Source: Bacteroidales bacterium (GTDB taxonomy: Bacteria > Bacteroidota > Bacteroidia > Bacteroidales > Rikenellaceae). From it: a DNA stretch of 64,000 nucleotides. The notes beneath the pieces were generated by a model. The model was not told where the DNA came from. It worked only from the letters and a program-made list of their open reading frames with translations, and did not search any database. Positions 1 to 64,000 of the stretch are shown piece by piece. The translations under genes were made by a program, and so were the position numbers. How positions within the stretch are numbered: position 1 is the first letter of the stretch; every line of letters starts with the position of its first letter. Location: positions 26,592 to 90,591 of the forward strand of contig CASPAC010000002.1 of NCBI GenBank assembly GCA_949419965.1. Reading direction: 5' to 3'.

Positions 1-139
1 CCCTCGGGTCCTCCGACGGTTCCGCGAATACCCGAAATGGATTTGATAAGCGTCATATTCCTACGTGTTTGTCTATACCTATTAGTAAAAGAAATTTTTG
101 CTCCGAAGTTTTGTTATTCGACGTAAATATATTACTTTT

Positions 140-1048
140 ATGCCAATTATGAAAATGCAAAATCAGACCGTTATGCGTACTATCCCTGCTTCCGAGTTGA
201 TTATCAACGAAGACGGCTCCATTTTCCACCTCCACCTCCGTCCCGAACAGCTGGCCGACACCGTCATTCTGGTCGGCGATCCGGGCCGTGTGGCCCTCGT
301 CGCCGAACATTTCGAGAATATCGAATGCAAGGTCTCCAACCGCGAGTTCAACACCGTGACCGGCACCTACAAGGGCAAGCGGATGACCGTTCTCTCGACC
401 GGCATCGGCATCGGCAACATCGACATCTCCGTCACGGAGCTCGACGCTTTGGCCAACGTCGATTTCGCCACCCGCCAGGAGAAACCCGAGAAAAAACAGC
501 TCACGCTGGTGCGTCTCGGCACTTCGGGCGCCATCCAGTCCGACATCAAGGTCGGCGACTTCCTCTTCTCGCGCACGTCGGTAGGTTTCGACGGCCTGCT
601 GAGTTATTACAAAGGTCGCGACGGTGTCTGCGATCTGGAGCTGGAGGAGGCTTTCGTCAAGCACACCGGTTGGTACGAGAAGATGCCGCGGCCCTATTTC
701 GTCAACGCCGACAAAACGCTCTTCGAGCTCTTCAAGGATTCGACCGTCGAGGGCATGACCATCGCCGCTCCCGGTTTCTACGCGCCGCAGGGCCGTTGGG
801 TGCGGCTCGAGCCGCACGATCCCCGCCTGAACGAAAAGATCGAATCGTTCGACTTCGGCGGACGGCGCATCACCAACTTCGAAATGGAGGGTTCGGCCCT
901 CGCCGGCCTGGCCGCACTGATGGGCCACCGCGCCGCCACCATCTGCACGATCATCGCCCAGCGCATCGCGCTGAACGCATGCACCGACTACAAGCCTTTC
1001 GTGCGCAAGATGATCGTCATGGCGCTCGACAAGCTGGCTACCTTGTAA
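140..1048 (+). CDS. Nucleoside phosphorylase, uridine phosphorylase-like
   Basis: About 302 residues. It should catalyse phosphorolysis of a nucleoside, probably uridine, in cytosolic pyrimidine or purine salvage. Visible PNP/UDP family features are the N-terminal 'VILVGDPGRV' phosphate-binding segment, 'STGIGIGNIDI', 'RLGTSGAIQ' and the substrate-pocket motif 'NFEMEGSALAGLAALMGHR' near the C-terminus. An in-frame TTG lies upstream at 98 but the ATG at 140 is preferred; a further ATG at 173 ('MRTIPASELI') is also possible because family similarity really begins there. It is followed 32 bases later by dnaN on the same strand. Exact nucleoside specificity cannot be read from sequence alone. Confidence 0.85.
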   Translation: MPIMKMQNQTVMRTIPASELIINEDGSIFHLHLRPEQLADTVILVGDPGRVALVAEHFENIECKVSNREFNTVTGTYKGKRMTVLSTGIGIGNIDISVTELDALANVDFATRQEKPEKKQLTLVRLGTSGAIQSDIKVGDFLFSRTSVGFDGLLSYYKGRDGVCDLELEEAFVKHTGWYEKMPRPYFVNADKTLFELFKDSTVEGMTIAAPGFYAPQGRWVRLEPHDPRLNEKIESFDFGGRRITNFEMEGSALAGLAALMGHRAATICTIIAQRIALNACTDYKPFVRKMIVMALDKLATL

Positions 1049-1080
1049 ATTCATCCTTATAGATAAACAGAAGAAAACGT

Positions 1081-2205
1081 ATGAAATTTTCCGTATCAAG
1101 TTCTGCTCTGCTTTCGCTGCTGGCCACCACCGGTAAGGTTATCAGCAACAAAAATACCCTGCCCATCCTCGACTACTTCCTCATGGAGTTGAGCGGCAGC
1201 GAGCTGAAGGTCACCACCTCCGACCTCGAAACCACGCTCGTCGGTTCGATCGCCGTGGAGAGCGTCGAGAGCGAGGGCACCATCGCCGCTCCCGCCAAGC
1301 TGATGCTCGATTCGCTGAAGGAGTTCCCCGAAATGCCGCTGACCGTCGAGGTCAACGAGAAGAACTGGGAGATCAAGATCAGCTGGAAGAGCGGTTCGCT
1401 CTCCATCCCCGGCGCCAGCGCCGTCAGCTATCCCGCCGTACCGCAGCTCAGCGCCGAGAAGAAGGAGATGAAGATGGACGTCGACACCCTCGTCGCCGGC
1501 ATCAACAAAACCATCTTCGCCACGGCCGACGACGAGCTGCGCCCCGTCATGAACGGTATCTTCATCAGCCTCACGCCCGGCACGCTGACGTTCGTCGGCA
1601 CCGACGCCCACAAGCTCGTCAAGTACGAGTCGGAGATGGAGAACGAGGTTAATTCGTCGTTCATCCTGCCCAAGAAGCCCGCCAACCTGCTCAAGTCGGT
1701 GCTCCTCAAGGAGGACGACGCCATCGAGGTGGCTTTCGATTCGAAAAACGCGCAGTTCAAGCTCAAGAGCCATACGCTCGTCTGCCGGCTGATCGAGGGC
1801 AACTATCCCAACTACAACGCCGTCATTCCGGAAAACAACCCCAACAAGGTGCTCGTCGACCGCATCGAGCTGCTCAACGGCATCAAGCGCGTGGCCGTCT
1901 GCTCGAACCCCACGACCAACCTCATCCGCATGGACATCGAGGCCAACAAGATCGCCCTCACGGCCCAGGACATCGACTTCTCGGTCTCGGCCAACGAAAC
2001 GATCTCGTGCAGCTACGACGGCCAGATGATCTCGATCGGCTTCAAGTCCACGTTCCTCGTAGAGATTCTCTCCAACATGGAGACCCCGACCGTGCAGGTC
2101 GAGCTGGCCGATTCGACCCGTGCCGGCGTCTTCAAGCCCGTCTACGACGAGAAGCAGAGCAGCGCCGCGCTCATGCTCCTCATGCCGATGATGATCAACG
2201 CTTAG
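1081..2205 (+). CDS. dnaN: DNA polymerase III sliding clamp (beta subunit)
   Basis: 374 residues, the normal length for the beta clamp, which dimerises into a ring around DNA and tethers the replicative polymerase. The N-terminus 'MKFSVSSSALLSLL' followed by 'NTLPILDYFLMEL', the central 'RPVMNGIFISL...TDAHKL' and the 'FLVEILSNM' segment are characteristic, and three repeated clamp domains span the length. The C-terminal 'LMLLMPMMI' corresponds to the usual clamp end. It heads a run of closely spaced plus-strand genes (10 bases to the next), suggesting co-transcription with the downstream exonuclease. Confidence 0.97.
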   Translation: MKFSVSSSALLSLLATTGKVISNKNTLPILDYFLMELSGSELKVTTSDLETTLVGSIAVESVESEGTIAAPAKLMLDSLKEFPEMPLTVEVNEKNWEIKISWKSGSLSIPGASAVSYPAVPQLSAEKKEMKMDVDTLVAGINKTIFATADDELRPVMNGIFISLTPGTLTFVGTDAHKLVKYESEMENEVNSSFILPKKPANLLKSVLLKEDDAIEVAFDSKNAQFKLKSHTLVCRLIEGNYPNYNAVIPENNPNKVLVDRIELLNGIKRVAVCSNPTTNLIRMDIEANKIALTAQDIDFSVSANETISCSYDGQMISIGFKSTFLVEILSNMETPTVQVELADSTRAGVFKPVYDEKQSSAALMLLMPMMINA

Positions 2206-2215
2206 GAGCGCCGCA

Positions 2216-2983
2216 ATGAAGCTGAACCTCAAGCGCCCGATCATCTTTTTCGACCTCGAGACCACAGGCGTCGACACCTCGAAGGACCGCATCGTCGAGA
2301 TTTCGATGATCAAGATCATGCCCGACGGCGAGGAGATCGTCAAAACCCGGCGTATCAATCCCGGCATGCCCATTCCGCCCGAGGCCACGGCCATCCACGG
2401 CATCTCCGACGCCGACGTCGCCGACCAGCCGCTCTTCGCGCAGGTCGCCAAGTCGCTCGAGCAGTTCGTGCGCGGATGCGACTTCGGCGGATTCAACTCC
2501 AACCGGTTCGACCTCCCCATGTTGGTCGAGGAGTTCATGCGCGCCGGCATCGACGTCGACTTCAAGCGCCGCAAGTTCATCGACGTGCAGAACATCTTCC
2601 ACAAGAAGGAGCAGCGCACTCTGGTCGCAGCCTATAAGTTCTATTGCGACAAGGAGCTCGAGGGCGCCCACTCGGCCGAGGCCGACACCCGGGCCACCTA
2701 CGAGGTGCTCAAGGCCCAGCTCGACCGCTACGACGACCTCGAAAACGACGTCGACGCCCTGGCCGCCTTCTCCTGCCGGGCCGAGGCCGCCGATTACGCC
2801 GGCCGCATCCTCTTCAACGACAAGGGCGAGGAGGTCTTCGGCTTCGGCAAGTACAAGGGACGTTCGGTCGCCGAGGTCTTCCGCGAGGAGCCCAGTTACT
2901 ACGCTTGGATGATGAACGGCGATTTCCCGCTCTACACCAAGCGGGTCATCACCGAAATCCGCATGCGCGACAAACTCAAATAG
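2216..2983 (+). CDS. DEDDh 3'-5' exonuclease, DnaQ/ExoX-like
   Basis: 255 residues. The first ~170 form an RNase H-fold exonuclease domain: Exo I motif 'FFDLETTGVDTSKDRIVEI' (Asp and Glu metal ligands), Exo II region 'GFNSNRFDLPML', and Exo III 'HSAEADTRATYEVL' with the catalytic His and Asp. The C-terminus 'FGKYKGRSVAEV...YYAWMM' resembles the small domain found at the end of ExoX/DUF3820-type proteins. It probably acts as a proofreading or repair exonuclease. It starts 10 bases after dnaN, so clamp and nuclease are likely co-expressed. Whether it is the replicative epsilon subunit or an accessory exonuclease is not resolvable here. Confidence 0.88.
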   Translation: MKLNLKRPIIFFDLETTGVDTSKDRIVEISMIKIMPDGEEIVKTRRINPGMPIPPEATAIHGISDADVADQPLFAQVAKSLEQFVRGCDFGGFNSNRFDLPMLVEEFMRAGIDVDFKRRKFIDVQNIFHKKEQRTLVAAYKFYCDKELEGAHSAEADTRATYEVLKAQLDRYDDLENDVDALAAFSCRAEAADYAGRILFNDKGEEVFGFGKYKGRSVAEVFREEPSYYAWMMNGDFPLYTKRVITEIRMRDKLK

Positions 2984-2986
2984 CCG

Positions 2987-4822
2987 ATGAAACGATTTTG
3001 CGCCACCTTGTTGTTGTCGATGTGGGTTCTTTGCGGCCTCGCTGCCGAAAAGTCCGCCGTCATCGTCAGCATCAACGGCTCCAAATACTACATCCATACC
3101 GTCCAGGCCGGCGACACGCTTTTCGGCCTGGCCAAGACCTACGAGGTCGCCGAGCAGGCCATCCTGCAAAGCAATCCGGCCGTCGCACAGGGTTTGCAGG
3201 CCGGTTCCACGCTCAAGATTCCTTTCGTTCCCGACGTCGTCGGGCGACCGTCCGAAAAGAGGCTTCGCAAAACGTTCGACACCCACCGCGTGGCCCAGGG
3301 CGAAACGCTCTACGCCATTTCGCGGCAGTACGAAATCCCCATCCCTACCATCATCGAGGACAACCCCTCGCTCGATCCCATCCGGCTCCGTCCCGGCGAG
3401 CGGATTCTGATCCGCAAGAAGAAGATCGGTTCCGAGGACGAGGCCGGTTCGCGGGCCCGGTGGGAGGAGTACCGTTCGTCGCTCAACAGCGTCGCCGATC
3501 CGGGCGATGCCTACCACATCGTCACCGCCGGCGAAACGTTCTATTCGCTCGCCCGCCGGTTCGGTATCTCCGAGCAGGAGTTGTCGGAGCTCAACGGCGG
3601 ACTCCGGGCCGCCGATCTCAAGGCCGGCGCCATGATCAAGGTCCCGCGCGAGACGGACGACGACGAATTCCCGCTCGACATTGCAGCCGAGGAGCTCGAC
3701 ACCGTCCGTTTCGAAGCTCCCGAAAAGATCAGGGAGTTCGAATTCCGCGCCCTGCGCCGCTCCGAGCCGCTCCGCATCTCCCTGTTGCTGCCCCTCTCCG
3801 TCGAGGGTAGCGGCGTCAACGAACGCTACCTCGAATTCTACCAGGGATTCCTGCTGGGACTCGACAGCGTCAAGCTCCGCTACGGTTATTCCATCGAGCT
3901 CACCCTTTTCAACACCGGGCGCAACAGCGAGAAGGTCGCCGAAATCGTCGACTCCGACGCTTTCGGACGCTCCGATCTGATCGTTGGTCCCGTCTACGAG
4001 GAGGGATTGGAGCCGGTCGTCTGGTTCGCCGAGCAGCAGCAGATTCCCGTCGTCTCGCCGTTGGCCCATATCGAGCGGACCAACAGCGACATCCTCTTCC
4101 AGCTCGCACCCGATCCGGCCCGCAAGTACGAAAAGGCCGCCGATCTCTTCAACGGGGAGCGGCGCGTCACGCTCATCTACACCGAGAACACCGACACCGA
4201 TTTCGAGGCCGAGATGCTCGCCCTGCTCGGCGACCATCCCTACCGCACCCATACCTATAAATATGAGCATCCCAACGACATCGCCCGGCGCGGCGGCCGC
4301 AGTGCGGCGGACCTCACGTCGTTGCTCAACAACGACGAAGACAACGTCATCATCGTCTTGGCCGACAACGAAATCGACGTCGACCGTGTCCTGGCGGCCA
4401 TCGCTTCGGCCGACACCAGCATCACCGCACGCCGGAGCACCGCGCCGCGTTTCGTGGTCCTGGGCAACGCCCGTTGGAACCGCTACCACAACATCGACCG
4501 CACCATGTTCTTCAAGGACCGCGTGATTTTCTTCTCGACCTACCACGCCAAGCGCGATTCCGAGGTCGTACGGGCCTTCGACGGCGCCTACATCCGCGCT
4601 TTCAACGCGCTGCCTTCGCTCTATTCCTACCGCGGATTCGACACGGCCATGATCTTCGCCCCGGCCATGTACAACGACATCGAGTACGACATGGAGGGCC
4701 GGCGTTACCTGCCGTTGCAGACTTCCTACGTCTTCCGGCAGGAGGGCGAGAGCCGCAACCACACCAACCGCAACTGGACCCGGGTCAACTACCAGCCCGA
4801 CTTCACCATAACCATCGAATAG
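2987..4822 (+). CDS. LysM-repeat protein with periplasmic-binding-protein-like domain
   Basis: 611 residues with an N-terminal signal peptide (about residues 1-20, 'LLLSMWVLCGLAA'). Three LysM peptidoglycan-binding repeats follow: around 36-82 ('HTVQAGDTLFGLAKTYEV'), 98-142 ('HRVAQGETLYAISRQYEI') and 175-220 ('YHIVTAGETFYSLARRFGI'). From about residue 265 the protein becomes a type-1 periplasmic-binding fold ('ISLLLPLSVEGSG...FYQGFLLGLDS', 'DLIVGPVYEEG'). This architecture is common in Bacteroidetes and suggests a cell-wall-anchored periplasmic protein; the ligand is unknown. It lies 3 bases after the exonuclease gene and 5 before rex, in one transcription unit. Confidence 0.85.
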   Translation: MKRFCATLLLSMWVLCGLAAEKSAVIVSINGSKYYIHTVQAGDTLFGLAKTYEVAEQAILQSNPAVAQGLQAGSTLKIPFVPDVVGRPSEKRLRKTFDTHRVAQGETLYAISRQYEIPIPTIIEDNPSLDPIRLRPGERILIRKKKIGSEDEAGSRARWEEYRSSLNSVADPGDAYHIVTAGETFYSLARRFGISEQELSELNGGLRAADLKAGAMIKVPRETDDDEFPLDIAAEELDTVRFEAPEKIREFEFRALRRSEPLRISLLLPLSVEGSGVNERYLEFYQGFLLGLDSVKLRYGYSIELTLFNTGRNSEKVAEIVDSDAFGRSDLIVGPVYEEGLEPVVWFAEQQQIPVVSPLAHIERTNSDILFQLAPDPARKYEKAADLFNGERRVTLIYTENTDTDFEAEMLALLGDHPYRTHTYKYEHPNDIARRGGRSAADLTSLLNNDEDNVIIVLADNEIDVDRVLAAIASADTSITARRSTAPRFVVLGNARWNRYHNIDRTMFFKDRVIFFSTYHAKRDSEVVRAFDGAYIRAFNALPSLYSYRGFDTAMIFAPAMYNDIEYDMEGRRYLPLQTSYVFRQEGESRNHTNRNWTRVNYQPDFTITIE

Positions 4823-4827
4823 CCGCC

Positions 4828-5475
4828 ATGGGAGCTTTGACCAACGGAATTCCCGAAAAAACCATCGAGCGTCTGAGCGAGTACCGCCGTACGCTGCTCG
4901 CCAGCCACCGCCAGGGCATCACCCACATCTTCTCGCACGTGCTGGCCGGTATCCACGGCATCACGGCCGTACAGGTGCGCCGCGACCTGATGCTGATCGG
5001 TTTTTCGAGCGACACCAAAAAGGGCTACGACGTGCAGGTGCTCATCGAGTACATCAGCAAGATTCTCGACAGCCCCGCTCCCATGAACATCGCCGTGCTC
5101 GGCATGGGCCACCTGGGCCAGGCCATCACCAAATACTTCAACGGCAAAGGCTTGAATCTCAAGATCACCGCTGCGTTCGACGTCGATCCCAAGAAGGTGG
5201 GCCGCACCATCGACGGCATTCCCTGCTACCACATGAACACGTTCGAGGATATGGTGGAGGACCGCGATATTTCGATCGTCATCGTCTCGTCGCCCACCAA
5301 GGTGGCTCCCGAGCTGGTCGTGCCGATCATCAACGCCGGCATCAAAGGGGTTCTGAACTTCACGTCCACACCGCTCAACTTCCCGCAGGGCATCGTCGTC
5401 GAGAATTACGACATCACCACGCTGCTCGAAAAGGTCGCTTACTTCGTCAAGGAGAACGACGCTTCCAATCCGTAG
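4828..5475 (+). CDS. rex: Redox-sensing transcriptional repressor Rex
   Basis: 215 residues, the expected Rex length. Residues ~1-80 form a winged-helix DNA-binding domain beginning 'IPEKTIERLSEYRRTL'; residues ~85-210 form an NADH/NAD+-binding Rossmann domain with the glycine motif 'VLGMGHLGQAI'. Rex senses the NADH/NAD+ ratio and represses fermentation and respiration genes when NADH is low. The reading frame is open far upstream, but the ATG at 4828 immediately after the stop of the LysM gene gives the correct family N-terminus. Only 4 bases separate it from the next gene. Confidence 0.95.
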   Translation: MGALTNGIPEKTIERLSEYRRTLLASHRQGITHIFSHVLAGIHGITAVQVRRDLMLIGFSSDTKKGYDVQVLIEYISKILDSPAPMNIAVLGMGHLGQAITKYFNGKGLNLKITAAFDVDPKKVGRTIDGIPCYHMNTFEDMVEDRDISIVIVSSPTKVAPELVVPIINAGIKGVLNFTSTPLNFPQGIVVENYDITTLLEKVAYFVKENDASNP

Positions 5476-5479
5476 TGCC

Positions 5480-6043
5480 ATGCGCCTTTTCAGAGGTTTC
5501 GCTGCGCTCCCCGCGTTCCGGCATGCCGTCGTCACGATCGGTTCGTTCGACGGGGTCCATCTCGGCCACCGCGCTTTGATCGGGCGCCTCGTCGCCGAGG
5601 CCCGGGCAGTTGGCGGAGAAAGCGTCGTCCTCACGTTCGAGCCGCATCCGCGCGTTATCTTGGGAGACAGCGACGGACTGCGCATTCTCACTCCGCTCGA
5701 CCGAAAGGCTGCGTTGCTGGAACAGCTCGGGGTCGATGTCCTCATCGTCATTCCGTTCGACCGCGCATTCAGCGCCTTGTCGGGCCGCGAGTTCATCCGG
5801 CAGCATATCTGCCAGACGATCGGCGCCGAAACCATCGTCGTCGGTTACAACCACCGCTTCGGCCATGACCGGCTCGACGCCGACGGTGTCGAGACTCTCG
5901 GTGTGCTGCGCGTCGTGCGGGTCGGCGAGTGTCTCGTCGACGGCCGGCACGTCAGCTCCACCGTCATCCGCCGCCTGCTCGACGAGGGCAGGGTAGAGGA
6001 GGCCGAACGGTTGCTGGGACACAGCGCGGAAATCCATAGTTAG
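5480..6043 (+). CDS. FAD synthetase-domain protein, RibF N-terminal half only
   Basis: 187 residues. It contains the FMN adenylyltransferase nucleotidyl-transferase domain: 'IGSFDGVHLGHRAL' (nucleotide-binding HxGH), 'LTFEPHPR', 'VGYNHRFGHDR' and the closing 'SSTVIRRLL'. These match the FAD synthetase half of bifunctional RibF. The C-terminal riboflavin kinase domain (normally another ~120 residues) is absent: the frame stops at 6043 and no kinase motif follows in any frame. It may therefore make FAD from FMN only, or be a paralogue alongside a full RibF elsewhere. It is in the rex operon, which makes a link to redox cofactors attractive but inferential. Confidence 0.85.
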   Translation: MRLFRGFAALPAFRHAVVTIGSFDGVHLGHRALIGRLVAEARAVGGESVVLTFEPHPRVILGDSDGLRILTPLDRKAALLEQLGVDVLIVIPFDRAFSALSGREFIRQHICQTIGAETIVVGYNHRFGHDRLDADGVETLGVLRVVRVGECLVDGRHVSSTVIRRLLDEGRVEEAERLLGHSAEIHS

Positions 6044-6133
6044 TTGTTCCGAACTTCCGTCTCCGCCCCAATGTCCCTGCATCCCGGAAAACGAATCGCT
6101 CCATTCCGAATTTATTGTCAAGAACCGATAACC

Positions 6134-6541
6134 ATGCTTTCCTACGATTGTAAAATACGCGTGTGGTACAAGCACACCGACCAGATGGGCATCTGCCACC
6201 ATTCCAACTACATCTGTTACTACGAAGCCGCCCGCAGCGAGTGGATGCGGGCCTTGGGGCTGCCTTTCTCCGAGGTCGAGCGCCGCGGCATCATGATGCC
6301 CATCCTCGAGGTGCAGTCCAAATACCTGCGGCCGGCCCGCTACGACGAGTTGCTGACGGTCCGCATCGCCCTCAAGGAGTTGCCCGCGGCACGCATCACG
6401 TTCCATTACGAAATCCGCAATGAGCAGGGCGATATGCTCAATACCGGCATGACGCAGCTGGGCTTCATCCACAGCGACACGCGGCGCCCCTGCCGTTGTC
6501 CCGAATGGTTCCTCGCGCTGCTCCAGGAGAAAGCCGAATAG
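6134..6541 (+). CDS. Acyl-CoA thioesterase, YbgC/4HBT hot-dog family
   Basis: 135 residues with a single hot-dog fold. The N-terminal active-site signature 'VWYKHTDQMGICHHSNYICYYE' region contains the catalytic Asp and the family 'Y-x-x-T/D-x-x-G-x-x-x-x-x-x-Y' spacing, and 'YLRPARYDELLTV' corresponds to the conserved second strand. It probably hydrolyses acyl-CoA thioesters; the acyl chain preference is unknown. The frame is open upstream to 6044, but the ATG at 6134 gives the family start. The ~90-base gap from the ribF-like gene could hold its own promoter. Confidence 0.87.
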   Translation: MLSYDCKIRVWYKHTDQMGICHHSNYICYYEAARSEWMRALGLPFSEVERRGIMMPILEVQSKYLRPARYDELLTVRIALKELPAARITFHYEIRNEQGDMLNTGMTQLGFIHSDTRRPCRCPEWFLALLQEKAE

Positions 6542-6778
6542 CGCCCGTTTCTCGCAAAGCAATCCGCACCGCGTCCCGATCGCACGGTGCGGATTATTGT
6601 TTCGCCCGACTCCATATCGAGCCCGCCGGCAGCTGAATCCGAGCCCGCCTTGCAACAGACATCGCAAAAGATATAACTCCGCCGGCCCGGCTACACCCCA
6701 TAAAAAAACCGCATGTCGATCACATGCGGTTCCTCTTAATAATTACGATGTCCCGGTATCCGGGCGCCCGTCGGCATT
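6542..6778. other. Intergenic region between convergent genes
   Basis: About 240 bases between the convergent thioesterase and htpG genes. It contains a stem around 6,709-6,736 formed by 'CCGCATGT' and 'ACATGCGG' flanked by A-rich and T-containing sequence, a reasonable shared transcription terminator. No credible coding frame was seen. Confidence 0.5.
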
Positions 6779-8839
6779 CTATTTTTCGATCAGCGAGATC
6801 GACCGCTGGATAAAATCCGTCAGGTTCTTGCCTTTCAGCATGCCGTTGGTCAGCAGCGCCAGGTCGATGATCTGCCGCACCAGCCGGTTGCCGCCGCCGA
6901 TCTCCTTGAGACGTTCGTTGCGTTCGTCGCGCAGGGTCACCACCTTCTTCGACAGCTCCTCGCGCATCGATTTCTCCTCGGCCGTCAGGTCTTCCTCTTT
7001 CTTGTCCTTGACCGCTTCGTCGAAACGCTTCTCCTCGCTCACAGCCGCATCGATCTTCTTCGTGATGCTCTTCAGCTTGTCGCCGTAGGCCTTCTCGACG
7101 TCCGACAGAATGTCGATAACGATCGGGTGGTTGGCGTTCACCGCAATGGTGAAGTTGTCGGGCATCTGGCCGTAGAACTGGCTCATGCCTCCGCCGCCCA
7201 TCTGCGCCATCTCCTTCATGCGGCGCATGAATTCGTTCTGCGTGATGACCACGGGCGCCTCGTCGGGCGACATCGCTTCGAACGAGATCTGATAGCGGAT
7301 CTTCTCGTCGGCCGGCATCTGGCTCTCGAACACCGGCGTCAGAATCTCCTGCTGGGCTTCGGTCAGGGACATCTTAAGTTGTTCGTCCTTCTGAATGAGC
7401 TTGTCCGCCACATCGCTGTCCACGCGCACGAAACGCGTACCTTGGTTCTTCGATTCGTACCAGTTGATGTAGTGGTTGTCAAGCTGGCCGTTCATCTCCA
7501 GCACATCGTAGCCCTTGGCCTTGGCAGCTTCCAGGAACGTGTGCTTCTCCACCGGATCGTCCACATAGAGCAGCACCAGCGTTTTGTTCTTGTCCGTCTG
7601 CTGCTCCTTCACCATTTCGGCATACTCCTTCGGCGTGAAGTATTTGCCGTCCACGTTCTTCCACAGCATGAAATCCGTGGCTTTCTCCGCAAATTTCTCG
7701 TCGGTCAGAATACCGTACTGGATGAAAATCTTCAGATCGTCCCACTTCGCTTCGTAGTCGGCGCGCATCGTCGTGAAGAGCTCCTGCAGCCGGTCCGCCA
7801 CCTTGCGGGTGATGTAGCTCGAAATCTTCTTCACGTTGCTGTCGCTCTGCAGGTAGCTGCGCGAGACGTTCAGCGGAATGTCCGGCGAGTCGATCACGCC
7901 GTGCAGCAGCGTCAGATACTCCGGCACGATGCCCTCCACCTGGTCGGTCACGAACACCTGGTTGGAGTAGAGTTGTATCTTGTTCTTCTGTATCTCGAAA
8001 TTGTTGCGGATCTTCGGGAAGTAGAGGATGCCCGTCAGATGGAACGGATAGTCGATGTTCAGATGGATGTAGAACAGCGGATCGTCGCTCATGGGGAAGA
8101 GTTCGCGGTAGAATTCCTTGTATTGTTCCTCCGTGATCTCCGTCGGTTTGCGCGTCCAGAGCGGTTCGATGTTGTTGATTACGTTGTCCTTGTCCGTATC
8201 GACATATTTGCCGTCTTTCCACTCCTTGACCTTGCCCGAAACGATGGGTACCGGCAGGAAGCGGCAATATTTCTTCAGCAGGTCGTCGATTTTCGACTGC
8301 TCGGCATACTCCTGCGCATCTTCCGAAAGATGCAGCACGATCGTCGTGCCGCGGTCGCGTTGTTCGGCGAGTTCTTCCATCTCGAATTCGGGCGTTCCCG
8401 TGCAGCTCCAATGCACCGCCTTGGCGCCCTCCTTGTAGGACTGCGTGTAGATCTCCACCTTGTCCGCCACCATGAACGACGAGTAGAATCCCAGTCCGAA
8501 GTGGCCGATGATCGCCTGGTTCTGATACTTGGCCATGAACTCCTCGGCACCCGAAAAGGCGATCTGGTTGATGTACTTGTCCACTTCTTCGGCCGTCATG
8601 CCTATTCCGCGGTCGGTCACCGTCAGCGTCTTCTTCGCCGGATCGACCGTCACGCGCACCGACACATCGCCCAGCTCGCCCTTCACTTCGCCGATGGACG
8701 AAAGGGTCTTCAGCTTCTGCGTCGCATCCACTGCATTGGAAATCAGCTCGCGCAGGAAGATTTCATGATCCGAATAGAGAAATTTCTTGATTACCGGAAA
8801 GATGTTTTCCGTCGTAACTCCGATTTTGCCGTTTTTCAT
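6779..8839 (-). CDS. htpG: Molecular chaperone HtpG (Hsp90)
   Basis: 686 residues. The N-terminal GHKL ATPase domain shows 'LRELISNAVDATQK' (Mg/ATP Asn), 'VTDRGIGMTAEEV' and 'GHFGLGFYSSFMV'. The middle domain carries 'YLQSDSNVKKISSYI', preceded by 'DIPLNVSR', and the C-terminal dimerisation region ends in 'LLTNGMLKGKNL'. It folds and remodels client proteins in the cytosol. The open frame continues 71 codons further upstream to 9052, but the family N-terminus 'MKNGKIGVTTENIFP' fixes the start at 8839. A long leader with a perfect 10-base inverted repeat lies upstream, suggesting regulated (possibly heat-inducible) expression. Confidence 0.96.
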   Translation of the reverse strand: MKNGKIGVTTENIFPVIKKFLYSDHEIFLRELISNAVDATQKLKTLSSIGEVKGELGDVSVRVTVDPAKKTLTVTDRGIGMTAEEVDKYINQIAFSGAEEFMAKYQNQAIIGHFGLGFYSSFMVADKVEIYTQSYKEGAKAVHWSCTGTPEFEMEELAEQRDRGTTIVLHLSEDAQEYAEQSKIDDLLKKYCRFLPVPIVSGKVKEWKDGKYVDTDKDNVINNIEPLWTRKPTEITEEQYKEFYRELFPMSDDPLFYIHLNIDYPFHLTGILYFPKIRNNFEIQKNKIQLYSNQVFVTDQVEGIVPEYLTLLHGVIDSPDIPLNVSRSYLQSDSNVKKISSYITRKVADRLQELFTTMRADYEAKWDDLKIFIQYGILTDEKFAEKATDFMLWKNVDGKYFTPKEYAEMVKEQQTDKNKTLVLLYVDDPVEKHTFLEAAKAKGYDVLEMNGQLDNHYINWYESKNQGTRFVRVDSDVADKLIQKDEQLKMSLTEAQQEILTPVFESQMPADEKIRYQISFEAMSPDEAPVVITQNEFMRRMKEMAQMGGGGMSQFYGQMPDNFTIAVNANHPIVIDILSDVEKAYGDKLKSITKKIDAAVSEEKRFDEAVKDKKEEDLTAEEKSMREELSKKVVTLRDERNERLKEIGGGNRLVRQIIDLALLTNGMLKGKNLTDFIQRSISLIEK

Positions 8840-8965
8840 CTTGTCGCTCTTTTTCACGTTTCTTTCCCGTCCCGGCTCGGGCCCGGCCCCTTCTTCGGGT
8901 CTTTCGAAGGGCTCCGATCCGGTTCGTAGGGTCGGTTGTGTTATGGTTTTCTGTTTCCTCCTTTC

Positions 8966-8994
8966 GAACAAAGGGTGTGCCAGCCCCTTTGTTC
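8966..8994. promoter_or_regulatory. Operator-like inverted repeat upstream of htpG
   Basis: GAACAAAGGG (8966-8975) and CCCTTTGTTC (8985-8994) are perfect 10-base inverted arms separated by 9 bases, about 127 bases before the htpG start. The geometry (9-10 base arms, 9-base spacer, upstream of a chaperone gene) recalls the CIRCE operator of HrcA, but the arm sequence is not the CIRCE consensus. It could bind a dimeric regulator or form an RNA hairpin. Confidence 0.45.
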
Positions 8995-9050
8995 TGACAT
9001 TTTGGCAGTTCGCGTCTGACATCCCGTTCCGAATGACCTCTGCCACACAC

Positions 9051-9075
9051 AAAAAAGAGCCGGATTTTCCGGCTC
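9051..9075 (-). terminator. Intrinsic terminator (epimerase/trxA/dnaE direction)
   Basis: On the minus strand, GAGCCGGA and TCCGGCTC form an 8-base-pair stem with a 3-base loop followed by six T residues. It lies downstream of the aldose epimerase gene and separates it from the htpG leader. Confidence 0.75.
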
Positions 9076-9104
9076 GGCTTCAGTCGCTTCGACGCTCCAT
9101 TCTA

Positions 9105-9143
9105 AAGAAAGGCCGCCGAACAAGCTGTCCGACGGCCTTTCTT
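9105..9143 (-). terminator. Second hairpin terminator directly after the epimerase gene
   Basis: AAGAAAGGCCG and CGGCCTTTCTT form an 11-base-pair stem just 4 bases past the epimerase stop codon, with T-rich flank. Together with the hairpin at 9051-9075 it makes a tandem terminator. Confidence 0.65.
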
Positions 9144-9146
9144 CGC

Positions 9147-10139
9147 TTATTTCGCATAGAGCCGGTACTTCGCCCGCCACTTGTCGCCCGGAGCGATCGA
9201 CCGGAATCCCGCAGCAGCCGGATCGGCAGCGTTGGGCGCGTTCGTGGTCCACGACTGAGGCTCGGGACAGCAGTAGGGCACCTGGCCGCCGTTGTTCCAG
9301 ATCGTCCAGTAGGTCGTCCGTTCGTCCACTTCATAGAACGTCCTCACCCCCGTCCGCAGGTTCTCCACCACGGCCCCGCGATAGGGCTTGCCGTCCACCT
9401 CAATCTCACCCGCCGTAAAGCCGGCTTCGATCGCGTCGCAGCCCGTCACCCGAAGACCGCCGTCACGCAATTTGGCGAACTGCTCCGACAAGGGCAGCTT
9501 CCTGCCCGTCGGCAGGTTGCGTTCGTTGAGTTCAACCTGTTCCGCAACCGAAACCCGCATCGCATAGTCGGCATCTTCGCCGCCCGCAAAGGGGATGCGC
9601 ATCGGCGTATGGAAACCCACGCCCACCGGCATCGGCATGCGGCTGCGGTTGGCCAGCATCACCTCCTGCTCCAGCCCGCCGGCCGTCAGCCGGTAGGTGA
9701 TCTTGCACTTGAATTCGTGCGGGAAATGCTTGTAGATCGCATCGTTGGCCGCATTCGAATAGTAGCGGCACTCGATCAGCACTTCGTCGTCCGTCTCCAC
9801 GGCTTTCGACACCGCGAAAGGCTCGCTTTTCAGAATGCCGTGGTGGTAGTTGTGCTCTTTCTCGATGGTAATGGGGTATTGATAGGTGCGCCCCTCGAAC
9901 AGATAGCACCCGTCCTCGATCCGGTTGGGCGGAAAGAGAATCGGCAGGCCGAACACCTGCGGCCGGCTCTTGAAAGTCTCCGTTTCATCGGCCGCCGGCG
10001 TGCGCAGAATCTCCGCGCCCAGACGCGTATTGCACAGCCGCACCAGGTTGGCTCCCATCTCCGGCACCAGCAGCGCCGTATAGTCGCCCTTGCTGAACTC
10101 CACGGCCCGCAGACCGTAGAAATCGACACTCCGGATCAT
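9147..10139 (-). CDS. Aldose 1-epimerase family protein
   Basis: 330 residues of the galactose mutarotase-like beta-sandwich fold, which interconverts alpha and beta anomers of aldoses. The segments 'LLVPEMGANLVRLCN', 'GLPILFPPNRIEDG', 'HNYHHGILKSEPF' (His of the active site) and 'GVGFHTPMRIPF' resemble the family, and 'PEPQSWTTNAPNA' is near the C-terminus. There is no signal peptide, so it is predicted to be cytosolic. It abuts trxA (1 base gap) and is followed by two hairpin terminators, so it is probably the last gene of a trxA-epimerase transcript. The natural sugar is unknown. Confidence 0.85.
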   Translation of the reverse strand: MIRSVDFYGLRAVEFSKGDYTALLVPEMGANLVRLCNTRLGAEILRTPAADETETFKSRPQVFGLPILFPPNRIEDGCYLFEGRTYQYPITIEKEHNYHHGILKSEPFAVSKAVETDDEVLIECRYYSNAANDAIYKHFPHEFKCKITYRLTAGGLEQEVMLANRSRMPMPVGVGFHTPMRIPFAGGEDADYAMRVSVAEQVELNERNLPTGRKLPLSEQFAKLRDGGLRVTGCDAIEAGFTAGEIEVDGKPYRGAVVENLRTGVRTFYEVDERTTYWTIWNNGGQVPYCCPEPQSWTTNAPNAADPAAAGFRSIAPGDKWRAKYRLYAK

Positions 10140-10140
10140 C

Positions 10141-10455
10141 TTACAACAGCGCTGCGATCTTCTCCGCCAGGACGTTCTTCGATACGGCGCCGACCTGCTT
10201 GTCGACCACCTCGCCGTTGCGGATGAAGAGGATGGTGGGGATGTTGCGTACGCCGTACTTCATGGCGATTTCGTCGTTGGCTTCCACGTCGCATTTGCCG
10301 ATAACGACCTTGCCTTCGTATTCGGCGGCCAGTTCGTCGACGATCGGCGCGATCATGCGGCACGGGCCGCACCATTCGGCCCAGAAATCGATAACCACGG
10401 GCTTCTCCTGCGAGAGCAGTTCCTGCAAATTCTCCTTGCTGATTGCTAATGCCAT
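10141..10455 (-). CDS. trxA: Thioredoxin
   Basis: 104 residues, normal for a single-domain cytosolic thioredoxin. The redox-active motif is 'DFWAEWCGPCRMIAPI' with Cys-Gly-Pro-Cys, and the cis-proline segment is 'RNIPTILFIRNGEVV'. It reduces protein disulfides, recharged by thioredoxin reductase. No signal peptide is present. It lies between dnaE and the epimerase gene on the same strand; the 77-base gap to dnaE is A/T-rich and may carry its promoter. Confidence 0.96.
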   Translation of the reverse strand: MALAISKENLQELLSQEKPVVIDFWAEWCGPCRMIAPIVDELAAEYEGKVVIGKCDVEANDEIAMKYGVRNIPTILFIRNGEVVDKQVGAVSKNVLAEKIAALL

Positions 10456-10532
10456 AATTTTGTGTTTTTTAGGTTATTTTATATCAAGTTTCGCTTCATT
10501 CGTCCCGATGCGGCGCTCCCGGTGGAAGCGCA

Positions 10533-13500
10533 TCACGAGATCGTGTATCTTATCGCATTTTCTTCCAGATAGTTGACCAGCGATTGCGCAAGACCCACCT
10601 TGTGGCTCTTCGAGAATAGGCGGATCGACACGTTCGTCGCCGGGTCGTAGAGGTTGACTCTGAGAATGGCCTCGCCTTTCGACTCGGCCACGCGCTGCGA
10701 CAGCTCCTCCATCAGCGTCCGCGTTACCTCGCCGACCGGAAGCTGCACGCTCACCTCCTTGATCATCGTGTCGCGCAGCTCCTGCAGCTGCACCATCGAT
10801 ATGACTTTGAATTCCAGCTCCTTGTCATTGTAGAGGCGCGGCTGCACCTTGCCGCGGATGAACAGGAAGTAGTCGGAGAACATATATTTGCGGAAATTCT
10901 CGTAATCCTTGCTGAAAAGCGCGAATTCGTGCGTGCCGTTGTAGTCTTCCAGCGTGAATTTGCCCCACGGTTTTCCCGTCTTGGTCATCAGGTTCTGCAC
11001 GTTGATGACCATACCCGCCACGGCGATCTCCTGCCCGCGCAGGTTTTCGAGGTTCTCCAGATCGGCCAGCTGCGTTTTGCACATGTGGTCGATGATTACC
11101 TTGTAGTCGTCGAGCGGGTGGGCCGAAAGGTAGAGTCCCATCATCTCGCGTTCCTTGGCCAGCGTCTCCAGCTGGGTCCAGTCGGCGCAGGCCGGCAGCA
11201 CGGGCGGCTGGATGTCGATCTGTCCGCCACCGCCGAACAGGCTTTGCTGGGCATTGTTCTTTTCGGCCTGGTAGCGAAGACCGTAGCGGATCAGCTGCTC
11301 CAGGAAAGTCTGGCTGCCCGCGTCGCGCAGGTCGCTGCCGAAGAACTTGCCGCGATGGAATCCCGCAATCGAGTCGAAGGCGCCCGCATAAGCCAGGTTT
11401 TCAAGGCATTTCTTGTTGACGACCGCATAGTTCACACGCTCCATGAAGTCGTAGATGTCTTTGAACTTGCCGTTCTTCGTGCGTTCTTCGATGATGCTCT
11501 CGGCCGCAGCTTCGCCCACGCCCTTCACGGCTCCCAGGCCGAAGCGGACGTCACCCGCCGCATTGGCCGAAAAAGCTTTCATCGATTCGTTCACGTCCGA
11601 GCCCAGCACATTGATACCCATGCGCTTGCACTCGTTCATGTAGATCGTCAGCTGGTCCACCCGCGTGAGGTTTCGGCTCAGCACGGCGGCCATGTACTCC
11701 GACGGATAGTTCGCCTTGAGATAAGCCGTCTGATAGGCCACCCACGAATAGCAGGTCGCGTGCGACTTGTTGAAAGCATAGGAGGCGAACTTCTCCCAGT
11801 CGCTCCATATCTTCTCCAGCACCTTCGGGTCGTGGCCGTTCTTCTGGCCGCCGCGTATGAACTTGGGTTTCAGCGCGTCCAGCTTGTCTTTGAGCTTCTT
11901 GCCCATCGCCTTGCGGAGCGTGTCCGACTCGCCGCGCGTGAAGTTGGCCAGCAGACGCGACAGCAGCATGACCTGCTCCTGGTAGACCGTCACGCCGTAG
12001 GTATCTTTCAGATACTTCTCCATGACGGGAATGTCATAGACGATCGGGCTGCGGCCGTGCTTGCGGGCGATGAAGTCGGGGATGTAATCCATCGGGCCCG
12101 GACGATAGAGGGCGTTCATCGCTATGAGGTCCTCGAAAGTCGAGGGTTGCAGCTCGCGCAGGTACTTCTGCATACCCGCCGACTCGAACTGGAACGTTCC
12201 CACCGTGCGTCCCTCGCCGTAGAGCCGGTAAGTCGCCGGGTCGTTGATGATCGAGAAATCGTCGATATCGACCTCTATGCCCTTGTTCTGCCGGATGTTC
12301 TCGACGGCGTCCTTGATGATCGACAAGGTTTTCAGACCCAGGAAGTCCATCTTGATCAGCCCCGTATCCTCGATCACCGAGCCCTCGTACTGCGTCACCA
12401 GCATCTTTTCGCCCGTCTCCTTGTCGTCGGCCGTCGCCACAGGCACCCAGTCGGTGATGTCGTCGCGGCAGATGATCGTGCCGCAGGCATGCACGCCCGT
12501 ATTGCGCACGTTGCCCTCCAGCATCTTGGCGTAGCGGATCGTGTCGCTCAGCGTCGGATTGTCCGACTGCTCGGCCGCTTTCAGCTCGGGCACATAGTCG
12601 ATGGCGTTCTGCAGGTTGAGTTTCTTGTCGGGAATACGGTCGGGCACCAGCTTGCAAAGCCGGTCCGACTCGGCGAGCAGCAGTTTCTGCACGCGCGCCA
12701 CATCCTTGATAGCCAGCTTGGTGGCCATCGTGCCGTAGGTGATGATGTGCGCCACCTTCTCCTTGCCGTATTTCTGCGTCACCCAGTTGAGCACGCGGCC
12801 GCGGCCGTCGTCATCGAAGTCCACATCGATATCGGGCAGCGAAATACGGTCGGGATTCAGGAATCGCTCGAACAGCAGGTCGTAGGCGATGGGGTCGATC
12901 TGCGTGATGCCCAGGCAGTAGGCCACGGCCGAACCGGCTGCCGAGCCGCGGCCCGGACCCACCGACACGTCCAGCTCCTCGCGCGCGGCCCGTATGAAAT
13001 CCTGCACGATAAGGAAGTAGCCCGGGAAACCCATCGTCTTCATGATGTGCAGTTCGAAACGCAGCCGTTCCTGCACCTCCTCCGAAAGATTCTCGCCATA
13101 GCGCTTACGGGCGCCCTCCATCGTCAGCTTGGCCAGGTAGTCGGCTTCGAACTTGATGCGGTAGAGTTTGTCGTAGCCGCCCAGTTTCTCGATCTTCTTG
13201 CGGCCTTCCTCCTCGCTCATCACCACGTTGCCGTTCTCGTCGCGCGTGAATTCGTCGAATAGGTCCTGCTCGGTGATGCGGGCCCGGTACTCCTCTTCGG
13301 TGCCGAATTCGGCCGGAATCTCGAAGTTGGGCATGATCGGCGCATGGTCGATCGAGTAGAACTCCACCTGGTTGCAAATATCCACGGTGGTGGCCATCGC
13401 TTCGGGATCGCTCTCGCCGAAGATCGAGGCCATCTCGGCCGTCGACTTGAGCCACTCCTGCTTGGAGTAGAGCATGCGCTTCGGATCGTCGAGGTCCTTG

Positions 13501-14480
13501 CCCGTCGAAAGGCAGATCAGCCGGTCGTGGGCCTCGGCGTTGTCTTCGTCCACGAAGTGCACATCGTTGGTGCAGACCATCCGCACACCATGTTTGCGCG
13601 CCAGTTCGCGCAGGTGCTTGTTCACCTCCACCTGCATCGGATAGGCCTCATGATTGGCCCGGTCGACCGTCGCCTTATGAAGCTGAAGTTCCAGATAGTA
13701 GTCGTCGCCGAACACCTGCTTGTGCCAGCGGATCGATTCTTCGGCCTTCTCCAGGTCGCCCGCCGTAATGGCGCGCGGCACTTCGCCGGCCAGACAGGCC
13801 GAACAGCAGATCAGTCCTTCGCGGTGCTTCTCGATCTCGGCGCGGTCGGTACGCGGACGCATGTAGAATCCGTCGGTCCACGCTTTCGACACGATTTTCG
13901 TCAGATTATGATAGCCTTGCAGATTCTTGGCCAGCAGAATAAGGTGGTAGCCGCTCTGGTCGGGCTTTCCCTCCTTGTCTTGCAGACGCCGCCGCGCCAC
14001 GTAGACCTCACAGCCGATGATGGGCTTGAAATCGGGCGAGGACTCGAGTGCCGCAATTTTACTGCGTCCGGCCTCCGGGTCGAAATCGAACTCCTTGCCG
14101 ACAGCCCCCAGATCGTCCACATAGGCTTTCAGACGCGCATAGGCTTCGGCATCCTCCGGCGAATCGTTCTTCTTGCGCTCCAGCATGCTCAGCGCATCGC
14201 GTTGTTCGGCCGCATAGATCCGCACGTCGGACACTTCGCCCCGCACTTTCTCGAGCAGGGCGAGCAGTTCCTTCAGTTTCTTGACCTTGTCGTGTTTCTT
14301 GCCGTTCTGCTTCTTGACGTAGTTGTAGAATTCCTTGATTCCGAACATGTTGCCGTGATCCGTCACAGCAATGCCGGGCTGACCGTCGGCCATCGCCTTG
14401 TCCACCAGCTTCGGAATGCTGGCCTGACCGTCGAGTATCGAATACTGGGTATGTACGTGCAGATGGCAGAATGCGGACAT
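10533..14480 (-). CDS. dnaE: DNA polymerase III alpha subunit
   Basis: 1315 residues. The PHP domain is at the N-terminus ('FCHLHVHTQYSILDGQAS', 'AVTDHGNMFGIKEF'). The polymerase core carries 'VGPGRGSAAGSAVAYCLGI' and 'LPDIDVDFDDDGRGRV' with the catalytic aspartates. The helix-hairpin-helix region 'RFGLGAVKGVGEAAAESI' and an OB domain ('IAVAGMVINVQNLMTKTGKP') follow. The protein is longer than the ~1160-residue E. coli DnaE mostly because of a charged helical insertion at about residues 58-150 inside the PHP domain, a feature I recall as present in shorter form in other Bacteroidales. It is the replicative polymerase. A TATATTTG -7 box lies at 14502-14509 on the minus strand. Confidence 0.97.
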   Translation of the reverse strand: MSAFCHLHVHTQYSILDGQASIPKLVDKAMADGQPGIAVTDHGNMFGIKEFYNYVKKQNGKKHDKVKKLKELLALLEKVRGEVSDVRIYAAEQRDALSMLERKKNDSPEDAEAYARLKAYVDDLGAVGKEFDFDPEAGRSKIAALESSPDFKPIIGCEVYVARRRLQDKEGKPDQSGYHLILLAKNLQGYHNLTKIVSKAWTDGFYMRPRTDRAEIEKHREGLICCSACLAGEVPRAITAGDLEKAEESIRWHKQVFGDDYYLELQLHKATVDRANHEAYPMQVEVNKHLRELARKHGVRMVCTNDVHFVDEDNAEAHDRLICLSTGKDLDDPKRMLYSKQEWLKSTAEMASIFGESDPEAMATTVDICNQVEFYSIDHAPIMPNFEIPAEFGTEEEYRARITEQDLFDEFTRDENGNVVMSEEEGRKKIEKLGGYDKLYRIKFEADYLAKLTMEGARKRYGENLSEEVQERLRFELHIMKTMGFPGYFLIVQDFIRAAREELDVSVGPGRGSAAGSAVAYCLGITQIDPIAYDLLFERFLNPDRISLPDIDVDFDDDGRGRVLNWVTQKYGKEKVAHIITYGTMATKLAIKDVARVQKLLLAESDRLCKLVPDRIPDKKLNLQNAIDYVPELKAAEQSDNPTLSDTIRYAKMLEGNVRNTGVHACGTIICRDDITDWVPVATADDKETGEKMLVTQYEGSVIEDTGLIKMDFLGLKTLSIIKDAVENIRQNKGIEVDIDDFSIINDPATYRLYGEGRTVGTFQFESAGMQKYLRELQPSTFEDLIAMNALYRPGPMDYIPDFIARKHGRSPIVYDIPVMEKYLKDTYGVTVYQEQVMLLSRLLANFTRGESDTLRKAMGKKLKDKLDALKPKFIRGGQKNGHDPKVLEKIWSDWEKFASYAFNKSHATCYSWVAYQTAYLKANYPSEYMAAVLSRNLTRVDQLTIYMNECKRMGINVLGSDVNESMKAFSANAAGDVRFGLGAVKGVGEAAAESIIEERTKNGKFKDIYDFMERVNYAVVNKKCLENLAYAGAFDSIAGFHRGKFFGSDLRDAGSQTFLEQLIRYGLRYQAEKNNAQQSLFGGGGQIDIQPPVLPACADWTQLETLAKEREMMGLYLSAHPLDDYKVIIDHMCKTQLADLENLENLRGQEIAVAGMVINVQNLMTKTGKPWGKFTLEDYNGTHEFALFSKDYENFRKYMFSDYFLFIRGKVQPRLYNDKELEFKVISMVQLQELRDTMIKEVSVQLPVGEVTRTLMEELSQRVAESKGEAILRVNLYDPATNVSIRLFSKSHKVGLAQSLVNYLEENAIRYTIS

Positions 14481-14501
14481 GAAGGCAAAATTTGATTACG
14501 G

Positions 14502-14509
14502 CAAATATA
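14502..14509 (-). promoter_or_regulatory. Probable dnaE promoter -7 box
   Basis: TATATTTG on the minus strand matches the Bacteroidetes TAnnTTTG -7 element and lies 22 bases before the dnaE ATG. No clear -33 TTTG was found at the ideal spacing. Confidence 0.5.
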
Positions 14510-14700
14510 GCGAAATTTATACGTAAAACCGTGGCAGGACTCTTGCAATTTATCAACAAAAAATCCCCCGGAGCCGAATCCGCCGCGAAAGGCCGCAAAG
14601 CCTTCGCCGGGTTCCTCCGAGGGGCATGCGCAGTGCGGATTGCGCCCCCGCAGCCGCACGCAGCGACCACAAGTCTCATTCACACCGAAATACCGAAACC

Positions 14701-14913
14701 ATGCAAGACGAAACGATGGCCATTGCGGCCGAATACAATTCGGAGGCCGAAGCCGAAATCGGCAAATCGAAGCTCGACAGCGTCGGCATCTGGTCGACGA
14801 TCCGCAACGAGTACATGTCAACCCTCTATCCCGTGGGCACCATGCCCGCGCAGCTCGTCGTCCGGGCCGACGAGGTCGAAAAGGCCCGGAGAATCCTAAA
14901 GAAAACCAAGTAA
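14701..14913 (+). CDS. DUF2007 domain-containing protein
   Basis: 70 residues, 'MQDETMAIAAEYNSEAEAEI' at the start and 'AQLVVRADEVEKARRIL' at the end. This is the small ferredoxin-like fold of DUF2007 (putative signal-transducing protein family), in which one molecule senses or binds an unknown partner. The usual pattern of an N-terminal strand, a helix 'EAEIGKSKLDSVGI' and a C-terminal 'L-V-x-x-x-D-x-x-x-A' segment is clear. It is a solitary plus-strand gene between minus-strand dnaE and the TonB-C gene; an alternative start at 14716 (second Met) is possible. Confidence 0.8.
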   Translation: MQDETMAIAAEYNSEAEAEIGKSKLDSVGIWSTIRNEYMSTLYPVGTMPAQLVVRADEVEKARRILKKTK

Positions 14914-14973
14914 GCTCCGCCCGCCGGACTGCCCGAGACTGCCGCACGGAGTTCCGCCCGTCGCGGCCGCTCG

Positions 14974-15699
14974 CTACTGTTTGCCGTAGTTCATCCGCAG
15001 CTCGTACGCCGAGCGCTGAGCAACGCCGTCGACCTTGCGGGGCGTCCACTTGCCGCGGCTGTTGCGGATCACGCGCAGCACCTCTTTCGTCAGCTTCTCG
15101 TCCGGCGATTCGACCACCTCGTCGATGGTCACGCTGCCGTCGGCTTCCACGAAAAAGCGAACGTGCACCAGGCCCTCGACCTTGGCAAAACGTTCGTCAT
15201 AGCGCACCCGCGGCCGGAACCACGGAACAAAACTCTCGCCGGGGTCCTGCTCCATGAAAAGCAGCGGATCGGGATCGAGCGCCTGCGCTATCGCCTTCAC
15301 CGGCAGCCGGACTACCAGGTTCACCGTAAACCGCACCTTGCGGTCGCCCCGCCGGGCCGGCTGCCACTCGCCCTCCATGTTGTCGAACGCCTCGGTCAGC
15401 AGACGGCGCGTCGCTTCGCTGGCCGGAGCGTATCCTACACTGTCGCGCCCCTTGCACGTATTGTCCCGGAAACGCCACTGCGACACCTGCCCCGTCGTGT
15501 CCACCAGAAATGCCACGCAGTTCAGTTCGGTAAGTTCTTCGTAAGGGTATTTCTTTTCGATGGCCACCCGTTTCGCTTGGGCCGTCAGCCGCGAAAGAAA
15601 AATCTTCGTCGTCGCGCCGTTGAACGTCGGCGGGGTCGTCTGTGCCGCTGCGGTTCCTCCGAACAGCAGGGCCGCCAAAAGCAGTGCAAAAAATTTCAT
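14974..15699 (-). CDS. TonB C-terminal domain protein (energy transducer-like)
   Basis: 241 residues with an N-terminal signal peptide ('FFALLLAALLFGGTAAAQ'), so it is exported rather than membrane-anchored by a typical TonB helix. The C-terminal ~85 residues ('EGLVHVRFFVEADGSVTIDEVVESP', 'LRVIRNSRGKWTP') match the TonB_C fold that contacts outer-membrane receptors. The preceding region lacks the usual proline-rich spacer. It could be a periplasmic TonB-like partner or a protein that only shares the fold. It ends convergently with the DUF2007 gene and lies upstream-adjacent to aroE in the same direction (13-base gap). Confidence 0.75.
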   Translation of the reverse strand: MKFFALLLAALLFGGTAAAQTTPPTFNGATTKIFLSRLTAQAKRVAIEKKYPYEELTELNCVAFLVDTTGQVSQWRFRDNTCKGRDSVGYAPASEATRRLLTEAFDNMEGEWQPARRGDRKVRFTVNLVVRLPVKAIAQALDPDPLLFMEQDPGESFVPWFRPRVRYDERFAKVEGLVHVRFFVEADGSVTIDEVVESPDEKLTKEVLRVIRNSRGKWTPRKVDGVAQRSAYELRMNYGKQ

Positions 15700-15712
15700 A
15701 TCATCGTCTTTT

Positions 15713-16450
15713 TCAGGAATTCCAGATCTTCCACGCCGCGTCGGCCTGTTCGCGGAACATGCGTTCGCCGTTCATGACCCGGGCGCCGCGCTGCCGGCCG
15801 TAGTCCAGAAACTGCGTCAGCGGCGGATTGTAGACCAGGTCGAGCAGCCGGTGTGCCGGCGTCACATAGGCATAGGGCATGCGCGGCGCTTCGTCCACGG
15901 CAGGGTAGGTGCCCACCGGCGTCGCATTGACGATCAGCAGGCTTCGCTCCACCGTCTCGCACGGCAGGTTGTCATAGGTATAGTCTCCTTTCGACGCATC
16001 GCGCGACACCAGAGCGAACGCAATGTTCCGCTCCGCCAAAGCATACTGCACGGCCTGCGACGCTCCGCCCGTGCCCAGCACAAGGGCCTGTTCGGGCTCT
16101 TCGGCGCCCAGCAGTTCGTCGAGCGCGGCCCGCAGCCCCGCAATGTCGGTGTTGTGGCCCGTCAGCTGCCCGTCGGCTTCGCGGCGCACGCAGTTGACCG
16201 CCCCGATCATCCGGGCGTCGAACGACAGGTCGTCCAGATAGCGCATCACTTCGCGTTTGTAGGGAATCGTCACGTTGAACCCCTCCAGTTCGGGCGTCCG
16301 TTCCAGCAGACGGGGCAGTTCTTCGATCTCCGCCAGTTCGTAAAGCGCATAGGCGCAGTCGGCCATGCCTTCGCGCCCGAACTTCTCCGTGAAGTAGGCC
16401 GCCGAGGCCGAATGGCCCAGCGGCCGGCCGATCAGTCCGAAGCGCCGCAT
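15713..16450 (-). CDS. aroE: Shikimate dehydrogenase
   Basis: 245 residues, slightly short for AroE (~270). The substrate-binding motif 'FGLIGRPLGHSASAAYF', the catalytic-lysine segment 'GFNVTIPYKREV', 'AVNCVRR' and 'GHNTDIAGLRAAL' are all present, and the NADP-binding glycine motif is 'ALVLGTGGASQAVQYAL'. It reduces 3-dehydroshikimate to shikimate in aromatic amino acid synthesis. It starts 1 base after the stop codon of the DUF368 gene (16452), indicating a DUF368-aroE-TonB-C transcript. Confidence 0.95.
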   Translation of the reverse strand: MRRFGLIGRPLGHSASAAYFTEKFGREGMADCAYALYELAEIEELPRLLERTPELEGFNVTIPYKREVMRYLDDLSFDARMIGAVNCVRREADGQLTGHNTDIAGLRAALDELLGAEEPEQALVLGTGGASQAVQYALAERNIAFALVSRDASKGDYTYDNLPCETVERSLLIVNATPVGTYPAVDEAPRMPYAYVTPAHRLLDLVYNPPLTQFLDYGRQRGARVMNGERMFREQADAAWKIWNS

Positions 16451-16451
16451 G

Positions 16452-17354
16452 CTACCGCCGTTTTCGGGCGATGACCCGCGCCGCTATGTCTATTCCGTAA
16501 ATCAAGGCGAAGCCCGCAGCACAGAGCAGCACGGCGCCCCAGTCGAAACGATCCGGCAGCACGTTGGCCTCGATCAGCGGCTGCAGTTTCCCGTGGCTGT
16601 CGGTGTAGGTCTCCAGCACCTCTTTCCAGGGCCACACCTTGTTGAGCGAGCCGATCATGAAGCCCATCAGCGTCGCCACCGTCACATCGTGCCAGTGTTT
16701 GAGCAGCCACGACAGCAGATGCGAGAAGGAGACGATGCCCGCCGCTGCACCGGCCAGAAAGCAGAGCAGCACCGGCACATTCAGTTCACTAACTGACTGA
16801 AGTATAAACTGATACTTACCCAGCAGCAGCAGGATGAAAGCGCCCGAAATGCCCGGCAGGATCATCGCGCAGATGGCGATCGCTCCCGACAGCATCACGA
16901 ACCACCACGTCTCCGGCGTCGCCACCGGCGTCGCGGCCGTGATCCACCACGCCACGGCAGCCCCCGTCAGCAGCGCAACAACGCTCCGCCAGTCCCATCT
17001 GCCGACCTCGCGCGCGACAAGCAGCGCCGACGCGACGATCAAGCCGAAAAAGAACGACCATACCCCGATGGGGTGGTGCACCAGCAGATAGGTCATCAGC
17101 CGCGCCAGCGAGAAGATCGCCGTAGCGATACCCAGCAGCACCGGCAGCAGGAACGAGCCGTTCAGATGACGCCACAGCTCCTTGAAACGCAGCCTGCCGA
17201 GCAGGCGCAGGGCCGTCATGTCCACCCGCTTGATCGACTCGATCAATTCTTCATAAATACCTGAAACAAAGGCGATCGTACCTCCCGACACGCCGGGCAC
17301 CACATCGGCCGTGCCCATGGCGCAGCCTTTGAGCCACAATAGCAGAAATTTCAT
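16452..17354 (-). CDS. DUF368 membrane protein, putative polyprenyl-phosphate translocase (PopT-like)
   Basis: 300 residues, very hydrophobic, with about eight predicted membrane segments. The family signature 'GTADVVPGVSGGTIAFVSGIYEELI' occurs near the N-terminus and a second, related 'MILPGISGAFILLLLGKYQFIL' in the middle, consistent with an internal duplication. DUF368 proteins have been linked to undecaprenyl-phosphate recycling across the inner membrane (PopT); the assignment here is by family only. It is followed directly by aroE. Upstream about 280 bases separate it from hisS with no convincing gene. Confidence 0.82.
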   Translation of the reverse strand: MKFLLLWLKGCAMGTADVVPGVSGGTIAFVSGIYEELIESIKRVDMTALRLLGRLRFKELWRHLNGSFLLPVLLGIATAIFSLARLMTYLLVHHPIGVWSFFFGLIVASALLVAREVGRWDWRSVVALLTGAAVAWWITAATPVATPETWWFVMLSGAIAICAMILPGISGAFILLLLGKYQFILQSVSELNVPVLLCFLAGAAAGIVSFSHLLSWLLKHWHDVTVATLMGFMIGSLNKVWPWKEVLETYTDSHGKLQPLIEANVLPDRFDWGAVLLCAAGFALIYGIDIAARVIARKRR

Positions 17355-17634
17355 CTATCTTGTTTTTAATTCGGTTCGTTGTTTGGCCCGCCGCTCCTTT
17401 CCGGATTTTCCGGCAGCGCGGCAACGATCGCCCGACTCCAAGCCCGGACACCGAGCTGTCCCCGGAGCATTACGGACCACAAGCCGTACTCGCCAGTCTC
17501 AGTTGTTTGATCTTGCGCGCATGAACACTCCGTGCGCAAGATTCCGAAGCCAACCCCGCAGACCGATGTTTCCTCTCCGGGCGAATCGCTCACGGCATCG
17601 CTTTGTCACAGCGCCGCACGGAAGAGGGTGGGCG
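17355..17634. other. Intergenic region between hisS and the DUF368 gene
   Basis: 280 bases downstream of hisS and upstream of the DUF368 gene. A 75-codon minus-strand frame (17366-17593) exists but has no recognisable domain or start context, and I read the stretch as non-coding. No strong promoter or terminator stood out. Confidence 0.4.
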
Positions 17635-18975
17635 TCAGACGAAGTATTGCTTCAGATCGGCGAATCCAACCTGCTGCTGTTCACCCGTCTGCATATTCTT
17701 GACCGTTGCGCTCCGCGCCTCGATCTCCTGCGAGCCGACGATGACCACATAGGGAATGGCCCGGCGGTTGGCATACTCCATCTGTTTCTTCATCTTGCCT
17801 GCTTCGGGGTAGATTTCGGCAGCCACCCCGGCGTCGCGCACCTCGCGCAGCAAGGGAAGCGACGCCGCTTCCTCCTCAGCACCGAGATTGACGAAAAGCA
17901 CGCGCGTAGAGCTGTTCACCTCCTCGGGGAAGAGATCGAGCCCCGTCATGACATCGTAGATGCGGTCGGCACCGAACGAGATGCCCACGCCCGACATGTT
18001 GGGCATGCCGAAGATTCCCGTAAGGTCGTCATAGCGACCGCCGCCGCAGATCGACCCGATGGCATAGTCCAGCGCCTTGACCTCGAAAATCGCACCGGTG
18101 TAGTAGTTCAGTCCGCGGGCCAGCGAAAGGTCGAGTTCAACCTCCAGACCGAGCCCGGCGCGCTCGACATGCCCGAACACAGTCTCCATCTCCTCGATGC
18201 CTTTCATGCCGGTTTCCGACGCGCCGATCGCACGACGCAACGCGTCGAGTTTCTGTCGGTTGTCTCCGCTCAGCTCAAGTATCGGTTGAAGTTTTTCGAT
18301 CGCCGACTGCTCCAGCCCGCGCTCCAGAAGTTCCGCCTTCACGTTGTCGAGACCGATTTTCTCCAGCTTGTCGATCGCCACCGTAATGTCGGTCATCTTG
18401 TCGGCATGGCCGATGGTCTCGGCAATGCCGTAAAGGATTTTGCGGTTGTTCAGTTTGAGTGCCACACGAATGCCCAGGGCCCGGAATACCCGCTCGACGA
18501 TTTCGATCAGCTCGACCTCGCACAGGAGCGAGCGGGTGCCGATGACGTCGACGTCGCACTGGTAGAACTCGCGGTAGCGCCCCTTCTGCGGACGGTCGGC
18601 ACGCCACACGGGCTGCACCTGGTAGCGCTTGAACGGAAACGCCAGTTCGCCCTGATGCTGCACGACATAACGCGCGAACGGTACCGTCAGGTCGTAGCGG
18701 AGGCCCTTTTCGCAGATTTTCGATGCCTGGCGCACCTCGTCGTCGGAGAGTCCGGCGGCATAGTCGCCCGAATTAAGAATCTTGAACAGGAGTTTGTCGC
18801 CCTCGTCGCCGTACTTGCCCAGCAGGGTCGAGAGGTTCTCCATCGAGGGGGTCTCGAGCGGTGCGAAACCGTAAAGCCGGAAAACGCCCTTGATCGTATC
18901 GAAAATATAGTTGCGGCGCATCATCTCCACCGGGGAGAAGTCGCGCGTACCCTTGGGAATCGAAGGTTTCTGCAT
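17635..18975 (-). CDS. hisS: Histidyl-tRNA synthetase
   Basis: 446 residues, a class II aminoacyl-tRNA synthetase. Visible elements are '[16 protein letters not shown]' at the N-terminus, motif 2 region '[30 protein letters not shown]', the histidine-specific '[12 protein letters not shown]' and motif 3 '[11 protein letters not shown]'. The C-terminal ~95 residues form the anticodon-binding domain ('[19 protein letters not shown]'). It charges tRNA-His in the cytosol. Its upstream region contains a decayed fragment of the repeat found before ettA and lepA, plus the ettA terminator. Confidence 0.97.
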
Positions 18976-19006
18976 TTTACAAGGTGAAAAGTAGAAAGTA
19001 AACTTT

Positions 19007-19054
19007 GCGATTAAGCGAGGGCAGAGACTGCTTGCAGGCTATGCCGAGCGCAAG
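19007..19054 (-). repeat. Short degenerate copy of the promoter-bearing repeat
   Basis: On the minus strand this reads like the end unit of the ettA/lepA repeats (gctcggc...gcaagc...gccctcgctta) but the -7 box is not TAnnTTTG. It lies 32 bases before hisS and appears to be a worn copy of the same unit. Confidence 0.55.
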
Positions 19055-19061
19055 CAAAGTC

Positions 19062-19082
19062 AAAAACCCCGCAGGGGTTATT
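19062..19082 (-). terminator. ettA terminator
   Basis: On the minus strand AACCCC, TGC loop and GGGGTT are followed by T residues, about 30 bases past the ettA stop codon. Confidence 0.7.
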
Positions 19083-19111
19083 AAAAGTCAAAATGCGGCT
19101 GAGGCACCTTA

Positions 19112-20788
<1,677 letters not shown>

Positions 20789-20822
20789 ATCGTTGTTCTG
20801 ATTTTGCGGGATTAAATTCGTG

Positions 20823-20852
20823 CAAAGATACGAATAAGCGAGGGCAAAAGCA
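20823..20852 (-). promoter_or_regulatory. ettA promoter inside a dispersed repeat
   Basis: On the minus strand a TTGC -33 element, a 19-base spacer and TATCTTTG (20823-20830) match the Bacteroidetes consensus, 35 bases before the ettA ATG. The identical arrangement precedes lepA. Confidence 0.75.
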
Positions 20853-21284
20853 AGCTCGCTTGCATTTTGCCGAGCGAGAGTATCTTGGGCGCAAGCCAAT
20901 GTATGAAAAGTCGAGCGCAGAAGCAAGCGTCAGCTTGATTATGCCGAGACGGAGTATCTTCAACGAAGTTAAAGATACGAATAAGCCGCAACAAAGGATT
21001 GTTTTTTTGCCGAGCAGGAATGCCTTCGATGAAGATGTGTTGAAACGTATGCTTATCCGCAAAATGCCCCTCTGTCGTTTTTGGGCGGTTCCGAGAGCCG
21101 CGCGGGCCGCAGCCTCCCCCGGCGGAGGCCCGCAGAATCCGGCTGTCGCCGGGCGTGCCCCGCAGGCTGCGGTCCGCACACACACTAACAGGTCGAATGC
21201 AGAATCGGCAAAAGAGAGGAATGTTTCGGATGAGTATAATTATTTGTCCGGATGCCGTATTTTGGTCGAAGCCGATGATGCGCA
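20823..21284 (-). repeat. Long dispersed repeat, copy A (promoter-bearing, structured)
   Basis: About 460 bases that recur in inverted orientation at 45689-46158. The outer ~220 bases are almost identical between copies and include a GC-rich block (about 21100-21180) whose ends CCGCAGCCT and AGGCTGCGG pair and enclose further hairpins (CCGGC/GCCGG and CCTCC/GGAGG). The gene-proximal part is built from related ~70-base units of the form 'ctcggc...gcttgct...ctcg...tatcttt', the last one being a working promoter for ettA. Several reading frames run through it but differ between copies, so I do not call them genes. Confidence 0.85.
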
Positions 21285-21317
21285 TTGAAACGCCACGCTG
21301 AAAACTCCGGACACGGA

Positions 21318-21349
21318 AAAACTCCCGAATCGCAGGGACTCGGGAGTTT
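21318..21349 (-). terminator. Rubrerythrin terminator
   Basis: On the minus strand AAACTCCCGA and TCGGGAGTTT form a 10-base-pair stem followed by T residues, about 80 bases past the rubrerythrin stop. Confidence 0.7.
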
Positions 21350-21426
21350 CGGTATGACTGGGCATGCGCCCGGTTTCAGCTCCGGATCAAGAGGCGTTCC
21401 GCTCCACGAAACATCGCGGCTCCGGT

Positions 21427-22005
21427 TCAATAGTTCTCTTTCTTGGGCTCAAAATAGGACTGCGGATGCTGGCAGGCCGGGCAGATCTTGGGTGCTTCCG
21501 ACGCTTCGCACACATAGCCGCAGTTGCGGCACTGCCACCAGATCTTGCCGTCGCGCTTGAAGAAATCGCCGTCCGAAAAGCGGCTCAGCAGTTTCAGATA
21601 GCGCGATTCGTGCTGCGATTCGACGGTCGAAATCATCTTGAACGCCGTCGCCACCTCGGGAAATCCCTCTTCCTCGGCCACAGCGGCAAAGTCTCGATAG
21701 AGCACGTCCCACTCTTCGCGTTCGCCCCGGGCGGCAGCCAGCAGGTTCTCCTGCGTCGTGCCGATGGGGCCGGCAGGGTAGCTGGCCGTGACGGTCACTT
21801 CGCCGCCTTCCAGAAACTTGAAAAAGCGTTCGGCGTGTTCCTTCTCCTGCTCGGCGGTCTCCAGAAAGACGCCCGCCACCTGTTCGTAGCCCTCTTTCTT
21901 GGCCTTGCTTGCAAAAAACACATAACGGCTGCGCGCCTGGCTCTCGCCGGCGAAGGCCTTCAGCAGATTCTGTTCGGTACGGGTACCCTTGATGCTCTTG
22001 TTCAT
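21427..22005 (-). CDS. rbr: Rubrerythrin
   Basis: 192 residues. The N-terminal ~140 residues are a four-helix diiron domain with the ligand-bearing 'AFAGESQARSRYVFFASKA' and 'ETAEQEKEHAERFFKFL' helices and 'STVESQHESRYLKLL'. The C-terminal rubredoxin domain has 'CRNCGYVCEASEAPKICPACQHP' with two CxxC iron ligands. It reduces hydrogen peroxide, protecting an anaerobe from oxygen. The frame is open to 22089, but the ATG at 22005 begins the family sequence 'MNKSIKGTRTEQNLLKAF'. It has its own terminator and lies downstream of capA in the same direction. Confidence 0.96.
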   Translation of the reverse strand: MNKSIKGTRTEQNLLKAFAGESQARSRYVFFASKAKKEGYEQVAGVFLETAEQEKEHAERFFKFLEGGEVTVTASYPAGPIGTTQENLLAAARGEREEWDVLYRDFAAVAEEEGFPEVATAFKMISTVESQHESRYLKLLSRFSDGDFFKRDGKIWWQCRNCGYVCEASEAPKICPACQHPQSYFEPKKENY

Positions 22006-22089
22006 AGCGGTTCGGTATTGGTTCTCCTTGGCGATACAAATTCCGCAGCAAACCGCCGCAAAAAAACGTCTTCGGGCCGTTCGGCTCAC

Positions 22090-23139
22090 TCATAGGGCCT
22101 TTTCGAGCAGCGCTTCGGTATCGGTGCGGAAGCGCCGGTAGGCTTCGGGCAGCAAAAGGGTGTCGGCCGCTTCGGGCGGCAGTATGCGGTATCCGGGCAG
22201 GGCCACCCACACCGGTACGATCCGCAGTGCATAGGTCATGTGCCCGTCGGGGTGCCGCGTGGCGTCGATTTCGGCCATCAGACCGCCGTCGCAGTAGCGC
22301 CGCCGCTGGTTGGAGACGAAATTGCCCAGCGAATAGAGCACCACGTGCGCCGAGTCTGCCTCGCAGGGCTGTACGACATGGGGATGATGACCGATGACAA
22401 GATCGGCTCCGTGCCGCCGCAGAAAACCGGCCAGCCGGCGCTGCACGGCATCGGGCTGCCGCTGGTATTCGTTGCCCCAGTGCATGGAGACCGCCACGCA
22501 GTCGACGCTGTCGCTGCGCGCGGCAGCCAGATCGGCCGCCATGGCCAGCGTATCGATCGGATTGACGATCGTTCCGCGCGGCACGCGCAGACCGTTCGTA
22601 CCGTAGGTATAGCTCAGAAAGGCGAACCTCACGCCGTGCCGCTCGATCCGGAGAGGATGGTTGAGCTTCCGGTCCAAGCTGTCGGCAAAGACGCCCGTAT
22701 GGCATATCCCGCAGCGGTCCAGCACCTCGATCGTGGTGCGGATGCCCCCGGCTCCTCCGTCGCAGCAATGGTTGTTGGCCATCGTCGCGATGTCGACGCC
22801 CGCCTGCGCAAGCGCTTCGGCCAGCGCCGCCGGCGACCGGAACATAGGGTAGCCCGTGTAGCGGTCGGAGTGCGTGAGGGTCGTCTCGAGGTTCACTACC
22901 GTCAGATCGGCCGCCCGGAAACGGGGCAGTACGGCAGCGAAACACTCCGAATAATCAAACCCGTTTTCCCGCCGGGCCGCTTCCACCTGGGGCAAATGCT
23001 GCATCACATCGCCCGTGAAAAGAAGTTTCACCGTAACAGGTTCCGGCTTCCCGCTCCCGGCGCCGGAATTGCCTGCCGGCGAACAGCCGATCGCACACAG
23101 CAACAGCCAGCAGCAAAGATATTTGCAGCATCCGCTCAC
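22090..23139 (-). CDS. CapA-family lipoprotein (metallophosphatase-fold)
   Basis: 349 residues starting at GTG 23139, which overlaps the TGA of the DUF4491 gene as GTGA, a classic translational-coupling overlap. The N-terminus 'CCWLLLCAIGC' ends in a lipobox, so the mature protein is probably an outer-facing lipoprotein. The PGA_cap domain shows 'LLFTGDVMQHLPQVEAA', 'TVVNLETTLT', 'DIATMANNHCCDGG' and 'LVIGHHPHVVQP', matching CapA/PgsA poly-gamma-glutamate or capsule proteins related to metallophosphatases. The frame is open further upstream but that part is the DUF4491 gene read out of frame. Substrate is unknown. Confidence 0.85.
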   Translation of the reverse strand: MSGCCKYLCCWLLLCAIGCSPAGNSGAGSGKPEPVTVKLLFTGDVMQHLPQVEAARRENGFDYSECFAAVLPRFRAADLTVVNLETTLTHSDRYTGYPMFRSPAALAEALAQAGVDIATMANNHCCDGGAGGIRTTIEVLDRCGICHTGVFADSLDRKLNHPLRIERHGVRFAFLSYTYGTNGLRVPRGTIVNPIDTLAMAADLAAARSDSVDCVAVSMHWGNEYQRQPDAVQRRLAGFLRRHGADLVIGHHPHVVQPCEADSAHVVLYSLGNFVSNQRRRYCDGGLMAEIDATRHPDGHMTYALRIVPVWVALPGYRILPPEAADTLLLPEAYRRFRTDTEALLEKAL

Positions 23140-23435
23140 TTGTCGTTCTTTTTGGGAAACCAGCCTTTTTCCACGCGCTTGCGCTGTTCGAACAGCTCGC
23201 CGATCGACCAGAACGACGAAGCGCCCCACACGGCCAGAAGCGTAGACCACAAAATGTCCCGTACGGCAACGGATCCAGCCACGGCACCGATGCCCATCAC
23301 AAGGAACACCCACCAGCATCTCACGCCGAAATGATATTCGCCCTTGATGACAAGCGGATGAAACAGCCCGATGATCAGGAACGTCGCTATGCCGATCGCA
23401 AGACCCGTAAGATTGTATTCCGTCAGAAATTCCAT
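23136..23435 (-). CDS. DUF4491 family membrane protein
   Basis: 99 residues with three hydrophobic segments: 'LAIGIATFLIIGLFHPLVI', 'CWWVFLVMGIGAVAGSVAV' and 'LWSTLLAVWGASSFWSI'. This matches the small Bacteroidetes DUF4491 family, function unknown. A charged tail 'LFEQRKRVEKGWFPKKNDK' closes it. The ATG at 23435 is favoured because a strong promoter ends only a few bases before it, making the mRNA almost leaderless. It is translationally coupled to the capA-like gene downstream. Confidence 0.8.
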   Translation of the reverse strand: MEFLTEYNLTGLAIGIATFLIIGLFHPLVIKGEYHFGVRCWWVFLVMGIGAVAGSVAVRDILWSTLLAVWGASSFWSIGELFEQRKRVEKGWFPKKNDK

Positions 23436-23440
23436 AGCAA

Positions 23441-23472
23441 CAAAGATAGCACAAGACCGCAGCATTGCCAAA
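23441..23472 (-). promoter_or_regulatory. Promoter of the DUF4491-capA operon
   Basis: On the minus strand TTTG (23472-23469), a 20-base spacer and TATCTTTG (23448-23441) fit the Bacteroidetes -33/-7 consensus. The -7 box ends 6 bases from the DUF4491 ATG, so the transcript would have almost no 5' leader. Confidence 0.7.
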
Positions 23473-23732
23473 TTTATCCGAACTTTACCGAAACGGGGTA
23501 GTCTTCAACGTAATCCGCAATACGGATAAATCGGGCGCAAAAAACGGATTCCTGTTGCAGTTTACCGAGGTCGAAATAGGAAATACCTGCCTTTGCAGGC
23601 GAGTATTTCCACGCTTTGTTTTAACAGACACAGCCCGTTACTCCGCATCTTGCATTTGTTCTCGGCCTGCGGTTCGTACAGCTCCCGGACATCCCGGCGG
23701 CAAGTATTCGCAGCAGGCCCGGCCCTTCGAAC

Positions 23733-23769
23733 AAAAAAACGAGACGATTCCATTTTGGAATCGTCTCGC
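23733..23769 (-). terminator. Porin gene terminator
   Basis: On the minus strand CGAGACGATTCC and GGAATCGTCTCG form a 12-base-pair stem with a 5-base loop and seven T residues, about 30 bases past the porin stop codon. Confidence 0.85.
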
Positions 23770-23795
23770 AAACAATCGAGAATCGGCGAAGCAAT

Positions 23796-25139
23796 TTAGA
23801 AGCTGTACTGCACCATCAGGTTGGCACGGTTGGCGTGGTTCTTCGCAGCATTCATGTTCTTGCGCGTACCGTAGAGGAATTCGCCGGCTACGCGGAAGCG
23901 CGAGGTGACGTTGTAGAAAATGTTGCCGAAGATATACTGGCCCTGACGGTACTCGTTGTCGGAAACGGCACCGTGGTTGCGCTCCATGCGGACCATCGAG
24001 TAACCGCCCGTGAGGCAGACTCTGCGCGACAGATTGATCTGTGCGGCTGCCTGCCAGCCCCACATGGGCATGGTCTGGATCTTCTCGGCATTCTGCGGAT
24101 TGGGCGCGAAGTCGAGACCCGAACCGGTGAGGTCCTGGATGTAGGGAGTGATGCCCTTGCCATAAACGCCGTTCATGAAGAGAACCAGCGGACGGGCTAC
24201 CTTGATGCGGCCGCTGAACTGAGCGCCCCAGCCCAGGAGCGTTGTGTTCTTGTTGGTGCGTACGTTGCGCAGATACATGTCGCGTACGACGCCCGAGAAG
24301 CGGATGTGGCTTTCGCGGTTGTTGCCCCACGACAGCTGGAGGTAGGCCGGGAAGTCGGGCACACGCTGACGCAGCGCTGCGAAGTTGTCGTTGTAGGTGC
24401 CGCTCACATTGGGCATTTCGGCTGCGACACCGAACGTCAGACGATCGCGGGCGAAGGTCACTTCGTAGCGGATCATCGTCGCGAAGTTGAAGTTGTAGGC
24501 GTTGGGACCGCGGAAGTCGACGGTGTTGGGGGCTGCCTGCAGGTCGCAGAAAGTGGTCACGTCGCGACCCAGCGTGAAGCCGCCGAGCGAAACGTAGGCC
24601 GAACGCAGACGGGGCGTGTAGCTGCCCTCGCGGCCGCCGCGGAAGTCGGCATCCATGAAGACCAGCACGCGGCCCAGTACGCCCGAGTTGGCGATGGCTT
24701 TCACGAATACGCGCGAGGTCGAGGCGTCCATCATGAGCTTCTGGTTCGTGGCGTAGCTGCCCGGAACGGGGATGTCATAGGGTACGAAGTCGATGTTGTC
24801 CGAAATACCCTCGAAACCGTAGCCTGCACGCAGGGTCACCGAGCCGCCCAGCGCAAACGAGAAGCGGTTGTCCTTCGTGGTGAAGACGAACTGCGGTTTG
24901 TCGACCTGCTGGAAACCGTAGCGGTGGGTCTCGATATAGTCCTGCGTGGCGTTTGCCACCGCCGTCCGGTTGCGCGCTGCAACATCCGCGCAGCCGCAGC
25001 CGATGGTTTCGACCTCCTGGGCGGAGATCAGATAGACCGTCGGCGAGTATTCGCTCTCGGGAGCCTGGTTCGAGTAGCGCTGTGCCGATGCGGAAGATGC
25101 AAGCAGCAGTGCCGCAGTCAAAAGTCGAAATGTTTTCAT
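23796..25139 (-). CDS. Outer-membrane porin, DcaP-like
   Basis: 447 residues with a signal peptide ('LLTAALLLASSASAQ'). After a short N-terminal region the chain is a succession of alternating beta-strand segments ('FSFALGGSVTLRAGYGFEGI', 'SRVFVKAIANSGVLGRVLVFMDADF') and ends in '...ANLMVQYSF', a typical outer-membrane C-terminal Phe. The arrangement matches the DcaP-type porin family seen in Bacteroidales. It presumably forms a passive pore for small anionic solutes; the solute is not predictable. The ATG at 25139 gives a proper signal peptide, whereas the longer frame to 25196 would not. Confidence 0.78.
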   Translation of the reverse strand: MKTFRLLTAALLLASSASAQRYSNQAPESEYSPTVYLISAQEVETIGCGCADVAARNRTAVANATQDYIETHRYGFQQVDKPQFVFTTKDNRFSFALGGSVTLRAGYGFEGISDNIDFVPYDIPVPGSYATNQKLMMDASTSRVFVKAIANSGVLGRVLVFMDADFRGGREGSYTPRLRSAYVSLGGFTLGRDVTTFCDLQAAPNTVDFRGPNAYNFNFATMIRYEVTFARDRLTFGVAAEMPNVSGTYNDNFAALRQRVPDFPAYLQLSWGNNRESHIRFSGVVRDMYLRNVRTNKNTTLLGWGAQFSGRIKVARPLVLFMNGVYGKGITPYIQDLTGSGLDFAPNPQNAEKIQTMPMWGWQAAAQINLSRRVCLTGGYSMVRMERNHGAVSDNEYRQGQYIFGNIFYNVTSRFRVAGEFLYGTRKNMNAAKNHANRANLMVQYSF

Positions 25140-25286
25140 AAGCCGAATAGAATTTGGTTTTTTTAATGGATTCTCAATGTTTTGCATTTGGAACACAACA
25201 AGTTAATTTTCACCCGGCAAATTAGCAACTTGTATGCCAAATCGCGGCTGCGGCGAAGCTATCCGGTGAGGTTGTCCAAAAATTCT

Positions 25287-25294
25287 TACCTTTG
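25287..25294 (+). promoter_or_regulatory. Probable -7 box for the phosphoesterase/RibD-like operon
   Basis: TACCTTTG on the plus strand, about 60 bases before the phosphoesterase ATG. Between them lies a perfect hairpin, GCACCGG (25312-25318) and CCGGTGC (25327-25333), in what would be the 5' leader. Confidence 0.55.
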
Positions 25295-25353
25295 CAACGG
25301 ATCGAATTACGGCACCGGGTTTGCATCCGGTGCGGATATATTAAATAAGGTAT

Positions 25354-26520
25354 ATGATACTGCACTCCCTGTTGATCATGCTGGGACTCATCGCCATTGC
25401 CGCCGACATGCACCATTACCGCCGCATGCAGCGCGAGGGAGCGTCCCGCAACCGACGCATCTTTTTCATAGCGTGGGCCGCGCTCACCGATTCGCTGCCC
25501 ATCGCCGCGGCGCTCGCCGGAATCGCCCTGCGCGACAACCCCACGGCCTACATTCTTTGGGCCATGTGGATGTTCTGGGCGTGGATGGTCACCGTGTTTC
25601 CGCGGATCTGCTACTTTTTCTTCAACGCCTTGCGCCGGCCTAAGACAGGCTTGGTCCTGGGCGCCGTCGTTGCCATCGTGCTGGTTTGCGGCGCTACGGA
25701 GGGCCGTTCTTCGCTCCGCGTCGAAAAGACCGAGATCTGCTCCGACCGCCTGCCCGCAGGATTCGACGGCTTGCGCATCGTGCAGCTCTCCGACATCCAC
25801 ATCGGCGCATTGCTCCGGCCCGAAAAGGAGCTGCGGCGGCTCGTCGACACCGTAAACGCATTGCGGCCCGACCTGGTCATCTTCACCGGCGACCTGGTCA
25901 ACATCCGTTCGTCCGAGCTCAACGGCAAGAGTATGCCGCAGCTGGCGCGTTTCCGGGCTCCGGTCTACTCCGTCACGGGCAACCACGACATGGGTACCTA
26001 TATTGAAGATACCGTCGCCATGCCGCCGGCTGAAAGTTTGGCACAGGTCATCGAGCGCCAGCAGCAGATGGGGTGGCACGTGTTGCAGGACACGACGCTC
26101 TTCCTCAGGCGCGGCGGCGACAGCATCACGCTTTCGGGCATTTCGTTCGACCCGGCGCTGCAGTTGATGCGCCATGCCTCGGGTTTGCGTTCCGATAAGA
26201 TGGAAGCCGCCTACCGCAACGTCCCCGATTCGGTTTTCAACATCACGGCCGTGCACCTGCCCCAGCTGTGGGATCAGATCACGGAGAGCGGCCACGGCGA
26301 CCTGACCCTCGCGGGCCACACCCACAGCATGCAGATGAAAATCCGCTTCTTCGGGTGGCAGTGGTCGCCCGCCGTCTGGATGTACAGCCGTTGGAGCGGG
26401 CGTTACGACCGGCCCGGGAGCACCCTCTACATCAACGACGGCATCGGCAGCGTGGGCTATCCGATGCGCATCGGCGCCCGGCCCGAAATCACCCTTATCA
26501 CATTGCGCCGATGCTCGTAA
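25354..26520 (+). CDS. Membrane-anchored metallophosphoesterase
   Basis: 388 residues. The first ~120 contain four hydrophobic segments ('LLIMLGLIAIAADMHHY', 'FFIAWAALTDSLPIAAALAGI', 'ILWAMWMFWAWMVTVF', 'LVLGAVVAIVLVCG'). The catalytic domain follows with calcineurin-type metal motifs: 'IVQLSDIHIGALL' (D-x-H), 'VIFTGDLVN' (GD), 'SVTGNHDMG' (GNHD) and 'LTLAGHTHSMQMK' (GHTH). It resembles YkuE/YaeI-type phosphoesterases that act on lipid or wall-related phosphates at the membrane. Its last codons overlap the start of the RibD-like gene by 10 bases, so the two are co-transcribed. Confidence 0.9.
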   Translation: MILHSLLIMLGLIAIAADMHHYRRMQREGASRNRRIFFIAWAALTDSLPIAAALAGIALRDNPTAYILWAMWMFWAWMVTVFPRICYFFFNALRRPKTGLVLGAVVAIVLVCGATEGRSSLRVEKTEICSDRLPAGFDGLRIVQLSDIHIGALLRPEKELRRLVDTVNALRPDLVIFTGDLVNIRSSELNGKSMPQLARFRAPVYSVTGNHDMGTYIEDTVAMPPAESLAQVIERQQQMGWHVLQDTTLFLRRGGDSITLSGISFDPALQLMRHASGLRSDKMEAAYRNVPDSVFNITAVHLPQLWDQITESGHGDLTLAGHTHSMQMKIRFFGWQWSPAVWMYSRWSGRYDRPGSTLYINDGIGSVGYPMRIGARPEITLITLRRCS

Positions 26521-27584
26521 ACCTCTCCGCCGCGGTCACGGCCGACGGCTACATGGACGATAACACCCCCGAGCGGCTGACGATCTCAACTCCCGAGGAC
26601 ATGGCCGAAGTCTACCGCCTGCGTACCGGGCACGACGCCATTCTGGTTGGCGCCGAGACCTTGCGCCGCGACAATCCGGCCTTGCTGCTGCGCGATCCGG
26701 AAGCACGGCGCCGGCGTGCCGAGCGCGGACTGCGCCCCGACCTCACCAAGGTAACGGTCACCGCTTCCGGAAAGCTCGATCCGTCCCTGCGATTCTTCAC
26801 GGAGGGCGATGCCGAACATTACGTCTTCTCGACCGTCCGGCTCCCCGAACTCGACCGCGTCGCCACCGTCATACGCAGCGATGCGCCGAGTGCCCGCGCC
26901 ATCGTCACCGAGTTGGAGAAACGCGGTATCCGGCGGCTTTTCGTCGAGGGCGGCGCACGCATCTTGCGTCTCTTTCTCGAAGAGGGAATGGCCGACACCC
27001 TGCGGCTGGCCGTCAATCCGGCCATGACGCTCGGCGAGGGCAGGGGAGGGGCCCATTTCGCTTTCGATGCCCCCGGCAAACCCTGCATCCGCTCACGGTT
27101 CGGCGGCATGGAGGTGAGCACCTGGCAGCTGAAGCCCGACACCGCAGCCGACGACCTGCGCTTCCTGCGCATGGCCGTCGACGAAAGCCGCAAATGCGTG
27201 CCCTGCGCCACATCCTACTGCGTGGGCGCCGTCGTCGTCACGTCCGACGGCTCGGTTTTCACGGGCCGCACCCACGAAACGTCGGCCACGCACCATGCCG
27301 AGCAGGAGGCGGTCGCCAAAGCGCTGGCCGCAGGCGCCCGCTTGCGCGGCGCATCGATCTATTCCTCGATGGAACCTTGCTCGAAGCGGGCAAGCGAGCC
27401 GGAGAGCTGCACCGAACTCATCTTGCGCCACGGCTTCGCCCATGTGGCTTTCGCGCTCTACGAGCCCGACTGCTTCGTCGCATGCCGCGGTGCGCTGACC
27501 CTGCGCGAGTCGGGCGTCGACGTGCGGCACTGCCCCGAACTGGCCGGCGAAGTGCGGGCCGCCAATGCCCATCTGTGGCGATAA
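26511..27584 (+). CDS. RibD-like reductase-deaminase fusion in reversed domain order
   Basis: 357 residues. The N-terminal ~210 residues match the DHFR-like RibD_C reductase ('NLSAAVTADGYMDD', 'HDAILVGAETLRRDNPALLL', 'RRLFVEGGARILRLFL'). The C-terminal ~140 form a cytidine-deaminase-like domain with zinc ligands 'HHAEQEAV' and 'SMEPCSKRASEPESC'. Canonical RibD has the deaminase first and the reductase second, so the order here is inverted. It may perform the two riboflavin steps (deamination then reduction of the ribosylaminopyrimidine), or a related pyrimidine reaction. The ATG at 26511 overlaps the phosphoesterase stop codon. A canonical ribD may exist elsewhere in the genome. Confidence 0.8.
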   Translation: MLVNLSAAVTADGYMDDNTPERLTISTPEDMAEVYRLRTGHDAILVGAETLRRDNPALLLRDPEARRRRAERGLRPDLTKVTVTASGKLDPSLRFFTEGDAEHYVFSTVRLPELDRVATVIRSDAPSARAIVTELEKRGIRRLFVEGGARILRLFLEEGMADTLRLAVNPAMTLGEGRGGAHFAFDAPGKPCIRSRFGGMEVSTWQLKPDTAADDLRFLRMAVDESRKCVPCATSYCVGAVVVTSDGSVFTGRTHETSATHHAEQEAVAKALAAGARLRGASIYSSMEPCSKRASEPESCTELILRHGFAHVAFALYEPDCFVACRGALTLRESGVDVRHCPELAGEVRAANAHLWR

Positions 27585-27662
27585 ACGGGCGCATTTTATT
27601 CCTAAAAGGACCCAAGATTGGTCTAAAACACCGAAAATTCATGGTATTTGTCTTATATCGAC

Positions 27663-27670
27663 TATATTTG
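27663..27670 (+). promoter_or_regulatory. -7 box of the TolC-HlyD-ABC operon
   Basis: TATATTTG matches TAnnTTTG, 13 bases before the TolC ATG at 27684 (22 before the alternative ATG at 27693). The upstream -33 element is not clear. Confidence 0.55.
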
Positions 27671-27683
27671 CTCGCATAATCGC

Positions 27684-29147
27684 ATGAACAACATGAAAAC
27701 AGCAGTCAAGACCCTCTGTTCGGCAGCAGCGCTCCTCACTCTGGCGCAGGCTCCGGCACAGGAACCGGCCCGGACGCTCACGCTCGACGAAGCGATCGCC
27801 ATGACGCTGACGGACAACCCGGCGGTGAAGGCGGCCGAATACGAGGAACGTGCGGCCCAGCAGCAGCGCCGCGCATCGATCGGTCTGCGCATGCCCCGGA
27901 TAAACGTGACGGGTGCCTACGCCTACATGGCCAAAGACATCGGGGTCGACTTCAACGACATGAAGGCGCCCGTGCAGGACATCGCGGGGCAAGTGCTGGG
28001 CAGCGGCATGGTGCCGCCGCAATATATCCCGCAGATCCAGCAGCTGATCGCGCCGATCATGGGCGCCGACTGGTTTCTGAAGGTACAGGATCGGAGCCTG
28101 GGCTTCGTGGGCGGGCAGGTGACCATGCCGATCTGGCTGGGCGGCAAGATCAACGCCGCGGGCCGGGCCGCCAAAATCCAGGAGCAGACCGCCATCGAGC
28201 AGGGCGTGCAGACACGCAACGCATTGGTGTCCGAGTTGGTGGAGCGCTACTTCGGTCTCGCGCTCGCCATGCAGGTGGTCGAAGTCCGGCAGCAGGTCGT
28301 CGACGGCGTCCGCAAGCACCTCGACGACGCCATCGCACTGGAGCGGAACGGCATGATCGCCCACAGCGAGCGTCTCTACGTCGAGTTCAAGATGGCCGAA
28401 GCCGAACGCGAGCTGGCCAACTCCCGCCTGCAGGTGCAGACCATCTCCAGCGCCTTGCAGAACACGCTCAACCGCAACGGCGAGATGCTGCCCGTGACTT
28501 CGATGTTCATCGTCGACCGGATCGAGGAGATGGCCTATTACCAGGACATGGCCGCGACCCGCAACCCGCTGCTCAACCAGGTGGCCCTCAAGCGCGACCT
28601 CGCCCAGCAGGGCGTCCGCGTGCAGCGCAGCGAGTTCATGCCGCAGGTGGTGGCCATGGGCGGCGGTTCGTTCTACAACTACCAGGTCGCAGGCCTCGTT
28701 CCGCGCTGGGCCGTGGGCGTGGGCGTCAACATCAAGATTTTCGACGGTCTGAACCGCGAATACAAATATTCCGCCGCCAAGCAGACCGTGCGCCGGGTCG
28801 AAGAGTTGCAGAACAAGGCCGACAAGGACATCTCCGTGCTCGTCGAGCAGCTCTACAACCAGTTGCAGAACTACCGCAACCAGATGACCTCCATCGACGC
28901 CTCGCTGGCATTCGCCGAGGAGTATCTGCGCATGAAGAACGCGGCGTTCCTCGAGGGTCTCTCCTCTTCGTCGGATCTGATCGACGCAGAGCTCAACCTC
29001 GCAGGCGTGCGCACCGAACGGCTGCAAACCGCCTACAACTACGACAAACTGCTGGCCCGGCTGCTGGAAGCTGCCGGCCTTAGCGACGAATTCGCCGCCT
29101 ACGCACGCCGGGCCGACGCTCGCCCGATCCATTTCGACAAAAAGTAA
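27684..29147 (+). CDS. TolC-family outer membrane efflux protein
   Basis: About 487 residues with a signal peptide ('AVKTLCSAAALLTLAQAPAQ'). The body shows the duplicated TolC pattern of long amphipathic helices with 'TLDEAIAMTLTDNPAVKAAEYE' at the start and a second repeat from about residue 290 ('NPLLNQVALKRDLAQQGVRVQRSEFMPQV'). It forms the outer-membrane duct of a tripartite exporter. Start codons at 27684 and 27693 are both acceptable. It is the first gene of a four-gene operon with an HlyD-like adaptor and two ABC-2 permeases. Confidence 0.9.
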   Translation: MNNMKTAVKTLCSAAALLTLAQAPAQEPARTLTLDEAIAMTLTDNPAVKAAEYEERAAQQQRRASIGLRMPRINVTGAYAYMAKDIGVDFNDMKAPVQDIAGQVLGSGMVPPQYIPQIQQLIAPIMGADWFLKVQDRSLGFVGGQVTMPIWLGGKINAAGRAAKIQEQTAIEQGVQTRNALVSELVERYFGLALAMQVVEVRQQVVDGVRKHLDDAIALERNGMIAHSERLYVEFKMAEAERELANSRLQVQTISSALQNTLNRNGEMLPVTSMFIVDRIEEMAYYQDMAATRNPLLNQVALKRDLAQQGVRVQRSEFMPQVVAMGGGSFYNYQVAGLVPRWAVGVGVNIKIFDGLNREYKYSAAKQTVRRVEELQNKADKDISVLVEQLYNQLQNYRNQMTSIDASLAFAEEYLRMKNAAFLEGLSSSSDLIDAELNLAGVRTERLQTAYNYDKLLARLLEAAGLSDEFAAYARRADARPIHFDKK

Positions 29148-29160
29148 AGGGTACAACCAT

Positions 29161-30150
29161 ATGAAACGCAAAAACATCATTGCAATCGTCGCCGCAGCCG
29201 TACTGATCGTCGTGGCGGTGGCGCTCATCAGCCGTTATCTCACCAAGCACACGCCGCTGCTGATCCAGGGCACGGTGGAGTGCACGACCTACAAGGCTTC
29301 GTCGAAAGTGCCGGGCCGCATCGACTGCATGAAGGTGTCGCAGGGCGACCGGGTCGAGAAAGGCCAGCTCCTTTACACGCTCTCCACGCCCGAACTCGAC
29401 GCCAAGCTCCAGCAGGCCGAGGCCGTCAGAAGCGCCGCTTCGGCTTTGGACAAGGCCGCCATTGCCGGTGCCCGCGTCCAGCAGGTCGAGGCCGCACGCA
29501 ACATGTGGCAGAAGGCGCAGGCCGGGCTCGAACTGGCCCGCAAGACCTACGAGCGCGTCAAAAACCTCTACGACCAGGGCGTCGTTCCGGCCCAGAAGCT
29601 CGACGAGGCCTCCGCCAACTACGAGGCGATGAAGGCGACGGCCCAGGCCGCACAGGCTCAGTATACCATGGCCCGCGACGGCGCCCGCAAGGAGGATAAG
29701 GAGGCCGCTGCGGCCAAGGTTCTCCAGGCCCAGGGCGCAGTGAACGAGGTCGAATCCTATATCAACGACGCAATGATCTACTCCCCGGTGACGGGCGAGG
29801 TTTCGACGATCATCGCCGAGCAGGGCGAGCTCGTCGGCAGCGGCTACCCCGTGGTGGCCATCCTCGACACCAGCGACATGTGGGTGACCTTCAATGTCAA
29901 GGAGACCCTGCTCCCGACCCTCGATGTGGGTACGCGCATGATCGGCTACGTCCCGGCCCTCGACTACAACGTGGAGTTCGAAGTGACCTACATCGCCGTG
30001 CAGGCCGACTTCGCAACATGGGCCGCAACCCGCACGCAGGGCGGCTTCGACATCCGCACTTTCGCCGTCAAGGCCAAACCCGTAGGTTCGGTGATGACCT
30101 TGCGCCCGGGCATGAGCGTCCTGGTCGACTGGGAGCAATTCAAGAGGTAG
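29161..30150 (+). CDS. HlyD-family periplasmic adaptor
   Basis: 329 residues. A single N-terminal membrane anchor ('IIAIVAAAVLIVVAVALIS') is followed by a split lipoyl/barrel-sandwich domain ('QGTVECTTYKASSKVPGRID', 'GEVSTIIAEQGELVGSGYPV') around a long coiled-coil hairpin (about residues 80-190, Ala/Gln/Glu rich). It bridges the inner-membrane permeases and the TolC duct, as in YbhG/EmrA-like systems. It starts 13 bases after the tolC-like gene and ends 4 bases before the first permease gene. Confidence 0.9.
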   Translation: MKRKNIIAIVAAAVLIVVAVALISRYLTKHTPLLIQGTVECTTYKASSKVPGRIDCMKVSQGDRVEKGQLLYTLSTPELDAKLQQAEAVRSAASALDKAAIAGARVQQVEAARNMWQKAQAGLELARKTYERVKNLYDQGVVPAQKLDEASANYEAMKATAQAAQAQYTMARDGARKEDKEAAAAKVLQAQGAVNEVESYINDAMIYSPVTGEVSTIIAEQGELVGSGYPVVAILDTSDMWVTFNVKETLLPTLDVGTRMIGYVPALDYNVEFEVTYIAVQADFATWAATRTQGGFDIRTFAVKAKPVGSVMTLRPGMSVLVDWEQFKR

Positions 30151-30154
30151 ACGC

Positions 30155-31330
30155 ATGGGCTTTCTGCGCAATACGAACGCCGCGCTCCAACGCGAACTCC
30201 ACCGACTGAGACACCAGCCGATGTACTTCGTGCTGCTGTTCATGCTGCCGATGCTTTCGTTCGTCTTCTTCGCGGTGCTGTTCCACAAGGGCGTGGCGCG
30301 CGACATCCCCGTCGCGGTCCTCGACCAGGACCATTCGACGCTCTCGCGCAAGATCACCGAGATGATCGGGGAGACCCCCACGGCTCTGGTCGCCTACGGC
30401 ATCCAGTCCATGGACGAGGGCGAACGGCTCATGCGCGAAGGGCGTATTTCGGCCATCGTGCAGATACCGGCTTTCTTCGAGAAGAACATCCTCAGCAACA
30501 GCCAGACCCACATCGAATCCTACATATCGGGGTCCAACATCACCGTCAACGGACTCCTCTCCAAGGACATCCAGACGGCCGTCACCATGTTCGCCGCCGG
30601 CATCCAGATCCAGATCCTCACCAAACAGGGGCTCACCGAGCGGCAGGCCATGGCCCAGGTGCAGCCCGTGCGCTTCGACAAGCACGTGCTGTTCAATCCC
30701 TACATCAACTACGGCTATTACCTCTCGCCGAGCTTCATGCCCATGATGATGCTCATATTCATCGTCATGGCCACGGTCTTCTCCGTCGGCACCGAGCTCA
30801 AGAACGGCACGGCCCGCGAATGGCTCCGCTCGGCCGACGATTCGACGGCCGCGGCGCTGCTGGGAAAGATTCTGCCCGTCACGGCCGCCTTTTTCCTGCT
30901 CTCGCTGGCCATGTTCGTCATCATCTTCAAGGTCGTCGGCGTGCCGCTCAACGGCAGTTTCGCATTGATCCTCCTCGGTACGCTGCTCTTCACGCTCAGC
31001 TACCAGTCCATTTCGGTGCTGATCGTCGCCGTGGTTGCCAACCTGCGTCTGTCGCTCTCGCTGGGCGGGGGTTATTCGGTGCTGGCGTTCACCTTCTCGG
31101 GCCTCACGTTCCCGGTCATGGCCATGTATCCGGCCATGCGGGCGCTGAGCAAGCTGTTCCCGTTCACCTACTACACCGATCTGTTCGTCGATCAGATGCT
31201 CCGCGGAGCGCCGGCCGTCTGCTCGCTGCCCGACCTGGGAGCCCTGGCCCTTTTCATCGTCGTACCGCTTCTGTGCCTGCCGCGCCTGCGGAAAGTATGC
31301 ACGGACGAAAAATTCTGGGGGAGAGAGTAA
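30155..31330 (+). CDS. ABC-2 type permease (first of a pair)
   Basis: 391 residues of the ABC2_membrane_3/YbhR-like type. One N-terminal membrane helix ('PMYFVLLFMLPMLSFVFFAVLF') is followed by a ~150-residue extracytoplasmic domain and five C-terminal helices starting at 'PSFMPMMMLIFIVMATVFSV'. It would form one half of the inner-membrane channel of an exporter together with the following gene. No ABC ATPase is encoded in this operon or elsewhere in the window near it. It starts 4 bases after the adaptor stop. Confidence 0.87.
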   Translation: MGFLRNTNAALQRELHRLRHQPMYFVLLFMLPMLSFVFFAVLFHKGVARDIPVAVLDQDHSTLSRKITEMIGETPTALVAYGIQSMDEGERLMREGRISAIVQIPAFFEKNILSNSQTHIESYISGSNITVNGLLSKDIQTAVTMFAAGIQIQILTKQGLTERQAMAQVQPVRFDKHVLFNPYINYGYYLSPSFMPMMMLIFIVMATVFSVGTELKNGTAREWLRSADDSTAAALLGKILPVTAAFFLLSLAMFVIIFKVVGVPLNGSFALILLGTLLFTLSYQSISVLIVAVVANLRLSLSLGGGYSVLAFTFSGLTFPVMAMYPAMRALSKLFPFTYYTDLFVDQMLRGAPAVCSLPDLGALALFIVVPLLCLPRLRKVCTDEKFWGRE

Positions 31331-31331
31331 G

Positions 31332-32561
31332 ATGAGCCGCTTCACACACCAAATCAAATCCTACTGGCAGCAGCTGCGCACGGTGATGGGCAACGAGTAC
31401 CGCACGATCTTCACCGACGGCGGCGCCATGCTCGTTCTGGTCTTCGCTTTGCTGATCTATGCCACAGCCTACTCGCTGGCCTACGCACCGCAGGTGCTGC
31501 GCAACGTCCCGATCGGCGTGATCGACCAGTGCCGCACCCCGACCAGCCGCAGTCTCATCGAAACGTTCGACGCAGGCCCCAATACCGTGGTCGCCTTCGA
31601 GCCCACCGACATGCAGGAGGCCAGGAAGCTCTTTTTCGAGCGCAAAATCTACGGCGTGGTCTACATCCCGTCCGACTACGAGCAGAAGCTCCTGGGCGGA
31701 CAGCAGGCCGTGGTGGGCATCTATTGCGACGCCAGCTATTTTCTGATGTACCGCCAGGTGTTCCAGGAGTTGGTTACCACCATCGGCAAGACAGGCGCCA
31801 TGGTCGAGTTCCAGCGTCTGATAGCCAAGGGTGCCAACATCCCGCAGGCGCAGGCCACCACTCAGCCCGTCATCTACCAGGCGCACAACATCTTCAATCC
31901 CTACCTGGGCTACGGTACGTTCGTCATGCCGGCCATCATCATGGTCATCATCCAGCAGACGATGCTCATCGGCATCGGCATGATCGGCGGCACGTGGCGC
32001 GAGCACCGGCTCTACCACAAGCTCTGCCCCGCAGGCCGCAAGCGCATGTCGACGCTGCCGATCGTCGCGGGCCGCGGCCTGGTCTACGCATCGATCTATG
32101 CGGTGACAAGCTGTTACATCCTCGGGCTCCACTACCGGTTGTTCCATTATCCGATGAACGGCGCCACGTCCGCCATCCTGCTCTTCATGGCCGTCTACAT
32201 GGCGGCGTGCATCATGCTGAGCATCGCCGTGTCGACGCTTTTCCGCTACCGCGAGAATTCGTTGCTGCTGTTGTTGTGGACTTCGATTCCGCTGTTGATG
32301 CTCAGCGGCGTTTCGTATCCGCGCGAGGGCATGCCCGACTGGCTCTACCAGTTCGGCCGGATTTTCCCCAGCAGCCACGGCGTGAACGCATTCATCCGCA
32401 TCCGGACCATGGGCGCTTCGCTCTCGGAGGTGTTCGCCGAAATCAAGGCGCTCGTCATCCTCACGATCATCTACGGCGGACTCGCCTGCATCGGCACCCA
32501 CCTGGTCATCGACCGGGAAACCGACGGTTGCGGATGCGGGAGCCCGAACGATAACCGATAG
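31332..32561 (+). CDS. ABC-2 type permease (second of a pair)
   Basis: 409 residues with the same layout as its neighbour: an N-terminal helix ('GAMLVLVFALLIYATAYSLAY'), a large periplasmic domain ('NVPIGVIDQCRTPTSRSLIE') and a C-terminal block of five to six helices beginning 'TFVMPAIIMVIIQQTMLIGI'. The two genes are 1 base apart and are diverged paralogues likely to heterodimerise. The transcript ends at a strong 14-base-pair hairpin at 32604-32640. The cargo exported is unknown. Confidence 0.87.
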   Translation: MSRFTHQIKSYWQQLRTVMGNEYRTIFTDGGAMLVLVFALLIYATAYSLAYAPQVLRNVPIGVIDQCRTPTSRSLIETFDAGPNTVVAFEPTDMQEARKLFFERKIYGVVYIPSDYEQKLLGGQQAVVGIYCDASYFLMYRQVFQELVTTIGKTGAMVEFQRLIAKGANIPQAQATTQPVIYQAHNIFNPYLGYGTFVMPAIIMVIIQQTMLIGIGMIGGTWREHRLYHKLCPAGRKRMSTLPIVAGRGLVYASIYAVTSCYILGLHYRLFHYPMNGATSAILLFMAVYMAACIMLSIAVSTLFRYRENSLLLLLWTSIPLLMLSGVSYPREGMPDWLYQFGRIFPSSHGVNAFIRIRTMGASLSEVFAEIKALVILTIIYGGLACIGTHLVIDRETDGCGCGSPNDNR

Positions 32562-32603
32562 TCCCCCGCCGGCCCGGCGCAAAAGGCCCGGCGATCCCAA
32601 TGA

Positions 32604-32640
32604 AAACACCCCTGCGGCGATGCAAGCCGCAGGGGTGTTT
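32604..32640. terminator. Bidirectional terminator between convergent genes
   Basis: AAACACCCCTGCGG and CCGCAGGGGTGTTT form a perfect 14-base-pair stem with a 9-base loop. It lies between the permease operon (plus) and the TonB-receptor-like gene (minus), with A and T tracts on both sides so it can serve both. Confidence 0.85.
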
Positions 32641-32690
32641 CATAATAGGGAGAGGGCGTCGACCGCCCGGTCATCAGCGAAGCACCGATG

Positions 32691-35624
32691 CTATCTCGGG
32701 CCGAAACCTCCCGGAGGAGGACCGCCGGCACCCGGACCCATCATGCCCCGACGGCCGGTAGATTCGCTCACACCGTAATCTTTCAGGTTCTTCGAACCCC
32801 GCTTGCCGAAATGGCGGAGGTTGTAGGTGAACTGCACCATGTAATAACGTCCGATTACGCTGTTCGTGGCATTCTGCGTCCAGCCCGAGCCCACGGAGCG
32901 CGCGAACGCCTTGTTCTGATTGAGTATGTCGTTGACGCCGATCATGATCTCGCCCCGCTGATTGCGGAAAAGTTTCTTGCCGATCCAGGCGTTGCACAGC
33001 ACATAGTCGTCGTTGTAGTTGTTGGTGAAGCCGAGGTATTGCGTGTAGGCGGCGCTGGCCGTGAGGGTGAAGCCCAGCGGGAAAACCACCTTAAGATTGC
33101 CCTGCGCCGAGTGGTTGAAATAGCGGTTCTTGCCGCCGGCCGCCGCGATCGAGTTCTTGGCTTCGTTGTAGGTGCCGTTCCACGAGAGCGTGAAGTCCAC
33201 TTTTTCGGAGATGTTGCTGCCAAGCACCGCCCGGAAGTTGTAGCCCATGTTGCCGGTCTCGTTGCGCACGCCGTCGATACGGCTGGGCGTGAGCGAGTAG
33301 ACGATTCCCGCCATCACATTGAAGTTGCTCTTGAGGAAGCCCACCGGCAGACCGTAGCTCAGATGGGTCATCACCCGCCAGTAGCCGTCCATGTTCACCG
33401 GACGCGAATACTGGAGATAAGGATAATCCTTCCCGTCGATTTCCACCGAGTTGTTGTAGCGTACGTCGTTTGTAATGTAGTCCGACGCGGCCTGCATCGA
33501 GAACATCCACATGAACGTGCGGCCCTTCTCCACGTTGGAATTGGTGTAGTGGAAATTGAGGCTGTGGTTGTAGGAGGGGTTCAGATCGGGATTACCGCTC
33601 GAAATATACTGCGCATTCGAAACATCGAAAACGCTCTGCAGCTGCGTGACGTCCGGATTGTTGGTGTAGGAGGAGATGAACATGCGCAACGCGTTTTCGC
33701 GGTTGAAGTTCATCTGTCCCATCACAAAATAGAGCACGTTGTCGTAGTTGTGGCGTATCTTCTCCGACTCGGTCCGCATGACCTGTCCGTCGAGCGAGGC
33801 GCGCTGATAGTAGACGTTGGCCACGAAGGTGTTGCGTTCCTTCGAGTAGCGGAAACCCGGTCCGACGCGCTGCGTGAGGTAGTTGCTTTCGTAGGTGTTC
33901 GACAGCGACGGTTCGTAGGGCAGTCCCGCGATCGAGAAGTCGTCGCCCGTGATGTAGCTCTTCTTGTCGCGCTCCTGGTGTTCGTAGGATGCCCGGTACT
34001 GAAGCGAAAGCTGCGCATATTTGCTCACGGGTTCCGTGTAGGTGAATTCGCCGCGCAGCGTGTAGCTGCTCGAAGGGGCCACGCTGCGCAGGTATCGCAG
34101 CACGGAGTAGGGTTTCGTTTCTCCCGTCTCCGGATCGACATACGTGCCGTCGAACGCCCAGTCGAGAGGCCGCACCGGTGAAACGAGCGCCGTATTGGAG
34201 TAGGAATCGGTGTTGTTCCGGTTGTTCGAATAGCGGAACTGGCCGTCGAGCGTGACGGTGCGGCCCACCTTGCCGAGCTTGGCGCGGTAGATGGCGTTGG
34301 TGCGGATGTTATAGCCGTTGCGCGAGCCGTCGCTGAAGTTGTTGGTGGGGGAGTAGCCGCTCTGGCCGTACTGCCAGCCCGTGGTCCGGCTCCACGGATC
34401 GTTGGTCTGGAAGCTGAAGCCCGGACGGATCATCAGATTCTGGTTTTCCGAAATCTTCCACTCCAGACGGGCGTTGAAACGATGGTTGTACGCCTCCGTG
34501 TCGGAGTATCCGCGCGTCGAAAGGGTGTCGATGCTGGGGGTTTCGTACCATTTTTCCACGGTCGAAGTGTTCGTCGTGCGGGTGTTGTTGAAGAAGTAGC
34601 TGCCCTGGAACGACACCTGGTCGCGCTTGCCCCACGTGTCCGAATAGTTGACGCCGATGGCGTTGACCGTCGCCACGCCGCTCTGCGGCCGCACCATATA
34701 CTGGCCTATGCCGCCGCGGCGGCCGCCGCCCGTATTGCCCGACACGCCCAGAATGTCTTCGAACGAGAAGTTCTGCTGGTTGACGTTGTTGAAAAGGCCG
34801 ATCACCGAAATGCGGCTGCCGCCGTTGAAAATATTGACGTTGCCGCCCGCCAGATACTTCAGCTTGTCTTCGGTCTTGGTATCCGCATCGTAGCCCAGCC
34901 CGGCATAGAGTTTTCCGAACTGGCCCTGGCGCATGTTCGAGTGGGTGACGATGTTGATGGCCTTGTAGCCCTCGCCGTCGTCCATGCCCGAAAATTCGGC
35001 TGCATCGCTCAGTTTGTTGTACACCTCGATGCGGTCGACCGCCTGTGCGGGCAGCGACTTGATGGCCGTGGTGACATCTTCGCCGAAGAACTCCTTGCCG
35101 TCGACGAAAATCTTCTTCACCTCCTCGCCCTGCGCCTCGACCGTACCGTCGTTCACCGTGATGCCGGGCATCTTCTTCAGCAGCCCTTCCACATCGGCAT
35201 CGGCAACCACCTTGAACGCGCCGGCGTTGTAGCTCACCGTGTCGCCTTTCTGCGACGTGCGCAGGGCCTTGGCTTCCTTGACCACGGTTTCGATGCGCAC
35301 GCCCGCCTTGAGCCGGATTTCGCCCAGGCTCTGCCGGGCGGCCTTCACCTCGAAGGTCGTTTCGTAGGTGTCATAGCCGAGAAACGCCACCGACAGGCTG
35401 TATTCGCCGTAGGCCAGCGACGGAATCGAAACGCTGCCTTTGTAGGCCGACGTGAAGTACTGTTTCTTGTCCGGCGCTCCGACGGGAGCCACCGTCAGCA
35501 CGGCGCCGGGCACCGTTTCTCCGGTCTCGGCGTCGAGAACCGTTGCCGTGACCGAGCCTCTCTTCTGAGCGGCCGCCGCCAGGGAAACGAGCACAAGCAG
35601 GGTTGTAAGTAGTATCTTTTTCAT
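32691..35624 (-). CDS. TonB-dependent receptor-like outer membrane beta-barrel protein
   Basis: About 977 residues. A signal peptide ('ILLTTLLVLVSLAAAAQ') precedes a carboxypeptidase-regulatory-like beta-sandwich (about 23-105, 'VTATVLDAETGETVPGAVLTV'). A plug-like domain follows ('GAFKVVADADVEGLLKKMPGITVNDG', 'KKIFVDGKEFFGEDVTTAIKSLPAQAVDRIEVYNK'), then a long beta-barrel. This is the OMP_b-brl_3 type common in Bacteroidetes, thought to take up or export ligands with TonB. There is no SusD partner beside it, which argues against a polysaccharide-utilisation pair. The C-terminus is a Gly/Pro-rich tail ('GPGAGGPPPGGFGPR') beyond the last strand. Ligand unknown. Confidence 0.88.
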   Translation of the reverse strand: MKKILLTTLLVLVSLAAAAQKRGSVTATVLDAETGETVPGAVLTVAPVGAPDKKQYFTSAYKGSVSIPSLAYGEYSLSVAFLGYDTYETTFEVKAARQSLGEIRLKAGVRIETVVKEAKALRTSQKGDTVSYNAGAFKVVADADVEGLLKKMPGITVNDGTVEAQGEEVKKIFVDGKEFFGEDVTTAIKSLPAQAVDRIEVYNKLSDAAEFSGMDDGEGYKAINIVTHSNMRQGQFGKLYAGLGYDADTKTEDKLKYLAGGNVNIFNGGSRISVIGLFNNVNQQNFSFEDILGVSGNTGGGRRGGIGQYMVRPQSGVATVNAIGVNYSDTWGKRDQVSFQGSYFFNNTRTTNTSTVEKWYETPSIDTLSTRGYSDTEAYNHRFNARLEWKISENQNLMIRPGFSFQTNDPWSRTTGWQYGQSGYSPTNNFSDGSRNGYNIRTNAIYRAKLGKVGRTVTLDGQFRYSNNRNNTDSYSNTALVSPVRPLDWAFDGTYVDPETGETKPYSVLRYLRSVAPSSSYTLRGEFTYTEPVSKYAQLSLQYRASYEHQERDKKSYITGDDFSIAGLPYEPSLSNTYESNYLTQRVGPGFRYSKERNTFVANVYYQRASLDGQVMRTESEKIRHNYDNVLYFVMGQMNFNRENALRMFISSYTNNPDVTQLQSVFDVSNAQYISSGNPDLNPSYNHSLNFHYTNSNVEKGRTFMWMFSMQAASDYITNDVRYNNSVEIDGKDYPYLQYSRPVNMDGYWRVMTHLSYGLPVGFLKSNFNVMAGIVYSLTPSRIDGVRNETGNMGYNFRAVLGSNISEKVDFTLSWNGTYNEAKNSIAAAGGKNRYFNHSAQGNLKVVFPLGFTLTASAAYTQYLGFTNNYNDDYVLCNAWIGKKLFRNQRGEIMIGVNDILNQNKAFARSVGSGWTQNATNSVIGRYYMVQFTYNLRHFGKRGSKNLKDYGVSESTGRRGMMGPGAGGPPPGGFGPR

Positions 35625-35708
35625 TTGAAACATGATATGATTGCTGAAATGCAGCGCGAAGATAGCTTATTTTGGCCGGAGATCCAGCGCTGCGGGGGCG
35701 AATCGCCC

Positions 35709-35741
35709 TAAAAAGGGTGTCAATCGACCGATCGACACCCT
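35709..35741 (-). terminator. DUF4890 gene terminator
   Basis: On the minus strand AGGGTGTC and GACACCCT form a stem followed by TTTTTA, about 30 bases past the DUF4890 stop codon. Confidence 0.7.
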
Positions 35742-35770
35742 CGATTAACATAACCGGACCGCCGGGCGGA

Positions 35771-36193
35771 CTATTTCGTCCGTTCCTTGGCGCACTTCGT
35801 GTTCTGTTTGCAGCAACCCTGCTTGCCGTTCTTGTCCATCTTGCCGCGATGGGCGCGGGGCATCGGACCCTGCATCTGCGACCACTTGCCGTACTGCTCG
35901 TCGGTGAGCACCGACTTCATCTCGGCAGCCTCGGACTGGCGGTTCTTCTGCATCTCCGCACGGCAGGCCTCCATCTGCTGGTTCCGCTTCAGGTTGATGG
36001 CATAGACTTTCTTGGCCTGCACCTCGTCCAGTCCCAGTTCGCGGGTCATGCGCTCGGTCTGGCGCCGGGTCATCTGCTCGACGGTCGGACGTTCGCGGAG
36101 CGTTTCCTGCTTCGGATTCCTGTTCTGCGCATAGGCGCCCGACGCGGCCAGCATGCAAAGCGCTGCGGCGACTGAAAAAATACGTTGTTTCAT
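35771..36193 (-). CDS. DUF4890 family secreted protein
   Basis: 140 residues with a signal peptide ('IFSVAAALCMLAASGAYAQ'). The mature part is helical and charged ('TVEQMTRRQTERMTRELGLDEVQAKKVYAINL', 'MKSVLTDEQYGKWSQMQ'), the layout of the small Bacteroidetes DUF4890 family, which is reminiscent of Spy/CpxP-type periplasmic proteins in size and helicity. The C-terminus carries a lysine- and cysteine-rich tail. A TACCTTTG -7 box lies at 36237-36244 on the minus strand. Function unknown; a periplasmic stress role is only an analogy. Confidence 0.75.
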   Translation of the reverse strand: MKQRIFSVAAALCMLAASGAYAQNRNPKQETLRERPTVEQMTRRQTERMTRELGLDEVQAKKVYAINLKRNQQMEACRAEMQKNRQSEAAEMKSVLTDEQYGKWSQMQGPMPRAHRGKMDKNGKQGCCKQNTKCAKERTK

Positions 36194-36236
36194 GACGTTT
36201 GATTTTTTTTTTGATGAAGTTTGCGGGTTTCTGCTG

Positions 36237-36244
36237 CAAAGGTA
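36237..36244 (-). promoter_or_regulatory. DUF4890 gene -7 box
   Basis: TACCTTTG on the minus strand, 44 bases before the ATG at 36193, separated from it by a T/A-rich leader. Confidence 0.55.
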
Positions 36245-36256
36245 GGGCCACAATGC

Positions 36257-36279
36257 AAAACCCGGGGCGGTGCCCCGGG
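36257..36279 (-). terminator. LytT-like gene terminator
   Basis: On the minus strand CCCGGGGC, ACC and GCCCCGGG form an 8-base-pair GC stem followed by TTTT, 30 bases past the response-regulator stop. Confidence 0.75.
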
Positions 36280-36308
36280 TCAAACGGTCGTTCCGGCCGG
36301 TCAACCGG

Positions 36309-37070
36309 CTATTCGGCCCCTTGAGCCGACCGCAGCCAGGCTTTGAATTCGGGTACGCGGGCTTTGGAAATGACGATCCGCTCCGGCGTGGGCAGCAGCA
36401 GCGACAACGACAGCCGGCTGCCGAACCACACGACGATCTCCTTCACGGCACGGCGCGCCACGATGAACTGGCGGTTGGCCCGGAAAAAATCGCTCTCCGG
36501 CAGCAGCGCCTGCAGCGTCTCCAGCGTGCGGTCGAGCGGATAGGCTTCGCCGTCGTAGCCGTAGGCCGTGACTTTCTCGTTGAACGTATGGCAGAACGCG
36601 ATCTTGTCGCGGTGCAGCGGGATGATCTTGTCGCGCACCTGAACCAGGAAGGTCTCCTCGCGGCCGGCGGCCATCGCCCTGACGCGCGTGCCGTAGTCGC
36701 GGCGTTCGCTGCCCGTCAGCCGGCGGAACTTGTCGATGGCCCGCGACACGTCGGCGCCGTTGAGCGGTTTGAGGAGATAATCGATGCTGTTGACCTTGAA
36801 CGCTTCCAGCGCATATCGGTCGTAGGCCGTCGTGAAAATGACAGGCACGTCGACCTCCACCGCACCGAAAATGCGGAACGAGTCGCCGTCGGCCAGGTGG
36901 ATGTCCATGAACAGCAGGTCGGGGCGGGGGCGGCTCCGGAGATACTCGACGCTCTCGGCCACGCTTTCGAGCGTGGCGACCGTCTCGACGTCGGGCGCCA
37001 CTTCCCGCAGAATGGCCTGCAGGTTGACCGCAGCGGCGGTTTCGTCCTCGATGATTACTGCCCGGAGCAT
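36309..37070 (-). CDS. LytTR-family response regulator
   Basis: 253 residues. The receiver domain (1-~120) has the acidic pocket 'VIIEDETAAA', the phospho-acceptor Asp in 'LLFMDIHLADG' and 'FTTAYDRYALEAFKVNSIDYLLKPL'. The C-terminal LytTR DNA-binding domain (about 150-245) shows 'FLVQVRDKIIPLHRDKIAFCHTF' and 'FFRANRQFIVARRAVKEI'. It is encoded with the sensor kinase upstream, whose stop lies inside the first codons of this gene (16-base overlap), so expression is coupled. Targets are unknown. Confidence 0.93.
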   Translation of the reverse strand: MLRAVIIEDETAAAVNLQAILREVAPDVETVATLESVAESVEYLRSRPRPDLLFMDIHLADGDSFRIFGAVEVDVPVIFTTAYDRYALEAFKVNSIDYLLKPLNGADVSRAIDKFRRLTGSERRDYGTRVRAMAAGREETFLVQVRDKIIPLHRDKIAFCHTFNEKVTAYGYDGEAYPLDRTLETLQALLPESDFFRANRQFIVARRAVKEIVVWFGSRLSLSLLLPTPERIVISKARVPEFKAWLRSAQGAE

Positions 37071-38374
37071 GACGCAGGTTTTTGAAGCGGCACGCGCACC
37101 GTGAACGTCGTCCCGGTCTCGACCACCTGGATGTCGCGGCCCGCGATGAGCCGCACCCGGTTGCGCAGATTCTCCAGACCGATGCCGGTGGAGGGTTCGG
37201 GTTCCAGACGGGGTGTCTTCGGGTTGGATACTTCGAGCCAGTCGCCGGCCGTTCGGATCGCGATGCGCAGCGGATTGGATTTGGTGATAGCGTTGTGTTT
37301 CACGGCATTGCCCACCAATGGTTGCAGCGAAAGCGCCGGCAGCAGCCACGCCCGACACTCCGCCGGCACGTCGATGTCGAAAAAGAACTTGTCGGCGTAA
37401 CGTATCTTGAAAAGATAGCCGTAGGCCTCCACAAAGTCGAGTTCCTCGCCGAGGGTCACCCAGGTATTCTGCCCGTTCTGAATGATGTAGCGGAACGTGT
37501 AGGAGAGCTGGTCGATGTAGGTGAGGGCTTTTTCGTCGAGTTTCTCGCGCACGAGCATCGACAGCGAGTTGAGCGAGTTGAAGAAGAAGTGGGGGTTGAT
37601 CTGCCCCACGAGCATGTTGTAGCGCGTAGTGAGATTCTCGTTCTTGAGCCGTTCGTTCTCCATGGCCACGGCCTGCTGCTGCGAGATCGACACATAGATC
37701 CGGCTGTAAAGAATCGAAACCACCACGGCGAACGAGCACTTGAGCAGCAGCACGTAGTCGAGCATGCGCGGCGCCATGAAGTTGAAAATCAGCTTTCCCG
37801 AGTGCCACACTGTGACGGGGGCCAGGAAGTAGAGGCCCGCAGCGACGGCTATGCCCCACACGCAGTGCACCACGAACCGCCGCCGCGAATAATTGTAGCG
37901 GACCGGGGTCAGAATCGACAGCAGGATGAACGAAATCAGCAAATAGTAGAAAAGTTGCAGCGTCAGCACCACGCTTTCGGCCGGCCGTTTGAAAAGCGCT
38001 CCGTAGTCGAACTCCTCGCCGTTGCGCCGCCACACCTTCTCCATGACGGCATGCGCTCCCGCACGTTCCGGCGCCGAGATTTCGCCCACCAGCCGGTCGC
38101 CGTCCCGCAGTCCCAGCCGGCGCACGCGCTGCATCGGCACATAGACGCTGTCGCCCGATTCGACGAGCAGATAGCCGTGCCCGTCGGGCGAGAGGCGGAG
38201 CACTCCTTCGCCCGAGCGTTCGTCGATCCGCTGTTCCGCTGCGGGCGCAGCCGGCGCATCGTTCCTCTGATCGATCAGCAGCAGGAGCAGGTAGGAGAAA
38301 TTCACCACCAGACTGACCGCCACGGCGACCAGCAGATTCAGCAGGATGCGGGCATATTTCGACGGTCGTTTCAC
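37055..38374 (-). CDS. LytS-like sensor histidine kinase
   Basis: 439 residues. An N-terminal membrane helix ('LLVAVAVSLVVNFSYLLLLL') is followed by a ~90-residue extracytoplasmic or linker segment, further hydrophobic segments ('LQLFYYLLISFILLSILTPV', 'CVWGIAVAAGLYFLAPV') and a cytosolic kinase part. The His_kinase domain has 'MLVGQINPHFFFNSLNSLSML' with the phospho-accepting His, and the ATPase part ends with 'LQPLVGNAVKHNAI' (N box) and 'GIGLENLRNRVRLI' (G box). It pairs with the LytTR regulator it overlaps. The signal is unknown. Confidence 0.92.
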   Translation of the reverse strand: MKRPSKYARILLNLLVAVAVSLVVNFSYLLLLLIDQRNDAPAAPAAEQRIDERSGEGVLRLSPDGHGYLLVESGDSVYVPMQRVRRLGLRDGDRLVGEISAPERAGAHAVMEKVWRRNGEEFDYGALFKRPAESVVLTLQLFYYLLISFILLSILTPVRYNYSRRRFVVHCVWGIAVAAGLYFLAPVTVWHSGKLIFNFMAPRMLDYVLLLKCSFAVVVSILYSRIYVSISQQQAVAMENERLKNENLTTRYNMLVGQINPHFFFNSLNSLSMLVREKLDEKALTYIDQLSYTFRYIIQNGQNTWVTLGEELDFVEAYGYLFKIRYADKFFFDIDVPAECRAWLLPALSLQPLVGNAVKHNAITKSNPLRIAIRTAGDWLEVSNPKTPRLEPEPSTGIGLENLRNRVRLIAGRDIQVVETGTTFTVRVPLQKPASCSGQ

Positions 38375-38378
38375 GCGC

Positions 38379-38909
38379 TTACTCCTCCTTGTACCACGAT
38401 GCGTAAAGCATGTAGTCGTGCGCCGTGCGCCGGATGATCTCGTCGCGCTGCTCGGGCGTCACGTCCTTGACTTTCTTGGCCGGCACGCCCGCATAGACCG
38501 AATCGGGTTCCAGCTGTGCATTGGAGAGCACCAGCGCCCCCGCCGCAATGATGCAGCCCGAGGGAATCACAGCGTTGTCCAGCAGGATGGAGCCCATGCC
38601 GATCAGACAGTTGTCGCCGATGCGGGCTCCGTGGACCACCGCGTTGTGCCCCACCGACACATCGTTGCCGATGATGGTCTGCGACGGGTGCTTCGCGCCG
38701 TCGTAGATCGTGTGGAGCACCGCTCCGTCCTGAATGTTGGTGCGGTCGCCGATGACGATCTTGTTGACGTCGCCGCGCAGCACCGCGTTGTACCAGATCG
38801 AGCAGTCGCGGCCGACGGTCACGTCGCCCAGCAGCACGGCCGTCTCGGCCAGAAAGGTGTTTTCACCCACCGACGGCTCGCGGCCGCGGATTTTACGGAT
38901 AATCGCCAT
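38379..38909 (-). CDS. Gamma carbonic anhydrase family protein
   Basis: 176 residues of left-handed beta-helix with hexapeptide repeats ('LGDVTVGRDCSIWYNAVLRGDVNKIVIGDRTNIQDG'). The histidines of the trimer metal site are seen in 'GAVLHTIYDG' and 'SVGHNAVVHGARIGDNCLIGMG', matching the YrdA/PaaY-like gamma-CA group. It may hydrate CO2 or be an acyltransferase-like relative without activity. The start at 38909 lies 1 base past the mazG stop codon, so it is co-transcribed with mazG. It precedes the LytS-like gene by 4 bases. Confidence 0.88.
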   Translation of the reverse strand: MAIIRKIRGREPSVGENTFLAETAVLLGDVTVGRDCSIWYNAVLRGDVNKIVIGDRTNIQDGAVLHTIYDGAKHPSQTIIGNDVSVGHNAVVHGARIGDNCLIGMGSILLDNAVIPSGCIIAAGALVLSNAQLEPDSVYAGVPAKKVKDVTPEQRDEIIRRTAHDYMLYASWYKEE

Positions 38910-38910
38910 C

Positions 38911-39690
38911 TTATTCTTCGTTTTTCGCTTCCTGCCACAGCTCCTCCATCCGCTCGGGCGAGAGTTCGTGCAGGGCGTGCCCGCGGGCCGCGGCCCGTTC
39001 CTCCATGCTGTTGAAACGGCGTATGAACTTCTTGTTCGTGCGCTCCAGGGCCGATTCGGGATCGACACCGTAGAGCCGGCAGGCATTGACCAGCGCAAAG
39101 AGCAGGTCGCCGAATTCGGCTTCGAGATCGGCCGCCGTGCCCGACTTCATCTCGGCTTCCACCTCGCCGATCTCCTCGCGCACCTTCTCCCACACATCCT
39201 CGCGCCGCTGCCAGTCGAAACCCGTCGCCGCGGCCTTTTCGCCCACACGGTAGGCCTTGACCATCGCCGGGAGCGAGCGCGGAACTCCGCCCAGCGTGCC
39301 GCTCTTGCGGTTCTTCTTGCGCAGTTTGAGCGCCTCCCAGTTCTCCTTGACTTCGTCGGGCGTATTGGCATGTACGTCGCCGTAGATATGCGGATGACGG
39401 TAGATCAGTTTGTCGCACAGGGCGTCGGCCACCTCCGCAAAATCGAACGCACCGGCTTCCTCACCCAGTTTGGAGTAGAAAACCACATGCAGCAGCAGGT
39501 CGCCCAGCTCTTCCTTGATGCCTTCCATGTTGGCGTCGGTGATGGCATCGGCCAGTTCGTAAGTCTCTTCGATGGTGTTGCTGCGCAGCGATTCGAAGGT
39601 CTGTTCGCGGTCCCACGGGCATTCGCGGCGCAGCGTGTTCATCACTTCCAGCAGCCGCGCCGTGGCAGCCAAACGCTTGTCCTGTTCCAT
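38911..39690 (-). CDS. mazG: Nucleoside triphosphate pyrophosphohydrolase MazG
   Basis: 259 residues, the typical length of the two-domain MazG. The first MazG domain has 'CPWDREQTFESLRSNTIEETYEL' and 'IKEELGDLLLHVVFYSKLGEE' with the EExxE...ExxD metal ligands. The second has 'VREEIGEVEAEMKSG' and 'EAEFGDLLFALVNACRL'. It hydrolyses NTPs to NMP and pyrophosphate, cleansing non-canonical nucleotides. The ATG at 39690 is preferred over the longer open frame. It leads the mazG-carbonic anhydrase-LytS-LytT cluster. Confidence 0.95.
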   Translation of the reverse strand: MEQDKRLAATARLLEVMNTLRRECPWDREQTFESLRSNTIEETYELADAITDANMEGIKEELGDLLLHVVFYSKLGEEAGAFDFAEVADALCDKLIYRHPHIYGDVHANTPDEVKENWEALKLRKKNRKSGTLGGVPRSLPAMVKAYRVGEKAAATGFDWQRREDVWEKVREEIGEVEAEMKSGTAADLEAEFGDLLFALVNACRLYGVDPESALERTNKKFIRRFNSMEERAAARGHALHELSPERMEELWQEAKNEE

Positions 39691-39771
39691 ATTCGATCCT
39701 GTTCGTTCTAAGGCCGGGCAGACCGGCAACAATTCCCGGCCCCGGCTTCGTCCGGTGAAGTTTGTCTTCCG

Positions 39772-39807
39772 CAAAGGTAGCAAATCGGCAGGAAAAAAGT
39801 AACTTTG
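39772..39807. promoter_or_regulatory. Divergent promoter pair between mazG and the GH20 gene
   Basis: TACCTTTG on the minus strand (39772-39779) would serve mazG, and TAACTTTG on the plus strand (39800-39807) the hexosaminidase gene. The two -7 boxes are only 20 bases apart, so the -33 regions overlap and the promoters may compete. Confidence 0.6.
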
Positions 39808-39832
39808 CAAAAAACAAAATTTCGGCTTCTCC

Positions 39833-41980
39833 ATGAAACTGCGACTTTTGCCCCTGTTGTTGCTTTTCGCCGTGCCGGCCGCGGCGCAGCCCGCCCCCGG
39901 GCGCCTCGTTCCCGCCAACGGCGAGTTCCGGTTCTCGTCCGCCACGACCCTGGCCGCCGACAGCGCCCTGCTTCCCCTGGCCGAATATGCCGCCGGATAC
40001 CTGGGTTGCCCTGTGCGGCAGCAGGCCGCAGGTGCAAGTTCCGTGGTGCTGACGCTCGAACCGGGCGATGCGTCGGAAGCTTTCCGGCTGGAGATCGCAC
40101 CCGACCACGTCCGCATCGGCGCCACAAGCCCCGGCGGCGTCTTCAACGGGCTGCAACAGCTTTTCCGCCTGCTCCCGCCCGAGGTATACGCCCGCCGGGG
40201 TGTCGGTCGCGGCACGTCGCTGCCCTGCGGCACGATCGAAGACCGCCCGCGCTACGCCTACCGCGGCATGATGCTCGACGTGGCGCGCACCTGGATCGAC
40301 GAAGCCAAGGTAAAACGCTGCATCGACCTGCTTTCCTACCACAACATCAACAAGCTGCACCTGCACCTCTCCGACGACGAGGGGTGGCGCATCGAAATCG
40401 CATCGCACCCCGAGCTGGCCCTGATCGGCGGTTTCCGCGGCGGCGACTCGCCCGTGGTGCCCGTCTACGGCAAGTGGTCGGAGAAGTACGGCGGTTACTA
40501 CACCCGCGAACAGATGCGCGGACTGATCGCCTACGCCGCCCTGCGCAACATCGAGATCATCCCCGAGATCGACCTCCCGGGCCACAGCCGCTGCATCGGC
40601 TCGGTGCACCCCGAGATCCGCTGCGACTATCCGGCCGACACCGCCGCCACGGGCGGCACCGACTACCGCTCGGCCTGGTGCGTGGCCCGCGAGGAGAACT
40701 ACGCGCTCCTCGAAGATATTCTCGACGAGATTTGCAGCCTCTTCCCGTCGGAATACATCCACATCGGCGGCGACGAGGTCGAGGTTTCGCAATGGGAGAA
40801 GTGCCCCCGCTGCCGGGCCATGATGAAACGGCTGCGGACCGACGATCCCCACCGGCTGCAGGAGCGTTTCATGAACCGGCTGACAGCCATGCTCGCCGCC
40901 CGCGGCAAGCGGCCTGCCGTGTGGGACGAGGCCGCGGCGAGCGGCAGCTTCACGCGCGACAGCCGCGTGCACGGCTGGAGAAGCGTCAAAACCTGCCGTG
41001 CGGCAGCCGAGATGGGCTACCGCACGGTGGTCATGCCCAGCCAGTGGTTCTATTTCGACATGCGCCAGTCGCCGCACGAGGAGGGCCACAGCTGGGCGGC
41101 CATCTTCGACGCCCGCAAGACCTACGGATTCGACCCGGCCGAACAGGGATTCACCAAGGAGCAGTCGTCCAACATCGAGGGCTTCGAAGCGGCTTTCTGG
41201 AGCGAAATCTACGTCTCGCACCGGCCCGAAACCTCCGACTACCTCGACTTCATGTGCTTCCCGCGTCTCTGCGCCCTGTCGCGCATCGCCTGGAGCGGCA
41301 GCAGCGAAGGGTGGGACACCTATTATAAAGAGCTCTCGGGCGAGCACTACGACCGGTTGGCAGCCATGGGTGTCCGCTTCCGGCTCTTTCCGCCGCAGCT
41401 GAACTATAAAGACGGTGTTTTCACAGCCGCCACGGACGACGGCTCCGAAATCTACTACACCGTCGACAACGAAGCACCGAAACGCTATTCGAAGCCTCTG
41501 AAAAGCAAGGATCCCCACCGCCTGCGCTTCTACTCGCAATACAAGACGGGGCGAAGCCCCTACGTCGCCGACAAAAGCTACTACCGCACCATTGCGCCGG
41601 CGCTGACCCTCACTTCGTCGATGCCCGAGAGCCCGCGGGCGCCTCTCAGCCGCGCGGCCGAATACCGGAGCACCGCGCGCACGCTGCGCACCTGCCGCAA
41701 GGGCGACTGGCTGCTCTACACGTTCGAAAGGCCGCTTGCCTGCCGCGAACTGTTCCTCCAGACCGGGCACAAACAACTGCCCAAGACGCACGTCACCACG
41801 GGCTACGCCGAAATCTCCCGCGACGGCCGAAACTTCGAGCGGGTCGGCGAGCTGGAGAACGGCAGCATCACGATCCGGCCTGCCGGGCCGATCCGCGCGG
41901 TGCGGATCGTATCGACTTGCCACGACAACGGCACGCCCTACGTCACGATCCAGCCGCCGCAGATCAAGCCTGCGAAGTAA
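39833..41980 (+). CDS. GH20 beta-N-acetylhexosaminidase
   Basis: 715 residues with a signal peptide ('LLPLLLLFAVPAAAQ'). A GH20b-like N-domain (to ~130) precedes the catalytic barrel with 'RGMMLDVARTWIDEAKVKRCIDLLSYHNINKLHLHLSDDEGWRIEI' and the catalytic pair in 'YIHIGGDEVEVSQWEKC' (Asp-Glu). Later 'GFEAAFWSEIYVS' holds the conserved Trp/Glu sugar-binding segment. The C-terminal ~200 residues look like chitobiase-C and F5/8-type beta-sandwich domains. It removes terminal GlcNAc/GalNAc from host glycans or bacterial wall fragments, probably in the periplasm. Confidence 0.93.
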   Translation: MKLRLLPLLLLFAVPAAAQPAPGRLVPANGEFRFSSATTLAADSALLPLAEYAAGYLGCPVRQQAAGASSVVLTLEPGDASEAFRLEIAPDHVRIGATSPGGVFNGLQQLFRLLPPEVYARRGVGRGTSLPCGTIEDRPRYAYRGMMLDVARTWIDEAKVKRCIDLLSYHNINKLHLHLSDDEGWRIEIASHPELALIGGFRGGDSPVVPVYGKWSEKYGGYYTREQMRGLIAYAALRNIEIIPEIDLPGHSRCIGSVHPEIRCDYPADTAATGGTDYRSAWCVAREENYALLEDILDEICSLFPSEYIHIGGDEVEVSQWEKCPRCRAMMKRLRTDDPHRLQERFMNRLTAMLAARGKRPAVWDEAAASGSFTRDSRVHGWRSVKTCRAAAEMGYRTVVMPSQWFYFDMRQSPHEEGHSWAAIFDARKTYGFDPAEQGFTKEQSSNIEGFEAAFWSEIYVSHRPETSDYLDFMCFPRLCALSRIAWSGSSEGWDTYYKELSGEHYDRLAAMGVRFRLFPPQLNYKDGVFTAATDDGSEIYYTVDNEAPKRYSKPLKSKDPHRLRFYSQYKTGRSPYVADKSYYRTIAPALTLTSSMPESPRAPLSRAAEYRSTARTLRTCRKGDWLLYTFERPLACRELFLQTGHKQLPKTHVTTGYAEISRDGRNFERVGELENGSITIRPAGPIRAVRIVSTCHDNGTPYVTIQPPQIKPAK

Positions 41981-42019
41981 CTCCCGGCCCCGAACGTCCC
42001 GGCGACTTCCCGAAACAAG

Positions 42020-42049
42020 AATCCCCGCATCCGGCCGGACGCGGGGATT
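42020..42049. terminator. Bidirectional terminator between GH20 and pheT
   Basis: AATCCCCGC and GCGGGGATT form a 9-base-pair stem with a 12-base loop, followed by TTT on the plus strand and preceded by A-rich sequence, between two convergent genes. Confidence 0.75.
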
Positions 42050-42068
42050 TTCATCGATTCAAGCATGC

Positions 42069-44534
42069 CTAACTGCGCACCGTGGCGCCGCAGCGGCTCT
42101 CGAACTGCGCCGTGAGGTTGGCCATCACGCGCTCGATCGTCTTCTCGTCGAGCGTCCGGGTCCGATCCTCCAGCACGAAGCTCAGCGCATACGACTTCTT
42201 GCCCTCGGGGAGCTTGTCGCCCTCGTAGACATCGAAAAGCGCCACGCTCTTCAACAACTTGCGTTCGGTGGCGAAAGCCACGTCGCGCAAGGCGGAGAAG
42301 GTCGTCTGCTTGTCGACCAGCAGCGCCAGGTCGCGTTTCACCTCGGGAAACTTGGAAAGTTCCTCGGCCGCGATCCGATGCTTCCGGGTCGACTTGACCA
42401 GCGCATCGAAATTCATCTCCAGATAATAGACCTCCTGCTTCACATCCAGCATGCGGCGGATGCGGCCGGCTACCGTGCCGATGCGCAGCAGCTCCTTGTT
42501 GCCGAGCGACAGCGCCAACGCCTCGCCGAACAGATCGGAAGCCACGCTTTCGCAGCGCAGCGCATAGATGTCGACCCCGAAGCGGCGCAGCAGCTTCTCC
42601 GCCACAGCGCGCAGGGTGAAGAACGACGCCTTCTCGGGCTTGACGTTCCACGACTGGGGCACGGCCACGCCCGACACGGCAATGGCCAGGCGATACTCCT
42701 CGGAGTAGGCGGCCAGCGGATTCTCGTCGCTGCGCTTGTCGGCATCGTAGAAATAGCAGTTGCCGAATTCGTAGAGCTTCAGATCGCCGTTCTTGCGGTT
42801 GGCGTTGAGCGCCACGGCCTCCAGCATGTTGAACAGCAACGTCTGGCGCATGACATTGAGGTCGGCGCTCAGCGGGTTGATAATCCGCACGCAGCGTTCG
42901 GCAGGGCAGGAGGCGAGGCCTTCGTAATAGGCGCCGCGGATCAGCGAGTTGGACATGATTTCGGTGAACCCGTTGGCCGTCAGAAAGTCGGCGGCCAGGT
43001 TCATCAGCTTGTTGCGGTCGGGCTGCGGCGCATAGGAGAGCGTCGAGCGGACACGCGACGGAATCTCTACGTTGTTGTAGCCGTAGATGCGCAGGATTTC
43101 TTCGATCAGATCGGCTTCGCGCTGCACATCGACACGATAGGGCGGTACGGCCACCGTCAGCACGCCCTCCTTCTCGGCGAGCACCTTCACTTCGAGCGCC
43201 GCAAGGATCGTTCGCACGGTCTGCTCGGGAATCTCCTTGCCGATCAAGGCGTTCACCCGGGCCAGCTTCACGTCGAATACGAAATCGGCGATCGGAGCAG
43301 GGTAGAGGTCCGTGATGTCGCTCGAAATCGTGCCGCCGGCCAGCTCCTTCATCAGCAGGGCGGCGCGCTTGGCCGCATATACCTGCATATTGGGGTCGAC
43401 GCCGCGCTCGAAGCGGAACGACGAATCGGTGTTCAGTCCGAAACGCTTCGCCGTCTTGCGCACCCACACAGGGTTGAAATAGGCGCTTTCGATGAAAACA
43501 TCGGTCGTCGCGTCGCCGATGCCCGAATCCAGACCGCCGAAGACTCCGGCGATGCACATCGGGCGCTCGGCCGAGCAAATCATCAGGTCCTTGTCCGTCA
43601 GTTTGCGCTCCACGCCGTCGAGCGTCACGAAAGGCGTGCCCTCGGCGCAGGTGCGGACCACCACTTCACCGCCCTCGATCTTGCGGGCGTCGAACGCATG
43701 GAGCGGCTGCCCCAGTTCGAAAAGCACGAAGTTGGTGATGTCCACCAGGTTGTTCTTGGGATTGATTCCGGCTGCACGCAGGCAGTTCTGCATCCATTCG
43801 GGCGAGGGGCCTATCTTGCAGCCCGTCACCGTCACGCCGGCATAGCGCGGCGCCGCTTCGGCATTCTCCACGCGGATTTTCATCGTCCGATCGCGGTTGT
43901 CCGGAGCGAAAGCCGATACGTCGGGCATCTTCACCGGCGTCTGCCTGCCGCGGCTGGTCAGATAGGCCGCCAGGTCGCGCGCCACACCGATGTGCGACGC
44001 CGCATCCACCCGGTTCGGCGTCAGTCCTATCTCTATAAGGTAGTCGTCTTCGATCCGGAGATATTCGCCGGCAGGCATTCCCACGGGAGCGTCGGCCGGA
44101 AGTTCCATGATGCCCTCGTGCGAGGAGCCGATGCCCAGTTCGTCTTCGGCGCAGAGCATGCCCAGCGATTCGACTCCGCGAATCTTGCTGCGCTTGATCT
44201 TGAACTCCTCGTCGCCGCCGTTCGGGTAGAGCACGGCACCCACCGTGGCGCACAGCACCTTGAGGCCGGCGCGGCAGTTGGCTGCTCCGCACACGATCTG
44301 CAGCGGCTCCGAAGCCCCCGCGTCGACCGTCGTAATGTGCAGATGGTCCGAATCGGGGTGGTCCGTGCAGGTCAGGACTTCGCCGACGACCACGCCGCGC
44401 AGCCCGCCCCTGACGGTCTCGATCTTCTCGAAACCCTCGACTTCGAGTCCGATGTCCGTGAGGATCGCCGCAACCTCTTCGGCCGGCAGATCGATGTCGA
44501 TGTAGCGTTTGAGCCAGTTATAGGAGATATTCAT
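42069..44534 (-). CDS. pheT: Phenylalanyl-tRNA synthetase beta subunit
   Basis: 821 residues. The N-terminal tRNA-binding OB domain (about 40-150, 'VVVGEVLTCTDHPDSDHLHITTVD') is followed by B3/B4 editing segments ('LPADAPVGMPAGEYLRI', 'YAGVTVTGCKIGPSPEWMQ'). B5 is 'PYRVDVQREADLIEEILRIYGYNNVE' and the class II-like core is 'LNVMRQTLLFNMLEAVALNANR'. The C-terminal FDX-ACB anticodon domain carries 'KFPEVKRDLALLVDKQTTFS'. It forms the alpha2-beta2 enzyme with PheS, which is not in the window. The start at 44534 gives the family N-terminus 'MNISYNWLKRYIDID'. A TATCTTTG -7 box lies at 44569-44576 (minus). Confidence 0.96.
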   Translation of the reverse strand: MNISYNWLKRYIDIDLPAEEVAAILTDIGLEVEGFEKIETVRGGLRGVVVGEVLTCTDHPDSDHLHITTVDAGASEPLQIVCGAANCRAGLKVLCATVGAVLYPNGGDEEFKIKRSKIRGVESLGMLCAEDELGIGSSHEGIMELPADAPVGMPAGEYLRIEDDYLIEIGLTPNRVDAASHIGVARDLAAYLTSRGRQTPVKMPDVSAFAPDNRDRTMKIRVENAEAAPRYAGVTVTGCKIGPSPEWMQNCLRAAGINPKNNLVDITNFVLFELGQPLHAFDARKIEGGEVVVRTCAEGTPFVTLDGVERKLTDKDLMICSAERPMCIAGVFGGLDSGIGDATTDVFIESAYFNPVWVRKTAKRFGLNTDSSFRFERGVDPNMQVYAAKRAALLMKELAGGTISSDITDLYPAPIADFVFDVKLARVNALIGKEIPEQTVRTILAALEVKVLAEKEGVLTVAVPPYRVDVQREADLIEEILRIYGYNNVEIPSRVRSTLSYAPQPDRNKLMNLAADFLTANGFTEIMSNSLIRGAYYEGLASCPAERCVRIINPLSADLNVMRQTLLFNMLEAVALNANRKNGDLKLYEFGNCYFYDADKRSDENPLAAYSEEYRLAIAVSGVAVPQSWNVKPEKASFFTLRAVAEKLLRRFGVDIYALRCESVASDLFGEALALSLGNKELLRIGTVAGRIRRMLDVKQEVYYLEMNFDALVKSTRKHRIAAEELSKFPEVKRDLALLVDKQTTFSALRDVAFATERKLLKSVALFDVYEGDKLPEGKKSYALSFVLEDRTRTLDEKTIERVMANLTAQFESRCGATVRS

Positions 44535-44568
44535 AGATTTGATTTTTTTAGTATCGGCAAACTTCACG

Positions 44569-44576
44569 CAAAGATA
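44569..44576 (-). promoter_or_regulatory. pheT promoter -7 box
   Basis: TATCTTTG on the minus strand, 35 bases before the pheT ATG, matching the Bacteroidetes consensus; the -33 element is weak. Confidence 0.55.
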
Positions 44577-44615
44577 GCGATTTAATTCCGAATTGCGCCC
44601 GCTCCGCCGCGGATT

Positions 44616-45515
44616 TTATCGCGACCCCAGCCACAGGAAAACCATGCCTGCCAGGATGAAGGCCAGGTCGACGGCCTTGGACCGCAGGTTGCGTTCGTGG
44701 AAAAGCAGGGCGCCGCACGCGAACGACACCACCACCGAACCGCGCCGGATCATCGAGACCACCGAAATCAGGGCGTCGGCCTCGCGCAGGGCCATCAGGT
44801 AGGCGAAGTCGGCCAGGGAGAGGAAAACCGAGATCAGCGGTATGGCCCAGCTCCAATGAAACGGCGTCGTAGAGCGCCGGCGCGGCCACCAGAGCACGGC
44901 GACGACCACGGACATCATCAATAACTGATAAAGATTGTACCACCCCTGCACGAAAACGGCGTCGAGCCGCGACATGATGAACTTGTCGTAGAGCCCCGAC
45001 ATGGCGCCCGTCACGGCTGCCAGAGCCACGAAAACGATCCACAGATTATGGGCGAAGTCCACCCCTTCGCGCCGGCTCGAACGGCTCAGCATGAAGAGCG
45101 ACACGAGAGCCAGCCCCACGCCGATCCACTGATAGAGGTTGAGCCGCTCGCCGAAGACGAGCATGGCGCCCACCAGCACCATCACGGGGCGTGTGGCGTT
45201 GATGGGTCCGACAATCGTTATGGGCAGGTGTTTGATGCCGAAGTAGCCGAAAATCCACGAGGCCAGCACGATCGCCGACTTGAGCACCACCAGCCCGTGC
45301 GCATGCGCCGAACCGGGCGTCGAAGCGAGCACCGTGCCGTCGAACCAGCCCCAGCCGCCCTCGGCCGAGAGAATGGTGGGCAGAAAGATCAACGTCGAGA
45401 AAAGCGTATTGAGCAGCAGCACAGGCAGCACGGCATTGTCGGTGAGAGCCGTCTTTTTGGCCGCGTCGTAGAGTCCGAGCAGCGCCGCCGAAACGAATGC
45501 AAGGGTCAGCCACAT
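44616..45515 (-). CDS. EamA/DMT-family transporter
   Basis: 299 residues with ten predicted membrane helices in two EamA-type halves. Hydrophobic segments include 'LTLAFVSAALLGLYDAAKK', 'VVLKSAIVLASWIFGYFGI', 'TIVGPINATRPVMVLVGAML' and 'WIGVGLALVSLFMLS' in the first half and the repeat of that pattern in the second, ending 'AVDLAFILAGMVFLWLGSR'. It probably moves a small metabolite or drug across the inner membrane; specificity is unknown. A TATCTTTG -7 box sits at 45544-45551 (minus strand), 29 bases before the ATG. Confidence 0.85.
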   Translation of the reverse strand: MWLTLAFVSAALLGLYDAAKKTALTDNAVLPVLLLNTLFSTLIFLPTILSAEGGWGWFDGTVLASTPGSAHAHGLVVLKSAIVLASWIFGYFGIKHLPITIVGPINATRPVMVLVGAMLVFGERLNLYQWIGVGLALVSLFMLSRSSRREGVDFAHNLWIVFVALAAVTGAMSGLYDKFIMSRLDAVFVQGWYNLYQLLMMSVVVAVLWWPRRRSTTPFHWSWAIPLISVFLSLADFAYLMALREADALISVVSMIRRGSVVVSFACGALLFHERNLRSKAVDLAFILAGMVFLWLGSR

Positions 45516-45543
45516 AATTCGTCACTAAATGTTTATCGGGCTG

Positions 45544-45551
45544 CAAAGATA
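45544..45551 (-). promoter_or_regulatory. EamA gene -7 box
   Basis: TATCTTTG on the minus strand, 29 bases before the EamA transporter ATG at 45515. Confidence 0.55.
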
Positions 45552-45688
45552 AACATTTGTCGGTCATGTGCCCACACCGCCGGCGGATGAATATGCCGTT
45601 CGACATGATCAAACCGAATCCGCATGGCTCCTGCACTCATATACTTTGCCTTGGATAATTTTATAATGAAACATCGTTCTTTTTATGC

Positions 45689-46158
45689 GCACATCGGCTT
45701 CGACCAAAATACGGCATCCGGACAAATAATTATACTCATCCGAAACATTCCTCTCTTTTGCCGATTCTGCATTCGACCTGTTAGTGTGTGTGCGGACCGC
45801 AGCCTGCGGGGCACGCCCGGCGACAGCCGGATTCTGCGGGCCTCCGCCGGGGGAGGCTGCGGCCCGCGCGGCTCTCGGAACCGCCCAAAAACAGCAGAGG
45901 GGCATTTTGCCGATAAGCATATGTTTCGACACATCTTCATCGAAGATACTCCGTTTCGGCATAATCAAGCTGACGCTTGCTTCTGCGCTCGACTTTTCGT
46001 ACATTGGCTTGCACCGAAGATACTCTCGCTCGGCATAATCAAGCTGACGCTTGCTTCTGCGCTCGACTTTTCGTACATTGGCTTCGCCCAAGATACTCTC
46101 GCTCGGCAAAATGCAAGCGAGCTTGCTTTTGCCCTCGCTTATTCGTATCTTTGCACCC
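45689..46158 (+). repeat. Long dispersed repeat, copy B (promoter-bearing, tandemly expanded)
   Basis: Inverted relative to copy A at 20823-21284. The first ~220 bases are nearly identical to copy A, including the GC-rich multi-hairpin block at about 45795-45870. The gene-proximal part contains a 74-base unit in tandem (starting at 45957 and 46031), then a third diverged unit from about 46100 that ends with TTGC, a 19-base spacer and TATCTTTG. In the two preceding units the -7 position reads TACATTGG, i.e. decayed promoter copies. Copy A instead contains a differently diverged unit ending TATCTTTA. Confidence 0.85.
46123..46153 (+). promoter_or_regulatory. lepA promoter at the end of the repeat
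   Basis: TTGC (46123-46126), a 19-base spacer and TATCTTTG (46146-46153), 26 bases before the lepA ATG. It is the same sequence as the ettA promoter. Confidence 0.75.
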
Positions 46159-46178
46159 ATTCAGACTTTTGCCCGAAT

Positions 46179-47969
46179 ATGAAAAACATCCGCAATTTCT
46201 GCATCATAGCCCATATCGACCACGGGAAGAGCACCCTGGCCGACCGCCTGCTCGAAAAGACCAACACGCTCAACCAGCGCGAAATGCAGGCCCAGGTGCT
46301 CGACGACATGGACCTCGAGCGCGAAAAGGGCATCACCATCAAGAGCCACGCCATCCAGATGGAGTACACGGCCCGCAACGGCGAGCGCTACGTGCTCAAC
46401 CTCATCGACACCCCGGGCCACGTCGACTTCTCCTACGAGGTCTCGCGCGCCATCGCGTCGTGCGAGGGGGCCCTGCTGGTGGTCGACGCCACGCAGGGCA
46501 TCCAGGCCCAGACCATCTCGAACCTCTACCTGGCCGTCGGCCACGACCTCGAAATCATCCCCGTGCTCAACAAGATCGACATGGATTCGGCCATGATCGA
46601 CGAGGTGAAGGATCAGGTCATCGACCTCATAGGCTGCAAGGACGACGACATCCTGCTCGCGTCGGGCAAAACGGGCCTCGGCGTCGAGGAGGTGCTCGAA
46701 GCCATCGTGCAGCGCATCCCGGCACCGAAAGGCGACGAAAACGGCCCTCTGCAGGCGTTGATTTTCGATTCGGTCTTCAACCCGTTCCGCGGCATCATCG
46801 CCTATTACCGCGTCTTCAACGGCACGCTCCGCAAGGGCGACCACGTGAAGTTCTTCAACACCGGCAGCGAGTACGACGCCGACGAGATCGGCGTGCTGAA
46901 GCTCAAGATGCAGCCGCGCCAGGAGATCAAGGCCGGCGACGTGGGGTATATCTGCTCGGGTATCAAGACTTCGGCCGACGTCAAGGTGGGCGATACGATC
47001 ACGGCCGTCGACCGCCCGGCCCCCGAGGCCATCGCCGGATTCGAGGACGTCAAGCCCATGGTCTTCGCAGGCGTCTATCCCGTCGAGGCCGACCAGTACG
47101 AGGACTTGCGCGCTTCGCTCGAAAAGTTGCAGCTCAACGACGCGTCGCTGACTTTCGAGCCCGAAAGTTCGCTGGCCCTCGGCTTCGGTTTCCGCTGCGG
47201 ATTCCTCGGTCTGCTGCACATGGAGATCATCCAGGAGCGTCTCTACCGCGAATTCGACATGGACGTCATCACCACCGTGCCCAACGTCTCCTACCGCATC
47301 ACCACCACGCAGGGCGACACGCTGGAGGTCCACAACCCCTCGGGACTCCCCGAAATCACGAAGATCGCCAAAATCGAGGAGCCCTACATCCAGGCGCAGA
47401 TCATCACCAAAGCCGAGTTTCTGGGCAACGTCATCAAGCTCTGCATCGACAAGCGCGGCGTCATGAAGAACCAGACTTTCATCACGCAGGACCGCGTGGA
47501 GGTCAATTTCGACATGCCGCTTTCGGAGATCGTCTTCGACTTCTACGACAAGCTCAAGAGCATCTCCAAGGGCTACGCTTCGTTCGACTACCACCGCACG
47601 GGCTACCAGCTCTCGAAGCTCGTCAAGCTCGACATCCTGCTCAACGGCGAGCCGGTCGACGCCCTCTCGTCGCTCATCTATGCCGACCATGCCTACGACT
47701 TCGGCCGCAAGATGTGCGAGAAGCTCAAGGAGTTGATCCCGCGCCAGCAGTTCGACATCGCCATCCAGGCGGCCATCGGCGCCAAGATCATCGCCCGCGA
47801 GACCGTCAAGGCCGTGCGCAAGGACGTGACGGCCAAGTGTTACGGCGGCGACATCTCGCGTAAGCGCAAGCTGCTCGAAAAGCAGAAGAAGGGTAAGAAG
47901 CGCATGCGCCAGATCGGCAACGTCGAGGTGCCGCAGTCCGCGTTCCTTGCCGTGCTGAAAATGGATTGA
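46179..47969 (+). CDS. lepA: Elongation factor 4 (LepA)
   Basis: 596 residues. The GTPase domain begins '[21 protein letters not shown]' (P-loop), with switch region '[13 protein letters not shown]', '[18 protein letters not shown]' and '[10 protein letters not shown]'. Domain II (EF-Tu-like), EF-G-like domains III and V and the LepA-specific C-terminal domain ('[20 protein letters not shown]') follow. It remodels stalled or initiating ribosomes. The frame is open upstream through the repeat to 45624, but the ATG at 46179 gives the family start. It is followed by its own terminator and then tRNA-Gly. Confidence 0.97.
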
Positions 47970-48040
47970 TCCCCGGTTCTTTCCGTTCTTCCGGACGGGT
48001 CCATCCCCGAAGTTCGTTCTCCCCCGGACTTTATTTCCCC

Positions 48041-48076
48041 AATCGGGGCGGCGATCCGGTTGCCGCCCCGATTTTC
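48041..48076 (+). terminator. lepA terminator
   Basis: AATCGGGGCGGC and GCCGCCCCGATT form a 12-base-pair stem followed by TTT, about 70 bases past the lepA stop codon. Confidence 0.75.
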
Positions 48077-48197
48077 TACCCGCCGACGCCCGATCGACGA
48101 CCCTGCCGCACACCCGCGGTTCTCCGTTCATTTTCTGCCCCATATCCCTCCGCGGCCCGAAAATCCGGCCGCCGCGCGCAAATTCGCCGGCCGAAGA

Positions 48198-48228
48198 TTG
48201 CAAAAACCGAAAATTCGGTCTATCTTTG
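48198..48228 (+). promoter_or_regulatory. tRNA-Gly promoter
   Basis: TTGC (48198-48201), a 19-base spacer and TATCTTTG (48221-48228), ending 10 bases before the tRNA 5' end. This is the clearest -33/-7 promoter in the window. Confidence 0.8.
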
Positions 48229-48238
48229 CAGACGATTC

Positions 48239-48311
48239 GCGGAAATAGCTCAGTCGGTAGAGCATCAGCTTCCCAAGCTGAGGGTCACGGGTTCGAATCC
48301 CGCTTTCCGCT
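48239..48311 (+). tRNA. tRNA-Gly (anticodon CCC)
   Basis: Seventy-three bases fold as a cloverleaf: acceptor GCGGAAA/TTTCCGC, D-arm 'AGCTCAGTCGGTAGAGC', anticodon stem TCAGC/GCTGA with loop TTCCCAA (anticodon CCC), T-arm with 'GGGTTCGAATCCC', discriminator T. The 3' CCA is not encoded, as usual in Bacteroidetes. A promoter precedes it and a terminator follows. Confidence 0.96.
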
Positions 48312-48340
48312 CACGAAGACCTCTCGAAAGAGAGCAGCAA

Positions 48341-48377
48341 AAACCCCTTATGCGTCATAGACACATAAGGGGTTTTT
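48341..48377. terminator. Terminator after tRNA-Gly
   Basis: AAACCCCTTATG (48341-48352) and CATAAGGGGTTT (48364-48375) form a 12-base-pair stem followed by TT, 30 bases past the tRNA. Its A and T flanks allow it to terminate the opposing choloylglycine hydrolase transcript too. Confidence 0.75.
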
Positions 48378-48430
48378 CGTTTTCGGTCGATTGCAGACTC
48401 AAACAACGGGCGCCAACAAATCTTGCGGCA

Positions 48431-49507
48431 TCATTGCACAACAACAATTTTTTCGACCGGCTGTATCCGCTCCTTGTCCAGCGGACGGAACTGGTATTTC
48501 ACCTTCGCGAAATCGATTTCCGCCAGATCGATGCAGCGGATCGTATTGTTGTACGCCGTCTTGTAGTAGACTTTGCGGTTGGTCAGGTCGATGGCCGACG
48601 TCCATTGCGTCGCACTGGGGATGTCGGGCGCTTCGCCCTCCGGATGCTCGATGCCGACGGGAACGTCGAAATTGTTGAGCAGATGGAAACACTGCTGCAC
48701 CGTGTCGAACGCCGTGGCACGCTGCGGTGCCGTAGCTCGGTAGAACGCCGCCCTGACGAAACGCGACGGCGGAGTGGCATCGCCCGGAATACCCAGAAAC
48801 CCGGAGTTGCCGCCGAACGGCAGCAGGGTCGCGCCGCCCAGTTTTTGAGCGGGTGCGTCGCCCGGACGGAGATTCACATAGTTGTTCAGATTCGTCAGCT
48901 GCCACTCGAATCCCGGAGCATTGGTCAGCACGCCCGCTTCGTTTTCGTAGAAGTGCGGCACGCCGTCGACAATTTCCAGAACCACCTGCCGCCCGGATGG
49001 TTCGCCGATACGCCAGTGCACAACCGACGTCCGTTCAAGTCCGACGATGCATACCGAGCCGATCGCCGCCTTCACCTCGTCGATCGTGGCGCACTGCGAC
49101 AGGATCCATGCCGTCACCTGCAAATCGGCCAGCGTCCGATCGTTCTGCTCCGGTTCGTAGGGCTCGTAACCTCCGTAGCGGGGGAAGAAAAAGAGCCCGG
49201 CCGACAATCCCGCTTCGTTGATTCCCTCGGCGATGAAATCCCGCATCACGACCGTCAGCCCCACGACACCGTATTTCGCCATGAACCGGAGTCCGTTAGC
49301 CCCCGTCGGCGTGAACGACCTCAGCCGCTCTCCGCGCGGAATGATGACATACTCGCTCGGCAGCGGACCGAGGGCCCATTCGATCGTCCGGGCCTGGACA
49401 TAGGCGCCGTCAGCAGCCGTCAACGCGATGCCGGTGCAGGCGATGGCCTGAAAGGTTCCGCCGCAGGCCGCGGCCCCCAGCAAAAGGTTCGTTATCATTC
49501 TTTTCAT
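48431..49507 (-). CDS. Choloylglycine hydrolase family protein (bile salt hydrolase-like)
   Basis: 358 residues. A signal peptide (1-23, 'LLLGAAACGGTFQAIA') is followed directly by Cys-24 in 'ACTGIALTAADG'; in this Ntn-hydrolase family that Cys becomes the N-terminal nucleophile after processing. 'YVQARTIEWALGP' (Arg), 'AEGINEAGLSAGLFFFP' (Asn) and 'VLTNAPGFEWQLTNLNNY' (Asn/Asp active-site loop) are conserved family features. It probably deconjugates glyco/tauro bile salts or hydrolyses linear amides in the periplasm. The ATG at 49507 is chosen because it gives the signal peptide; the longer frame to 49585 does not. Confidence 0.9.
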   Translation of the reverse strand: MKRMITNLLLGAAACGGTFQAIACTGIALTAADGAYVQARTIEWALGPLPSEYVIIPRGERLRSFTPTGANGLRFMAKYGVVGLTVVMRDFIAEGINEAGLSAGLFFFPRYGGYEPYEPEQNDRTLADLQVTAWILSQCATIDEVKAAIGSVCIVGLERTSVVHWRIGEPSGRQVVLEIVDGVPHFYENEAGVLTNAPGFEWQLTNLNNYVNLRPGDAPAQKLGGATLLPFGGNSGFLGIPGDATPPSRFVRAAFYRATAPQRATAFDTVQQCFHLLNNFDVPVGIEHPEGEAPDIPSATQWTSAIDLTNRKVYYKTAYNNTIRCIDLAEIDFAKVKYQFRPLDKERIQPVEKIVVVQ

Positions 49508-49575
49508 GTCGTTTTGCTCGATTCGACGGACGACGAACAAAAGACAAGCCAAAATCCTGTCGCGGCATAACGAAA

Positions 49576-49603
49576 CCTCCGGCATGGATACCCATGCCGG
49601 AGG
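49576..49603. terminator. Hairpin between S1/P1 nuclease and choloylglycine hydrolase genes
   Basis: CCTCCGGCATGG and CCATGCCGGAGG form a perfect 12-base-pair stem with a 4-base loop, 28 bases past the nuclease stop codon. The T tract is short (TTT), so it may be a terminator or an attenuating structure for the downstream gene. Confidence 0.6.
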
Positions 49604-49630
49604 TCCGATCCGGAACTCTCTCCGGAATTG

Positions 49631-50401
49631 TCAGTCGTAAATCTCGTTGAGCAGACGTGCCAGGCGCAGGCCTCCGCGGAGGAACTGCTGTTCGATGACG
49701 GGCGCATACTTGGCCACATAATCATAGGAAATCTTGGTGCCCTCGGGCGTGAAGTCGTAGATCTCCGTGCAGATGGCGTGCGTCTCCAGCAGCCAGTCGC
49801 GGGGTTCACCGGCCTGCACGGCAGCCACCTCCTCCTTGTTCAGCCGATCGAGCTGCTGCTGCCACTCGGTGTAGCTCCAGCGGTGGGCCGCTTCGGGAAT
49901 CGACGAATCGAAAACCGAATGGAGGTTGGACGGCGCGGAAAACATCATCACCGGGCGCCGGTTGCCGCCCAGGTCGCTCAGACGCCCCGCGTGCATTGGG
50001 CAGTGCATGTCGCCGACCAGATGGATCAGCATCTTGAGGCTGAGCGCCTCCTCCTCGGCCGACAAGCCGCCGTTCTTCAGCTTCGCAACAAGCGCCGTGA
50101 CCGCACAGAGCACGTCGCCTTTCGGATTGCGGGGCATGGATTCGAGCGTCTCGCCCTCGTCGATGTTCAGATAGTGCCACGTCTTGGTGTAGGCATATTC
50201 GGGCGTATGGCTGGCATTGTCGAGCCAGTTGGCATAGTAGACCGGCGAATGGCCGTCCAGCACCTTGCTCACCTTCTTGGCGGCCTTGGGCGTCAGATGA
50301 CATTCGGCAATGTAGGCCGTCGCGTCATGGCCTTTCTGCCCCCAGGCCAGCACGCTGCGCGTCGCCAGCAGGCAGCACGCAAGCAGCAATAGTTTCTTCA
50401 T
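49631..50401 (-). CDS. S1/P1 family zinc-dependent nuclease
   Basis: 256 residues with a signal peptide ('LLLLACCLLATRSVLA') cleaved before 'WGQKGHDATAYIAECHL'; in S1/P1 nucleases the mature N-terminal Trp binds zinc, and here Trp-Gly then the His of 'KGHD' fit. Other zinc-ligand histidines and aspartates appear in 'NWLDNASHTPEYAYTKTWHYLNID', 'LIHLVGDMHCPMHAG' and 'FDSSIPEAAHRW'. It degrades single-stranded DNA/RNA in the periplasm or outside the cell. It starts 14 bases after the rho stop codon on the same strand. Confidence 0.92.
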   Translation of the reverse strand: MKKLLLLACCLLATRSVLAWGQKGHDATAYIAECHLTPKAAKKVSKVLDGHSPVYYANWLDNASHTPEYAYTKTWHYLNIDEGETLESMPRNPKGDVLCAVTALVAKLKNGGLSAEEEALSLKMLIHLVGDMHCPMHAGRLSDLGGNRRPVMMFSAPSNLHSVFDSSIPEAAHRWSYTEWQQQLDRLNKEEVAAVQAGEPRDWLLETHAICTEIYDFTPEGTKISYDYVAKYAPVIEQQFLRGGLRLARLLNEIYD

Positions 50402-50415
50402 GGTTCTATAAGTTT

Positions 50416-51972
50416 TCAGTGGTTCATCGTAGCAAGAAATTCCTCGTTGTCTTCGGTCTGGTTCATCTGCTTCTGCAGGAACTCCATGGCCTCCACGGGA
50501 GTCATGTCCGAAAGATACTTGCGCAGCACCCAGGTGCGGTTCATCACCTCGCGCGACAGCAGCAGGTCTTCGCGGCGCGTACCCGAAGCGATCACGTCGA
50601 CAGCGGGGTAGACACGCTTGTTGGCCAGCTTACGGTCGAGTTGCAGCTCCATGTTGCCCGTCCCCTTGAACTCCTCGAAGATCACTTCGTCCATCTTCGA
50701 GCCCGTATCGATCAGCGCCGTGGCAATGATCGTCAGCGAGCCTTTCTCCTCCGTATTGCGCGCCGCACCGAAGAAGCGTTTGGGCTTGTGCAGGGCATTG
50801 GCGTCGACACCGCCCGAAAGCACCTTGCCCGATGCGGGCTGCACGGAGTTGTAGGCCCGGGCCAGACGCGTGATGGAGTCGAGGAAGATCACCACGTCGT
50901 GGCCGCACTCGACCATGCGCTTGGCCTTGTCCAGCACCATCTCGGCCACTTTCACATGGCGCGAAGCCTGTTCGTCGAACGTCGACGCCACCACCTCGGC
51001 CTTGACGTTGCGCGCCATCTCGGTCACCTCCTCGGGGCGTTCGTCGATCAGCAGCACGATCATATAGACTTCGGGGTGGTTGTCCGCTATGGCATTGGCC
51101 ACGGACTGCAGCAGCATGGTCTTACCCGTTTTGGGCTGCGCTACGATCAGCGCGCGCTGGCCCTTGCCGATGGGCGAAAAGAGATCGACGATGCGCGTGG
51201 AGAGGTTGTTGTGGCCGTTGCCCGTGAGACAGAATTTCTCGCTCGGGAAAAGCGGCGTCATGAATTCAAACTGCACGCGGTCACGCACAAGGTCGGGCGA
51301 GAGGCCGTTGATCTCGTTCACGCGCACCAGCGGAAAGTATTTCTCGCCCTCGCGCGGCGGGCGGATGGCACCGCTCACGGTGTCGCCGGCCTTCAGCCCG
51401 AAGTGCTTGATCTGCGACGGCGAAACATAGATGTCGTCGGGCGAATTGAGATAGTTGTAGTCCGCCGAGCGGAGGAATCCGTAGCCGTCCGGCATCACTT
51501 CAAGAACGCCTTCACCCGCGATTTCACCCTCGAAATCGTCTTTCGTAATGTCATCGTCCGATTCGAAATAAGCATCCTGCCGGTTGAAAGGTTCCGGCTC
51601 CGGATTCTGGTTCTTGGGCTTGCGGCCCCGGCGCTTGGGCGCCGGCTGAACGGCCGGTTCCGAAACTTCGGAGCTCGGAGCGCTCGGAGCGGGTGCCGGT
51701 TCCTCGGCCGGTTGGTCGAAAAGCCCGCCCGCCGGCGTCTCCGTGTTTTTTTCGGGTTGCGCCACCCGCGGCCGCCGTCCTCGGCGGGGTTTCTCCGCTC
51801 CGGGCTGTGCGGCCGGCGCACCATCGCCGGAGGGAACGGCACCCTGCGCATGTCCGGCAATCAGTTCGAGCAGCTCGCGTTTCTTGACCATGACATTGCC
51901 GATGCCGAGAGCTTTGGCTATTTCGCGCAGTTGGGCGATAGGTTTGCCTTTCAGCGCATTCAAATCCTGCAT
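50416..51972 (-). CDS. rho: Transcription termination factor Rho
   Basis: 518 residues. An N-terminal Rho_N helical segment ('[19 protein letters not shown]') is followed by a ~110-residue low-complexity Pro/Ala/Glu/Lys-rich linker, usual in Bacteroidetes Rho. The RNA-binding cold-shock domain comes next ('[23 protein letters not shown]') and then the ATPase with '[16 protein letters not shown]', Walker A '[13 protein letters not shown]', Walker B '[16 protein letters not shown]' and '[14 protein letters not shown]'. It is a hexameric RNA helicase that terminates transcription. A matching -33/-7 promoter lies upstream. It marks the end of the high-GC core. Confidence 0.97.
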
Positions 51973-52149
51973 ATGTTTCTCTTAAGATGTTTTTCGGAAA
52001 AATCCCCGACGAACGTCGGGTGTTCGGATGCTGAGCGAAAACAACACCGGCCTCTTGCCTTGCGGCCCGCCCGGGCAAAGCCGCGGTGAACAAAGTTCAT
52101 CCGAGCGAACGGTAGGGACGGCTGTTTGTCTTCCGGATTTTATCCCCGG

Positions 52150-52179
52150 CAAAGATAATGCATTATTTCGAGTTACAAA
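52150..52179 (-). promoter_or_regulatory. rho promoter
   Basis: On the minus strand TTTG (52179-52176), an 18-base spacer and TATCTTTG (52157-52150). The start codon lies about 178 bases further on, so rho has a long 5' leader, which would suit autoregulation as known for rho in other bacteria; that is inference. Confidence 0.65.
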
Positions 52180-52550
52180 ATAAAATTCGTCTTCCCCTTC
52201 TCCCAATCGCAGCGCATGAAAAAAGTCTCCCGATTCTCTCTCGGAAGACTTTTTCACACACAAACATTTTACAATACAAACAATGTATGGCTGAATTCCC
52301 ATTGTTCCGTGTGCAAAGTTCTTGCAAATTCCCTGCCGCCGCAATCCCCAATTTCAGGTATTTTCCGCTCGAGCCGTTTCGATTGCTTTTCCGTCGATTC
52401 TTTCATAAATGACAGCAAACGAACCAAACAAAAGACATGAGCCGCCTCGTCCCTGTTCAAGAAAAAGTTTTGGGCGCCCATAATGCGGGCACCCAAAACA
52501 TAACCTGTCTCGAATAGAAATCGTTGTAGGCCGTCAAGAAACAAACTCTT
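52180..52550. other. Intergenic region at the core/accessory junction
   Basis: About 370 bases with no convincing gene. It holds two intrinsic terminators. One is a stem formed by AAAAGTCT and AGACTTTT enclosing CCGA/TCGG (52219-52254), able to work in both directions. The other is the terminator of the lipoprotein operon at 52467-52499. Base composition shifts here from GC-rich to AT-rich. Confidence 0.55.
52467..52499 (-). terminator. Terminator of the lipoprotein/91-residue gene operon
   Basis: On the minus strand GTTTTGGG...CCCAAAAC with inner GCCC/GGGC pairs forms a long stem (one mismatch) followed by TTTTT, about 50 bases past the stop codon of the 91-residue gene. Confidence 0.75.
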
Positions 52551-52826
52551 CTATTTCTTGATTTTACCGATGATACTTTTCACTTGTTCGCATAAAACTC
52601 CCGGAGCATCGAGCAGCCTGACGATCACCTGGTTCTTATTTGTCGCACGAGCGATCTCGGCTTTCAGATTTTGGACTTCCGCCCGATTGATTCCAGTGTT
52701 TTCAAGAAGCGACACAACTTCATTGATATCCGCCGATGTCAAGGCCTCAATCTCTTTTTTCATTTTTTCATTCAGCCGAGCCTTTACCATATCGGCGGCG
52801 GCTCTTACTTTAGTAATGTCTGCCAT
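52551..52826 (-). CDS. Small helical protein of unknown function
   Basis: 91 residues, 'MADITKVRAAADMVKARLNEKM' at the start and 'GVLCEQVKSIIGKIKK' at the end. Composition is Ala/Lys/Glu-rich and predicted mostly alpha-helical; no signal peptide, no membrane segment and no motif that I recognise. It lies 11 bases after the lipoprotein gene on the same strand and before a terminator, so the two form an operon. The gene is AT-richer than the chromosome core. The intact frame, tight spacing and terminator support a real gene; the function is not predictable. Confidence 0.7.
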   Translation of the reverse strand: MADITKVRAAADMVKARLNEKMKKEIEALTSADINEVVSLLENTGINRAEVQNLKAEIARATNKNQVIVRLLDAPGVLCEQVKSIIGKIKK

Positions 52827-52837
52827 AATTTTACAAT

Positions 52838-53452
52838 TTATTTAAGTTTGTCATCTATTTTTTCAAGTGCTGTTTGTGCTGTATTTAAAATAGAATCAGC
52901 TCTTTGCAGATACCGATTTATCTGCGTGTCGATCTTATCCGTATCAACAAATCGGGATAACAATCGCTTCCGCTTCTCTTCCAACGCATTTGCACTGTCT
53001 ATATTCTGCGTTATAACATCATTCGCTTCCCGGGCAATCTCATAATGGCTACGAATAATCCCGAGCAGTTTCTCTTTTTCCGTTCTTAGAGGAATTAGAA
53101 GCGAATCCCGTTGCTTCATATAATCCTCCTGTATCAGGTCTGTCAAATCTTTCAGCGACTCCATACGTTGTGCCGGTTCTTCGGCAATCGCTTCATTCCA
53201 AAACTCAATGGTGCCCGGCATAGCGAACAGATCGTTCAAATAATTCCGATACCATTGTTCTTTCAACCATTTGACCGCCACCTGTTCTTTTTCTTTATAA
53301 ATGGCATCGACCATTACGATATGTCCTTGTTCCAAAGCATCGATCTGACGCCCCAACAACACGGACATTTCAACTGTTTCATGAGGAATCGATGCGCATG
53401 ATGATAATCCGATCATCATCATTCCCAGCAGAAATTTACAAATCTTATTCAT
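52838..53452 (-). CDS. Putative coiled-coil lipoprotein of unknown function
   Basis: 204 residues. The N-terminus 'ICKFLLGMMMIGLSSCAS' is a lipoprotein signal with a lipobox ending at Cys. The rest is charged and helical with probable coiled-coil stretches ('RDSLLIPLRTEKEKLLGIIRSHYEIAREAND' and 'QINRYLQRADSILNTAQTALEKIDDKLK'). No catalytic motif was recognised. The ATG at 53452 gives the lipoprotein start, and a TACCTTTG -7 box (53474-53481, minus) lies just upstream. It forms an operon with the 91-residue gene and could be a surface or periplasmic partner for it. Base composition suggests acquisition by transfer. Confidence 0.72.
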   Translation of the reverse strand: MNKICKFLLGMMMIGLSSCASIPHETVEMSVLLGRQIDALEQGHIVMVDAIYKEKEQVAVKWLKEQWYRNYLNDLFAMPGTIEFWNEAIAEEPAQRMESLKDLTDLIQEDYMKQRDSLLIPLRTEKEKLLGIIRSHYEIAREANDVITQNIDSANALEEKRKRLLSRFVDTDKIDTQINRYLQRADSILNTAQTALEKIDDKLK

Positions 53453-53473
53453 CTGAAATCTTTTTTGTTTCTG

Positions 53474-53481
53474 CAAAGGTA
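53474..53481 (-). promoter_or_regulatory. Lipoprotein operon -7 box
   Basis: TACCTTTG on the minus strand, 22 bases before the lipoprotein ATG. The -33 element is not clear. Confidence 0.55.
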
Positions 53482-53531
53482 GACATCCAAAATGTCAATT
53501 TATGACACAAGTAAAAAAATTTACACTATTT

Positions 53532-53815
53532 TCATTGCTGGTCTTCAGAGTCTGCCGGTTTGTAATAGTTCTTATCAGGCACCTCGTTGATTTTGGATTC
53601 GGGATAAAGAAGCTTCCGCCAACAGAGACATAAGGGATAATTCCCTTGTCCCGATAGTTCTGCAAGGCACGGCGGGAGATGTGGAAATGGGACATCACTT
53701 GCTCGATCGTCAGATAGCATTCGCCCAACAGCAAAGGTTCGACTTCTGCAATAAATTTGTCGGCTGTTTGCACTACAGCGCACACATCCTTCGGCTTCCA
53801 GTCACGATTCGGCAC
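53532..53815 (-). pseudogene. Frameshifted HTH (excisionase/MerR-like) DNA-binding protein
   Basis: Reading from a GTG near 53815, the frame encodes 'LLLGECYLTIEQVMSHFHISRRALQNYRDKGIIPYVSVGG', the HTH_17-type domain common in Bacteroidetes mobile elements. After the Gly-Gly at about 53617 the frame gives 'SFFIPNPKSTRCLIRT' and runs on to 53495. The +1 frame instead gives 'KLLYPESKINEVPDKNYYKP', the expected family C-terminus, ending at 53532. Loss of one G in the 'ggcggaag' run explains this. The longer upstream frame runs into a terminator at 53928-53952 and is not credible as coding. A TATTTTTG box lies at 53856-53863. Confidence 0.65.
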
Positions 53816-53927
53816 ACGAGCAGGGTGCTTTTGCTTGCAGCCCTTTGCTGTGGCACAAAAATAAAACGATCCCGCATGTGATTGACATACAGAATCGTTT
53901 GCTTCAATTTGCGTAACCTTACCCAAC

Positions 53928-53952
53928 AAAAAAGGTCCTTCGAAAAGGACCT
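53928..53952 (-). terminator. Strong intrinsic terminator beside a tRNA-like remnant
   Basis: On the minus strand AGGTCC(T) and AGGACCT form a stem with a TTTCGA-like loop followed by six T residues. It directly follows the tRNA-3'-end-like sequence at 53955-53980, the arrangement normally seen at the end of a tRNA gene. Confidence 0.7.
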
Positions 53953-53954
53953 CC

Positions 53955-53980
53955 TGGAGCGGAAAACGACGCTTGAACCT
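53955..53980 (-). other. tRNA 3'-end-like remnant, candidate attachment site (attL)
   Basis: On the minus strand the sequence ends CGTTTTCCGCTCCA and is preceded by GGTTCAAGC, resembling a T-loop and the 3' acceptor arm plus CCA of a tRNA-Gly-type gene. The rest of a tRNA is missing: the upstream T-stem does not pair and no D or anticodon arms follow. Integration of tyrosine-recombinase elements into tRNA 3' ends leaves exactly such fragments, and an integrase gene lies 9-10 kb to the right. The matching full tRNA would be beyond position 64000. Confidence 0.35.
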
Positions 53981-54208
53981 TTCGTTGTTTCCCTTTATGT
54001 ATCAATATGTTCCGGCGAATTCTCGTTTTTGAGGTCACTACCTTGTAGTGTCTACTTTGCGCCGCAATGCATCTCTATGCTACAATACAAAAGTACGATT
54101 TATTTTTTGATATTAAAAAATATAGGCCTATAGTTTCCATAAGTTCAGTTTTCGTATAATCCCCTACCTAGTTTTACATGATCTCATAGACTGACAAATT
54201 TAGCCACA

Positions 54209-54336
54209 CAAAAAGAAAAGAATGGAATCCGACTCACGAAATTCCATTCTCTTAGGCATACCCATAAGGTCGTATGCAGAGCTATGTGTGTGAAGTTATT
54301 GTGAGCCTCGCTGCTGCACTGTTTCCGAAATCCGCA
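54209..54336 (-). ncRNA. Candidate DRT3-associated non-coding RNA 3' of drt3b
   Basis: Begins right after the drt3b TAA and ends in a strong terminator (AGAATGGAAT/ATTCCATTCT stem, then TTTCTTTTT). TGCAG-AGC (54318-54310) pairs with GCT-CTGCA (54282-54275) across a loop of about 27 bases that contains CACACACA (54292-54285, minus). A second, mutually exclusive hairpin GCATAC/GTATGC overlaps the right arm. No open frame of note is present. DRT3 systems are known to include an ncRNA; the position and boundaries here are my inference. It could instead simply be a 3' untranslated region. Confidence 0.45.
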
Positions 54337-56520
54337 TTAAGTGTACACTTCCTGCGAAACCTTCGCGCCTAATTCTTTGGTTAAATCAATATTCGTCCAT
54401 TTTGTAAACATGAATTTATGTTTACGGAAGTATCTTTCTATCAGAGTTTGTTTTGTTTCATCTATTTGCATAACCCGACACATAGTCTTTCTATCATGAT
54501 GCGTTATATACGGACATGCCAATAAATCAAGCGCAAGAATCATTAGCTCGGCATCTTTCCTTGCGTCCGGCAAATTTACTGAATTATACTTATTATTTAT
54601 CCCTTCTATCAAATGTTTTTTATCGTATTCAAAGGCCTTAGTATTGCCATAGTAGTACAATAAAATAATGATAGACAAAGCATTGAGCATATCAAATCGT
54701 CCTCCACTAGTGCCAGATAAATAGCTATTTAGGGATTTAGAATCTATTCCATAGTGTTTTGGCATAGATTTCAAAGTTATCAAAAAGTATAAGGTCTCTA
54801 TCTGCGCATTGACGTCAAATGAAGTTGTTTTGAATACTATGGTTATCTCGTTTTGTATCTTCTTGAAAATAGCATCTCTCAATGCAGACGAGAACCTTTT
54901 GATCGTAGAGCCATCCTTATCTCTATAGTTATTGCTTATGTAAATAATGATAATGTTCAATATATTCATCATTTTAAGCGTCGTATTCACTCGCTTACAA
55001 TCGGAATACAAGAAAAATATCACATCTATCATACCAGCAAGATATTGATGCAGCATCTTCTCCAACTGATGAATTCTCTTTTGACAATCATCTTCTCGTT
55101 TCCGTTGCGCAACAGCTTTACTCAATATGTAGAAATTTTTATCAAACTTCTTCAAAACAGACTCGAGCTTTGTAGAAGTTACCGCAAGAGTATAGTTCAT
55201 AATATCCCTGCTTTTTACATTATTCTCTACCATTAACGATTTGAATGCTCTATTGACTTCTTTAGCATTGATGTAAATAAAGTCTTTACATTCTAATGCT
55301 TCCTCAATTTTTCCATCATCAATATCCTCAATTTCTTCATCTTCAAAAGGTTCATCCTCCTGCGTATCTATATCCTGATGAGGCTTACGAATTCTGATAA
55401 AATCTGATAGAAGCGCATCAATCTTTATTTTAGACATAGAGATAGGTGTAATGAACGGTCGTTCGCAATCAATACTTTTTTCTTTGCTAATACATAATTT
55501 ATATTCATGCAACAAGTCCTCAAAAGTCGACATAGCTTTTTCAAGAACTTTTTCATCATTGTAATAAAAGAAAATATCATCAACATATCGATAACAACAA
55601 TAATGCTCATTGAAATTGTATCCAGCGACAAGTAGGGTCTGCTTTACTTTTTTGTCAATATATTGAAGTATTATTTCCGCAAATATTCTGGAGAATTCCG
55701 GGCCTATAACGATACCATTTGTCTCATTATAGTTCATTTTCTGCATAATGTTATCCCAATCATCCCCAAAAGATTTAGCTTTCCCGTTGAGATGTTTTTT
55801 ATACTCTTCCTTGCCACCACTTACAGCCCAAGTGAAAGAATGGGTATATATACTATCGAAGCAACTTTGAATGTCAAATTTATACAAACGCTCAAATCGT
55901 TTTTCTGCATTTTGATACTTATAGTCCTCATAGAACTTATAAATATTAGAGTATTCTTTATAACTAAAATATGTTTTGAGATTTTCATACTCATTAAAAA
56001 ATAGTTCTAATTTATCTATCTTTTGCCCTAACAACGTATGGTGCAGTCTATCTTTGTAGTAAAAATAGCACGCCACACGCTCGGGATGCCGCAAAGAAAA
56101 TTCATCCTGTCCGCAATAATACAATATTAGACTTTTGTACTTTTCATAAAAGGAAACGATCTCTATTTGATTCATCGGATGTATTAAAGCTAGTCGACGA
56201 AGTCTATGCGGTTTATGCTTAATCTTGTATAGAAATGGAATACTAACGGCCTTATTATTAATATTCTCCCGATTATTTGCCAAAGTGGTTAGATCGTTGT
56301 TTAGATAAGGAGAGAAAATAAAATTAAGCACAGCTAACGCATCTTTATTGATACCATCGTTCCACGATAATTCTTTACCGTCGAATTTCACTCCAGTACT
56401 AACAAGATATCTGTAAAAATAACGGTTGGTAAAAATCACAGGCAATTCATATGGAAGAACATCGGATAACAGCACGCGTTCTTTCTTGTATTTAAGGCGT
56501 ATTTTCTTGCTTGCTTTCAT
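54337..56520 (-). CDS. drt3b: Antiviral reverse transcriptase Drt3b (UG8-type)
   Basis: 727 residues. The N-terminus 'IRLKYKKERVLLSDVLPYEL' is the family start. The RT core shows motif A 'LYKFDIQSCFDSIY' (Asp ~216), motif B-like 'GIVIGPEFSRIFAEIIL' and motif C 'YRYVDDIFFYYN' (YVDD at ~312-315), so catalytic residues are intact. Residues ~382-404 form a very acidic linker, and the ~320-residue C-terminal part is helical, typical of 'unknown group' RTs. The ATG at 56520 overlaps the drt3a TGA as ATGA, indicating translational coupling; another ATG lies 9 bases upstream. The gene is strongly AT-rich compared with the core. It acts with Drt3a in anti-phage defence. Confidence 0.88.
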   Translation of the reverse strand: MKASKKIRLKYKKERVLLSDVLPYELPVIFTNRYFYRYLVSTGVKFDGKELSWNDGINKDALAVLNFIFSPYLNNDLTTLANNRENINNKAVSIPFLYKIKHKPHRLRRLALIHPMNQIEIVSFYEKYKSLILYYCGQDEFSLRHPERVACYFYYKDRLHHTLLGQKIDKLELFFNEYENLKTYFSYKEYSNIYKFYEDYKYQNAEKRFERLYKFDIQSCFDSIYTHSFTWAVSGGKEEYKKHLNGKAKSFGDDWDNIMQKMNYNETNGIVIGPEFSRIFAEIILQYIDKKVKQTLLVAGYNFNEHYCCYRYVDDIFFYYNDEKVLEKAMSTFEDLLHEYKLCISKEKSIDCERPFITPISMSKIKIDALLSDFIRIRKPHQDIDTQEDEPFEDEEIEDIDDGKIEEALECKDFIYINAKEVNRAFKSLMVENNVKSRDIMNYTLAVTSTKLESVLKKFDKNFYILSKAVAQRKREDDCQKRIHQLEKMLHQYLAGMIDVIFFLYSDCKRVNTTLKMMNILNIIIIYISNNYRDKDGSTIKRFSSALRDAIFKKIQNEITIVFKTTSFDVNAQIETLYFLITLKSMPKHYGIDSKSLNSYLSGTSGGRFDMLNALSIIILLYYYGNTKAFEYDKKHLIEGINNKYNSVNLPDARKDAELMILALDLLACPYITHHDRKTMCRVMQIDETKQTLIERYFRKHKFMFTKWTNIDLTKELGAKVSQEVYT

Positions 56521-57941
56521 GATAACCAATCACTTATTTCCGCTAATCTTCGAGGACTAAACTTAAACATAATGTGGTCGTGCCAACGCTGCTTAAAATC
56601 AATAGCACCAACCTTCTTTTGAATTGACGCTATGTATTTTGATCTATCATTTGATCCATTCAATACATTATAATATGGCGTTATCTGTTTAGACAACAAA
56701 TAATTATTTAAATTCTCTAAATCTGTCAAATCCGTCAAAAGGTCATTCCCGAAGAATAACCCGGCCTTGACTCGTTCTTTAGATTTTGCTAACCTATAAT
56801 TACCAGATATTAAATTAAGAGAGTCCAGAAGATCTCTTTTGGCTTGCTTAATATTTTTCTTGCTGACCTTTTCAAAATGCGTAAAAGCGGCATCTATTTT
56901 ATGTTTAATTTTGTCTGCTTTCTTATCGGACATACTAAATTCCGCATTTATCGCATTGCCTGTTTTAGAAATAGTAATCTTATAACCTAAATATGTAAAT
57001 TGTTGTCTTCTACCCAAGTTATAAAAATTAAAGAGTTTACACTTATCCTCTGTTGGATCGTTATTTTTAATCTTTAATCCATACTTGGCAAAAAATTCTT
57101 TGAGGGCTTTATAGTATTGGCAAATATTCTGATTATTAGGGAGCCCCATTAAAATTATCAAAATATCATCCACATAACGAGCATAAAATACGACTTCTTC
57201 TCGATTGCGAATATGCTGATCTATATCATGCATATATATTTCAGAGAGATATGAGCTTATTCCTATGCCTCTGGGCACACCGCAATTAGCCTTAATTCTT
57301 TGGGGATCTTTTTGCTTATTGTATTCTGACAATATCCCCTTAATCATTCCTTTTGTTTTGTAATTCACCAAGTTATTAGCACTTATTTTATCCAATAATG
57401 CTTGTTGTGGAATGGACTCAAAGAAACCAGTTATATCTGTGCGAATCAAATAGAATGGCGTTGTGGTATTCAAAAGCAATTTGACATTAGACATAATCTG
57501 ATGTTTATTTGCTTGTTTTACATTAAACAATCCTCTCAATGTTCGCTGTAAGTTCTTAATGGCATAAAAATACTCCCATTGACTGGTGTCAATTGTAAAT
57601 ATTTGTTTGTCATCGTCCGTATAATTCTTTATCGGGAATATAAAATCTTTATTATTGGCTATTTTTGCATATCTGCATAATTCATTGTATAATTCTTTGT
57701 CCCTATCTGTTTGTTTGGTTCTTATAGAAGATTTAAGTGCCTCCAACGCTACGACCTCTTCTTCTGTTCGATTATTCTTTTTCTTTTTTGTAATCCCATT
57801 AACCGCACTTTTCTTTGTCTTTATCTCCGCAACAATATTTCTGTAAGGTTCCGGCATATGGTCAAATGCAATATGCCCCTTACGATTCTCCTCGTGAAAA
57901 ATAGCAAGGTAATTCTCAACAGAAAACGACTGATCAAACAT
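56517..57941 (-). CDS. drt3a: Antiviral reverse transcriptase Drt3a (UG3-type)
   Basis: 474 residues from the ATG at 57941 (an ATG at 57950 adds three residues). The N-terminus 'MFDQSFSVENYLAIFHEENR' is the Drt3a family start. The RT core has motif A 'FYLIRTDITGFFESI' (Asp ~169), motif B 'GVPRGIGISSYLSEIYM' and motif C 'VVFYARYVDDILIILMG' (YVDD ~256-259), followed by a thumb with 'FTYLGYKITISKTGNAI'. There is no maturase, endonuclease or integrase domain, so it is not a group II intron or retrotransposon RT. It heads a two-gene operon with drt3b and has a TATTTTTG -7 box upstream. Predicted cytosolic defence enzyme. Confidence 0.88.
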   Translation of the reverse strand: MFDQSFSVENYLAIFHEENRKGHIAFDHMPEPYRNIVAEIKTKKSAVNGITKKKKNNRTEEEVVALEALKSSIRTKQTDRDKELYNELCRYAKIANNKDFIFPIKNYTDDDKQIFTIDTSQWEYFYAIKNLQRTLRGLFNVKQANKHQIMSNVKLLLNTTTPFYLIRTDITGFFESIPQQALLDKISANNLVNYKTKGMIKGILSEYNKQKDPQRIKANCGVPRGIGISSYLSEIYMHDIDQHIRNREEVVFYARYVDDILIILMGLPNNQNICQYYKALKEFFAKYGLKIKNNDPTEDKCKLFNFYNLGRRQQFTYLGYKITISKTGNAINAEFSMSDKKADKIKHKIDAAFTHFEKVSKKNIKQAKRDLLDSLNLISGNYRLAKSKERVKAGLFFGNDLLTDLTDLENLNNYLLSKQITPYYNVLNGSNDRSKYIASIQKKVGAIDFKQRWHDHIMFKFSPRRLAEISDWLS

Positions 57942-57961
57942 AAGCACCATATCTATTTGTT

Positions 57962-57969
57962 CAAAAATA
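57962..57969 (-). promoter_or_regulatory. drt3 operon -7 box
   Basis: TATTTTTG on the minus strand fits TAnnTTTG, 21 bases before the drt3a ATG at 57941, giving a very short leader. The -33 element is not obvious. Confidence 0.5.
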
Positions 57970-58967
57970 GTGATTTTTTGTCATATAACAGCATATGCCA
58001 TATATTAATTCAATTACTTCTCATAACAAGAGAGGAGGAGCTAATAAATTATTCTCGTTAAAAAAAATGTATTCACGAAAGAGCGAATTAACAGGTTCGA
58101 AACCCCATACATTCATGAATTTTTGAGTTCAAGCATTCATTCACTCAAGCGTTCACTATCAGATTTTCTTGTTATTTGATTCTGTGATAGTTATGTTTAA
58201 GGGGAGGGGTGATCGAGTTGCCTGTCTGTGTCACTGTTTCCATATGGACATCTTCGACCACACACAGATTCGCAAGTTTATTGGTTCGGATATTGAATGG
58301 CGTATCGGTCTGTCGGTATAATTTATTGGTTTACATATACCAACAAACCACTCTTTGTATCCGTATGGGGGCGCTTGAAGAACCACTGAGACATCGTTTA
58401 TCGGTTTGCATACCGCAAGATATGGCCCGTTTCAGTCCGCTGTAATCCATGTCTATTTCCGGGCTGTTTATGGCTCATCTGGCGGGTTTTTGCACCTCCC
58501 AGAATCATCGTAATATCGCACCCAAAGCGCAGCCAACCCTTACACCTGCATGACGGCCGTCATATGGGTGAATCCCAGGATTTCGAGAGCCCGATTTTGA
58601 AGATTTTCGGCAAGTGATTTTATGTCTGAACCATACCGTCGCCCGACGGTAGCGAGCTGTACCTTTGTCCGACAAAGGTGCTCGCCCTGCGGGACAGGTG
58701 CGGCGCTCCCGAATCGCGCTGCCTTCGCTTGGTAATACGAAAAGAACCGAGGTTGAAAATGAACTTGAATCATGCGGACTTGGAAGGTGAGCCGCAGAAG
58801 TCCCTAACGTCTTTTGCTGTAAAAAATATGCCCACCGTTTGGGTTTGGCCCGAACAATCTACGTTAAAACAGTTATTGGCCGCAGTATCGACTGCCTTTC
58901 AATCGGTCGGTCGTGCATTCATGCGTCCTCGGTCGGCTTCGCTCGCTTTCGTCCCGGACAGGCCGAC
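57970..58967. other. Long gene-free region between mobA-like gene and DRT3 operon
   Basis: About 1 kb where a mobilization relaxase gene would normally follow mobA. I see no intact conserved gene. The part near 58,226-58,268 has a TCTGTGT/ACACAGA inverted repeat including a short CA run. The part at 58,635-58,685 is a cluster of nested hairpins (ACCGTCG/CGACGGT; GCGAGC...GCTCGC enclosing ACCTTTGTC/GACAAAGGT). A 77-codon frame at 58540-58773 (minus) crosses these hairpins and is doubtful. Confidence 0.5.
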
Positions 58968-59072
58968 AACTTATCCGCCGCACCGGAGCGTTTTTCAGGC
59001 AGAAAATCGTCGCATTCGATTTTCTGCCTGAAACCGTAGGTCCCGAATGCGTACGGCTGCGGCGGATAAGTT
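58968..59072. repeat. Large nested palindrome next to mobA-like gene, oriT candidate
   Basis: Outer arms AACTTATCCGCCGC (58968-58981) and GCGGCGGATAAGTT (59059-59072) are perfect inverted repeats. Inside them a second perfect inverted repeat of 17 bases (58993-59009 and 59017-59033, beginning TTTCAGGC and ending CCTGAAA) has a 7-base loop. It lies 40 bases downstream of the mobA-like stop codon. Such double palindromes are typical of nicking or recombination sites, terminators of replication or small transposable elements; no T tract is present, so a plain terminator is less likely. Confidence 0.6.
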
Positions 59073-59111
59073 AAATTCCCGGCAGACGAAAGCGCGAAGC
59101 CGCACCAAAAT

Positions 59112-59552
59112 CTATCGTTGTAAAAATTTAGCTTCGTATTCCTTTGTCTGGGCAATAATATATTTGCTCAGCACGACGAGTTCGATGGTGCATTGTTCCA
59201 ATCGGTAGAGCATCTGCAAGGCACGCTTCTCGCCGAAGTTCGTCTTCAACGTCCGCACGATCTGGTTGTAATTGTTGCCGACGGCTTGGAACTGCCGGTA
59301 GAATTGTGTCAGCCGAACGTAATAATCGAGCGTTGTTTTGTCGACTTTCACGACCTTGATTTCACGTTTGAAAAGCACGGCCTTGATGAATTTCGAGTAA
59401 CAATCCAACCCCGAATCCTCGAACTTCTGTCGAAACAAGGTGTTTTCGTCATCGTTGAAATTTACCATATAGCGATGCTTTACCGGATCGAGCTTCGGCT
59501 TGCGGCCACCCGTATTGCGCGTATTTTTCTTCTGTTCCATCGTATTCGTCAT
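59112..59552 (-). CDS. MobA/MobC-type mobilization relaxosome protein
   Basis: 146 residues. A basic N-terminus ('TRNTGGRKPKLDPVKHRYMVNF') leads into a ribbon-helix-helix-like segment and a helical C-terminal half ('YYVRLTQFYRQFQAVGNNYNQIVRTLKTNFGEKRA'), the layout of MobA/BmgB relaxosome proteins of Bacteroidetes mobilizable elements ('GNNYNQIVR' is the usual 'G-N/V-N-x-N-Q' motif). It would bind oriT and help the relaxase. In most elements the relaxase gene follows directly, but here it does not. The ATG at 59552 is chosen over the long upstream frame, which runs through hairpins. Confidence 0.82.
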   Translation of the reverse strand: MTNTMEQKKNTRNTGGRKPKLDPVKHRYMVNFNDDENTLFRQKFEDSGLDCYSKFIKAVLFKREIKVVKVDKTTLDYYVRLTQFYRQFQAVGNNYNQIVRTLKTNFGEKRALQMLYRLEQCTIELVVLSKYIIAQTKEYEAKFLQR

Positions 59553-59591
59553 TTCACATTCATATTCCTCCGACTTTGGAGGAAAACGCCT

Positions 59592-59652
59592 CCGCTCCGG
59601 TCGGGAGCGGCGAGGTTTTGTGTTGCACGAAGACTTTCGTGTTGCACAAAAC
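59592..59652. promoter_or_regulatory. Tandem hairpins upstream of mobA-like gene, alternative oriT/leader
   Basis: CCGCTCC/GGAGCGG (59592-59610) is followed by GTTTTGTG-TTG-CACGAA and TTCGTG-TTG-CACAAAAC (59615-59652), a long symmetric hairpin with internal TTG/TTG loops. They lie 40-100 bases before the mobA-like start. This is a usual place for oriT in Bacteroidetes mobilizable elements. Confidence 0.45.
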
Positions 59653-60065
59653 ACAACTCGCCGTGAACGCTTGTTCACGAAAACGGCATCCCCAAACCAT
59701 AGTGATTCCTGCGAAAACCGGATCAGTCAGAGCGTATGACAAAAGTAGAGGCAATCATCCGATTCAACCTTATGATTTACGATGACATGCAATGTCAGGA
59801 GAGGACATATATCGTCATTCGGCTTTCCGCCATAGGATTATTCGGAACCGGCATGTTTCTTTGCTGCATGAACGAAGACAAACACCCAAGATTGAAAGAC
59901 TGCAAACAACAGTTCCTTATTGTTTGCATGAATGAATACAACCGGACAACCCGTCATGAAAACGGACAAGCGGGCAACCGAACAATCGGACATTACTTAA
60001 ACCACACCTGACTGAATGATTGCAACCATATCACCATGCAAACAAATGCCTTGCGAATGCCGGTC
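59653..60065. other. Gene-free spacer in the mobile element
   Basis: About 410 bases between the mob hairpins and the uncharacterised gene. It contains imperfect direct repeats around 'TTTGCATGAA-GAA' (59,863-59,935) and runs of short ORFs with no recognisable domain. I see no gene that I can support. Confidence 0.45.
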
Positions 60066-60890
60066 TTACTTGCTCTCCTGTATTCCGATTTCGTATGCTT
60101 CCGGTCGGAACAGGTCGACTGGTTTCAATGTCAGATTCCGTTCTCTCCGGTAGGCTTCCAAATCCAGCAGATGACGGAATAGCAGGAACTGCTGCGCAAT
60201 GGTTTCGCCGTCGGGACGCTGAGTGCCCAGCATCCAATGCGTATTCCTTGCGGTAAGGGCATAGGCAAAGATTTTGGCGGCGAGATAATTGTTCTGTGCC
60301 GTATCTCTCTGCTGATAGATTTCCTGCATGTCGCCCGACTCCCGCAGCAGCAGATAGGCTTTTCTTGGCGGCGGTGTCAACCATTGGCGCAGGAACACTT
60401 GCGGCAGACGGTTTGTCTTGACCTTGAACTTATGCCGCTGGATATACTCGATGCTCTGCCGCAGTTCTGCATAAGGGTCGTAATGCCGGCTGTCGGGATT
60501 CAAATACTCTTTGCACTCTATGGGATAGGGAGTACAAAGTACGAAGAATCCGGGATCGCACAATTCATGCTGCACGGGTATAGGAATGCCGACGAGGGCT
60601 TTCTGAAACCGGGCGGCTATCGAAGCTCCTGCCGTACGTTTGTTGAAAATGATGAAATCGCAACGCTCGATGAAGTACGCATAAATCGGAACCGACAACT
60701 CGACTATCGAATCGGCCTTTTTCCTTATCTGCCCATACAGCAATGCCGTATCGTGCTCTTGCCGGTATTGCTCCGCAAGAACCATTGTCAACTGCAATCC
60801 CGGAACGGTTTTCTTCAACTCCAGCAAGGCATGGCAGAACATCAAGTCATCGGGAGCAGATACTGCAACCAATAATCGGAATGCGGACAT
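60066..60890 (-). CDS. Uncharacterised mobile-element protein
   Basis: 274 residues if started at the ATG 60890 ('MSAFRLLVAVSAPDDLMFCHALLEL'); the frame is open to 61124, with further Met codons at 60989. The opening looks like an alpha/beta strand-loop-helix, 'GASIAARFQKALVGIPIPV' and 'CDPGFFVLCTPYPIECKEYL' follow, and the last third is Gln/Arg-rich and helical. No membrane segment remains when the later start is used. I do not recognise the family. It is transcribed towards the mob gene and away from the XRE regulator, within the integrase-bearing element. Confidence 0.65.
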   Translation of the reverse strand: MSAFRLLVAVSAPDDLMFCHALLELKKTVPGLQLTMVLAEQYRQEHDTALLYGQIRKKADSIVELSVPIYAYFIERCDFIIFNKRTAGASIAARFQKALVGIPIPVQHELCDPGFFVLCTPYPIECKEYLNPDSRHYDPYAELRQSIEYIQRHKFKVKTNRLPQVFLRQWLTPPPRKAYLLLRESGDMQEIYQQRDTAQNNYLAAKIFAYALTARNTHWMLGTQRPDGETIAQQFLLFRHLLDLEAYRRERNLTLKPVDLFRPEAYEIGIQESK

Positions 60891-61124
60891 GGAACCGCAA
60901 TAATACTGCAAGGTGAACTTGAAGTATTCGACCGTATCCGTTGTAGCAGGATAGCCGCCCAACAAACCGATGGTATAGAGAGGAAACATCAAAATCCGAT
61001 AAAGGGCCGAAAAAAGGATGGAAAAGGAAATAAAAAAACGAGGGCGCAAGTACAGCACCTTCCGGTCGGCCTCGCGAGCCTCAGATCGGTAAACTGCCCC
61101 TACGCCCAAGCCAGCCGCCTGCAT

Positions 61125-61397
61125 GGGAATGCAGGGGCATGACGAGGGTTTCAGACAAAATTTACACCGATCTATAAACCTGTTATCATCTAACAGTCGC
61201 GAGTTTACCGGAAAGGTATAAAGGTTTGTCCTAACCTTAAATATATTGCGGCTATGGAACCGCTTTCATTGGCAAAGTTAGCATAATTTCTGCGTTTCGG
61301 ATTTGTGTCGGAACAAAGATATGAAAAATCCTCAATCAACACTATATGATGTTGCTAAAAATATCGAATCGATTTTTGCTTTGTCAAAAATTTAGAC
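61125..61397. other. Divergent intergenic region
   Basis: About 270 AT-rich bases between the divergently transcribed uncharacterised gene and the XRE regulator. It likely contains both promoters and an operator for the regulator; no defined box was convincing and no gene was seen. Confidence 0.4.
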
Positions 61398-61631
61398 TTG
61401 CAACAGACAGAACCCATATTAGTGGATTTGATAGCCAAACGGCTGCGGGAGATTCGGGAATCGCATAACGACACGAAAGAATATGTTATGCACGAAACCG
61501 GATTAGGCATATCCGATTATGAGCGAAAGGCCAAATTCCCCACATTAGCTTCGATTGCAAAATTTTGCAAACTATACGACATGTCCCTTGAAGATTTCTT
61601 TTCAGGGATGACGTATCCCAAAGAGAAATAA
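61398..61631 (+). CDS. XRE-family helix-turn-helix regulator
   Basis: 77 residues with a single Cro/CI-type HTH: 'LIAKRLREIRESHNDTKEYVMHETGLGISDYERKAKFPTLASIAKFCKLYDMSLEDFF'. The first codon is TTG at 61398; a GTG at 61422 is the other option, and there is no upstream ATG in frame. It is the only plus-strand gene in the element and faces the uncharacterised gene divergently, a common layout for a regulator controlling mobilization or excision. A shared hairpin separates it from the Bro-N gene. Confidence 0.8.
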   Translation: MQQTEPILVDLIAKRLREIRESHNDTKEYVMHETGLGISDYERKAKFPTLASIAKFCKLYDMSLEDFFSGMTYPKEK

Positions 61632-61632
61632 C

Positions 61633-61663
61633 AAAAAGCGGAAAGTAAATCTTTCCGCTTTTT
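61633..61663. terminator. Bidirectional terminator between XRE and Bro-N genes
   Basis: AAAAAGCGGAAAG and CTTTCCGCTTTTT form a perfect 13-base-pair stem with a 5-base loop, with A and T tracts on both sides, between convergent genes. Confidence 0.85.
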
Positions 61664-61684
61664 TATTGGTATTGTTCGCATAAT

Positions 61685-62518
61685 CTACTTTTCTTCGGAT
61701 TTCAGCGGCAGCGCCTGTTTCGCATTCAGCGGCGAGACAACCGGTTGGCCCGTTTCCTGTTCCAAGCGTTCGCGGGCTTCACGGGCAACCGAACCGCCGC
61801 GTCGGGCGACCTCGGCATGCTGTCCGAAAGTCCGAGGATTCCGCGCTTCGGAAATCTCTTTGGTCGAGAGTTCGGCAAGCATGTTCAACACCAATTCCTT
61901 ATTGGTCATGTTGTCGCGCAGGTTCTCTTTTTTCAATCCCTTGAACCGTTTGTACTCCTTGGCACTTTTACCGGCCCATGTGCGATAGATGATGTCGGTC
62001 AGTGTGGCGAACTGCACGCCTTCCTGCAAGCCATGCTTCCGCCACTCATCGGTCAGTTCCTTGCGGATTTCGATGCTTTTCAGCCGTTGGTTGATCCAGT
62101 TTTCAGAGTAGCCCAGCCGCTTGTAGTCGGTCAAAGCCTGTTCGATGCCCAGTTCCGGGTCTTGCATCCGGTCGAGCCGTTCGCGCGCCACCTGCGCCAT
62201 CCATAATTTGAACGGCTCGGCCTTGGGCGAGGGGATGGATTGAATCAACCGAAACAACTGTTCGGTATCGGCCACGTCCGTCAGACGCATTTTGCCGTCG
62301 GCAGCAGGCATTTTCAACTGGTGACAATTTGTCACCGTTTCATTTCCTTCCTCTTTTAGCCGCTGTTTCAGCTTGTTCCAATACTTGCGCCCATCGACGC
62401 TATCGGTCAATACCGAAACAACATCGACAACCGAAAAATACCATTTCTCCTCAACATCGTCCCAAAGAGTGCGCACGCGCCGCTCCTCGAAAATCCGGAT
62501 TGTATTCTGCTGTGTCAT
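61685..62518 (-). CDS. Bro-N domain protein (antirepressor/DinD-like)
   Basis: 277 residues. The N-terminal Bro-N/DinD-type domain is recognised by 'IRIFEERRVRTLWDDVEEKWYFSVVDVVSVLTDS' and 'RKYWNKLKQRLKEEGNETVTNCHQLKM'. The rest resembles the DNA-damage-inducible protein D-like family ('QALTDYKRLGYSENWINQRLKSIEIRKELTDEW', 'THE' being replaced here by 'TLTDIIYRTWAGKSAKEYKRFKGLKKENLRDNM'). A helical tail with 'SVAREARERLEQETGQPVVS' closes it. Such proteins occur on phages and mobile elements. It lies 40 bases downstream of the integrase gene on the same strand. Confidence 0.83.
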   Translation of the reverse strand: MTQQNTIRIFEERRVRTLWDDVEEKWYFSVVDVVSVLTDSVDGRKYWNKLKQRLKEEGNETVTNCHQLKMPAADGKMRLTDVADTEQLFRLIQSIPSPKAEPFKLWMAQVARERLDRMQDPELGIEQALTDYKRLGYSENWINQRLKSIEIRKELTDEWRKHGLQEGVQFATLTDIIYRTWAGKSAKEYKRFKGLKKENLRDNMTNKELVLNMLAELSTKEISEARNPRTFGQHAEVARRGGSVAREARERLEQETGQPVVSPLNAKQALPLKSEEK

Positions 62519-62557
62519 ATACGTTACAAATATAACGATTTACTTTTATTCCCCGAT

Positions 62558-63784
62558 TTATTGCAGCGAATTCAGCCGCCTGCCGAAAGCCGCCATTTCC
62601 CGGCCGATGACCGTCTCGGAGAATTTGGCGTAGTGCCGTGTCATGTTGGTATTGGAGTGTCCGAGAATCTTGGCGATGATGTCGATGGGCATACCATACT
62701 CGATGGCCAACGTCGCAAAAGTATGCCGAGCAAGATGCGTCGTCAAGTGTTTGCGGATATTGCAGATGTCGGCGATCTCTTTCAAGTAGGCGTTCATCTT
62801 CTGGTTGCTGGGAACCGGCAACAATTTCCCTTTAATCTGCAATGCCGGGTCATTCTTGTACTTATCGAGCACCTTTATGGGATAAGGCAACAAAGGCACA
62901 CGACTCATCACGGCTGTTTTCTCTCTTGGTTTATGAATCCAATGTATTCCCTGCTCGTCCGTTGTGATGTGCTCTTGGTGTAGGTGTTCCGCATCGGTGA
63001 AAGCCAATCCGGTCAGGCAGCAAAAGCAAAAGACATCGCGGATTCTGTCGAGCCGGTCGTTGGGCAAAGATTTGCGGATAAGCGTATCGAGTTCTGTTTT
63101 GGTCAAAGGCACCTTGACGTTGGCCTTGTCGATCTTCATCTTGTAATACCGGAACGGATTCTTTTCGATCCACTCGTTGCGGATAGCGTAGAGGATGAAG
63201 TTTTTCAGACAACACAACAAATTCACAGCACCGTTGTTCTTACATTGATGCGCCGTCTGCATGAACGTATTCAGTCCGTCGATATACTCGTAGGTAACGG
63301 CATCCAACGGCAAATCATCCTTCTTGTATTGCTCCTTCGTGTATTCGGCCATATAACGCAACAGACGGTGATATTTGTTCGCTGTCAGCTGGGTAATCCG
63401 CACACCGACCTCTTTCTGCCGCTTGTCGCAGTATTTGGAGAACTCGGCGAGGAACATTCGAGAGTTGCCCGCTGCATGCTCCAACCGCTCTTTGATAGCG
63501 AAACAATCGGCATCCTTACCCTCCTTGATGATGCTATCGTAAGCGGCGAGGATATTGGCCCGACAAGAAGCGATGATTTCATTGATCCGCATTGAAACGG
63601 CATCCCGCAGCATGCAACGCTCCAGTCGCTGGTTCCAATGCTGAGGCTCGACCTGACACTGGGTATGAATCTCGGTAATCTGACCGGAAGTGGTGATGCG
63701 GGCATAAATGGGAGCCTTGCCCTTTTTGTTGAGTTTGGTTTTCTTACAGAAGAAAACGACGGAGAAAGTGATACGTCTGCACAT
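62558..63784 (-). CDS. Tyrosine-type site-specific integrase
   Basis: 408 residues. An arm-binding N-terminus ('FFCKKTKLNKKGKAPIYARITTSGQ') and a SAM-like core-binding domain ('MFLAEFSKYCDKRQKEVGVRITQLTANKYHRLLRYM') precede the catalytic domain. Catalytic residues visible are Lys in 'HKPREKTAV', 'THLARHTFATLAIEYG' (His-x-x-Arg) and 'LGHSNTNMTRHYAK' (His and the nucleophile Tyr). The first catalytic Arg position reads 'TGLAFTDAEHL' with Ala instead of Arg. It probably excises and integrates the element carrying DRT3. It is at the right edge of the window, the typical position next to an attachment site. Confidence 0.92.
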   Translation of the reverse strand: MCRRITFSVVFFCKKTKLNKKGKAPIYARITTSGQITEIHTQCQVEPQHWNQRLERCMLRDAVSMRINEIIASCRANILAAYDSIIKEGKDADCFAIKERLEHAAGNSRMFLAEFSKYCDKRQKEVGVRITQLTANKYHRLLRYMAEYTKEQYKKDDLPLDAVTYEYIDGLNTFMQTAHQCKNNGAVNLLCCLKNFILYAIRNEWIEKNPFRYYKMKIDKANVKVPLTKTELDTLIRKSLPNDRLDRIRDVFCFCCLTGLAFTDAEHLHQEHITTDEQGIHWIHKPREKTAVMSRVPLLPYPIKVLDKYKNDPALQIKGKLLPVPSNQKMNAYLKEIADICNIRKHLTTHLARHTFATLAIEYGMPIDIIAKILGHSNTNMTRHYAKFSETVIGREMAAFGRRLNSLQ

Positions 63785-63961
63785 AGCTACGAGGTTTAAT
63801 AATTAAACGTGTTGCAGCATCGAATGTATTGCGACGTAAAATAGTGCAAAACAAAGCAATACGGCTAAATCGTGACCAATTTTCAGACCTTCGAAAACAG
63901 GTCACGAATAAGGACTGTAAAACCTGCTTTCCGTTGCTTTAATCTACACCACCCAAAAACG
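63785..63961. other. Integrase upstream region
   Basis: Non-coding AT-rich stretch that should contain the integrase promoter and, possibly, integrase arm sites. No gene was seen and no TAnnTTTG box at the right distance was convincing. Confidence 0.35.
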
Positions 63962-63998
63962 AAAAAACCTTACATATCATTGATACATAAGGTTTTTT
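63962..63998. terminator. Hairpin at the right window edge
   Basis: AAAAAACCTTA and TAAGGTTTTTT form an 11-base-pair stem with a 15-base loop and T tract. It is a strong intrinsic terminator, useful in both directions, and resembles terminators that follow tRNA genes. It may mark the end of the element or the end of a neighbouring gene beyond the window. Confidence 0.65.
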
Positions 63999-64000
63999 AC

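Follow-up and report, generated by a model that had tools for sequence, protein, structure and literature searches.

A DRT3 reverse transcriptase pair and its compact noncoding RNA on a mobile element of a Bacteroidales bacterium

DRT3 is an already known anti-phage system and a striking recent case of DNA synthesis directed by protein side chains. In the E. coli system (EcoDRT3), a noncoding RNA (ncRNA) is required for defence; it carries an ACACAC template and is encoded 3' of drt3b. Glu22, Arg71, Arg241 and Tyr666 of EcoDRT3b have been assigned to the protein-templated choice of dC and dA and to protein priming, and the RNA model of that study was built from 32 to 41 homologues closely related to EcoDRT3 (PMC13174585). 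In the DRT3 of Deng et al. 2026, two reverse transcriptases (RTs) and an ncRNA form a 6:6:6 complex (PMC13314766, PMC13213688). The class 1 RTs AbiK, DRT4, DRT6 and UG15 are more distant, at 13–19% identity. AbiK and UG15 are single-RT systems. The same holds for DRT4 and DRT6 (PMC13213688).

Here we describe a DRT3 locus in a 64,000-nucleotide stretch of a Bacteroidales contig (the window); its features lie on the minus strand unless stated otherwise. Like EcoDRT3, which corresponds by sequence to PDB 26cz, the locus has the order drt3a-drt3b-ncRNA, YVDD sites, equivalents of E22, R241, R71 and Y666, and an AC-repeat template downstream of drt3b (PMC13174585). It differs in a Drt3b of 727 rather than 667 residues, which carries an acidic insert, in an RNA that has no stem-loop between pseudoknot and template, and in its host, which presumably belongs to another phylum. 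Both proteins also match PDB 9z6y and 9z6z by sequence. Judging from their molecule names, these entries probably belong to the DRT3 of Deng et al. 2026, in which Drt3b has 650 residues. In a DRT3 of Bacteroides finegoldii (NZ_OY725958.1, L031), Drt3b is 50% identical and the RNA is of the same type, with the pseudoknot 8 nt from the template, but that locus is on a plasmid record. DRT10 (UG17) and telomerase resemble the window locus in recopying a short RNA template whose 5' end is set by structure; they differ in having one RT and no partner RT for the other strand, and DRT10, which is protein-primed, also in its SLATT partner and longer repeats (PMC12632851). The new part of the present locus is its compact RNA.

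Two RT genes of the DRT3 type

Two adjacent genes on the same strand, drt3a and then drt3b, have intact frames and intact RT active sites. drt3a (56517..57941; UG3, class 2 RT) encodes 474 residues from an ATG common to relatives, within an open frame that itself begins at 57950; its YVDD occupies residues 256-259 (codons 57165-57176). drt3b (54337..56520; UG8) encodes 727 residues, a class 1 RT with YVDD at residues 312-315 followed by an alpha-helical repeat domain (helices 359-721 in a predicted model with pLDDT 83.7). The drt3a stop and the drt3b start overlap in ATGA (56517..56520), and RVT_1 is the sole Pfam domain in either protein. The initial annotation had claimed two RT genes with intact YVDD motifs, coupled by ATGA and free of maturase, endonuclease or integrase domains, and all of this was borne out. 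Its interval, 54337..57969, covers both genes, but leaves the ncRNA (54216-54336) outside and ends 28 nt upstream of the drt3a start.

Among NCBI models, the best for Drt3a was NF041747 (314.9 bits, cut-off 200) and the best for Drt3b was NF041748 (647.2 bits, cut-off 350). PADLOC concurred with DRT3 (302.4 bits for Drt3a). The family first proposed from the sequence, a drt3a-drt3b (UG3+UG8) pair, therefore stands. By sequence, Drt3b matched the solved DRT3 proteins 26cz (E = 1.9e-69) and 9z6y (3.7e-58), and solved DRT3 entries were matched for Drt3a too. PDB fold searches had no DRT3 structure among the matches listed, whereas the sequence search did find them.

Loci for comparison came from several sources. 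A pattern scan found 338 relatives, of which the best 80 were taken; one of its two patterns includes the Arg that corresponds to R278. The plasmid records (205 with a Drt3b match, 3 of them covering 80%) contributed their best 9, and a Bacteroidota genome survey, in which 4 of 395 were over the Drt3b cut-off, the best five of 30 loci. A search of viral contigs with Drt3b gave 7 pattern matches, none a relative, and in phage records all 8 matches were partial and fell short of 80% query coverage. With the window counted, Drt3b was matched in 95 loci, and 93 of these (2 duplicates counted) have a drt3a-like frame upstream of drt3b in the same orientation. Drt3a of L040-L044 is 67–83% identical to that of the window over nearly its full length. 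The entire block of genes and RNA, ~3.7 kb in the window, is kept in four relatives at 68–86% DNA identity.

Residues and AC runs were counted in 88 loci, after removal of L001 and L003 (duplicates of L085 and L069) and of L032, L044, L045, L067 and L092 (cut, gapped or split). The Drt3b active site is kept in nearly all of them. Alignment to 26cz places E25 (codon 56446..56448) at E22 of EcoDRT3b, involved in dATP selection, and Glu is present in 85/88 loci. R278 (codon 55687..55689) aligns with R241, involved in dCTP selection, and is Arg in 88/88; this full count is partly due to selection, because 76 of the 88 loci come from the scan in which one of two patterns holds this Arg, and the residue is also present in the 11 loci found otherwise. 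R108, equivalent to R71, is Arg in 87/88. Y726 (codon 54343..54345), the second-to-last residue, corresponds by its C-terminal position to the priming Y666 and is Tyr in 87/88.

Drt3b had also been noted for an unusual, very acidic linker. The acidity is real: residues 374-410 hold 16 Asp/Glu and 4 Lys/Arg, and the predicted model shows disorder over residues 383-394. It is not unusual in the clade, with a net charge of −6 or lower over this stretch in 114 of 116 database proteins (taken from 120 listed out of 5182 matches; one is identical to the window Drt3b).

A structured RNA directly downstream of drt3b

Directly 3' of drt3b lies a third component that had been overlooked, a predicted ncRNA of ~120 nt (54216..54336), taken here as the stretch from the drt3b stop to the end of a terminator hairpin. 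The predicted template for poly(TG) synthesis by Drt3a, CACACACA, is located at 54285..54292. An AC run of at least 6 occurs within 450 nt after drt3b in 87/88 loci, compared with 5/88 in the antisense control. Within 130 nt the run is found in 83/88 loci, against 2/88 in antisense and 1/88 inside drt3b. The conserved DNA block in common with L040-L043 ends at 54208-54217. A covariance model (R1) gave 12 matches at E < 0.01 in 80 loci outside its training set, all with starts from ~22 nt upstream to 66 nt downstream of the drt3b end; a further 17 weaker matches (E up to 1) included two, in L076 and L093, at other places. The only Rfam family above its gathering score in the window was tRNA-Gly, and 54100-54400 had no match even at E up to 1.

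Folded alone, the window RNA shows no exceptional stability (z = −1.45, matched by 18 of 200 shuffles), and its minimum-energy fold keeps the terminator stem and pairs the template with bases past the terminator. As the single-sequence fold was not significant, comparative tests were used. For placing the template and the 5' pseudoknot strand, 87 loci were used, leaving out L005 in addition to those removed for the pseudoknot tests below. A 28-pair comparative structure is paired in 94.8% of cells, with changes on both sides in 20 of the 28 pairs; none of 500 shuffles scored as high, and slid versions were 27–41% paired.

Helix P1 (54275..54318; 54314-54318 and 54310-54312 with 54280-54282 and 54275-54279) encloses the template and one pseudoknot strand, and has 8 pairs, 88.6% of cells paired and 4 pairs with both-side changes. 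The small hairpin P2 (54253..54264) has 4 pairs, paired in 100% of cells and all 4 with both-side changes. The terminator hairpin P3 (54216..54253), whose outermost base is common to the end of P2, consists of a 15-pair stem, a loop of 8 and a T-rich tail; both-side changes were found in 7 of 9 counted pairs. The pseudoknot joins GGCUCAC (54301..54307), 8 nt 5' of the template, to GUGAGUC (54231..54237) in the terminator-hairpin loop through 7 pairs, with 97.4% of cells paired and both-side changes in 5 of 7.

The pseudoknot was then scored locus by locus in another set of 88 (without L001, L003 and L032, and without L039, L044, L067 and L092, which have no template run within 300 nt after the frame). 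With its own hairpin loop, 39/88 loci scored at least 14, and shuffled pairing gave a mean of 7.0 and a maximum of 19 (2000 shuffles). Using one locus per distinct loop, 28/67 scored, against a shuffled mean of 5.0 and maximum of 13. These permutations overstate independence, because many rows are related, and the distinct-loop test mends this only partly. The E. coli relatives L130 and L131 had no clear pseudoknot of the same form among the ten longest runs listed. The main text of PMC13174585 does not use the word pseudoknot, and the literature that we covered on DRT, pseudoknot and ncRNA, which did not extend to Deng et al. 2026, returned only work on DRT2 and on DRT10, the latter using the word of telomerase.

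Taken together, these data bear on whether the locus is a DRT3 system, and an intact one. Both RTs might have come from retroelements (group II intron maturase, retron) or another UG/Abi class, with CACACACA adjoining them fortuitously; both do carry the general RT domain, group II maturase models match weakly, and six copies of CACACACA occur over both strands of the window. However, the maturase models reached 80.9 and 37.6 bits against a cut-off of 300 and the retron St85 model 40.7 against 235, ~190 bits or more short where the Drt3a and Drt3b models pass. The template run, for its part, is embedded in a covarying fold and is rare in the antisense control. We regard this origin as refuted, with hardly any probability left to it. 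It is also quite improbable, if less so, that the locus is a decayed passenger, silent or inactive. No promoter could be assigned, and sigma-70-like sites were not above chance (21, compared with 19.8 in shuffles). A match to TANNTTTG, the Bacteroides −7 consensus, at 57962-57969, 20 nt upstream of drt3a, is a lead only, because the window holds 42 such matches where 15 are expected. Against decay, the frames, key residues and RNA helices are intact and the block is kept in four relatives.

The compact RNA of the Bacteroidales branch

Loci were grouped by organism title and identity for the pseudoknot tests, and by tree for the stem-loop counts (a quick tree of 87 rows, 86 of them labelled, with L110 left out, L039 unlabelled and long branches flagged). 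A stem-loop abutting the template is absent in 30/31 rows of the Bacteroidales branch and present in 28/55 other rows. Among Bacteroidales loci of the window type, 15 score, and in all of them the pseudoknot strand is 7–10 nt from the template. In a second Bacteroidales group, 0/13 score in the rule-based test. When any downstream hairpin is allowed, 22/32 Bacteroidales loci score; those that still fail are L046, L062 and, of the 10 near-identical loci L056-L070, 8.

We propose that in this branch the pseudoknot, which ties the loop of the terminator hairpin to the sequence 5' of the template, would mark the template 5' end: the Bacteroidales lineage may have lost the abutting stem-loop, leaving a compact ncRNA in which the pseudoknot takes over as boundary element. 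We put the chances of this at slightly under even. Nearly as plausible is that the pseudoknot is a folding or assembly contact, for instance in a hexameric complex, which does not set the boundary. The DRT2 RNA is held together by pseudoknots (PMC12596737), and outside Bacteroidales the pseudoknot coexists with a separate template stem-loop in a number of loci. On the other hand, the 7–10 nt spacing in the 15 window-type loci leaves no room for another hairpin. It could also be asked whether the Bacteroidales branch, though DRT3, has diverged to another product or to RNA-independent action. Identity to an E. coli Drt3b is only 33.5%, a stem-loop frequent in other DRT3 RNAs is missing from the ncRNA, and Drt3b has an acidic, disordered insert; the template run, base-selecting residues, priming Tyr and Drt3b active site are nevertheless kept in nearly all 88 loci, and we consider such divergence improbable. 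If the boundary proposal is true, the Bacteroidales RNAs would parallel telomerase RNA in minimal bacterial form, with a template bounded by a pseudoknot, and would work beside a protein-templated partner enzyme. The covarying pseudoknot and compact RNA make template bounding a specific, testable idea, for which the ~3.7-kb system is a small construct.

Proposed products and the surrounding mobile element

Since the template and E25, R108, R278 and Y726 are kept, poly(TG):poly(CA) duplex DNA is the most likely product of the locus. By analogy with the E. coli work, Drt3a most likely copies CACACACA of the ncRNA repeatedly to give poly(dT-dG). Drt3b would start from its own Tyr726, near the C-terminus, as protein primer and make poly(dC-dA) without a nucleic-acid template, choosing dA and dC via Glu25 and Arg278, and the two strands would anneal. 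The duplex would be held down by a host helicase-nuclease, probably AddAB-like instead of RecBCD; a phage disabling this enzyme would let the duplex accumulate, and the infected cell would stop. That template, base-selecting residues and priming Tyr occur together in nearly all 88 loci, across Bacteroidota, Pseudomonadota and others, argues that this presumed product is essential and cannot drift. The nearest genome, a relative and not the assembly of the window, encodes two PDDEXK_1 proteins and one GreA/GreB domain. The two PDDEXK_1 genes are on opposite strands ~6 kb apart, and their one shared domain suggests that they may represent AddAB. Our best explanation is a complete DRT3 anti-phage system of Drt3a, Drt3b and a cis-encoded ncRNA, with the products, guard step and arrest expected from the E. 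coli work, and with the proposed pseudoknot boundary in the Bacteroidales branch; we give this explanation a probability of about 0.9.

The initial annotation had placed the genes on an AT-rich, integrase-bearing element in high-GC DNA. This mobile-element reading is supported and can be refined. GC content falls from ~0.60 to 0.32–0.35 over drt3a and drt3b. The nearest genome is collinear with the window up to 53978, within the 3'-terminal part of a tRNA-Gly(gcc) gene, and the two diverge at the last 24 nt of this gene (53955..53978, plus strand), the left attachment site. The initial annotation had overlooked that the low-GC stretch at 52-53.98 kb is common to the nearest genome and is outside this element. 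By these sequence features, the element occupies tRNA-Gly(gcc), with the DRT3 cassette at its left end. An integrative mobilizable element in a tRNA gene should have an integrase gene and, at its edge, the 3' end of that tRNA gene, and both are present here; the tyrosine integrase is encoded at 62558..63784 (PF00589, PF13102, PF17293; phrog_1 integrase). Among nine proteins scanned, the only mobilization gene was a MobC-like one (PF19514, 181.1 bits) in the open frame 59112..59678, whose true start is probably further in, and the element continues past 64000.

The DRT3 locus and its relatives

The paired reverse transcriptase genes drt3a (56517-57941, minus strand) and drt3b (54337-56520, minus strand) had been assigned in the initial annotation to a DRT3 system. 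We found that the window does carry a genuine DRT3 system, of a kind already named, but that a third part had been missed: an ncRNA 3' of drt3b (54216-54336, minus strand), found downstream of the stop codon. Along the minus strand, the template CACACACA follows 44 nt past that stop (54292-54285); beyond it comes a T-tailed hairpin of 15 pairs, which ends at 54216. According to Wang et al. (PMC13174585), the E. coli DRT3 ncRNA is encoded 3' of drt3b, DRT3a copies its ACACAC into poly(TG), and DRT3b generates poly(CA) using Y666 as the primer, with E22 and R241 selecting dA and dC and R71 assisting. In an alignment of the window Drt3b with the EcoDRT3b protein (PDB 26cz) and ten other Drt3b sequences, E22, R71, R241 and Y666 matched E25, R108, R278 and Y726, respectively.

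Searches of genomes, plasmids and sampled genomes (the last represented by the best 80 of 338 relatives) gave 95 loci with Drt3b, including the window. In 93 of these, a drt3a-like frame precedes drt3b in the same orientation, the exceptions being L004 (none in its contig piece) and L039 (divergent). Seven duplicates or broken copies were excluded from residue and template counts, leaving 88 loci. E25 was found in 85, R108 in 87, Y726 in 87 and R278 in all 88; the R278 count is partly due to selection, as a scan with one of two patterns holding this residue supplied 76 of these loci, and R278 was also present in the remaining 11 relatives, found outside the scan. Where E25 was not conserved, the N-terminus was cut or shifted (L004 and L070) or the residue was Asp (L035), which at the site equivalent to E22 is described as partly active in the E. 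coli work (PMC13174585). An AC run of at least 6 was present within 450 nt 3' of drt3b in 87/88 loci, the sole exception being L039; the run in L005, one of the 87, is doubtful, as it sits within the following open frame. Within 130 nt, runs were found in the sense direction in 83/88 loci, antisense in 2/88 and inside drt3b in 1/88, against 4.3% in shuffled sequence.

Several relatives were unusual. L039, on the Pediococcus pentosaceus plasmid NZ_CP085475.1 (2557-6010), has divergent Drt3a-like and Drt3b-like genes with ACACAC on the minus strand between them at 3873, and an IS30 transposase gene 15 nt past the drt3b stop; it may be a rearranged DRT3 whose RNA lies between the two genes. L005 (genome G032, 135-3384) has the two genes in tandem, with a Drt3b (299.6 bits, under the cut-off) that retains the Glu, the Arg and the C-terminal Tyr. 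An ncRNA-like AC template was not found downstream, and L005 may be a relative using another template. L006 (genome G082, 868-2406, minus strand) encodes a class 1 RT-like protein of 512 aa that apparently lacks YxDD at the usual place.

The acidic linker of Drt3b, previously noted as unusual, is present but is a clade-wide trait: the net charge was -6 or lower in 114 of the 116 database proteins compared (from 120 listed of 5182 hits). Proteobacterial Drt3b proteins in the comparison have a shorter, less acidic linker; that of the window protein is disordered in the structure model. The simplest reading is a flexible spacer where the helical domain starts.

Fold of the ncRNA

In 11 window-like loci, we counted a 28-pair structure of four helices: P1 around the template, a pseudoknot, the small hairpin P2 and the terminator P3. 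Of its cells, 94.8% were paired, with both-side changes at 20 pairs; none of 500 shuffles reached this value, and slid versions were 27-41% paired. The pseudoknot helix by itself was 97.4% paired, with both-side changes at 5 of 7 pairs. Across loci, pseudoknot strand pairs such as TCAGACCCT/AGGGTCTGA, CAAACTTC/GAAGTTTG and AGTGCTC/GAGCACT are highly divergent from one another and keep their complementarity.

Because these and further loci had been inspected by eye to derive the structure, two rule-based tests were run on wider data. In one, covering 88 loci (not quite the set counted above), the best terminator-like hairpin of each was picked by rule, and its loop was scored against the 45 nt upstream of the template. 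The mean score was 12.0 for a locus's own loop, 9.9 for mismatched loci and 10.5 for the top of 300 shuffles. Scores of at least 14 were obtained in 39/88 loci (2000 reshuffled pairings: mean 7.0, maximum 19) and, with one locus per distinct loop, in 28/67 (reshuffled mean 5.0, maximum 13). By group, these comprised 15/19 window-type Bacteroidales, 0/13 of a second Bacteroidales group and 24/56 others. The other test fixed the site at 8-18 nt upstream of the template and admitted any hairpin downstream; it gave scores of at least 13 in 22 of 32 Bacteroidales loci and in 15 of 19 distinct segments (2000 shuffles: mean 7.4, maximum 14). Loci that did not score were L046, L062 and, in the near-identical set L056-L070, 8 of 10, although CCAAC/GUUGG is visible by eye in that set.

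A covariance model built without the pseudoknot gave 12 hits at E < 0.01 among 80 loci outside its training set, each at the drt3b end. A further 17 hits were weaker (E up to 1), and two of these lay elsewhere; 51/80 loci gave no hit. The window RNA folded alone was not significantly stable, and the ncRNA falls in no Rfam family.

A proposed template boundary in Bacteroidales

Outside Bacteroidales, a stem-loop ending within 2 nt of the template was found in 34/55 loci at a score of at least 9 (shuffled mean 10.7) and in 22/55 at a score of at least 12 (shuffled 3.1). In the two Bacteroidales groups, defined by organism title and identity, it occurred in 1/32, at or below chance. A quick Drt3b tree placed these groups in one branch of 31 rows (SH-aLRT 98), with L083 (Saccharicrinis title) and L093 (Paludibacter title) outside it. 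At a score of at least 10, the stem-loop was present in 1/31 in the branch versus 28/55 elsewhere; across the tree as a whole, this trait changes at least 9 times. In the DRT3 lineage found in E. coli genomes (L130 and L131), the RNA has a stem-loop ending one base short of the template. Loci without the stem-loop also occur beyond the 31-row branch, for example L085; compactness is therefore not unique to that branch.

In the 15 window-type loci that score, the pseudoknot strand and the template are separated by 7-10 nt, which leaves no room for a hairpin of four pairs with a three-base loop. Among the 24 other scoring loci, the distance ranges from 10 to 39 nt and is 21-29 nt in 17. According to PMC12632851, the template 5' boundary of DRT10 is set by an adjoining stem-loop, and that of telomerase RNAs by a stem-loop or a pseudoknot. 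We infer that in the compact RNAs the pseudoknot may set this boundary. The compact ncRNA, with a pseudoknot and no boundary stem-loop, is a variant worth testing.

Mobile element and candidate host factors

The nearest of the genomes searched, G001, is 98% identical to and collinear with the window from 50001 (the query start) to 53978. Past this point, G001 continues into tRNA-Gly(gcc), of which the window retains only the last 24 nt (53955-53978). As collinearity breaks inside this gene, the element starts there; it extends beyond 64000, and the ncRNA terminator lies ~240 nt inside its edge. On it lie genes for a MobC-like protein, a Bro-N protein and a tyrosine integrase. The lower-GC stretch at 52-53.98 kb is also present in G001. 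Downstream of a second tRNA-Gly(gcc) on contig 8 of G001 (L126, 4323-4910) lies a fragment with 60% identity to the window integrase, which suggests that insertion into this tRNA family recurs. G001 belongs to the same order as G231, whose locus L003 matches the Bacteroides pyogenes locus L069, making Bacteroidales the probable order.

Loci L040-L043 share with the window a single block (68-86% DNA identity) that begins close to the drt3a start and ends at 54208-54217, at the terminator. The other element genes had no match in their flanks (up to 4 kb on each side). drt3a, drt3b and the ncRNA therefore seem to move as one cassette across differing backgrounds.

In E. coli, the duplex is reported to be kept low by RecBCD and freed by phage Gam (PMC13174585). 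G001 encodes two PDDEXK_1 proteins, ~6 kb apart and on opposite strands (open frames of 994 and 1429 aa), which we read as an AddAB-like nuclease, as well as a GreA/GreB domain. With this pair and domain present, the guard model may hold here too, AddAB standing in for RecBCD.

Among the other element genes, the Bro-N protein (61685-62518, minus strand) matched the PADLOC candidate PDC-S13 (451.9 bits) and phrog_15286 (397.7 bits), and is possibly a second defence or regulatory gene. For a 352-aa protein (60066-61124, minus strand), Pfam, PADLOC and PHROGs gave no match at the thresholds applied. At the sensitivity used, a search of 5426 complete E. coli genomes gave one DRT3 lineage, carried by 9 of them; in both regions inspected, an annotated integrase gene adjoins the system.
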